From contig JAIEMN010000069.1 of assembly GCA_019752115.1 (NCBI GenBank), forward strand, positions 1-36,087: 36,087 nt of DNA, given 5' to 3'. Below are positions 1-36,087 of the stretch, piece by piece. The notes below the pieces were generated by a model. It was not told the origin of the DNA and ran no database searches. It was given only the letters and a program-made list of their open reading frames with translations. The number at the start of each line of letters is the position of its first letter. Within the stretch, counting starts at the first letter, position 1. The DNA comes from Gemmatimonadaceae bacterium. GTDB taxonomy: Bacteria > Gemmatimonadota > Gemmatimonadetes > Gemmatimonadales > Gemmatimonadaceae. The position numbers and the translations under genes were made by a program.

Positions 1-61
1 CCCCCGCGCCGGGGGGGGCTGGGCGTCCGCCCCCCCCGCTTGTGGTGCGCGGCCCGGGGGT

Positions 62-78
62 GGGGGGGGGGGGGGGGG
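62..78. repeat. G17 homopolymer tract
   Basis: A run of 17 G bases is followed directly by five C and preceded by further G- and C-rich runs (1-60). No gene is visible around it. Such a run is prone to slippage, and in sequencing it is prone to length error, so the exact count should be treated with caution. Confidence 0.8.
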
Positions 79-83
79 CCCCC

Positions 84-183
84 ACGACGGGGGCTGGCGA
101 GCCTCGGAGGGGTCTCCCGGGTTCGGAAACGCTACGCGTTCCGAAGCCGGGAGACCCCCTCCTCGTTCGCCAGCCCCCGTCGT
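84..183. repeat. Long palindrome, copy A of an intergenic repeat family
   Basis: The arms are about 84-132 and 136-183 and pair nearly throughout, giving a stem of almost 50 bp with a tiny loop around 133-135. The central 46 bases (111-156) occur again as an exact reverse complement at 450-495. The outer arm sequence (GGGGGCTGGCG at 88-98 against CGCCAGCCCCC at 168-178) differs from copy B but is still self-complementary. Length and dispersal resemble REP/BIME or MITE-like elements; no terminal target duplication or encoded transposase is seen. Confidence 0.85.
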
Positions 184-319
184 GCGTCCAGCCATCTACG
201 GTGCGTGGGCGCAGTAGCGCGTTCAGAGGTCGGATATCGGATGGCGCGGTGCTGCGCACTGGCGCGAGGTCAGACGAGCCGGCGCGGGGCGGCCGATGTC
301 GCTGATTGGAGCGGGCGTC

Positions 320-381
320 TTCAGAGATCGGATGTCCGCGGCGCGCTGCGCAGCAGCCGCGCCGCGAATCCGATGTCTGAA
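320..381. repeat. Inverted repeat
   Basis: TTCAGAGATCGGATGT near 320 is mirrored by ATCCGATGTCTGAA near 368-381, with GC-rich inner arms (CGCGGCGCG / CGCGCCGCG). A diverged version of the left half (TTCAGAGGTCGGATATCGG) occurs near 216, and a weaker mirrored partner of it near 292-306, so an older duplicate of this palindrome may fill 214-307. The rest of 1-564 shows no convincing coding sequence: the open frames there simply read through the palindromes. Confidence 0.7.
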
Positions 382-420
382 CGCCAGATGTGCGAGGTCG
401 GCCCCGCGTGGCGCCCGGAA

Positions 421-525
421 GCGCGGCGGGGATCGGCGAACGAGGAGCGGGTCTCCCGGCTTCGGAACGCGTAGCGTTTCCGAACCCGGGAGACCGCTCC
501 GAGGCTCGTCGATCCCCGCCGCGCG
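421..525. repeat. Long palindrome, copy B of the intergenic repeat family
   Basis: The arms are about 421-470 and 475-525. The core (450-495) is the exact reverse complement of 111-156. The outer arms GCGCGGCGGGGATCG (421-435) and CGATCCCCGCCGCGC (510-524 region) have a different sequence from copy A yet still pair. It lies just downstream of the stop codon of the minus-strand amidohydrolase gene, so it may also act as a transcription terminator. Confidence 0.85.
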
Positions 526-564
526 CACGCCACCAACCCAGCGCCGCGCGAAACTCAAAACCCG

Positions 565-1800
565 TTACTTGGGGAAGCCAGGCACCTGAATGGCCGGCAT
601 GAGGCGCAGCGCGTTCTGGTAGTAGACCTTCTTGAGCACCGGATCCGGCAGGTCGATGCCGTAGAGCTTCCAGAAGGCGTGGTAGTCGCGGTAGTAGTCG
701 AAGTAGTCGTCCTTCGTCTCGAACACGCGCCAGTAGTACGGATACTCTTCCGGCTGGAACGAATCCTTGCCGAAGAGAATGCGATCCTGGTACTTCACGA
801 AGAAGTCGTGCGCCACGCGCGGCTGGCGGCCGATGTCGTACAGCACCGCGCCGAGTTCGCCGTACACGTTCGGCATCTCGTCGAACATCTTGCCGAGGCG
901 GGGCAGGTCGTTGGCGTGCCAGCCCATGTGCGCGGCAACGAAGATCGTCTTCGGGTTCGCCTTGAACAGATTGTCGCGCTCGGCCATGAGCGCTTCAAAG
1001 CTCGGATAGCGATCCTGCGGGTAGCGACGCTCGGGGAAGAGCGAGAGCTCCAGCCACCGCTCGTTCTTGTAGTCGATCACCGGCCGGAAAAATTCCTGCG
1101 GATCGGCGGTGTGAATGAACACCGGCAGCTTGAGACGCGCGGCCGCTTCCCACACCGGCTTGAGCTCCGGATCATCGAGCTTGAGGCGCGAGCCGTCGGC
1201 CTTCTTGGTGCTCAGACCGAAGCCCTTGCTGATCTCGCCGATGCCCACCGCGCCGGCCTTCGCATCGGCTTCGAGCTGCGCGACCGCCTTCTCGGCCCAT
1301 CCCGGCGTGCCCACGCCATTGAAGTTGATGCCGGTGAGGTAGCGGACGCGGTCCTTCATCGTGGGCGAGTTCTTCACGAGCGTGACGCCCTTCACGAGCG
1401 CGTCGCCCGAGACCACGTTGGCCGCGATCATCAGCTGCACGTTGATCGAATCCAGCGTCGGGCCGAACCGCTCCAGCGCCTCGGGGCTGCCAAGCTGCGC
1501 GTTCGTCGGATGCCCATGGAAATCGATCACGGGGAACTTGGCCTTCCACTTCATCCCCACCGACGGCACGACCAGCGTGCTCTTGGGCCGATAGTCCACG
1601 ATGCTCGGCACCGCGCCATCGGGCGCGAGGCAATTGCGCGGCCGGATCTCCGTCATGCCCGGCGGGCACTCTTCGCCAGGCTTGATCTGCGTGCCACCGC
1701 GGAACCCGCCCATGCCGCCGCGCCCCGCCGGCGGCTGCGTGGGCTGTTGAGCGAAAAGAGCCGCAGGAAACGCCAACGCGAGCAGAAGGGGACGACGCAT
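565..1800 (-). CDS. Secreted amidohydrolase (amidohydrolase_2-like TIM-barrel metal hydrolase)
   Basis: The 411-residue protein starts at ATG 1800. A short signal peptide (MRRPLLLALAFPAALFA) is followed by a Gly/Pro-rich linker (about 20-45), then a metal-dependent hydrolase barrel. Visible metal-site motifs are DFHGHP (H95, H97), FIHTADP (H230), AAHMGW (H291) and FGKDSF (D346), matching the His-x-His ... His ... His ... Asp order of the amidohydrolase superfamily. Substrate cannot be read from sequence; amidohydrolase_2 members hydrolyse or decarboxylate cyclic or aromatic substrates. Export to the periplasm is inferred from the signal peptide. It follows the DUF2723 gene on the same strand after about 40 bases and may be co-transcribed with it. 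Confidence 0.85.
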   Translation of the reverse strand: MRRPLLLALAFPAALFAQQPTQPPAGRGGMGGFRGGTQIKPGEECPPGMTEIRPRNCLAPDGAVPSIVDYRPKSTLVVPSVGMKWKAKFPVIDFHGHPTNAQLGSPEALERFGPTLDSINVQLMIAANVVSGDALVKGVTLVKNSPTMKDRVRYLTGINFNGVGTPGWAEKAVAQLEADAKAGAVGIGEISKGFGLSTKKADGSRLKLDDPELKPVWEAAARLKLPVFIHTADPQEFFRPVIDYKNERWLELSLFPERRYPQDRYPSFEALMAERDNLFKANPKTIFVAAHMGWHANDLPRLGKMFDEMPNVYGELGAVLYDIGRQPRVAHDFFVKYQDRILFGKDSFQPEEYPYYWRVFETKDDYFDYYRDYHAFWKLYGIDLPDPVLKKVYYQNALRLMPAIQVPGFPK

Positions 1801-1842
1801 GGGGAGATCCGGGTGGATGGGCCTACACAGTAACTGCCGGAA

Positions 1843-4173
1843 TTACTTCTTGGCGGCCGGGGGGGCGACCGGCACCTTCGACGCCGTGTCCGCCGCGGGC
1901 GGCAGCTGCGGCATCGTGGGCTGACGGTCGAAGCCGAACACCTTGTCGCGACGCATCGCCGTGGCGATCGCCTTCGACTGCTGGTAGAGCGAGTCCGACG
2001 CCGCGGCATTCCCCGTGCCCGCGAGCGCCTCGGCGATCGTCACACCGGTGATGACGTAGAGGTCCGGGATGCCGACCGAGGCGTCGTCCACCCAGCCGTT
2101 GCGCGCGGAGAGCGACTTGGGCGCGGTGAAGACGTTCGACCACAGCTCCTTCGAGCGCGTCACGTCCATGAGCCCTTCACCCGGCACCATGACGATGTCC
2201 GCGCTCGGCTGCACCGGCTCCGGCATCAGCTTCTTCGCGAGCCCCTGCGTGACCACATAGCGCTCGAGGCCCAGCTCGTACGGATAGCTACCGGCGGTGC
2301 GGCTGAAGAACATCGGGCGATCGGGATACGCATCGCGGATCATGAAGTAGATCATCTGATCGGCCTTCATGAGCTGCTGCGAACGCGGCTGCGCGATGAT
2401 CTTGTCCTTCTGGAAGGCGGCGTTCTGCGGCGTCGCAATGGCGAGCGGCAGCGCGTCGGCTTCGTCAAAGGTCATCTTCACCGGCGGGCCGCTCGGCTTC
2501 TTCCACTGCTGGTTGGCGTAGATCTTGGGGCCCTTGGCCGCATCGTACTCGTATACCGGGCGGCGCAGCAGCTGGCGCACGTACCAGTCGGTGTTGAGCA
2601 GCGACGTGTTCGCCACGATGACGTCCTTCCGGATGCCTTCGACTTCCTGCGCGTACCAGAGCGGGAAGGTGTCGTTGTCGCCGACGGTCACCAGCACGCC
2701 GTAGGGCTCGACTGAGTTGAGCAGGTCGCGGGCAAAGTCGGTGGTATCGGTCTGGCCGGCACGCGAGGCGGCCGTCCAGTTGCCGAAGAGCGGCACCAGC
2801 GCGATCGCCAGCACCGGGCTCGCGAACGCAAAGCTGTTCGGGCGCGGCTCGACGACGGTTTCCTTGCCGAGCTTGACCTCGTCGGCGCCGAAGAGCGTCG
2901 CCACCGTCTCCCAGAGGTAGAACAAGCCGAGCGCGGCCCACACCGACAGCGCCGAGAAGCTCCACAGGTAGAAGTAGTCTCGGTCACGGACTTCGCGCGG
3001 CACCGAGTCGCCGAGATCCGGCGCCTGGCTGTGCCCGTACTTGAAGTTCAGGTAGAAGATCAGCCCGAACGTCATCGTGAATACGAGCGGGCCGAAGAAC
3101 CAGAAACTTCGTCGGTCCTTCTGGAAGTGCATCCATCCGCCGAGGCAGATGAGGATCGCGTAGAACACCGCGAGGCCGTTCTGGGCGCCCGGGCTTTCGT
3201 TGTACGCGTCGCGGAGCCACTGCCACTTGAAGTAGAGCCAGTACATGCCGAGCTGCGCCGAGAAGGGCGCCTGCCGCTCGGAGAGTTCCGGCTTGCCGTA
3301 CTGACCGCGGTTGAAGTTGTACATGAAGCGGTCGTACGTGAGCTGGCTGAACGTGCAGCTCGCCTTGATCTCGGTGACGCACCCGGTGGGCTCGCCCTCG
3401 TTGATCGCGGGGAAGTGGGCGGCGCGAATGGGCTGCGTCGCGAACGGCGTCAGACCGAAAAAGAGCGCCACGCCCATGGCCACCAGCAGCTTCCAGCGCA
3501 TAAGCGTCTGCGGCTTGCGGATGAGCACTGCAAAGCCCGCGGCCGGCGCGGCCAGCATGCCGGCCATGTGATTCGTGTAGCCCAGCCCCAGCAGGTATGC
3601 GACCAGCACCAGGATGCGGTCGGCCATGGGGCCGTCCGGATCATCACACCAGCGCACGACCAGCCAGCAGATCACCGCGAGGCCCACGAGCGACACGGTG
3701 TAGACCTTCTCATTGACGACCGACTGATTCCATACGGTGAACGCCGTGGCGCCAATCAGGACGGACAGCGCGCCGCCCATGATGCGCTGCCAGCGGCGCG
3801 GCATCCACTGCACGAGCACGCGCTCGGTGACCAGGAACCAGAAGGTGGCGGAGGCGGCACTCGACAACGCGGCCAGCACGTTGATGCGCATCGCCACCGA
3901 GGGCGCGATGGGCAGGATCGAGAAGACGCGCCCGATCAGCACGAAGAACGGATTGCCCGGCGGGTGGGGCAGACCGAGCACGTAGGCCGCTGCGATGTAC
4001 TCGCTCGTGTCCCACATGGACGTGGTGGGCGCGAGCGTGATGAGGTACAGAACGAACGCGACGAGGCCTGCTATGCAGGCGGCGAGGTACGACGGCCGGT
4101 AGTCGAGCTCGGCCGCGGTGGCCCGGGATGCGGGGCGCGCGGCGGTCGCGGTAGCAGTGGCAGCGACGGTCAT
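1843..4173 (-). CDS. DUF2723 multi-pass membrane protein (protein O-mannosyltransferase-like, TMEM260 family)
   Basis: The ATG at 4173 gives 776 residues. The frame opens further to a GTG at 4281, but that 36-residue extension is Arg/Pro-rich and unlike the family start. After a short Ala/Thr-rich head comes a first membrane helix (YLAACIAGLVAFVLYLI) and then the family signature WDTSEYIAAAYVLGLPHPPG, in which the acidic residue and His-Pro-Pro-Gly follow the first helix, as in GT-C type glycosyltransferases. About ten more hydrophobic helices follow, then a soluble C-terminal region from about residue 500 carrying a conserved 'VGDNDTFPLWYAQEVEG' stretch. Eukaryotic TMEM260 is an O-mannosyltransferase; the bacterial role is inferred only. 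It is divergent from the aminotransferase gene across about 137 bases containing several short GC-rich hairpins. Confidence 0.88.
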   Translation of the reverse strand: MTVAATATATAARPASRATAAELDYRPSYLAACIAGLVAFVLYLITLAPTTSMWDTSEYIAAAYVLGLPHPPGNPFFVLIGRVFSILPIAPSVAMRINVLAALSSAASATFWFLVTERVLVQWMPRRWQRIMGGALSVLIGATAFTVWNQSVVNEKVYTVSLVGLAVICWLVVRWCDDPDGPMADRILVLVAYLLGLGYTNHMAGMLAAPAAGFAVLIRKPQTLMRWKLLVAMGVALFFGLTPFATQPIRAAHFPAINEGEPTGCVTEIKASCTFSQLTYDRFMYNFNRGQYGKPELSERQAPFSAQLGMYWLYFKWQWLRDAYNESPGAQNGLAVFYAILICLGGWMHFQKDRRSFWFFGPLVFTMTFGLIFYLNFKYGHSQAPDLGDSVPREVRDRDYFYLWSFSALSVWAALGLFYLWETVATLFGADEVKLGKETVVEPRPNSFAFASPVLAIALVPLFGNWTAASRAGQTDTTDFARDLLNSVEPYGVLVTVGDNDTFPLWYAQEVEGIRKDVIVANTSLLNTDWYVRQLLRRPVYEYDAAKGPKIYANQQWKKPSGPPVKMTFDEADALPLAIATPQNAAFQKDKIIAQPRSQQLMKADQMIYFMIRDAYPDRPMFFSRTAGSYPYELGLERYVVTQGLAKKLMPEPVQPSADIVMVPGEGLMDVTRSKELWSNVFTAPKSLSARNGWVDDASVGIPDLYVITGVTIAEALAGTGNAAASDSLYQQSKAIATAMRRDKVFGFDRQPTMPQLPPAADTASKVPVAPPAAKK

Positions 4174-4310
4174 GGAGTGGACAGAATGGTCGGACACGCC
4201 CGGCTGGAGATCCGGCCGGGAAACCCAGTGTGGCGAGCCCCGGTAGGGGCCCCTTCTGGGGGTAACCCCTAAAGTTCGCACCGAATCAGGGGGGGCGGTA
4301 GCTTCGCGGG

Positions 4311-5588
4311 ATGACTTCCCCCGTGAACACCCCCCATCCCAAGCGGGCGTTCCTGAAGGCCATGGGCGGGGCCGCGCTGGCGGCCCTGATCCCGGCCGAA
4401 CGCCTGGCCGCCCTGAGCCGGCTGGCCCCTGAGGTGCTCGCCGCCCAGGACGATTTCTGGGTCGCCCTGCGCGGCCGCTACGTCCTGCCCAAGGCGTACA
4501 TCCATCTCGAGCATGGCTACTACTCCATGCAGGCGCAGCCGGTGCTCGACGCCTTCGTGCAGCATGTGCGTGCGATCAACGTCGAAAGCTCGCACTACAT
4601 GCGCACCGTGCAAGCCGAGAACAAGGCGCGGGTGCAGGCCAAGCTGGCGGCCATGGCGGGGTGCTCCCCGCAGGAGCTGATCATCACCCGCAACACCACC
4701 GAGTCACTCGACACGGTGATCGCCGGCCACACCTGGGCTGCCGGCGACGAAGCGGTGATGGCGGTGCACGATTACGGCGCCATGCTCGATCAGTTCGCCC
4801 TCATGGCGAAGCGCTGGGGCGTCGTGAACAAGACGGTCACGGTCCCGCTCGACCCCAAGAGCGACGACGAGGTCGTGCAGGTCTACGCCAACGCGATTAC
4901 GCCGCGCACCAAGCTCCTGATGGTGTGCCACATGATCAACATCACCGGGCACATCCTCCCGGTGCGCAAGATCTGCGACATGGCCCACGCGCGCGGCGTG
5001 CCGGTGATGGTCGACGGCGCGCACGCCTTTGCGCAGCTCGACTTCCGCATCCCCGACCTCGGCTGCGACTACTACGGCGCCAGCCTCCACAAGTGGCTCG
5101 GCACGCCCCTCGGCGCCGGCCTGCTGTACGTGCGCAAGGATCGCATCAAGGGGCTCTGGCCGCTCTACGGTGACATGGGCGCGGCCGACGACGACATCCG
5201 CAAGCTCAATCACACCGGCACGCACCCGGTGCACACCGACCTCGCCATCGAAGACGCTATCGCGTTCCACGAGAGCATCGGCATTCAGCGCAAGGAAGCA
5301 CGCCTGCGCTGGCTGCAGCAGTACTGGACCACGCGCGTGCGCGACATCCTCCGCGTGCGGCTCTACACCCCACGTGATCCCGCCCGCACCGGCGCGATCG
5401 CGAATGTTGGCGTGGATGGCGTGTCCCCCGGCGACCTCGCCACGCGACTCATGCAGTCGCATCGCGTTTTTACCGTCGCGATCGACGCGCCCGGCGTGAC
5501 GGGGGTGCGGGTCACGCCGCAGTTGTTTACGACGACGGGGGAGTTGGATGCGCTGGTGGAGGGCGTGAGGAAGATCGCGAGGGGGTAG
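4311..5588 (+). CDS. Class V aminotransferase (isopenicillin N epimerase-like), probably exported
   Basis: The 425-residue PLP enzyme starts at ATG 4311 after a G-rich stretch. Residues 11-37 (KRAFLKAMGGAALAALIP onward) look like a Tat-type leader with KR in place of the twin RR, so export is plausible but not certain. The fold-type I core is clear: TRNTTES (127-133, phosphate binding), MVDGAHA (233-239, D235 facing the pyridine nitrogen) and SLHKWLG (258-264) with K261 as the Schiff-base lysine. The closest general match is the 'aminotransferase class V / isopenicillin N epimerase' group, whose members include epimerases, desulfurases and kynureninase-like enzymes. Substrate is unknown. It converges on purH, with a 102-bp palindrome between the two. 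Confidence 0.87.
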   Translation: MTSPVNTPHPKRAFLKAMGGAALAALIPAERLAALSRLAPEVLAAQDDFWVALRGRYVLPKAYIHLEHGYYSMQAQPVLDAFVQHVRAINVESSHYMRTVQAENKARVQAKLAAMAGCSPQELIITRNTTESLDTVIAGHTWAAGDEAVMAVHDYGAMLDQFALMAKRWGVVNKTVTVPLDPKSDDEVVQVYANAITPRTKLLMVCHMINITGHILPVRKICDMAHARGVPVMVDGAHAFAQLDFRIPDLGCDYYGASLHKWLGTPLGAGLLYVRKDRIKGLWPLYGDMGAADDDIRKLNHTGTHPVHTDLAIEDAIAFHESIGIQRKEARLRWLQQYWTTRVRDILRVRLYTPRDPARTGAIANVGVDGVSPGDLATRLMQSHRVFTVAIDAPGVTGVRVTPQLFTTTGELDALVEGVRKIARG

Positions 5589-5610
5589 GGGAGCGGGGTT
5601 TGGGTTTCCT

Positions 5611-5712
5611 TTGAGAACCGAGAGCCGAGCTTTGAGCAGCGAGACGATGAGACATGAGCTCAGCTCTCTTATCTCAAGTCTCGTTGCTCACGGCTCGGCT
5701 CTCGGTTCTCAA
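5611..5712. repeat. 102-bp palindrome between convergent genes (possible bidirectional terminator)
   Basis: Arms 5611-5645 and 5678-5712 match over 35 positions with only three or four mismatches (TTGAGAACCGAGAGCCGAGC against GCTCGGCTCTCGGTTCTCAA). The inner part 5646-5677 is itself partly self-complementary and centres on about 5661, so the whole segment can fold as one hairpin. It lies between the convergent aminotransferase and purH genes. A terminator role is inferred from position; there is no clean T-run. Confidence 0.85.
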
Positions 5713-5736
5713 ACGCAACCCAAGCTCAAGTCCGCC

Positions 5737-7266
5737 TTAGTGCCGGAACAGTCTCTCCCCCGTAAACACCATCGCGATCCCATGCTCATCCGCCGCCGCG
5801 ATGACCTCCGCGTCGCGCACGGATCCGCCCGGCTGCACGATGGCCTTCACGCCGGCGGCGGCGGCTTGATCGATGCCGTCGCGGAACGGGAAGAAGGCAT
5901 CTGAACCGAGAGCGCAGCCAGTGGTCTGGTGGCCGGCGGTCGCCGCCTTGTGCACGGCGACGAAGCTGGCGTCTACGCGGCTCATCTGGCCGGCGCCGAT
6001 GCCGATGGAGGCGCCGTCGCGGACGAGGATGATGGCGTTCGACTTCACGCTCGCCACGCTCTTCCAGGCGAACTCGAGGTCGTGCATTTCCTGCGCGGTG
6101 GGCTGGCGCTGTGAGACCACCTTCCACTGCGCGGGCGCGCTGGGGACGGGGGCGCGGTCCTGCACGAGCAGCCCGCCGCGCACGCGCTTGAGGTCCATCG
6201 CGTGCGCCGGCCAGGTGGCGGTGCCTTCGAGGACACGCAGGTTCTTCTTGCGGCCGAGGATCTCCACCGCTTCCTCGGCGAAGCTCGGCGCCACGATGCA
6301 CTCCACGAAGAGGCTCGAGATCGCTTCGGCTGCCGCGACATCCACCGGCACCGAGAACGCGATCACGCTGCCAAAGGCGCTCACCGGGTCGCAGGCGTAG
6401 GCCTTCTGGTACGCCTCGAGTGCGCTGCCACCCACGGCGAGACCGCAGGGCGTGGTGTGCTTGATGATCGCGCACGCCGGCTGGCCGGCGAACGGTTCGA
6501 TGGCGAGCAGGGCGCCTTCGAGGTCGAGCAGATTGTTGAACGACAGCTCCTTGCCGCCCTTCTGCACCAGCGCGCCGAGACCGGTGCCCGGCTTCTCGAC
6601 ATAGAAGGCGGCGCGCTGCTGCGGGTTCTCCCCGTAGCGGAGCGCCTGCTGCTTTTCGAAGGCCAGCGGATAGCGCTGCGGGAACGGCTCTCCGCGCTGC
6701 TGCGCGAACCACTGGGCAATGGCCGCGTCGTACGCGCTCGTGTGCGCGTACACCTTCTCGGCGAGCAGGCGGCGCAGCGCAGCGTCGTCAGTGCCGCCTT
6801 CGACATGGGCGAGCACGGTGTCGTAGTCGCTCGGATCGACGATCACCCACACGCTCTCGAAGTTCTTGGCCGCCGAGCGAAGCATCGAGGGGCCGCCGAT
6901 ATCGATGTTCTCGATCACCTCTTCCGGATGCACGCCCGGCTTGGCGGCCGTCTCACGGAACGGATAGAGGTTCACGACCACGAGGTCGATGGTGCCGATA
7001 TTGTGCGCCTTGATCGCCTCCATGTGCTCCGGCAGATCGCGCCGCGCCAGCAGGCCGCCGTGGACCACGGGGTGCAGCGTCTTCACCCGGCCGTCGAGCA
7101 TCTCGGGGAAGCCGGTGATCTCGCTGATGTCCTTCACGGCCAAGCCGGCGTCGCGGAGGGCTTTGGCGGTACCGCCGGTGGAGACGAGCTCGACGCCCTT
7201 CTTCGCGAGGCCTTGGGCGAAGGGGACGAGGCCGGATTTGTTGGAGACGGAGAGGAGGGCGCGCAC
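5737..7266 (-). CDS. purH: Bifunctional AICAR transformylase / IMP cyclohydrolase
   Basis: The 509 residues are typical for PurH, which carries out the last two steps of IMP synthesis: formylation of AICAR with 10-formyl-THF, then ring closure. The N-terminal MGS-like cyclohydrolase domain begins [10 protein letters not shown] and has [10 protein letters not shown]. The transformylase domain carries KHTTPCG (the catalytic Lys-His pair of the KHxNPCG motif, with T for N), the substrate loop [12 protein letters not shown] and the conserved end [14 protein letters not shown]. The start is GTG at 7266 with no obvious ribosome binding site. purN lies upstream on the same strand, separated by a repeat-filled spacer of about 130 bases, so the two form a purine cluster. 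Confidence 0.97.
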
Positions 7267-7298
7267 GGGCGGGTTGTGAGGGGCGGAAGCGGGGACTT

Positions 7299-7344
7299 CG
7301 GAAGCTGGACGGCGGAAGCTGGACGGCGGGGGACGGCGGGGACT
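7299..7344. repeat. GGAAGCTGGACGGC-type repeat between purN and purH
   Basis: CGGAAGCTGGACGGCGGAAG and its continuation repeat a GGAAGCTGGACGGC unit twice and run into GACGGCGGG copies. The 23 bases at 7299-7321 recur exactly at 18694-18716, in another intergenic spacer 11 kb away, so this is a dispersed repeat and not local slippage only. It is non-coding in this context. Confidence 0.75.
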
Positions 7345-7419
7345 GCGGGAAGACGAACGGCGGGAAGACGTACTGCGGGAAGACTTACCGCGGGAAGACT
7401 TACCGCGGGAATAACAACC
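7345..7419. repeat. 15-bp tandem repeat (five units) at the 3' end of purN
   Basis: Five head-to-tail 15-bp units begin GCGGGAA (7345, 7360, 7375, 7390, 7405). Units 3 and 4 are identical (GCGGGAAGACTTACC); units 1, 2 and 5 differ at a few positions. The array overlaps the purN stop codon (7400-7402) and the last few codons, so gain or loss of units could shift the purN C-terminus. It is too short and has no unique spacers, so it is not a CRISPR. Confidence 0.85.
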
Positions 7420-8158
7420 CGGCCTCCGCGGCGAACGCGTCGGGCTTCAAATCGGTGTCCTCGTGCATGCCGAATCGCCAACTCGGACTTTTGAGTGGGA
7501 GATCGGCGCCCAAATGCCCGTGGACTTGGTTGTCGTCGCCCAGTACGATGGTGCCGGCGGCGACGGCGGCGACGCAGAGGGGGAAGAGGCGATGCTCGAC
7601 GCGGAGGACGCGGGCGCCGAGGGTGTCGGGGGTGTCGCCGGGGAGGACCGGCACCGGCCACTGGGCGATGATCGGGCCGCGGTCGAACTCTTCGTCCACG
7701 AAGTGCACGGTGACGCCGGTGATCAGGGCGCCGTGCGCGAGGACGGCGGTGTGAATGCGCTGACCGTACATGCCGGGGCCGCCGAAGGCGGGGAGCAGGG
7801 CGGGGTGCACGTTCAGGAGGCGCCCACGGAACGCGCTCACCACGGCGGCCGGCACGAGCTTGAGATAGCCGGCCAGCACGAGCACCTCGGCGCCGGCGGC
7901 GTCGAGCGCGGCGATCAGTGCGCCGCCGTCGCTGGCGTTGGTGACCACGTGCGTCGCGGCACCGGCAGCGGCGGCGCGGGTCAGGGCGCCGCAGTCGGCC
8001 TTGTCCGAGCCCACCCACACGACCTGACCCACGGCGCCGGCTGGACCGGCGAGGTGATCGAGGATGGCCTGCAGATTGGAGCCCCCGCCGGAGGCGAGGA
8101 CGGCGATGCGCGCCGGACGGCGGGCAGATGCGGCGGCGGAGGCGATGGCGCTCGACAT
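7400..8158 (-). CDS. purN: Phosphoribosylglycinamide formyltransferase
   Basis: PurN transfers a formyl group from 10-formyl-THF to GAR in purine synthesis. RIAVLASGGGSNLQAIL near residues 17-33 is the family start (GxGSNLQA). LLNVHPALLP gives the catalytic Asn and His, and FVDEEFDRGPII the catalytic Asp. I start at ATG 8158; a TTG three codons upstream is in frame but less likely. The protein is about 252 residues, longer than the usual 190-220, because of about 14 extra residues at the start and a C-terminal tail of about 40 residues after TIVLGDDN, which ends inside a 15-bp tandem repeat. The gene is 14 bases downstream of gmhB, so it may belong to the valS-gmhB transcript. Confidence 0.95.
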   Translation of the reverse strand: MSSAIASAAASARRPARIAVLASGGGSNLQAILDHLAGPAGAVGQVVWVGSDKADCGALTRAAAAGAATHVVTNASDGGALIAALDAAGAEVLVLAGYLKLVPAAVVSAFRGRLLNVHPALLPAFGGPGMYGQRIHTAVLAHGALITGVTVHFVDEEFDRGPIIAQWPVPVLPGDTPDTLGARVLRVEHRLFPLCVAAVAAGTIVLGDDNQVHGHLGADLPLKSPSWRFGMHEDTDLKPDAFAAEAGLLFPR

Positions 8159-8172
8159 GCCGCCCAAGCTAG

Positions 8173-8790
8173 TCAGCCCGGGCGGGTGGCGCGATCAGCG
8201 GCGGGCTCGCTGGCGCCGCGGCCGATCCACGCCAACGCGTGGTGCACGGCGTCGAGCAGATGCGCGCCAATGAGGACGCCGCGCCCGGCGTGGCTGCGGG
8301 CCTGCTCCACGTCCTTGGCCGGCGACTCCACGCCCGGCACGAACACCCCGAGCCCGCCCACCGCGAGCGCCGGTTGCACATCGCGAAAGCGATCGCCGAT
8401 GAACGCACTGCGGGCGAGGTCCAAGCCGTGGTCGCGCGCGGCCTCGCGATACATGCCGAGCCCCGGCTTGCGACAGTCGCAGGGCCCGGTCACCTCAGGC
8501 CAGTGCGGGCAGTGATAGGTCGCCAGCACCTGCGCGCCTTCGTTGACCAGCAGCGCCACGGTGCGGTCGCGCGTGGCGGCGTACTGCGCCTCGGTGATGA
8601 GACCGCGGGCGATGCCCGACTGATTGGTCACGATCACCACCGGCACGCCGGCCTCGTTCGCCGCGCGCACGGCTTCCACGGCGGTCGGCAGCAGCGCGAC
8701 GCGCGACGCGTCGTTCAGATAGTGCGCATCGGCGATGATCGTTCCATCGCGATCGATGAACAGCGCCGGTGTGCCGGCGGTGGGTCTCAT
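8173..8790 (-). CDS. gmhB: D-glycero-D-manno-heptose 1,7-bisphosphate 7-phosphatase-like HAD phosphatase
   Basis: The 205-residue HAD-superfamily phosphatase shows FIDRDGTI (nucleophile D13 and acid/base D15), VTNQSGI (55-60) as motif II, CRKPGLG with the motif III Lys, and IGDRFRDV as motif IV. Between them, C94-P-H96 and C104-D-C106 form the zinc cluster that separates GmhB from most other HAD phosphatases. GmhB makes heptose 1-phosphate on the way to ADP-heptose for LPS inner core. The related histidinol-phosphate phosphatase (HisB-N) shares these motifs and is the main alternative. ATG 8790 overlaps the stop of the upstream lipoprotein gene (ATGA), indicating translational coupling. Confidence 0.88.
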   Translation of the reverse strand: MRPTAGTPALFIDRDGTIIADAHYLNDASRVALLPTAVEAVRAANEAGVPVVIVTNQSGIARGLITEAQYAATRDRTVALLVNEGAQVLATYHCPHWPEVTGPCDCRKPGLGMYREAARDHGLDLARSAFIGDRFRDVQPALAVGGLGVFVPGVESPAKDVEQARSHAGRGVLIGAHLLDAVHHALAWIGRGASEPAADRATRPG

Positions 8791-10262
8791 CGACGCGAGG
8801 GCAGGATGAAGAGGTCGGGCATCGTGTCGCGCTTCACCGGTGCTGGCGTGGGTGACGGGGCCGGTGGACGCGCCGGCGGTCGCCCGGTTGGTGCGCCCCC
8901 ACGCCCGCCGGCGCCCGCTGGGCTGGCCGGCGCCTTGCCGCTGTCGGCCTTGGGCGGTTTGGGCGTCGTGAACGTGCGCGACGGGGACTTGTTGATGTCC
9001 GACAGACTGCGGACGCCCGTCACCTGCAGGCGGAACTGGCTCTGGGCCGGCAGCGCCGAGTCGAGCGTGACGATGATCTCGTTGTAGACCGCCGGCCGGT
9101 TCATCTTGGGGGGCGGCGTCGTGTCCTTCGGCGGTGCCGGTCGCGCATTGCGCCCACGGCGCGCCGCCGCTTCACGGGCGGCCGCGCGTGCCTGCTCACG
9201 CTTCATGCGCTCCACGTTCGCCACGCTGTCGGCCTTGCGCACCGCGGCGAGCGAATCGCGCTTGGCGCGCGCCGCCGGGGTCAGGCTGTCGTCCTTCGCA
9301 CGCTGAATGCGATCGAGCGAGTCCTGCCGCGCCTTGGCCTTGAGCGAGTCGAACAGCAGCCGCTCGCGCGTCGTCTGCACGATCTTCACGCCCCAGTCGA
9401 GCGAATCCTTGGTGCGGATGCGCACCGAGCCGTTCGGGAAGATCTGCTGCGGACTGTACGGCTTGTCGAACGTGATCTTGAGCGTGCGATTGCTGTCGGA
9501 CACCGCGACGTCCTGAATGCGCAGCCCCACCGTGTCGTGCTGGTAGGCATAGAACTCGATCGCCGCGTTCTGCGTGACCGTCGTGGGCATCGCATCCCAC
9601 AGTTCAAGCGCGTCCTGCGTGCGGTTGCTGTTCTTGTCGGCAAAGGCGCGCAGCAGGTAGGGGCCGGGCGGGATGTTGCGGAGCTCGTAGCGCCCCTGCT
9701 CATCGGCCACGGCCTGATACGTGGTGCTGTCGGGGGCGACGGCTTCCACCACCGCCCCGTTCAGGCCCTTGCCGGCGCCCCAGTCGAACACCACCCCCTG
9801 CACGAGCGTGTTCGGGATGGCGCCGCCGGTGGAGAAGACGAGCTTGATGCTCGAATCCAGCGCGTTGTTGCGCAGATCGACGAGCCCCGGCTTGATCTGG
9901 ATGGAGTAGACCGTGTTCGGCTTCCATCCCTTCGACGGCTTGATGTCGATATGATCGCGTCCCCAGCTCACGCGGGGTTCGCCACTCTTGGGGCTGATGA
10001 AGACCAGGTCGGCGAGGCTGCGCGACCCCTTCGGGATTTCGCTCACGACCTCATTGAAGCGCACGCGCACCGTATTGAGCTTGGGCGTGATCGTCATCGA
10101 CTGCGGCGTGATCGACAGAATGACCGGCGGCTCCACATCCGGCGCCCCACCCGGCGGCGGCCCCTGATTGGCGCACGCCGCGACGAACGCCGTGGCGGCC
10201 GCCAGGAGCGTGCTGAACGCGCCCAGGCGGCGCCAGGCGGACTGCGCGTGCCCAGCGCTCAC
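8787..10262 (-). CDS. Big_5 (SbsA Ig-like) lipoprotein with carboxypeptidase-regulatory-like domain
   Basis: I start at GTG 10262, whose GTGA overlaps the valS stop. The frame stays open upstream inside valS, but that part is a shadow. The 491-residue product begins with a basic N-region and a hydrophobic stretch ending FVAAC, so C30 is the likely lipidated cysteine. Residues about 38-140 (VEPPVILSITPQSMTITP, then VRVRFNEVV and YSIQIKPGLVDLRNN) match the Big_5/SbsA Ig-like domain. Residues about 145-230 (VVEAVAPDSTTYQAVADEQG) match a carnitine-free CarboxypepD_reg-like beta sandwich. A charged, probably helical Asp-Ser-Leu-rich segment follows, with Arg/Ala repeats, then a Pro-rich tail. The role is unknown; an outer-membrane or periplasmic structural lipoprotein is inferred. 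It is coupled at both ends to valS and gmhB. Confidence 0.85.
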   Translation of the reverse strand: MSAGHAQSAWRRLGAFSTLLAAATAFVAACANQGPPPGGAPDVEPPVILSITPQSMTITPKLNTVRVRFNEVVSEIPKGSRSLADLVFISPKSGEPRVSWGRDHIDIKPSKGWKPNTVYSIQIKPGLVDLRNNALDSSIKLVFSTGGAIPNTLVQGVVFDWGAGKGLNGAVVEAVAPDSTTYQAVADEQGRYELRNIPPGPYLLRAFADKNSNRTQDALELWDAMPTTVTQNAAIEFYAYQHDTVGLRIQDVAVSDSNRTLKITFDKPYSPQQIFPNGSVRIRTKDSLDWGVKIVQTTRERLLFDSLKAKARQDSLDRIQRAKDDSLTPAARAKRDSLAAVRKADSVANVERMKREQARAAAREAAARRGRNARPAPPKDTTPPPKMNRPAVYNEIIVTLDSALPAQSQFRLQVTGVRSLSDINKSPSRTFTTPKPPKADSGKAPASPAGAGGRGGAPTGRPPARPPAPSPTPAPVKRDTMPDLFILPSRR

Positions 10263-13003
10263 GCGCCGAACGCCGCGAGCTTGGCGCGGAGCTGCTCCGC
10301 GCGCGCCTGCCAATCGACGAGCTTCGCCCGCTCCGCCTCGACCAGCGCCGGCGGGGCCTTCGACACAAAGCTCTCGTTCGCCAACCGGCCCGCCAACGCC
10401 ACGGTCTGCTTTTCGAGCTGCGCGAGCTCCGTCTGCAACCGCTGCTTCTCCTTCTCGAGGTCGATCATCCCGGCCAGCGGCACCACGAGTTCGATGCCGT
10501 TGCTCAGCAGCACCTGCGCGGCGGCGCCACCCGGCGCCGCCCCCACCACGGCCTTGGCGCGCGCGAGCGAACTCACCGTCGCCGCCTGCGCCTCGAGTAC
10601 CCCGCGCAGCGCCTCGGGAGCCACCAGCACCGCATCCACCCACGCGCCGGGATTCACGTTGTACTCGGCGCGCACCTGACGGATGGCCTGCACGGCCTCC
10701 CGCACCAACTCGAAGTCACGACCGCGACCCGCCGGCACGCCGCTCGCCACCGGCCAGCTCGCCTGCGCGAGGAACGCGCCAGCCGGCGTCTGCGGCAGCT
10801 TCTGCCAGAGCGCTTCGGTAATGAAGGGCACGATTGGCTGCAGCAGGCGCAACGCCCCGTCGAAGGCGTGTGCCAGCACCGCGCGCGCGACCTCCTTGTC
10901 GGGCCCATCCGCGTTGAGGCGCGGCTTGATGCTTTCGAGATACCAGTCGGCGAGTTCGTTCCACACGAACCGGCGCGCGGCTTCGGCGTATTCGCTCAAC
11001 CGCAGCCCCTTCGTGCGTTCGGCGTCGGTCCAGAGCCCGTTCTGCGCCGGACGCGCCGGGCCGAGCGCCGCTTCGCAGTCGGCGATGGCCACGTCGAGGC
11101 GCTCGAGGATCCAGCGATCGGCGGCCGCGAGCGCGCTCGGGTCGAGCTGCGCCACCGGCGTCACCGGGTCGCTTCCCACGCGCGAGAGCAGGAAGCGGCC
11201 GATGTTCCACAGCTTCGTGCAGAAGTTGCGGCCCGGCGCAAAGCTCTTTTCGAGGTCCGTGGGGTCGAGCATGACGTCCACGCCGAGCCCGAGCCCTGCC
11301 ACCATGGTCCAGCGGAGCGCATCGGCGCCATAGAGCTTCACCACATCGAGTGGATCGATGCCGTTGCCCAGCGACTTGGACATCTTGCGATGCTGCATGT
11401 CGCGCACGGTGCCGTGCAGGTACACCGTATGAAACGGGGCCTTGCCCATGAACCAGCAGCCGCTCATCACCATGCGCGCAACCCAGAAGAACAGGATCTC
11501 GGGCGCGGTGACGAGCACATCGCCCGGGTAGAACGCGCGCAGGTCCGGGGTGTCATCGGGCCAGCCGAGCGTGGAGAATGGCCAGAGCCAGCTCGAGAAC
11601 CACGTGTCGAGCACATCGTCATCCTGCCGCACACTCCCACCGCAGCCGGGGCAGGTACTCACATCGGTGCGCGACACGATCGGCGCCTGGCCACAGCTCG
11701 CGCTGCAGTACCACACCGGCACGCGATGGCCCCACCAGATCTGGCGCGAGATGTTCCAGTCACGGATCCCCTCGAGCCAGTTCACGTACACCGCTTCCCA
11801 CCGCTCGGGGAGGATACGGAGCTCGCCCGTGCGGAGCGCCGCCAGCGCCTTGTCGGCGAGCGGCTGCATCTTCACGAACCACTGGTCGCTGAGGCGCGGC
11901 TCCACCACGGTGTCGCAGCGATAGCAATGCCGCACGCTGTGCTGGTGGTTCTCGATCTTCACCAGCGCACCTTCGGCCTCGAGCAGCTTCACGATGGCCT
12001 TGCGCGCCTCAAAGCGCTCGAGTCCGCGCAGCGAATCGGGCACGCGCCCGGCGGCCGCGTCCACTTCACGCACGATGCCTTCGGCGTCGATGATCACCGG
12101 CATCGCCAGCGCATGGCGCTTGCCGACCTCGAAGTCGTTTGCGTCGTGAGCAGGCGTGATCTTCACGGCACCCGAGCCGAAGGCCGGATCGGTGTAGCTG
12201 TCGCCGATGATCGGAATGCGCGCACCATTGATCGGCAGGATCACGTCCTGGCCGATCATCGCCTGATAGCGCTCGTCGTCGGGATTCACCGCCACGGCCA
12301 CGTCGCCCAGCATCGTTTCCGGGCGCGTCGTGGCCACGGTGATCGCCTGCGACGGATCACTCGCCAGCGGGTAGCGCAGGTGATAGAGCTTGCCGTTCGT
12401 CTCGGTGAACTCCGCCTCTTCATCCGACAGTGACGTGCCGCAGCGCGGGCACCAGTGGATGACGCGATGGCCCTTGTACACCAGACCATCCTCGTACAGG
12501 CGCACGAACGTTTCGCGCACCGCGCGCGAGAGGGCCGGCGAGAAGGTGTAGGCGGTGCGCGTCCAGTCGGCGCTCGAGCCGATGGACTTGAGCTGATTCA
12601 GGATCTCGCCGCCCGTCTTGTCGACGAACTCGGCCACGCGCTGCACGAACGGCTCGCGCCCGAGATCGAAGCGCGTCTTCCCTTCGGCAGCGAGCTGCTT
12701 CTCGACCACGTTCTGCGTCGCGATGCCGGCATGGTCGGTGCCCGGCACCCAGAGCGCTTCGTCGCCGGCCATGCGCCGCCAGCGGATGAGCACGTCCTGC
12801 ACGGTGTTGTTGAGCCCGTGGCCCATGTGCAGCACGGCCGTCACATTCGGCGGCGGAATTACGATCGTGAACGGCTCGCGAGTAGCGGCCTGTTCCGGTG
12901 ACGCGGTAAAGACGCCGTGCTCGGTCCACCGGGGGTACCAGGCGGACTCGGTGGTCGAGGCGTCGTAGGTCGCGGGCAGCGAAGTGAGGTCGGGCGCAGT
13001 CAT
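10259..13003 (-). CDS. valS: Valine--tRNA ligase
   Basis: The 914-residue class Ia synthetase charges tRNA-Val and edits misactivated threonine. The HIGH motif appears as HMGH (59-62) after PPPNVTAVL, and KMSKS is at 540-544. The CP1 editing domain (about 190-340) has ATTRPETMLGD and the TPAHDANDF motif. Paired cysteines (WCPRCG at 184-189, CSASCG and CPGCGG at about 433-455) could bind zinc. The C-terminal arm (EKEKQRLQTELAQLEKQ onward) is a coiled coil typical of ValRS. The start at ATG 13003 overlaps the stop of the upstream BON gene, and the stop overlaps the GTG of the lipoprotein gene. Confidence 0.98.
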   Translation of the reverse strand: MTAPDLTSLPATYDASTTESAWYPRWTEHGVFTASPEQAATREPFTIVIPPPNVTAVLHMGHGLNNTVQDVLIRWRRMAGDEALWVPGTDHAGIATQNVVEKQLAAEGKTRFDLGREPFVQRVAEFVDKTGGEILNQLKSIGSSADWTRTAYTFSPALSRAVRETFVRLYEDGLVYKGHRVIHWCPRCGTSLSDEEAEFTETNGKLYHLRYPLASDPSQAITVATTRPETMLGDVAVAVNPDDERYQAMIGQDVILPINGARIPIIGDSYTDPAFGSGAVKITPAHDANDFEVGKRHALAMPVIIDAEGIVREVDAAAGRVPDSLRGLERFEARKAIVKLLEAEGALVKIENHQHSVRHCYRCDTVVEPRLSDQWFVKMQPLADKALAALRTGELRILPERWEAVYVNWLEGIRDWNISRQIWWGHRVPVWYCSASCGQAPIVSRTDVSTCPGCGGSVRQDDDVLDTWFSSWLWPFSTLGWPDDTPDLRAFYPGDVLVTAPEILFFWVARMVMSGCWFMGKAPFHTVYLHGTVRDMQHRKMSKSLGNGIDPLDVVKLYGADALRWTMVAGLGLGVDVMLDPTDLEKSFAPGRNFCTKLWNIGRFLLSRVGSDPVTPVAQLDPSALAAADRWILERLDVAIADCEAALGPARPAQNGLWTDAERTKGLRLSEYAEAARRFVWNELADWYLESIKPRLNADGPDKEVARAVLAHAFDGALRLLQPIVPFITEALWQKLPQTPAGAFLAQASWPVASGVPAGRGRDFELVREAVQAIRQVRAEYNVNPGAWVDAVLVAPEALRGVLEAQAATVSSLARAKAVVGAAPGGAAAQVLLSNGIELVVPLAGMIDLEKEKQRLQTELAQLEKQTVALAGRLANESFVSKAPPALVEAERAKLVDWQARAEQLRAKLAAFGA

Positions 13004-13557
13004 CCCTGAAAGGTAATCGGCACGACCGCCAACTCACTCCGGACCAGGCCGACCCCGGGCACCCCGCGGGCGAGCACCGTGGCGTACCGCTGCTCCTTGG
13101 CATCACGCACCCAACCGGTGAGGGTGACCCCGGCATCGTCGGCCGAGATATCAATCACCCGACGGGCCAGGATGGGATCGTTGCGGAAGGCCTCCAGTAC
13201 CCGGCGCTCGATCTCGTCGTAATCCGCCGTAGTCGTGGTCGGCGTCGTGACCGATCCCGCCGGCGTGGGGTGGCGGCCGTGCAGGTGGAGGTGGGCGATG
13301 GCCTCGGGGGCGAGCTCCGAATCGTCATCGGCCAGCGTCTCGAACGACTGGGAGCGCCGTTCGTCGCCGCGCCAGCCATCGGGGCGATGCCGGCGTGCCT
13401 TGCGGCTGCCGAGGCGACCACGCAGGCCATCCAGCCCCCCCAGGCGGTCGGCGATCGCCACCCCCAGCAGCACGCCGCCGATGGCGCCGAGTGCCAGCAG
13501 CAGGGCCGCTTCCGTCCGTGGGCGCGTCCGCCCGCTCGATGTCCGAATTCGCGCCAT
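13000..13557 (-). CDS. BON-domain protein with N-terminal membrane anchor
   Basis: The ATG at 13557 gives 185 residues (a GTG one codon upstream is also possible). After an Arg-rich start comes one hydrophobic helix (LLLALGAIGGVLLGVAIA), a basic linker, an acidic segment, and a C-terminal BON domain (about 110-180) containing IERRVLEAFRNDP, GVTLTGWVRD and the ending VRSELAV. BON domains are associated with membranes or envelope stress (OsmY, secretins). The stop overlaps the valS start (ATGA), so translation of valS is probably coupled to it. It is the first gene of the BON-valS-lipoprotein-gmhB unit and divergent from thrS. The specific function is unknown. Confidence 0.8.
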   Translation of the reverse strand: MARIRTSSGRTRPRTEAALLLALGAIGGVLLGVAIADRLGGLDGLRGRLGSRKARRHRPDGWRGDERRSQSFETLADDDSELAPEAIAHLHLHGRHPTPAGSVTTPTTTTADYDEIERRVLEAFRNDPILARRVIDISADDAGVTLTGWVRDAKEQRYATVLARGVPGVGLVRSELAVVPITFQG

Positions 13558-13736
13558 CACGGTCTCCCGGCGCCACCGCGCCGGTATCTGGGTGTTTCAG
13601 AGGGGGCCACTCGCGCAGATCGGGCGGCCTTCACTTGGCGTAAGTATCGGTGACAGGATAAGTTGACAGGTCTTGACCGGTGCCAGCGCGCACCGGGCTC
13701 CCGTGAATCCTGCCGTACAATCCTGCCCGTCGATCG

Positions 13737-15731
13737 ATGAGTGTTGGCCAGTCTTCCGCCACTGACGCCCCAATAGTCCTGACGCTTCCGGATGGTTCCA
13801 CGCGCGAAGTCGCGCCCGGAACCCTGGCCCGCGACGTGGTGGGGACGATCGGCGCCCGTCTGCTGCAGGCCGCGCTCGCGGTCGCCGTGGACGGGGAGGT
13901 GCAGGACCTGATGACGCCACTCCGCAAGTCGGGCGCCTTCGTGGTCATCACCGACAAGGACCCGCGGGCCCTCGCGGTGCTGCGCCATTCCGGGGCCCAC
14001 ATCCTGGCCACGGCGGTCCGCCGTCTGCGTCCCGATGCGAAGATCGGCTTTGGTCCGGCCATTGATGATGGCTTCTACTACGACTTTGAGGTCGAGAAGC
14101 CCTTCACGCCCGAGGACCTCGCGGCCTTCGAAGCGGAAATGAAGAAGGTCGTGGCCGAGAAGTATCCGTTCGTGCGCGCGGAAGTGAACGTCGAGGAGGC
14201 CAAGAAGCTCTTCGCCGACGATCCCCTCAAGCTCGAGCGCCTCGCCGACTTCGAGGGGACGGACGAGATCATCTCGACCTATACGGACGGGCCGTTCATC
14301 GACCTGTGCCGTGGCCCGCACGTGCCCGACACGTCGCATCTCAAGCACTTCAAGCTCCTGCACACGGCCGGCGCCTACTGGCGCGGCGATGTGAAGCGCC
14401 AGATGCTGCAGCGCATCTACGCGACGGCCTTCTTCAAGAAGGACGAGCTCGAGACGCACCTCCACAACCTCGAAGAGGCCAAGAAGCGCGACCACCGTGT
14501 GCTCGGCAAGTCGCTCGGCCTCTTCCAGATCTTCCCGCAGGCGCCGGGCGCCGCGTTTTGGACGCCCAAGGGCACGACGTTGTACAACACGCTCGAGGCC
14601 TACGTGCGCGAGCGGCAGAAGGAGGCGTTCCAGGAGATCAAGACGCCGCTGCTGTACAACAAGAAGCTCTGGGAGCAGTCGGGGCATTGGGGCAAGTACA
14701 AGGAGAACATGTTCCTCGTGCTCGACAACGAGACGGGCGAGCATGACATGTCCCTCAAGCCCATGAACTGCCCGTCGCACCACGTGCTGTACGCGAGCGA
14801 GAAGCATTCGTATCGCGAACTGCCGGTGCGCTTCGTGACCTTCGACGTGCTGCACCGCAACGAGCTCTCCGGCGCGCTGTCGGGGCTTACGCGCGTGCGC
14901 CAGTTCTCGCAGGACGACTGCCATGTCTACCTGCGCGAAGACCAGATCGAAAGCGAGGTGAAGTTCCTCATGGACTTCATCCTTGGCTACTACGACTCGT
15001 TCGGTCTCAAGGCGACGCTCAAGTTCGCGACGCGCCCGGAGCAGCGCATCGGCAGCGACGAGCTGTGGGATCGCGCCGAAGCCGCGCTCAAGGCGGCGCT
15101 CGAGAGCACGGGCCGCCCGTACGAGATGAAGGAAGGGGACGGCGCGTTCTACGGCCCCAAGATCGACTTCGACGTAACCGACAGCATCGGCCGGGCGTGG
15201 CAGCTGGGCACCATCCAGCTCGACTACAACGCGCCGGAGCGCTTCGACCTCACCTACACGGGTGAAGACAACGCGCCGCATCGCCCGGTGGTCATCCACC
15301 GCGCCGTGAGCGGGTCGTTCGAGCGCTTCATTGCCATTCTCATCGAGCACTTCGCCGGCGCGTTCCCGGTGTGGCTCGCGCCGGAGCAGGTCCGCGTCAT
15401 TCCCATCGCGATCGACTACAACGAGCACGCGCAGGCGCTTGTCACGCGCATGAAGGCGCTCGGCATTCGCGCCACGCTCGACGCGCGTAACGAAACGCTC
15501 AACTACCGCGTGCGCGAAGGCGAAGTCGAGAAGGTGCCGTACATGTGCGTGATCGGCCGTCGTGAGGCGGAAGAGCAGACGGTCGCGCTGCGCACGCGCG
15601 GCGCTGGCAAGAAGCAGGACGTCATGTCGCAGGACGCCTTCATCGAGCGACTCATGCACGAAGTGCAGACCCGGGCCCTCGCGCCGTTCGCGGCGCCGGC
15701 TGACGCCGCCGCAGCGGAGGCCAGCGCGTGA
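13737..15731 (+). CDS. thrS: Threonine--tRNA ligase
   Basis: The 664-residue class IIa synthetase has an N-terminal TGS domain (about 13-72, LTLPDGSTREVAPGT). Its editing domain has HSGAH (H84, H88) and LCRGPHV (C191, H195). The catalytic core carries MNCPSHH with zinc ligand C345, motif 2 HRNELSG...LTRVRQFSQDD, and HRAVSGSFERF (motif 3). The C-terminal anticodon-binding domain begins near VRVIPIA. It attaches Thr to tRNA-Thr and clears Ser-tRNA-Thr. The start at ATG 13737 agrees with the TGS domain; no strong ribosome binding site is visible. It is followed by the PAS-GGDEF gene through a GTGA overlap. No T-box-like leader is apparent in the 180-base upstream spacer. Confidence 0.98.
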   Translation: MSVGQSSATDAPIVLTLPDGSTREVAPGTLARDVVGTIGARLLQAALAVAVDGEVQDLMTPLRKSGAFVVITDKDPRALAVLRHSGAHILATAVRRLRPDAKIGFGPAIDDGFYYDFEVEKPFTPEDLAAFEAEMKKVVAEKYPFVRAEVNVEEAKKLFADDPLKLERLADFEGTDEIISTYTDGPFIDLCRGPHVPDTSHLKHFKLLHTAGAYWRGDVKRQMLQRIYATAFFKKDELETHLHNLEEAKKRDHRVLGKSLGLFQIFPQAPGAAFWTPKGTTLYNTLEAYVRERQKEAFQEIKTPLLYNKKLWEQSGHWGKYKENMFLVLDNETGEHDMSLKPMNCPSHHVLYASEKHSYRELPVRFVTFDVLHRNELSGALSGLTRVRQFSQDDCHVYLREDQIESEVKFLMDFILGYYDSFGLKATLKFATRPEQRIGSDELWDRAEAALKAALESTGRPYEMKEGDGAFYGPKIDFDVTDSIGRAWQLGTIQLDYNAPERFDLTYTGEDNAPHRPVVIHRAVSGSFERFIAILIEHFAGAFPVWLAPEQVRVIPIAIDYNEHAQALVTRMKALGIRATLDARNETLNYRVREGEVEKVPYMCVIGRREAEEQTVALRTRGAGKKQDVMSQDAFIERLMHEVQTRALAPFAAPADAAAAEASA

Positions 15732-16975
15732 CCCCGGAGGCGCTGCTCGACCTGTTCCTGCTTGCCCCGATCGGCCTCGTTGAAGTCGACGAAGACGGCC
15801 GGGTCGAAGTCGCCAATCTGGCGGCGCGGCGCCTCCTCACCCCGTTCACCAGCACCGGCTCGCTCGACGATCTCTTCGCCGCGCTCGGGCCGGTGGCGCC
15901 CGATCTCGTCGCGCGCGTGCGCGCGTTCGACAACCCGCGCGGCGTGATCGTCGACAATCTCGAGTTGCTTGCCCCCGGGCAGCACACGGGCGTGCATCTG
16001 TCGCTGGTCAAGGTGTCGAACGGCCGTATCGTGGCCGTGGCCACTGACGCGAGCGGTCTGGCCAGCGCGCGCGGGCTCATTGCCCGCTTCGAGCAGCGCC
16101 AGCAGGCCGTTGAGGGCGCGGTGCGCGATCATGCGATCTACACGCTGGATGCGGCGGGCGTCATCGACACGTGGAGCGTTGCCGCCGAGCGCGTGCATCA
16201 GTGGCCGGCGAGCGAGGTGATCGGCAAGCCGATGTCGATGCTGCTCTCCCCGGAGTCCGGGAACAACGGTTATCTCGCCGACACGCTGGGGCTCGCCGCC
16301 CGCAACGGCTGGTGCGAGGAAGAAGGCAATCGTCTCCGTCAGGATGGCACGGCGTTCTGGGCGAGCACGGTCGTGACCGCGCTGCGCGACGCCGCCGGTG
16401 AAGCGATCGGCTACAGTGTCGTCACCCACGACGTCTCCGAGCGCCGCCGCCTCGAAGCCGCGCTGCGCGAAGATGCGTCGAGCACCAACGACTACCTCAC
16501 CGGCGCCCTCGCCCGTCGCGCATTCTTCGACGTGGCGCAGAGCGAAGTGGCCCGTGCGCGCCGCTACGGCCAGCCGCTCACGATGTTGCTGGTGGACCCC
16601 GACCACTTCCGCGAACTCACCGAGCAGCACGGCGAGCCGTTCGCGAACGAGTGGCTCCAGGCGATCGCCGCCGTCTGCAAGCAGGAAAGCCGCAACACCG
16701 ACATCGTAGGCCGCGTCGGTGGCGAAGCGTTTGCCGTACTGCTCCCCAGCACGGAACTGAGCGGCGGTCTCGTGCTCGCCGAACGTATCCGCGAGCGCAT
16801 GGCGCGCCACGTGTTCCCGGGCGACTACCAGGGCGTGCGGTGCACGCTCTCCATCGGCGTGGCCGATGTCACCGACAACATTTCCAGTGTGGACGGCCTG
16901 CTCGGCACCGCGGGGACGGCGGTTGAGCGGGCGCGACAGGCTGGGATGAATTTGGTCGTCGGCTTCGACGACTGA
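15728..16975 (+). CDS. PAS-GGDEF protein with degenerate active site
   Basis: The 415-residue protein starts at GTG 15728, overlapping the thrS stop (GTGA). No membrane segment is seen, so it is probably cytoplasmic. Residues about 5-110 look like a weak PAS fold; 130-240 form a clearer PAS domain ending in HDVSERRRLE; a short helix leads to the GGDEF domain (252-415). The signature is GGEAF (331-335) instead of GG[DE]EF. The metal Asp of LVDPDHF (D290) is kept. The positions matching PleD Asn335 and Asp344, which hold guanine, appear as T298 (RELTEQ) and N307 (FANEWL). Diguanylate cyclase activity is therefore doubtful; it may act as a nucleotide sensor, use another nucleotide, or be inactive. 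Domain calls are firm; the function is inferred. Confidence 0.85.
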   Translation: MTPEALLDLFLLAPIGLVEVDEDGRVEVANLAARRLLTPFTSTGSLDDLFAALGPVAPDLVARVRAFDNPRGVIVDNLELLAPGQHTGVHLSLVKVSNGRIVAVATDASGLASARGLIARFEQRQQAVEGAVRDHAIYTLDAAGVIDTWSVAAERVHQWPASEVIGKPMSMLLSPESGNNGYLADTLGLAARNGWCEEEGNRLRQDGTAFWASTVVTALRDAAGEAIGYSVVTHDVSERRRLEAALREDASSTNDYLTGALARRAFFDVAQSEVARARRYGQPLTMLLVDPDHFRELTEQHGEPFANEWLQAIAAVCKQESRNTDIVGRVGGEAFAVLLPSTELSGGLVLAERIRERMARHVFPGDYQGVRCTLSIGVADVTDNISSVDGLLGTAGTAVERARQAGMNLVVGFDD

Positions 16976-16984
16976 CGGGTGAAC

Positions 16985-17095
16985 GACGTATACGTGATGC
17001 GTATACGTGTTCGTATACCTGGAGCGGGAACCGCGGTTACGTAGTCCGTATACGCTCCATGTATACGCCTCACGTATACGCAACACGTATACGCC
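16985..17095. repeat. Palindrome built from seven GTATAC hexamers between convergent genes
   Basis: GTATAC occurs at 16988, 17001, 17013, 17048, 17061, 17074 and 17087. Spacing is 12-13 bases within each half, and the two halves mirror each other about position 17033-17040, so the segment folds into a long stem (GACGTATACGTGATGCGTAT against ATACGCAACACGTATACGCC). It lies between the ends of the PAS-GGDEF gene and the minus-strand plug protein gene. A bidirectional terminator is possible; it resembles none of the other palindromes in the window. Confidence 0.85.
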
Positions 17096-17096
17096 G

Positions 17097-18641
17097 TTAC
17101 TTCTTGTTCGTAACCCCCCGCGGTCCCGTCCAGATCGCAATCGACCCGCACCCGTTCGGCCGCTGGAACTCGATGGGCAGAGTGGCGGTGCCGGGATAGA
17201 CCTCGATGGCGCGCACTTCTTCGGGGCGGATCAGGTCGTCGATGATGCCGTTGTCGACGGCGGTGTAGACGCCGTTCAGGAAGACGTTGGGGAAGCACTG
17301 GCCGGTGCCCTGCACGCTGCGGAGGCGCACCTGATCGCGGCCGCTGGCGGTGCCGCCGGGCTGGATGGAGACGCCGGGTGTGCCGCGGAGGAGATCGGCC
17401 ATGCGCATGGCGTTGCGGTCCACGATCTTCTTCTCGTCGAGGAAGTAGCCGCCCATCCCCACCTTGCGGCGGTTCTCGAAGCCTTCCATCTGCCGTGACC
17501 ACTTGTCGGCCTGTACCTTCACGGTGTCCACGGTGGGCGTGAGCACGGTGAGGTTCACTTCGGCGAGCGCTTCGAGGCTGTCGCGGAGATCGACCACAAA
17601 GCGCTGCGGCTGATAGCCGACGGCGCGCGCTTCCATCATCCACGTGCCGGGCGGCAGGTTGCCGAGGTTGAACACGCCGCCACTGCTCGTGGCGCTCTGC
17701 GAGTCGTCGCCGCTCAGCACGATGCGCGCGTTGTTCACCGGCTTGCCGGCGGTGTCGCGCACGACGCCGCGCACGCGTGCGTCGCCACGAATGAGCGTGC
17801 GCGGGCGATCGGTGGCGCTCTTCGCGGCTTCGGCGATGCGCTTGGGCTGCGCGATGAGGATGTCGCGCACGAGGAGCCCCGTACGCGGGACCGTGAGCTC
17901 CACGGTGCCGCTCGAGTCGCTGCCGGCGAAGGCGCGCGTCGTGATGTTGACGCCCACCGGAATCCCGCACGCGGCGAACGCCCCGTTCGGGGCGGCATCC
18001 ACGAAACGCGCGGGGAACCGCCGTACCAGTTTGCCGTCCTGAATGGTCGATTCGATGTACTGCACGCGCAGGCGCGCGGGCCCACTGAGCGGCTGCCCGT
18101 TCGCCTGGCGAATGAGCCCGATGAAGGCGCCGTCGCCCGTGCCCACATTGGCCGACCCGCTCGCCGCCGTGGCCTGCGCCCCGCAGCGCAGACCGATGAT
18201 GCCATCCACGCCCGGCGGCCCGAGGTCGAGGCGTACATCGCCACCCTGTTCCACGATGAACTGCACCAGCCGCCCCTCGACCCCCAGTCGCTCGTACTGC
18301 TCATGCAGCACGCCCACGATCCACGTGCCGAGCGAGAGCGAATCGATCACGTACTGCCCGAGTGAGTCGGTCGTGGCCGACCGGAGCTTGGAGGGATCGG
18401 TGCTGAGCACGAACTGCACCGACGCATTCACGAGCGGCTTGAGCGTCGCGCTGTCGAGCACACTCCCCGTCACCCGCGCCTTGGGCGCCGGCGCCAACTG
18501 CGGCACCGTGGACGGCGCCACCGTGGGCGCGGTCGGCGCCGGCTTGGGCGCCGGTTTGGTGGCGGGCCGCACGGGCGGACGCACCTGGGCGCCGGCAACC
18601 GCGGGGAGGAGGAGGGCGGAAAAGAGGAGGTGGCGGGTCAC
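17097..18641 (-). CDS. Secreted carboxypeptidase-regulatory-like / TonB-plug domain protein
   Basis: The 514-residue protein starts at GTG 18641. A signal peptide (MTRHLLFSALLLPAVAGA) precedes a Pro/Ala/Lys-rich linker (20-55). Beta-sandwich regulatory-like repeats follow at about 55-130 (VTGSVLDSATLKPLVNASV) and 305-380 (VRGVVRDTAGKPVNNARIVL, GNLPPGTWMMEARAVGYQP). The C-terminal 110 residues resemble a TonB-receptor plug: MADLLRGTPGV, VFLNG and IEVYPGTATLPIEF. No beta barrel follows, so it is not a full receptor. Similar barrel-less proteins are common in Gemmatimonadota-like genomes. A role in envelope transport or adhesion is inferred only. It converges with the PAS-GGDEF gene and diverges from the creatininase-like gene. 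Confidence 0.82.
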   Translation of the reverse strand: MTRHLLFSALLLPAVAGAQVRPPVRPATKPAPKPAPTAPTVAPSTVPQLAPAPKARVTGSVLDSATLKPLVNASVQFVLSTDPSKLRSATTDSLGQYVIDSLSLGTWIVGVLHEQYERLGVEGRLVQFIVEQGGDVRLDLGPPGVDGIIGLRCGAQATAASGSANVGTGDGAFIGLIRQANGQPLSGPARLRVQYIESTIQDGKLVRRFPARFVDAAPNGAFAACGIPVGVNITTRAFAGSDSSGTVELTVPRTGLLVRDILIAQPKRIAEAAKSATDRPRTLIRGDARVRGVVRDTAGKPVNNARIVLSGDDSQSATSSGGVFNLGNLPPGTWMMEARAVGYQPQRFVVDLRDSLEALAEVNLTVLTPTVDTVKVQADKWSRQMEGFENRRKVGMGGYFLDEKKIVDRNAMRMADLLRGTPGVSIQPGGTASGRDQVRLRSVQGTGQCFPNVFLNGVYTAVDNGIIDDLIRPEEVRAIEVYPGTATLPIEFQRPNGCGSIAIWTGPRGVTNKK

Positions 18642-18693
18642 AGCGGGAAGATACTGCGGTTGGGGGGCGGTTGGACTGCGGAAGCCTGCACAC

Positions 18694-18810
18694 CGGAAGC
18701 TGGACGGCGGAAGCTGAACATCGGGTTACTACGACCCGCGGTTGCCGCGGTTCCCGAGGTCCAGCTCCCGCCGTCCAGCTTCCGCCGTCCAGGCTTCCGC
18801 CGTCCCGCCG
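18694..18810. repeat. Dispersed GGAAGCTGGACGGC repeat with inverted copies
   Basis: The 23 bases at 18694-18716 are identical to 7299-7321. Inverted copies (CCGCCGTCCAGCTTCCGCC) follow at about 18768-18810, so the segment can fold on itself around 18730-18750. It lies in the 372-base spacer between the divergent plug-protein and creatininase-like genes. No gene is visible in that spacer. Confidence 0.75.
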
Positions 18811-18829
18811 TCCCCCCGCCGCGCCAAAA

Positions 18830-18909
18830 ACCCACAACCCACGACCAAAAACCCGAAACCCACAACTGATCAGTTCCGGGTTTCGGGCTTTTGGTCGTGG
18901 GTTGTGGGT
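18830..18909. repeat. 80-bp palindrome centred on CTGATCAG, upstream copy
   Basis: The two arms pair almost perfectly: ACCCACAACCCACGACCAAA on the left, its complement TTTGGTCGTGGGTTGTGGGT on the right, meeting at CTGATCAG (18867-18874). A second copy of the same family lies at 19860-19939 with its own arm changes, in the same orientation. The pair brackets the creatininase-like gene. Confidence 0.88.
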
Positions 18910-18942
18910 CGGTTGTGGGTCGGTTGTGGGTCGGTTGTGGGT
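18904..18942. repeat. 11-bp tandem repeat (GTGGGTCGGTT)
   Basis: Three full units of GTGGGTCGGTT (18904, 18915, 18926) and a half unit (18937-18942) follow directly on the right arm of the palindrome and seem to be an expansion of its end. Confidence 0.85.
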
Positions 18943-19013
18943 TCACACTTCCCGCGCCGCGCGCGTAATTCTCCACGACCCGCCTCCCAGTCCTCCCCCA
19001 CCTCCCCCCCGCC

Positions 19014-19859
19014 ATGCGCCAGACTCGCCGCATTGCCACCGCCGCGTTGCTCCTTGCTGCCGGCCTCCCGGTGGCCGCTCAGGCCCAGAAGAAGGGCAAG
19101 GAACCGCTCGTTGAGTTCGAGATGATGACCTGGCCCGAGGTGAAGCAGGCGCTCGCCGACGGCAAGACCACTGCGCTCTTCTATACCGGCGGCACGGAAC
19201 AGCGTGGGCCGCAGAACGTGAACGGTGGCCACAACCTCATGGGCAAGGCCACGGTGAAGGCCATCGCCCTCGCGCTCGGCAATGCCATCGCCATGCCGGT
19301 GCTCCCGTACACGCCGAACAACGCGAGCGCCACGCTCCCGGGTACCATCGGGCTCACGCCGGAGCTGCTCAGCGCGATCCTCGAGCGCATCAGCGAGCAG
19401 GCTATCGCCACCGGCTTCAAGAACGTCGTCCTCATGGGCGACCACGGCGGTGGTCAGCCCGATGCCTACGCGAGCGTGGCCAAGAAGCTCACCGAGAAGT
19501 ACGCCGCGCAGGGGATCAAGGTCATCTACTGCGACGACGTCTACACCAAGCGGCAGGCTGACTACGACAAGTACCTCGAGAGCAAAGGCCTCCCCGGCGG
19601 CGGCCACGCCAGCCTGATCGACACCTCCGAGATGATCTACCTCGGCGAGAAGGACGGCTGGGTGCGCATGGACCTCATCAAGGACGCCGTCGGTGACCCG
19701 GTCCTCCCCCGCGGCACCCGCCCCGACCCCAACACCCCGCGCAAGAACAACGGCATCACCGGCGACGCGCGGAAGAGCACGAAGGAGCTGGGGAAGGTGA
19801 ACTTCGATATGAAGATCGACTACGCGGTGAAGCAGATACGGGGAGCGCTGGGGCAGTAA
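19014..19859 (+). CDS. Secreted creatininase-family protein with altered metal-site motif
   Basis: The 281-residue protein starts at ATG 19014. A signal peptide (RRIATAALLLAAGLPVAAQA) points to export. The rest fits the creatininase/creatinine amidohydrolase fold: GGTEQRGPQNVNGGH (59-73) stands where the family has ExHGxHLPxxxD, MGDHGGG (about 140-146) where it has NGHGGN, and GHASLIDTSEM where it has GHAGExETS. E62 is kept, but the usual His two residues later is R64 and the usual Asp is H73, so metal binding must differ or be lost. Known members open cyclic amides or act in cofactor synthesis and are usually cytoplasmic. The function here is unknown. The gene is bracketed by two copies of one palindromic repeat. 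Confidence 0.8.
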   Translation: MRQTRRIATAALLLAAGLPVAAQAQKKGKEPLVEFEMMTWPEVKQALADGKTTALFYTGGTEQRGPQNVNGGHNLMGKATVKAIALALGNAIAMPVLPYTPNNASATLPGTIGLTPELLSAILERISEQAIATGFKNVVLMGDHGGGQPDAYASVAKKLTEKYAAQGIKVIYCDDVYTKRQADYDKYLESKGLPGGGHASLIDTSEMIYLGEKDGWVRMDLIKDAVGDPVLPRGTRPDPNTPRKNNGITGDARKSTKELGKVNFDMKIDYAVKQIRGALGQ

Positions 19860-19939
19860 ACCCACGACCCACGACCTAGAACCCGAGACCCAGAACTGAT
19901 CAGTTCTGGGTTTCGGGCTTTTGGTTTTGGGTTTTGGGT
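19860..19939. repeat. 80-bp palindrome centred on CTGATCAG, downstream copy
   Basis: This starts at the base after the creatininase-like stop codon. Arms ACCCGAGACCCAGAACTGAT and ATCAGTTCTGGGTTTCGGGC-type pair around CTGATCAG (19897-19904). It shares most of its centre with 18830-18909, while the outer arms have drifted. By position it may serve as the terminator of the creatininase-like gene, though there is no T-run. Confidence 0.85.
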
Positions 19940-20001
19940 CCCCGAGGGTATATTTACCGAATTAGCTCAGTTCCGAGACAATTCCCACCGCGCCTCCCCC
20001 C

Positions 20002-21207
20002 ATGTCCGACCTCTCCCGCGTGCCCGTCATTGTTGGCGCTGCGCGCACCCCGATCGGCCGCTATCTCGGTGGCCTGGCTTCGCTCTCCGCGCCGGAACTC
20101 GGTGCCATCGCCATCAAGGCGGCGCTCCAGCGCAGCGGCGTGAAGCCGGAGGCGGTGCAGGAAGTCATCATGGGCCACGTGCTGCAGGGCGGCACGGGGC
20201 AGGCGCCGGCGAGGCAGGCGATGCTCAAGGCTGGCGTGCCGGCCACGGCCAGCGCGGTCACCGTCAACAAGGTGTGCGGCTCGGGGCTCAAGGCGGTCAT
20301 GCTCGCGGCCCAGGCGATCAAGGCTGGTGACGCGCAGGTGATCATCGCCGGTGGGCAGGAGTCGATGAGCAACGCGCCGCATTATGTCTACGGCATGCGC
20401 GGCGGCGTGAAGATCGGCGATCAGACCATGGTCGACGGCATGATCAAGGACGGGCTCTGGTGCCCCACCTGCGATGTGCACATGGGAAGCCACGCCGAGT
20501 ACACGGCCACGAAGGCCGGCGTGACGCGCGCGCAGCAGGACGAGTTTGCCGCGTCGAGCCATGCCAAGGCGGTGGCGGCGCAGGCGGCCGGCAAGTTCGC
20601 GGCCGAGATCGTACCGGTGGAGATCCCGGGCAAGAAGGGGCCCACGGTGATCAGCGCGGACGAAGGGCCGCGCGCCGACACCACGGTCGACACGCTCAGC
20701 AAGCTGCGCCCCGCCTTCCCCGGGAAGGGCGACAACAGCACGCTCACCGTCACGGCGGCGAACGCGTCGAGCCTCAATGACGGTGCCGCCGCGGTCGTGG
20801 TGACGAGTGAAGCGTATGCGCGCGAGCACGGCCTCACGATTCTCGGCCGCATCACCGCCTATGCGACCGGTGCCAACACGCCGCAGGAGCTCTTCTTCGC
20901 GCCGATCACGGCGGTGAAGAACCTGATGGCCAAGGAAGGCACGAGCATCAACGACTACGATCTCATCGAAGCCAACGAAGCGTTCGCGAGCCAGGCGCTC
21001 GCCGATGGCATCGGGCTCGGCTGGGATCCGAACCGTGTGAATGTGCACGGCGGCGCGATTGCGCTCGGCCACCCGATCGGGGCGAGCGGCACGCGCGTCC
21101 TCGTCACGCTGCTGCACGCCCTTGCCGATCGCGGCGGTAAGCGCGGCATCGCGACGCTCTGCCTCGGTGGCGGCGATGCCGTCGCGCTGTCGGTCGAGCG
21201 CGTCTGA
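20002..21207 (+). CDS. Acetyl-CoA C-acetyltransferase (thiolase)
   Basis: The 401-residue thiolase starts at ATG 20002. The catalytic residues are NKVCGSGLK (C92, acyl-enzyme), GGAIALGHPIGASG (H357) and TLCLGGGD (C387). N-terminal VIVGAARTPIGRY is typical of the family. It condenses two acetyl-CoA to acetoacetyl-CoA or cleaves 3-ketoacyl-CoA; direction depends on context. Nearby 3-hydroxyacyl-CoA dehydrogenase and acyl-CoA dehydrogenase genes suggest short-chain beta-oxidation or acetoacetyl/butyryl-CoA metabolism, though no enoyl-CoA hydratase is in the window. Confidence 0.95.
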   Translation: MSDLSRVPVIVGAARTPIGRYLGGLASLSAPELGAIAIKAALQRSGVKPEAVQEVIMGHVLQGGTGQAPARQAMLKAGVPATASAVTVNKVCGSGLKAVMLAAQAIKAGDAQVIIAGGQESMSNAPHYVYGMRGGVKIGDQTMVDGMIKDGLWCPTCDVHMGSHAEYTATKAGVTRAQQDEFAASSHAKAVAAQAAGKFAAEIVPVEIPGKKGPTVISADEGPRADTTVDTLSKLRPAFPGKGDNSTLTVTAANASSLNDGAAAVVVTSEAYAREHGLTILGRITAYATGANTPQELFFAPITAVKNLMAKEGTSINDYDLIEANEAFASQALADGIGLGWDPNRVNVHGGAIALGHPIGASGTRVLVTLLHALADRGGKRGIATLCLGGGDAVALSVERV

Positions 21208-21275
21208 ACCCGTCGGCTTCGGCCACCGTCGGGCGCGCGCTCTGGCGCCTGGGGGCGTTCGCGCTCGCCTGGATC

Positions 21276-22106
21276 GTGGTCCAGATGGTGGTGGAATCGC
21301 TCGTGGGGCCGCTCTTCGCGGCGGCCTCGCGCGCGGTGGGTGAACCCATTCCGATGTATCCGTTCACCATGCTTGCCGGCTGCGTAGGTGGCTGCTGGGC
21401 GGGCTGGCGTTATCAGTTCACGGCGCCCTGGTCGGCCATCGGCTTTGACGCCGCGGCGTGGCACCCCCGCCGGCTGCTGGCGGGCTTTGCGCTTGGGGCG
21501 CTCGCCATCGGCACCACCGCCGCGCTGCTCTGGGCAGTGGGCTTCGTGCGCTTCGACGCCACGCCCCTGTCGGTGGACGGCATCATGGCCGACAGCTGGA
21601 GCGGCACGGCCCTGCGGTTGTGCATTCTCCTCGCGCCCTCGGCGCTGTGGGAGGAGATCGCCTTCCGCGGCTATCTGCAGGCGGTCGCGCGAGAGGCGGG
21701 GAGCAGTGCCACCATCGCGCGCATCGCCCAGGCGGCGGCCTTTGGCGCCATTCATCTCACCAACCCCGGCGCCGGCCTCCGGACCACGTGCATCGTCATG
21801 CTCGCCGGCTGGTGCCTGTCGCTGGTGCGCGAGCGCACTGGGCTGCCGGCCGCGTGGATGGCCCATCTCGCGTGGAACTGGGTCATGGCCGCTGTGCTCC
21901 ACATGCCGGTCAGTGGGTTACCGTTCGCCACGCCGGGGTATCGCGCCGTGGTGACCGGCCCCGACTGGATCACCGGCGGCAGCTGGGGCCCCGAAGGCGG
22001 GGCACTGGCGGCGCTGGTCCTTGGCGCGGCGGCAATCGTCGCGCATCGCAGCACCCTGCAGTCGCCCTCTCCCGATTCTCCCTCCTCTTCGTTGGCCAGG
22101 AGCTAG
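21276..22106 (+). CDS. CPBP-family intramembrane glutamic protease (CAAX/Abi type)
   Basis: This multi-pass membrane protein has the CPBP motifs WEEIAFRGYLQ (EExxxR), FGAIHLTNP (second motif His) and HLAWNW (third motif His with Asn), which together form the active site of Rce1-like proteases. The GTG at 21276 gives 276 residues but cuts into the first hydrophobic helix (LGAFALAWIVVQMVVESLVG). The frame continues upstream to a CTG at 21204 that overlaps the thiolase stop (CTGA), and no ATG/GTG/TTG lies between, so the true start may be that CTG. Bacterial members process peptides or prenylated proteins or act in immunity; the target here is unknown. The gene sits between two acyl-CoA genes and is probably co-transcribed. 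Confidence 0.85.
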   Translation: MVQMVVESLVGPLFAAASRAVGEPIPMYPFTMLAGCVGGCWAGWRYQFTAPWSAIGFDAAAWHPRRLLAGFALGALAIGTTAALLWAVGFVRFDATPLSVDGIMADSWSGTALRLCILLAPSALWEEIAFRGYLQAVAREAGSSATIARIAQAAAFGAIHLTNPGAGLRTTCIVMLAGWCLSLVRERTGLPAAWMAHLAWNWVMAAVLHMPVSGLPFATPGYRAVVTGPDWITGGSWGPEGGALAALVLGAAAIVAHRSTLQSPSPDSPSSSLARS

Positions 22107-22112
22107 CGTTTC

Positions 22113-22976
<864 letters not shown>

Positions 22977-22995
22977 ACGTCCCAACAGACAAATC

Positions 22996-23071
22996 GCCAC
23001 GGATCACACGGAAACGCACGGTTCTTTCGGTGCAGACGGAAGGAACGGTGCGCTTCCGTGAAATCCGTGGC
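22996..23071. repeat. 76-bp palindrome between dehydrogenase genes
   Basis: Left arm GCCACGGATCACACGGAAAC and right arm GTTCC...TTCCGTGAAATCCGTGGC pair with few mismatches, with an inner continuation (GCACGGTTC / GGAACGGTGC) and a loop near 23027-23040. It falls between two genes of the same direction that otherwise look co-transcribed, so it could attenuate or process the transcript, or be a dispersed element. Its sequence is unrelated to the other palindromes here. Confidence 0.85.
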
Positions 23072-23097
23072 CAAAAATTCTGATCCTCCCAACGCAT

Positions 23098-24282
23098 ATG
23101 TCGCTGCTCGATCTGACCGAAACCCAGCAGGAAATCCAGCGCCTCGCGCGCGACTACGCGAAGCGCGAACTGGCGCCGCTGGCCGCCGAGCGTGATCGGG
23201 AGTCGCGCTTTGACCGCGTGATGATCGAGCAGATGGCCGAACTCGGCTTCCTCGGCATGCTCATCCCCGAGGAGTACGATGGGCTCGCGCTCGATGCGCA
23301 GAGCTATCTGCTCGCGCTCGAGGAGATCGCCGTCGCCGATGCGACGGCGGCCGTCACGCTCAGCGTGCACAACTCGCTGCCGACGCAGATGATCCTGACC
23401 TACGGCAACGACGCGCAGCGCCGTACGTATTTGCCGCCCATGGCGCGCGGTGAGCTGCTCGGCGCGTTCGCGCTCTCGGAGCCCGAGGCCGGGTCCGATG
23501 CGGCCAGCCTGCGCACGCAGGCGGTGCGCGATGGCGACCACTACGTGCTCAACGGCACCAAGGCGTGGGTGAGCCATGGCAACGAGGCCGGCGTGATCCT
23601 CGCCATGGCGCGCACGGATACCGCTGAGGCGCGCAAGGGCAGCAAGGGGATCTCGACGTTCATCCTCACCCCCGATCTCCCGGGCTTCCATCTCACGAAG
23701 AAGGAGTCGAAGATGGGGCTCCGCGCCTCGCCCACGCTCCAGATCGTGCTCGACAACTGCCGCGTCCCGGCCGATCGCCTGGTGGGCGAGGAAGGGAAGG
23801 GGCTCACCTACGCGCTCGGCTCACTCGACCACGGCCGTCTGGGAATCGCCGCGCAGGCGATCGGCATCGCACGCGCGGCCCTCGAGGCGAGTGTGAAGTA
23901 CGTCGGCGAGCGCAAGCAGTTTGGCAAGCCCATCGGCGACTTTCAGGCCATTCAGTTCAAGCTCGCCGACATGGCCACCCGCATCACCGCCGCGCGCACG
24001 CTGTTGCACACCGCCGCGGCCGCCAAGCAGCGCGGGGAGAAGGTCACCCGCTACTGCAGCATGGCCAAGCTCTTCGCCACGGAGACGGCCATGTGGGTCA
24101 CGACACAGGCCGTCCAGATTCACGGCGGCTACGGCTACGTGACCGACTATCCCGTCGAGCGCCACATGCGCGATGCGAAGGTCACCGAGATCTATGAAGG
24201 CACCTCGGAGATCCAGCGCATCGTGATTGCGCGCGAGACGGTGGCTGCGGCCGCCGCCGCTGATGGCGTGCTGGCCGACTAA
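23098..24282 (+). CDS. Acyl-CoA dehydrogenase (short/branched chain type)
   Basis: The 394-residue flavoprotein of the acyl-CoA dehydrogenase family starts at ATG 23098. It shows FALSEPEAGSDA and KAWVSHG in the FAD/acyl-binding middle domain, RKQFGKPIGDFQAIQF in the C-terminal helical domain, QIHGGYGYV, and the catalytic glutamate in IYEGTSEIQR (E367, the position used by short-chain and butyryl-CoA dehydrogenases). It introduces the alpha-beta double bond and passes electrons to ETF. The adjacent leucine dehydrogenase makes a role in branched-chain amino acid breakdown (isovaleryl/2-methylacyl-CoA) plausible, but chain length cannot be read safely. Confidence 0.95.
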   Translation: MSLLDLTETQQEIQRLARDYAKRELAPLAAERDRESRFDRVMIEQMAELGFLGMLIPEEYDGLALDAQSYLLALEEIAVADATAAVTLSVHNSLPTQMILTYGNDAQRRTYLPPMARGELLGAFALSEPEAGSDAASLRTQAVRDGDHYVLNGTKAWVSHGNEAGVILAMARTDTAEARKGSKGISTFILTPDLPGFHLTKKESKMGLRASPTLQIVLDNCRVPADRLVGEEGKGLTYALGSLDHGRLGIAAQAIGIARAALEASVKYVGERKQFGKPIGDFQAIQFKLADMATRITAARTLLHTAAAAKQRGEKVTRYCSMAKLFATETAMWVTTQAVQIHGGYGYVTDYPVERHMRDAKVTEIYEGTSEIQRIVIARETVAAAAAADGVLAD

Positions 24283-24311
24283 CGCTGCCCATCCTTCAGG
24301 GAGTCACTCCC

Positions 24312-25388
24312 ATGGAATACTTCGAAACCATCGCCGAGATGGGCCATGAGCAGGTCGTCTTCTGCCATGACAAGGCCTCCGGCTATCGCGGCATCATTGC
24401 CATTCACGACACCACGCTCGGGCCGGCGCTTGGCGGGTGCCGCTTCTGGAACTACGCCAGCGACGAGGAAGCCGCGATCGACGCGCTCCGCCTCTCGCGC
24501 GGCATGACCTACAAGAATGCCGTCGCCGGGCTCAACCTCGGTGGCGGCAAGAGCGTCATCATCGGCAACAACAAGACGCCGCATCGCGAGATGCTCTTCC
24601 GCGCGCACGGCCGCTTTGTGGATTCGCTCGGCGGGCGCTACGTGACGGCCGAAGACGTGGGCACGACCGTGGAAGACATGGACTTCGTGCACATGGAAAC
24701 GAAGTACGTGACCGGCATCGGCTCCAAGTCGGGCGATCCCTCGAGCGTCACCGCGCATGGGGTGTTCCGCGCCATCGAGGCGTCGGCGAATCACCGGTGG
24801 GGGAGCGACGACCTGACCGGGCGCACCGTGGCCATCCAGGGGCTCGGGCATGTCGGCTTCCATCTCGCCACCGCGCTGCACCTGGCGGGGGCGAAGCTCA
24901 TCGTGACGGACATCGATCAAGGGCGGATTGACCGGGTGGTCGAAGCGACCGGCGCCACGGTGGTGGCCAGCGACGAGATCTTCCGCGTGAAGGCCGACAT
25001 CTTCACCCCCTGTGCGCTGGGCGGGGTGATCAACGACCAGACCATTCCGCAGCTGCAGGTGGAGATCGTGGCCGGCGCCGCGAACAACCAGCTACTGGAA
25101 GACCGGCACGGGGATGAGCTGGAGGCCCGGGGCATCCTGTACGCCCCCGACTACGTGGCGAATGCCGGCGGCGTGATCAACGTCTACAGCGAGCTCACCG
25201 GTTGGAGCCGCGAGCGGAGCCTGCGCAAGGCCGACGAGATTTATGAAACCGTGCTCAGCGTCTTCGGGTTGGCCAAGGAGACCGGGCTGCCGACGTACAA
25301 GGCGGCCGACCGCGTAGCCGAGCAGCGCATCGCGGCCGTTCGTGGTATGATCCGCACGTGGCCGCAGTACCCGAACAAGGAATCCTGA
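24312..25388 (+). CDS. Leucine dehydrogenase (Glu/Leu/Phe/Val dehydrogenase family)
   Basis: The 358-residue NAD-dependent amino acid dehydrogenase starts at ATG 24312, with AGGGAG at 24298-24303. The N-terminal domain has LGPALGGCRFW and GLNLGGGKSVI, giving K68 and the catalytic K80 as in leucine dehydrogenase. The Rossmann domain has GLGHVG (177-182), and DYVANAGGVINVY is the family C-terminal motif. It reversibly deaminates Leu, Val and Ile to 2-oxo acids. The length fits leucine dehydrogenase (about 350-370) better than glutamate dehydrogenase. Immediately upstream is the acyl-CoA dehydrogenase, which fits a branched-chain amino acid catabolic context. Confidence 0.93.
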   Translation: MEYFETIAEMGHEQVVFCHDKASGYRGIIAIHDTTLGPALGGCRFWNYASDEEAAIDALRLSRGMTYKNAVAGLNLGGGKSVIIGNNKTPHREMLFRAHGRFVDSLGGRYVTAEDVGTTVEDMDFVHMETKYVTGIGSKSGDPSSVTAHGVFRAIEASANHRWGSDDLTGRTVAIQGLGHVGFHLATALHLAGAKLIVTDIDQGRIDRVVEATGATVVASDEIFRVKADIFTPCALGGVINDQTIPQLQVEIVAGAANNQLLEDRHGDELEARGILYAPDYVANAGGVINVYSELTGWSRERSLRKADEIYETVLSVFGLAKETGLPTYKAADRVAEQRIAAVRGMIRTWPQYPNKES

Positions 25389-25406
25389 CCTCAGCCCGAT
25401 TGCCCC

Positions 25407-25901
25407 ATGGTGGACGTCGCACGCCCCGGAGAGCGCATCCCGATCGCCTCCGATCATGCTGGTTTCGAACTCAAGCAGCGGCTGCTCACGGTGCTGACCG
25501 ATTTGGGCTATGAGGTCGAGGACATCGGCACCCACAGCACCGCCAGCACCGACTACCCCGATTACGCGCACCCGCTCTCGCAGCAGGTGAGCGATGGGGT
25601 GGTGCAGCGCGGCGTGCTGCTCTGCGGCACCGGCCTGGGTATGAGCTACGTGGCCAACCGCTATCCCGGCGTGCGCGCGGCGGTGAGCTGGGCGCCCGAG
25701 ATCGCGGCGCTGGCTCGTCAGCACAACGACGCGAACGTGCTCGTGCTGCCGGCGCGCTTCGTGAGCGACGAAGATGCCATCGCGATTCTCAAGACGTGGC
25801 TGGAGACGCCGTTCGAAGGCGGACGCCACGGCCGTCGCGTGGAGAAGATCGAACAGACCAACGAACATGAAGCGGGCCGCGAGCCCGGGAGCCCGGCATG
25901 A
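25407..25901 (+). CDS. rpiB: Ribose-5-phosphate isomerase B
   Basis: The 164-residue protein of the RpiB/LacAB family interconverts ribose 5-phosphate and ribulose 5-phosphate. Visible motifs are [11 protein letters not shown] near the start, [16 protein letters not shown] with the catalytic Cys (C73), and QHNDANVL (phosphate-binding His region). The start is ATG 25407, 18 bases after the leucine dehydrogenase stop. The stop overlaps the glyA start (ATGA at 25898-25901). The C-terminus has a charged tail of about 15 residues beyond the usual end. Confidence 0.95.
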
Positions 25902-27208
25902 GCAGTGGAGCGAGCCAAGGCGACAGCGCGAACTGGAGTGAATGGGATCGTCTGCCGCCGGGCGGGGCGTTGGCGGGCACCGATCCCGAGATCGCGCGCC
26001 TGATCGACGAGGAGATCCAGCGCCAGAGCGATGGCCTCGAGCTCATCGCCAGCGAGAATTTCGTGTCGCCGGCGGTGATGGAAGCCATGGGCTCCCCGCT
26101 CACGAACAAGTACGCCGAAGGGCTGCCCGGGAAGCGCTATTACGGTGGCTGCGAAGTGGTGGACCAGGTGGAGCAGCTCGCGATCGATCGTGTGAAGCAG
26201 CTCTTCGGCGCCGACCACGCCAACGTGCAGCCGCACAGTGGCGCGTCGGCCAATGCCGCCGTGTTCCTCGCCTTCCTCAAGCCGGGGGACACCTTCCTCG
26301 GCATGGACCTGTCGCAGGGCGGGCACCTCACGCACGGCAGCCCGGTGAACTTCTCCGGCCTGCTGTACAAGGCCGTGAGCTACGGCGTCACCGGCGAAGG
26401 GCTGATCGACTACGAGCACATGCGCGCGCAGGCGCGTGAGCACAAGCCCAAGATGATCATCGCCGGCTACAGTGCGTACTCGCGCGTGATCGACTGGCAG
26501 GCGTTCGCCGATATCGCCAAGGAAGTGGGCGCGATCTTCATGGTGGACATGGCGCACTTCGCCGGTCTGGCCGCGACGGGCGTGTATCCCAACCCCGTGC
26601 CGTACGCCGACGTGGTGACGAGCACGACGCACAAGACGCTGCGCGGCCCGCGCGGCGGCATCATTCTGTGCAAGGCCGAACATGCCAAGGCGATCGACAA
26701 GGCGATGTTCCCCGGCATGCAGGGCGGCCCGCTGGAGCACGTGATCGCCGCCAAGGCGGTGGCCTTCCACGAGGCGCTGCAGCCCGCGTTCACGCAGTAC
26801 TGCCAGCAGGTGGTGCAGAATGCGCAGGTGCTCGCGCAGGCGCTCATCGACAAGGGCTATCACGTCGTGAGCGGTGGCACCGACAATCACCTCATGCTGG
26901 TCGATCTCCGCAATAAGAACCTCACCGGCAAGGTGGCCGAGAAGGTGCTGGATGAGGCGGGGATCACGGTGAACAAGAACACCGTGCCGAAGGAGACGCA
27001 GTCGCCGTTCGTCACGAGCGGCATCCGCATCGGCACGCCGGCCGTGACGACGCGCGGCATGGGCCCCGAGGCGATGCAGCAGATTGCCACGCTCATTGAC
27101 CGTGTGCTGAGCAACCCCGAGGATCACGCCTCCGTGGCCGCCGTCAGGGCCGACGTCAAGGCCCTCGCCGACGCCTTCCCGCTGTACCGCGCCGTCACAA
27201 AAGTTTGA
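25898..27208 (+). CDS. glyA: Serine hydroxymethyltransferase
   Basis: The 436-residue PLP enzyme converts serine and THF to glycine and 5,10-methylene-THF. [38 protein letters not shown] and VDMAHFAG are present, and the Schiff-base lysine is K246 in [12 protein letters not shown]. About 25 residues precede the normal family start; the ATG at 25898 overlaps the rpiB stop (ATGA), which supports it. The one-carbon product feeds the formyl-THF used by purH and purN elsewhere in the window. It ends just upstream of a strong hairpin terminator. Confidence 0.97.
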
Positions 27209-27231
27209 CGGTCACCAATGCAGGATGTGCG

Positions 27232-27280
27232 GAGGGCCCGGCAGCTATTGCTGCCGGGCCCTCTGCGTTTCAGTTTTCCT
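27232..27280 (+). terminator. Intrinsic terminator after glyA
   Basis: A perfect 14-bp stem, GAGGGCCCGGCAGC (27232-27245) with GCTGCCGGGCCCTC (27250-27263), closes a TATT loop. It is followed by T-containing sequence (TGCGTTTCAGTTTTCC). It ends the rpiB-glyA transcript and marks 27356 onward as a new unit. Confidence 0.85.
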
Positions 27281-27355
27281 GATGCCAACTCCCTCTCGGC
27301 CTCCCCACTGAGGCCTGAGGGGTTCCGCATTTCATTGAAGCACCGAGGCCCGCCC

Positions 27356-27739
27356 GTGTCCGAGTTAGCCTTCCGCGAAGGCATCATGGATCAGATCCGC
27401 CTGCGTGAGCAGCGGTTCGACGAGCGCGCCTATCTGTTTGTGCTGTCGGCGCTCGAGCATTCGCAGACGAAGCTCATCGAGCGTCGCCACATTAGCGGCC
27501 CCGAGCTCGCGCATGCCTGCCGCGAACTCGCCATGCAGCGCTTTGGGGTGATGGCCCGCCTTGTGCTCGAGCACTGGGGCGTCCGCTCCACCATGGATAT
27601 CGGCGACATCGTCTTCACGCTCGTCGACCTCGGGCTGCTGATCAGCCAGCCCCAGGACTCGCGCGATGATTTCTTCGGCGTCTTCGACTTCGCCGAAGCA
27701 TTCGAGCGTGAGTACCCGTGGAGCACGGCGCACGTCTGA
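27356..27739 (+). CDS. Minf_1886 family conserved protein of unknown function
   Basis: GTG 27356 gives 127 residues. The frame extends upstream through the glyA terminator, so the longer version is unlikely; ATG 27386 is a later alternative. The sequence reads DERAYLFVLSALEH, RHISGPELAHACRELAMQ, RFGVMARLVLEHWGV, GDIVFTLVDLGLL and DFAEAFEREYPW, which I recognise as the Minf_1886 family, a small all-helical-looking soluble family found in PVC bacteria and relatives. No catalytic motif is obvious. Its stop is 17 bases before the nnr start, so it probably shares a transcript with nnr, thiL and plsC. The function is not known. Confidence 0.8.
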   Translation: MSELAFREGIMDQIRLREQRFDERAYLFVLSALEHSQTKLIERRHISGPELAHACRELAMQRFGVMARLVLEHWGVRSTMDIGDIVFTLVDLGLLISQPQDSRDDFFGVFDFAEAFEREYPWSTAHV

Positions 27740-27755
27740 CGCCCCGGGGGCGCGT

Positions 27756-29375
27756 GTGAGCTTTCCGCGCCTCACCACTGCCGCGCAGGCGGCCGCGCGC
27801 GACCACGCCGCCATCACCGGCGGCACCGACAGTTTCGCGCTCATGCAGCAGGCGGCGAGCACCGCCGCCGCCGCCATCATCCGCCACGCGGGCAACACGC
27901 TGGCCCACGGCGTGGCGGTCTTCGCCGGTCGCGGCAATAACGGGGGCGATGCCTACCTCGTGGCCGCGCAACTCGCGCGATACGGCGTGACGGTGCGGCT
28001 CCACGCGGCCGGCGTGCCCACCACCCCCGATGCGCAGCGCGCCGCCCGGCTCGCCGCGCCCTTTCTGACGTTCGGCGAGATCACCGGCCACGAGCGCGTC
28101 GTCGTGGACGGCATCCTCGGCACCGGGCATCAGGGCGCGTTGCGCGACCAGGCGGCGGCGGCGTGCGCGCGCGTGCAGCTGCTGCGCGACGCCGGCGCGC
28201 GCGTGATGGCGCTCGATATCCCGAGCGGTGTGAACGCCTCCACCGGTGAGGTCGCCGACGGCGCCGTCACCGCGGATTGCACCATCGCGTTCGGCACGCT
28301 CAAGCGCGCGCACCTGTTCGGCCGGGATCGCATGGGGCTCCTCGTCCTCACGGACATCGGGCTCGGGCCGTACGCCAAGTGCCCGGGCGACGAGGACGAC
28401 GGCGCCTGGCGCTGGGCCGCGCGCGAGCAGCTGGGGGCGCTGCTCCCACCCCTCGCGTGGGACACGCACAAAGGGCGACGCGGGCGCGTGGGTCTCGTTG
28501 GTGGTGATGCCGGCATGGCCGGGGCGATCGTGCTCGCTACGCGCGCCGCGTTGGCCGCGGGCGCCGGCCTCGCACATGCCATCGTGCACGAAGCGAGCGT
28601 CCCCGCGTTGCAGACGCTCGTGCCGCAGGCCATCACGCATCGCTGGCCGCCGTTGCTTGCGACCCGCAAGCATGACGTGGTCGATCCGTCCGGCGATGCG
28701 CCGCGCTACGATGCCGTCGCGGTGGGGCCCGGGCTCGGGCGTACGCGCGAATCGCAGCAGCTCGTCGAACGCCTGCTCCAGGTGCATCGCGGCATCGCGC
28801 TGGTGCTCGATGCTGATGCGCTCTGGCTCGCCGCCGACGCCGCGCAGGCACTCGGCACCGACGCCGCGTCGCTCATTCGCCACTGGACGCGCGACGCGCG
28901 CGCGGTGGTCTGCACGCCGCATCCCGGCGAGTTCGCGCGTCTGCTCGGCCGCGCGCTCCCCGACAGCTGGGATGATCGCGCGGCGCTGCTCGCCGAATTC
29001 TCGGTGCGCTCCAACACCACGGTGTTACTCAAGGGCACGCCCACGCTGGTCGCGCATCAGCGCGAGCCGCTCACCGCGGTGCCGTATGGCACCCCGCTCC
29101 TTGCGACCGGCGGCAGCGGGGATTGCCTCACCGGCGTGATCGCGACGTTCCTGGCGCAGGGGGTGATGGCGCGCGATGCCGCGGTGCTGGGGGCGGCCGT
29201 GCACGGGCTCGCGGCGGAACGCGCCACCTGGGACGCCCTGGGCACCGTGCGTGGGCTGTCGCTCGATGACTGGCGGGCCCAGTTGCCGCCCGTGTTCGCG
29301 GACCTCGCGGCAACGCCGCGCCCGGATCCGGGGGAGCTCGCTCGGCTCGCGCCGTTGTCGGTCATGCGCGCGTGA
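27756..29375 (+). CDS. nnr: Bifunctional NAD(P)H-hydrate repair enzyme (epimerase plus ADP/ATP-dependent dehydratase)
   Basis: I start at GTG 27756 (539 residues); the open frame extends back into the preceding gene, but the YjeF_N domain starts here. The N-terminal epimerase domain (1 to about 215) has VFAGRGNNGGDAYLVA (58-65 core) and VVDGILGTG. The C-terminal ribokinase-like dehydratase domain (from about 230) has LVGGDAGMAGAI, AVGPGLG, LVLDADAL, VCTPHPGEF and GGSGDCLTG with the catalytic Asp. The protein epimerises and dehydrates damaged NADHX/NADPHX. Its stop overlaps the thiL start (GTGA). Confidence 0.93.
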   Translation: MSFPRLTTAAQAAARDHAAITGGTDSFALMQQAASTAAAAIIRHAGNTLAHGVAVFAGRGNNGGDAYLVAAQLARYGVTVRLHAAGVPTTPDAQRAARLAAPFLTFGEITGHERVVVDGILGTGHQGALRDQAAAACARVQLLRDAGARVMALDIPSGVNASTGEVADGAVTADCTIAFGTLKRAHLFGRDRMGLLVLTDIGLGPYAKCPGDEDDGAWRWAAREQLGALLPPLAWDTHKGRRGRVGLVGGDAGMAGAIVLATRAALAAGAGLAHAIVHEASVPALQTLVPQAITHRWPPLLATRKHDVVDPSGDAPRYDAVAVGPGLGRTRESQQLVERLLQVHRGIALVLDADALWLAADAAQALGTDAASLIRHWTRDARAVVCTPHPGEFARLLGRALPDSWDDRAALLAEFSVRSNTTVLLKGTPTLVAHQREPLTAVPYGTPLLATGGSGDCLTGVIATFLAQGVMARDAAVLGAAVHGLAAERATWDALGTVRGLSLDDWRAQLPPVFADLAATPRPDPGELARLAPLSVMRA

Positions 29376-30316
29376 CCGGCCCCACGCGCTTTCGCCCGCA
29401 TCAGGAGCTCGGGCGCGGGCAGGAGTTCGACACCATCCGCGCGCTCATGGCGCGCTGGGGCGATCTCGTTTCCGATATCGGCGACGACGCGGCGGTGTTG
29501 CCGCCGGTGCGCGGGGTGCATGTGATCAGCACCGATGCCTGCGTGGAAGACGTGCACTTCCGCGCGCACTGGATTGCGCCGCGCGAGGTGGGGGTACGCG
29601 CGGCGGCGGCGGCGCTGAGCGATCTGGCCGCGATGGGCGCCGAAGCGGAGCAGGTGCTCGTGGCCTTTCAGGTCCCGCCGCGTTGGGATGCGCAGCTGCT
29701 GGAGGTCGCCGACGGACTGGCCGACCCCATCCGGGCCGCCGGCGCCCGGATCGTCGGTGGCAACCTCAGCCGTGGGCCCGCGTTCGGCATCACACTCACG
29801 GTGATCGGCGACGCGCCACGCCCCGTCCCGCGGAGCGGGGCACGGGTGGGTGATCTGGTGGTGGTGACGGGCGTCCTCGGCGGCCCCGGCGCAGCCATCG
29901 CCGCGTGGGAGGCCGGGGAGGAGCCCGCCCCCTGGGCACGGGCCCGCTTTGCCGCGCCGGCGCCTCGCCTGGCGGCCGGGCAGCTGCTGGCCGAGGCCGG
30001 CGCCACCAGCATGCTCGATATCAGCGATGGGCTGGGGGCCGATGCCCGCCATCTGGGCGCGGCCAGCGGCGTGTGGCTGGCGATCGACCCGGAGTTGCTG
30101 CCACGGGGGCCCGGCATCACGCCGCAGGCGGCGCTGGCCAGCGGTGAGGAGTACGAGCTGCTCGCCACCATCCCCGACGATGCGCTGGCCGGGCTCCGGG
30201 CCCGCTGGACCGCCGATGTGCCCCTGACGGTGATTGGCCGGGTGGTCGACGCTGCGGAGGCTTTGCGCGTGCCCAATCCCGACATCGCCGGTCACGATCA
30301 CTTCCAGCGTCGCTGA
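29372..30316 (+). CDS. thiL: Thiamine-monophosphate kinase
   Basis: The 314-residue ATP-dependent kinase of the ThiL/PurM superfamily makes thiamine diphosphate from thiamine monophosphate. Family motifs are SDIGDDAAVL, STDACVEDVHF, ALSDLAAMGA, VGGNLSRGPA and SMLDISDGLGADARHL. The start is GTG 29372, coupled to the nnr stop (GTGA). A pairing of nnr with other genes is common in bacteria, but nnr-thiL coupling is a context observation only. No other thiamine genes are in the window and no TPP riboswitch is seen upstream. Confidence 0.94.
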   Translation: MTGPTRFRPHQELGRGQEFDTIRALMARWGDLVSDIGDDAAVLPPVRGVHVISTDACVEDVHFRAHWIAPREVGVRAAAAALSDLAAMGAEAEQVLVAFQVPPRWDAQLLEVADGLADPIRAAGARIVGGNLSRGPAFGITLTVIGDAPRPVPRSGARVGDLVVVTGVLGGPGAAIAAWEAGEEPAPWARARFAAPAPRLAAGQLLAEAGATSMLDISDGLGADARHLGAASGVWLAIDPELLPRGPGITPQAALASGEEYELLATIPDDALAGLRARWTADVPLTVIGRVVDAAEALRVPNPDIAGHDHFQRR

Positions 30317-30391
30317 CCCGCCTCGGGCGCGAGGGCGGCGAATGCGTGCGCTGCGTTGAAAACGCGGCCCGCTCCGGCGACCTTTGAGGGA

Positions 30392-31177
30392 ATGGTCCGG
30401 ACCTACTTCACCGCTGTCGTGCTCCTGCTGGCGACCGTCATCAACGGGGGCAGCGTTTTGCTCGCCCAGCTGTTCGGCGTGAAGTACGGCAAGGGAAGCA
30501 TCTACGAGAAGGCGCCGGTCCGTTGGGCCCGTGCGCTGCTCTGGGCCGCCGGCGTGAAGGTCATCAAGCACGGCGGCGACGAACTCGCCGAAGGCGCTCC
30601 GCGTGTGTTCATCGCGAACCACGTGAGCTGGTTCGATATCCCGGCCATGATCGACGTGCTCCCGCACTATGGCTTCGTGGCCAAGCGGGAGCTCGAGAAG
30701 ATCCCGCTCTTTGGACCGGCCGCGCGTGCGGTGGGCGTGATCTACATCGACCGCGAGAACCGCAAGGCCGCGTTCTCGGCGTACGAAGACGCCGCCAAGC
30801 GCATTCGCGGTGGGCATCCGGTGCTCGTGTACCCCGAAGGGACGCGCGGCGAGAGCTACGCGCTCCGCCCGTTCAAGAAAGGGCCCTTCGTATTGGCCAT
30901 CGGCTCCGGCGCACCGATCGTGCCGGTGGTCATTCACGGCACCATCGCCGTGAACCCGCGCGGCGAGTTCCGCGCGAGCCCCGGCACCGTGCATGTGCAT
31001 TTGCTGGAGCCCATCCCGACCGAAGGGCTCACGTACGACGACCGCGACGAACTGGCGGAAACGGTTCGCCTGCGGATGGCCGAGTGCCTGAAGACGGTCT
31101 ACGGCGTGGACCCCGCCCTCGAAGTGCGCGCGCCGAAAGGCGCCGCGCGCCCCAAGGCGGTTCCTGCCGAAGCCTGA
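30392..31177 (+). CDS. plsC: 1-acyl-sn-glycerol-3-phosphate acyltransferase
   Basis: The ATG at 30392 gives 261 residues; a TTG at 30356 would add 12 residues without clear support. An N-terminal hydrophobic helix (TYFTAVVLLLATVINGG) anchors it to the inner membrane. Acyltransferase motifs are NHVSWFD (H77 and D82 of HX4D), GFVAKRELEKIPLFG, and VYPEGTRG (E149), followed by FKKGPFVLA and PIVPVVIHG. It adds the second acyl chain to make phosphatidic acid. The C-terminus is basic and Ala/Pro-rich. It sits between thiL and eno on the same strand. Confidence 0.92.
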   Translation: MVRTYFTAVVLLLATVINGGSVLLAQLFGVKYGKGSIYEKAPVRWARALLWAAGVKVIKHGGDELAEGAPRVFIANHVSWFDIPAMIDVLPHYGFVAKRELEKIPLFGPAARAVGVIYIDRENRKAAFSAYEDAAKRIRGGHPVLVYPEGTRGESYALRPFKKGPFVLAIGSGAPIVPVVIHGTIAVNPRGEFRASPGTVHVHLLEPIPTEGLTYDDRDELAETVRLRMAECLKTVYGVDPALEVRAPKGAARPKAVPAEA

Positions 31178-31205
31178 CCCCGCAGTCCTGACACCAACTC
31201 CCTGA

Positions 31206-32889
<1,684 letters not shown>

Positions 32890-32896
32890 TTCGTGT

Positions 32897-32923
32897 GAAA
32901 GACCAGCTTTGTGACGGTCTTTC
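32897..32923 (+). terminator. Probable terminator hairpin after ftsB
   Basis: GAAAGACC (32897-32904) and GGTCTTTC (32916-32923) form an 8-bp perfect stem with an 11-base loop directly downstream of the ftsB stop. There is no T-run after it, so strength is uncertain. Confidence 0.5.
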
Positions 32924-32927
32924 GGGG

Positions 32928-32955
32928 TTGACTCCCACGTTTCACCCGCTAATAT
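32928..32955 (+). promoter_or_regulatory. Sigma-70-type promoter for the initiator tRNA
   Basis: TTGACT (32928-32933), a 16-base spacer and TAATAT (32950-32955) lie 11 bases before the tRNA 5' end, giving an expected start near 32962. This is the best promoter match I can see in the window. Confidence 0.75.
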
Positions 32956-32966
32956 CCCAAGACTGC

Positions 32967-33040
<74 letters not shown>

Positions 33041-33049
33041 TAGTGCACT

Positions 33050-33076
33050 CGGCCAGTCCGCAAGGGCTGGCCGTTT
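33050..33076 (+). terminator. Intrinsic terminator after tRNA-fMet
   Basis: CGGCCAGTCC (33050-33059) pairs with GGGCTGGCCG (33064-33073), with one T·G pair and a GCAA tetraloop. TTTGCG follows. It separates the two tRNA genes. Confidence 0.7.
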
Positions 33077-33119
33077 GCGTCCCGGAACTCGCTGCCTTGC
33101 TCCGCAGCGTGAGTGATGG

Positions 33120-33193
33120 GGCTGGGTAGCTCAGCCGGTTAGAGCGCACGACTCATAATCGTGAGGTCGAGAGTTCGAGTCTCTCCCCAGCTA
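33120..33193 (+). tRNA. tRNA with CAT anticodon (elongator Met, or Ile2 if lysidine-modified)
   Basis: A 74-base cloverleaf. Acceptor GGCTGGG pairs with CCCAGCT (the first pair G·T), TAGCTCAG follows, and the anticodon stem CACGA/TCGTG holds CTCATAA (anticodon CAT). T arm GAGAG/CTCTC has loop TTCGAGT; discriminator is A; CCA is not encoded. Position 1:72 is paired, so it is not an initiator. Elongator Met is more likely, but Ile2 (read by TilS) cannot be ruled out from sequence alone. Confidence 0.93.
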
Positions 33194-33218
33194 CTTCGAC
33201 AATCGCACGTCTGTCGGC

Positions 33219-33253
33219 AAGCGCCGCCCCCATGCTCGGGGGCGGCGCTTTTG
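33219..33253 (+). terminator. Intrinsic terminator after the second tRNA
   Basis: A perfect 13-bp stem AAGCGCCGCCCCC (33219-33231) / GGGGGCGGCGCTT (33238-33250) with loop ATGCTC is followed by TT. It lies about 120 bases before the integrase gene, so intI needs its own promoter; none is obvious. Confidence 0.85.
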
Positions 33254-33370
33254 CGTGGCGGGGCAGGCGGGGCGAGGTGCGTGATGCGTGCTGGCGCTCG
33301 TTGCGTTGAAAGGATGGCACGCGCGTAGAACCGATGCGTCTCTGCGGCGCCGGCCGCCCTATCGTGCGGC

Positions 33371-34366
33371 ATGGCATCGCGACTCCTCGAAGAGGTCCGG
33401 GCAAAAGCCGCGCTCAAGCGCTACAGTCCGCGCACGGTGGAGGCCTACGTGCGCTGGATCGTGGCGTTCGTGCGGTTCCATGGCACGCGGCATCCGCGGC
33501 TGTTGGGGGCGGCCGATGTGGAAGCGTATCTCCGCTATCTCGTACAGGAGCGGAGGGTAGCCGCGTCTACGCAGAATCAGGCGCTGGCCGCGCTGCGCTT
33601 CTTGTACCTCAGCGTGCTCGAGATGCCCCTCGAGCAGGTGGCGGCGCTGACGCCGGCCAAGCGGCCGCATGTGCTCCCAAACGTGCTCTCACGTGAAGAC
33701 GTGCGGCGCGTGTTGGGCGCAATGCGCGGTCAGCCCGCGCTGATGGCCCAGCTGCTGTACGGCTCCGGGCTGCGCCTGATGGAATGTTGCCAGCTGCGGA
33801 TCAAGGACCTCGATCTGAATAGGCTGGAGATCGTGGTGCGCAACGGCAAGGGGACGAAGGACCGGATCACGATGATCCCCGCGTCGATGCGTGCCCCGCT
33901 GGCGGCGCACATCGAGCGCGTGCGCCAGGAGTGGGTGCGGCGGCGCATGAAGGGCGGCGGCTACGTGACCTACCCCGGCGTGGGCGGCACGAAGGGGAAG
34001 GGGGCGCAGTTGGCTGCCGGGTGGTGCTGGCTCTTTCCTGCCTCGCGTGAGTACTGGGACGCCGCGATGCAGCGCCACGTCATGCACCATCAGCACCACA
34101 CCGTGCTGCAGCGCGCGGTTCTCGAGGCCGGGCGCCGAGCGGGCCTCACCAAGCGCGTCGGCTGCCACACCCTGCGGCACAGCTTCGCCACGCACCTCCT
34201 CGAGGCCGGGTATGACATTCGCACCATTCAGCAGCTGCTGGGCCACGAGGACGTCTCGACAACCATGCTGTACACCCACGTGCTCAACCGCGGGGGCCAC
34301 GGCGTGCGGAGCCCCCTCGACACGATGGGGCCCGGCGACATCGGCGAGGATCGGCGGCGCTCCTGA
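33371..34366 (+). CDS. intI: Integron integrase (IntI-type tyrosine recombinase)
   Basis: The 331-residue protein starts at ATG 33371. An N-terminal core-binding domain (1-95, YSPRTVEAYVRWI) precedes the catalytic domain with R135 (YGSGLRLME), K160 (NGKGTKD), H266-x-x-R269 (CHTLRHSFATHLLEAGYDIR), H292 (LLGHEDVSTTML) and nucleophile Y301 (YTHVLNRGG). The stretch at about 200-240 (GTKGKGAQLAAGWCWLFPAS, then a His-rich HHQHH) is the extra helix region found in IntI but not in XerC/D, and the end GHGVRSPLD is typical of IntI. All catalytic residues are present, so it should be active. It recombines attI and folded single-stranded attC sites. No LexA box is apparent upstream. Confidence 0.93.
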   Translation: MASRLLEEVRAKAALKRYSPRTVEAYVRWIVAFVRFHGTRHPRLLGAADVEAYLRYLVQERRVAASTQNQALAALRFLYLSVLEMPLEQVAALTPAKRPHVLPNVLSREDVRRVLGAMRGQPALMAQLLYGSGLRLMECCQLRIKDLDLNRLEIVVRNGKGTKDRITMIPASMRAPLAAHIERVRQEWVRRRMKGGGYVTYPGVGGTKGKGAQLAAGWCWLFPASREYWDAAMQRHVMHHQHHTVLQRAVLEAGRRAGLTKRVGCHTLRHSFATHLLEAGYDIRTIQQLLGHEDVSTTMLYTHVLNRGGHGVRSPLDTMGPGDIGEDRRRS

Positions 34367-34472
34367 CGCTGGGCGGCCGCATCGCTGGCGCGTTCGCCGC
34401 CCGTTCGCCGCGATCTCACGGCGCCGAGGCGGCGTCGTCCCCCCTGCCGGCTCCCTCGGCCCGATACGGAAC

Positions 34473-34495
34473 TAGGCCGCAATAACCGCGGCCTA
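34473..34495 (+). terminator. Hairpin downstream of intI
   Basis: TAGGCCGC (34473-34480) and GCGGCCTA (34488-34495) form a perfect 8-bp stem with a seven-base loop about 110 bases past the intI stop. It could end the intI transcript before the cassettes; there is no T-run. The rest of 34367-34590 shows no gene; an 8-base inverted repeat GTCCCACC/GGTGGGAC (34503-34510, 34552-34559) is the only other structure noticed. Confidence 0.45.
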
Positions 34496-34593
34496 TCGAG
34501 TCGTCCCACCACGCTCGCGGCCGCCGAGCGCCAGTCGTATGATCAAGCGACGGTGGGACATTCAACGAGCATCGCGGCATATGCCCCGCTGGT

Positions 34594-34665
34594 GTTATGT
34601 CGTGCAGGGGCGCGGTAGATGTGATTGCTCGCGGTGATTCCCGCCGGCATAATCAGCGTTCTGCA
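34594..34665 (+). other. Predicted attI recombination site
   Basis: The junction GCGTTCTGC places the crossover G^TT at 34659/34660, because the following TTCTGCAG-TGCGCC is shared with the start of cassette 2. No attC-like fold precedes this junction, which identifies it as attI and not a cassette-cassette junction. A second GTTATGT at 34594-34600 resembles the 7-base core and could be an accessory integrase-binding site. TGATT/AATCA (34635, 34651) forms a small inverted repeat near the crossover. The left border is a guess. Confidence 0.65.
34625..34653 (+). promoter_or_regulatory. Candidate cassette promoter (Pc) inside attI
   Basis: TTGCTC (34625-34630), a 17-base spacer and CATAAT (34648-34653) give a fair sigma-70 match (3 of 6 and 5 of 6). 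Transcription would start about at the crossover point and run into cassette 1. This would give promoterless cassettes a common promoter even though intI points the same way. It is a prediction from spacing and sequence only. Confidence 0.4.
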
Positions 34666-34716
34666 GGTGCGCCGTGTGCGTATTGAAGTGGTGTGTGCTA
34701 GTCGGAGGCGCGGCTG

Positions 34717-35271
34717 ATGGTTTCCGCACTGGCGCCTGTCCCAATCCCGCTCGTAGACCGCTCCTCTATTGTGACTTCGGCAATGACCGCGCGCTGGGCC
34801 CTCCTCACCATGCTCGTGGCATGCGCACCGCCCGACGGCTCTCGCGTGCCGGTCGGTGATTCGTCCCAGGTCGGATCGCTTCAAGCGACTCACGAGGTGC
34901 CTCCGCGATTCGCGCGGGTTGATGTCCGCGTCCTCGACTCCGCCGGTCGACCGGTACCCAACGCGACGCTCTACACCGATCGGTCCGGCCTGAAGCTGGT
35001 CATGGTGGAACGCCGCGCCGATGGGCAGATCCGCTGGGAGGCAGAGGAACGGCTTCAGCTCACCGATCGCGACGGATGGTGGCGCGGCCAAGTGGTCAGT
35101 CCACCACTGGTCGCCGATACGTCATCAACGGACGAGGTGAAGCTGACCGCGTATCAGCTTCTTCCGCCGGACAATCGGGTGAGTAAGGGCTCCGTGCGCG
35201 TCAAGCTCGACTTCGCGCTGGACTCCAGCGTGCGCGAGATTCCTAAGGTGGTCCTACGACTGAACCGATGA
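34717..35271 (+). CDS. Cassette 1 protein: predicted lipoprotein with regulatory-like beta domain
   Basis: ATG 34717 has GGAGG at 34704-34708, a strong ribosome binding site, and gives 184 residues. An in-frame ATG at 34783 would start a cleaner lipoprotein signal peptide (MTARWALLTMLVAC), with the lipid-bearing Cys right after LVA; either start reaches the same lipobox. The mature part has a beta-sandwich-like stretch (ARVDVRVLDSAGRPVPNATL) reminiscent of carboxypeptidase-regulatory-like or big-binding domains, then Trp- and charge-rich sequence with no motif I recognise. It fills cassette 1 and is followed 48 bases later by attC1. The function is unknown. Lower bias toward GC-rich third positions than the core genes is consistent with transfer. 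Confidence 0.75.
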   Translation: MVSALAPVPIPLVDRSSIVTSAMTARWALLTMLVACAPPDGSRVPVGDSSQVGSLQATHEVPPRFARVDVRVLDSAGRPVPNATLYTDRSGLKLVMVERRADGQIRWEAEERLQLTDRDGWWRGQVVSPPLVADTSSTDEVKLTAYQLLPPDNRVSKGSVRVKLDFALDSSVREIPKVVLRLNR

Positions 35272-35319
35272 CTCACGGCACCGTTTTCCGCGTAGTCCCC
35301 GCACGGGGAACGGCCCTAA

Positions 35320-35428
35320 GCAGAACGGGTCGCTGCTGCCGGCAGGGCTATTTCAAGGATGGCGACTGGCTCACTGCGTTCGCCTGTCGCATTGTTATGA
35401 GGCCCCGCGGCAGAGCTTTGCGTTCTGC
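35320..35428 (+). other. attC site of cassette 1
   Basis: Outer boxes GCAGAAC (35320-35326) and GTTCTGC (35422-35428) are perfect complements. Inner boxes GCTGCTGCCG (35332-35341) and CGGCAGAGC (35408-35416) pair with one unpaired base, and the spacers are 5 and 5 bases (GGGTC, TTTGC). An unpaired base in the L box is a hallmark of attC. Between them lie GGGC/GCCC pairing and a central stem GCGAC/GTCGC. The site is 109 bases long. The crossover is between G35422 and T35423. The unpaired base reads as G on the top strand, whereas many described sites have G on the bottom strand; alignment here is ambiguous. Confidence 0.88.
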
Positions 35429-35495
35429 AGTGCGCCGCTATTCGACTTGGATCGATCGTCCACCAATTGATTCTGGCACCGCATCCAAATGAACC

Positions 35496-35858
35496 GTGCG
35501 CACTAAGCGATTTCTCAAGACCTTGGTCGTTGGCGCAGTTCTCCTGCTGCTGGCCGACGCGGTTGTGCGCCCCGCCGGACCAGACCTTCGGACAGAGCAG
35601 GGCCGGCAAGAGTTGATCGGGCGCGGGAATGAAATTCGAGAGGCACTCGAACGGTACCGCTCACGGACTGGACGATACCCACGCGGACTTTGGCAGCTCG
35701 GCGCGCCGCTCCGGTGGCAAGACCGTGCCTACGGCGGTTGGGAATATGAGATGCGAGACGATGGTCACTTCTATGAATTGCGAGTGGGAGGCTACGTGCG
35801 ATACGGATTCGTGCTGTATCGTAGCTCGGCCGCGACAGAGTGGAGCTGGGATACCTAA
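35496..35858 (+). CDS. Cassette 2 protein: small membrane-anchored protein, pseudopilin-like
   Basis: GTG 35496 gives 120 residues; a nearby ATG at 35489 is in another frame and closes at once. A basic start (MRTKRFLKT) and one hydrophobic helix (LVVGAVLLLLADAVV) anchor or export the protein. The remainder has EIREALERYRSRTGRYPRGL followed by Trp/Tyr-rich beta-like sequence (GGWEYEMRDDGHFYELRVGG). Helix, then 'YR..TGRYP', then a short sheet is like the C-terminal half of type II secretion major pseudopilins (GspG), but there is no prepilin peptidase site of the usual GFTLxE form. The function is unknown. It lies between attC1 and attC2. Confidence 0.72.
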   Translation: MRTKRFLKTLVVGAVLLLLADAVVRPAGPDLRTEQGRQELIGRGNEIREALERYRSRTGRYPRGLWQLGAPLRWQDRAYGGWEYEMRDDGHFYELRVGGYVRYGFVLYRSSAATEWSWDT

Positions 35859-35879
35859 ATTCGTCCAGCGATGGCGCGT

Positions 35880-35987
35880 GCAGAACGGGTCGCTGCTGCC
35901 GACGGGGCTGATCAAGGAGGGTGGCTGGCCCGCTGCGCGGGCCTGCCACATTGTTATGAGGCCCCGCGGCAGAACTTGGCGTTATGC
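35880..35987 (+). other. attC site of cassette 2
   Basis: GCAGAAC (35880-35886), spacer GGGTC, L box GCTGCTGCCG (35892-35901), partner L box CGGCAGAAC (35967-35975), spacer TTGGC and GTTATGC (35981-35987). The site is 108 bases and closely similar to attC1 over its whole length. The central stem is GTGGC/GCCAC here against GCGAC/GTCGC in attC1, that is, paired changes on both sides. The terminal GTTATGC does not match GCAGAAC because its TTATGC belongs to cassette 3; with the TTCTGC at the start of cassette 2 it would pair exactly. Confidence 0.88.
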
Positions 35988-36087
35988 GGACGCGCGCGTG
36001 CTCACGGTTGCACAGTTTCTTCGCGCGTAACTGTTCCATCCCGCCCCGATGACGAGCGCAGCGGAACCCCCGTAGATCATCTGCATC
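35982..36087 (+). other. Start of cassette 3 (cut by the window end)
   Basis: The cassette begins TTATGCGGACGCGC after the crossover. No ORF of useful length starts before the end of the window; ATG 36049 closes after eight codons. ACGCGCGCG near 35989 and TTCGCGCGT near 36020 could pair. If it is a normal cassette, its own attC, beyond the window, should begin GCATAAC. Confidence 0.55.

Follow-up and report, generated by a model that had tools for sequence, protein, structure and literature searches.

Near the end of a 36,087-nucleotide stretch of Gemmatimonadaceae DNA, hereafter the window, two similar palindromic repeats follow a gene for a tyrosine recombinase. The question raised by this locus is whether these repeats are attC sites of a chromosomal integron and whether the paired differences between them are a signature of selection for the folded bottom strand, both of which a preliminary description had claimed. 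We hold, with a probability of about 0.93, that the repeats are functional-type attC sites heading a chromosomal-type cassette array. Integrase, array, fold, covariation and a complementarity of the R boxes that is specific to the excised circle support this reading directly, and the sequences suggest that the integron is probably active in recombination. The window is an integron of a known kind with lineage-specific variation: it shares with the sedentary chromosomal integrons of the Vibrio and Xanthomonas type an IntI, an attI-like site, small cassettes that each end in an attC, a conserved attC sequence and a cassette of the toxin-antitoxin type, but it differs from them in that intI points towards the array, and at the spacer-proximal extrahelical position it has C where they have G. 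Gemmatimonadota have been listed among the integron-bearing phyla (PMC8618304); a dedicated study of Gemmatimonas integrons was not found in the literature searched.

The integrase gene and the layout of the array

The gene intI (33371-34366, forward strand) encodes an integron integrase of 331 amino acids with conserved catalytic motifs. Its score of 379 bits against TIGR02249 exceeds the cut-off of 265, and it aligns over its full length with VchIntIA (2a3v, E 1.5e-72), its closest solved relative, which identifies it as a tyrosine recombinase that carries the extra region specific to integron integrases. Transcription of intI is directed towards the cassettes, and an array 3' of intI and on the same strand was found at 29 of 30 Gemmatimonadaceae loci, with one tie. 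Such an arrangement has precedents: intI is transcribed towards attI in the integrons of Treponema (PMC3607928), which belong to another phylum than the window, and attI lies immediately 3' of intI in archaeal integrons (PMC9668308).

Downstream of intI, an attI-like region (34614-34664, forward strand) ends in the crossover G^TTCTGC, with the G at 34658, and the hexamer at this junction is complementary to R'' of attC1. A block resembling ..GTGAT..CC.GC.G..TAAT..CGTT precedes the first cassette in relatives too, which is consistent with this region working as attI, the putative primary insertion site beside intI. Two complete cassettes follow on the forward strand (34659-35422 and 35423-35981); each starts with TTCTGC, and the attC of each starts with GCAGAA, the perfect complement. 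The ORF of cassette 1 (34717-35271, 184 aa) has, judged by eye, a lipoprotein-like N-terminal stretch, and that of cassette 2 (35496-35858, 120 aa) a single N-terminal hydrophobic segment; a search for family matches found none for either. Only the start of cassette 3 is present (35982-36087, forward strand), which is cut by the contig end; it begins with TTATGC and its own attC is therefore expected to begin with GCATAA.

The window is an entire contig (C69, 36 kb) that ends within the array, and further attC sites of the same genome lie on contigs C52, C77, C28 and C35. Overlapping ends that would connect C69 with C52 or with C77 were looked for, and such a join was rejected: no overlap of at least 15 bases exists, though R-box complementarity permits both joins. 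In relatives the integron lies on single contigs of 4.6-5.2 Mb, and in Gemmatirosa on a plasmid record of 1.1 Mb. In several genomes of the genus (G048, G153, G109 and others) attC sites also occur at a great distance from intI, either on its chromosome or on other contigs, as in G048 at 0.40, 4.31 and 4.68 Mb; these are possibly clusters without an integrase. Directly 5' of the intI of the window are two tRNA-Met (CAT) genes (32967-33040 and 33120-33194). A tRNA as a conserved neighbour of intI was not upheld: in the 16 loci of relatives compared, none was seen close to the gene, and most of these loci reach only about 1-3 kb upstream of it.

Fold and covariation of the attC sites

Both sites lie on the forward strand exactly where the preliminary description had placed them: attC1 at 35320-35428 (R'' 35320-35326, L'' 35332-35341, R' 35422-35428) and attC2 at 35880-35987 (R'' 35880-35886, R' 35981-35987). 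Its account of them as sharing the 7-base and 10-base boxes and the spacer holds for one arm. R'' (GCAGAAC), L'' (GCTGCTGCCG) and the five-base spacer between them (GGGTC) are identical, whereas on the other arm the spacer reads TTTGC or TTGGC, L' differs by one base (CGGCAGAGC against CGGCAGAAC) and R' is GTTCTGC in attC1 and GTTATGC in attC2, since what follows G^ is already part of the next cassette. Instead of one unpaired base in the L box, each site has two extrahelical bases on the R''-L'' arm, at site positions 16 and 23 (35335 and 35342 in attC1, 35895 and 35902 in attC2), which is within the two to three found in integron sites. The base at position 16 is G on the top and C on the bottom strand. 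When the bottom strands are folded, the R''/L''/L'/R' boxes of both sites pair within one stem, with z-scores of -3.49 for attC1 and -4.64 for attC2; 1 of 200 and 0 of 200 shuffles, respectively, folded as well.

The central stems differ in the way that had been noticed, GCGAC/GTCGC in attC1 against GTGGC/GCCAC in attC2. However, the central stem of attC2 is a single haplotype that recurs at C52:2488, C52:3194 and C77:59669 and, in another genome, at L059:2411, and a comparison of the two sites alone is therefore weak: what it shows is a difference between haplotypes, not selection. The difference may reflect one or two old events. We see an even chance that it stems from one ancient haplotype swap between families of sites, through recombination or gene conversion, and not from repeated compensation. 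In favour of a swap, copies of the GTGGC/GCCAC stem come with one and the same terminal hairpin (GGCCCGCTGCGCGGGCC); against it, C77:60410 has a G-U intermediate (GTGAC/GTCGC), and independent changes at further stem pairs are seen in other sites. Such a swap concerns the two-site comparison only and is compatible with the integron explanation.

Covariation becomes clear with other copies, in the comparison that the preliminary description had proposed. A covariance model found 20 sites at E<=0.001 in the genome of the window, and attC sites are present in 26 of 30 genomes of the genus; an independent structural finder gave 0 matches in shuffles of its calibration sequences. Among 46 sites of the genus of the 105-113 nt class, aligned with MAFFT without reference to structure, 89% of the cells pair and the covariation score is 0.167; shuffling gives 0.097, with none of 500 shuffles reaching the observed value, and slid controls do not exceed 0.074. 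Changes on both sides are seen in 8 of 27 stem pairs, and pair 22/96 varies as CG, GC, UG, AU and UA. The covariation is thus real and the boxes share one stem, so that neither of the two outcomes named beforehand as counting against the preliminary description was seen. Its assignment of the repeats to an integron of the sedentary type is upheld. The finder also picked up palindromes without extrahelical bases at 16978-17102 and 18825-18918 of the window, which are not attC-like.

Selection for the folded bottom strand in particular, as originally claimed, finds no such backing, since neither energy nor wobble pairs single out that strand. When folded, the top strand is as stable as the bottom strand or more so, and counting G.T against A.C mismatches gives no decisive result, with 29 vs 21 in the alignment made without reference to structure and 3 vs 6 in the R boxes; both were discarded as guides to strand choice. 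All described attC sites have their extrahelical bases on the R''-L'' arm (PMC2727003), and it is this placement in the present sites which suggests that recombination here would use the bottom strand.

Cassettes as putative excised circles

In the circle formed on excision, the six bases that follow G^ in a genuine cassette pair with the R'' of that cassette's own attC. We compared these bases in 62 cassettes, namely 61 that lie between two called sites and cassette 1 of the window at the attI junction, and counted a match as perfect when all four variable bases agreed. Perfect matches to the own cassette were found in 49 of the 62, while shuffling gave a mean of 4.9 and a maximum of 13 in 10,000 trials. 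The informative cassettes are those 53 in which the start differs from that of the next one: here 41 of the R'' boxes match their own start and one matches the adjacent R'. The R boxes therefore co-vary in the excised circle and not in the site as it stands, so that the excised circle, and not the standing site as first assumed, is the unit of covariation. This complementarity is the strongest evidence in our data: the covariation spans whole cassettes, each an ORF plus an attC with a start complementary to its own R'', and it cannot arise from the copying of neighbouring arms. The same test offers a confirmation of cassettes from sequence only and a prediction of adjoining contigs in broken assemblies.

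It also bears on the other explanations available for the repeats. As they are GC-rich, palindromic and intergenic, they might be dispersed palindromes of an ordinary kind, REP/BIME-like or the ends of transposons, whose proximity to a tyrosine recombinase is due to chance. This is hardly credible, given that the variable R hexamers find their match at the opposite end of their own cassette and not in the near neighbour, that the extrahelical bases of the R''-L'' arm are spaced as in attC sites and that the arrays lie 3' of intI in a fixed orientation; the R-box test refutes it in practice. On the other hand, the sites could be attC-like remnants, now decayed, of an array in which recombination has ceased. 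Some of the array is indeed decaying, as the AAC/GTT boxes have been lost at some sites on C77 (44699, 46601) and C28 (25645), but for the array as a whole we consider such decay very improbable: intI is intact with its catalytic motifs, both sites of the window retain all boxes and perfect R complementarity to their own cassettes, and most sites of the genus do likewise. An integron with functional-type attC sites remains the preferred reading, under which the neighbouring IntI would excise and re-insert each cassette. Cleavage would take place on the folded bottom strand of attC, at the G^TT of its R' box, the first six bases of the cassette would pair with its own R'' in the excised circle, and new cassettes would enter at attI, just 3' of intI.

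Extrahelical bases, integrases and cassettes in the Gemmatimonadaceae

Both sites of the window have C as the spacer-proximal extrahelical base. In published attC sites a G is almost always found at this position (PMC2727003), a usual but not a defining trait of integrons; dfrA1 and blaVIM-2, which like the window sites carry a C, are noted exceptions (PMC3053210). What is an exception there is the norm for the family: a finder built on box geometry alone, which reproduced the published assignments for aadA2 and aadA1 (T-N6-G) and for dfrA1 (A-C) (PMC3053210), detected C in 198 of 224 Gemmatimonadaceae sites (80 of 99 in the genus, 118 of 125 in other genera of the family). A change from G to C was tolerated in published assays (PMC2727003, PMC3053210), and several IntIs gave good recombination with T-N6-C variants of dfrA1 (PMC3053210); C therefore does not exclude membership among integrons.

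The integrases of the family deviate at corresponding contacts in our sequence alignment. The residue aligned with Y210 of VchIntIA is not tyrosine in 51 of 54 Gemmatimonadaceae IntIs, compared to 5 of 25 others, and the proline aligned with P232 is lost in 43 of 54, compared to 0 of 25; the remaining contact residues are retained. In the IntI of the window the Y210 column holds a glycine, G209. Y210 and P232 contact the extrahelical bases in the solved structure of VchIntIA. The Gemmatimonadaceae IntIs form one clade (support 99/94), within which the sequences are not independent. Sites and integrases have thus drifted from the recognition pattern of Vibrio and class 1 integrons. Simple co-evolution of the extrahelical C with the loss of the tyrosine is weakened by the Planctomycetota, in which 21 of 28 sites have C and several integrases keep the tyrosine, so that the change in the site and the change in the enzyme are not strictly linked.

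We tentatively suggest, at less than even odds, that the Gemmatimonadaceae represent a vertically kept lineage with an attC recognition code of its own, in which C replaces G at the strand-selecting base and the tyrosine, often with the proline, has been lost. If so, the choice of strand would work in another way than it does in Vibrio or class 1 integrons, and the cassettes would perhaps be partly insulated from those. No report of such a clade-wide change in extrahelical base and integrase was found in the literature searched. The rule of strand choice in folded attC sites derives for the most part from work on Vibrio and class 1 integrons, and a bacterial family that differs in both partners at a key contact is a natural experiment on this rule.

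The attC sites had furthermore been described as near-uniform and as typical of cassettes formed within one lineage. The genome of the window does have mostly one class of sites, but in the genus lengths of 90-138 nt coexist, often within one genome. Formation within one lineage does not agree with the cassette on contig C52 (L009, 243-868), which encodes a RelE-like toxin and a helix-turn-helix antitoxin and is common to other genomes of the genus: it is 81.6% identical over 831 bases to another genome, and the attC region preceding it is 99.4% identical over 178 bases to a third. As a whole cassette is common to different species, cassettes are not confined to one lineage; they probably move between species, or are at least common to them. 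An attC type of 135 nt is likewise near-identical (131/135) in two genomes of the genus, at L009:47-181 and L052:2122-2256.
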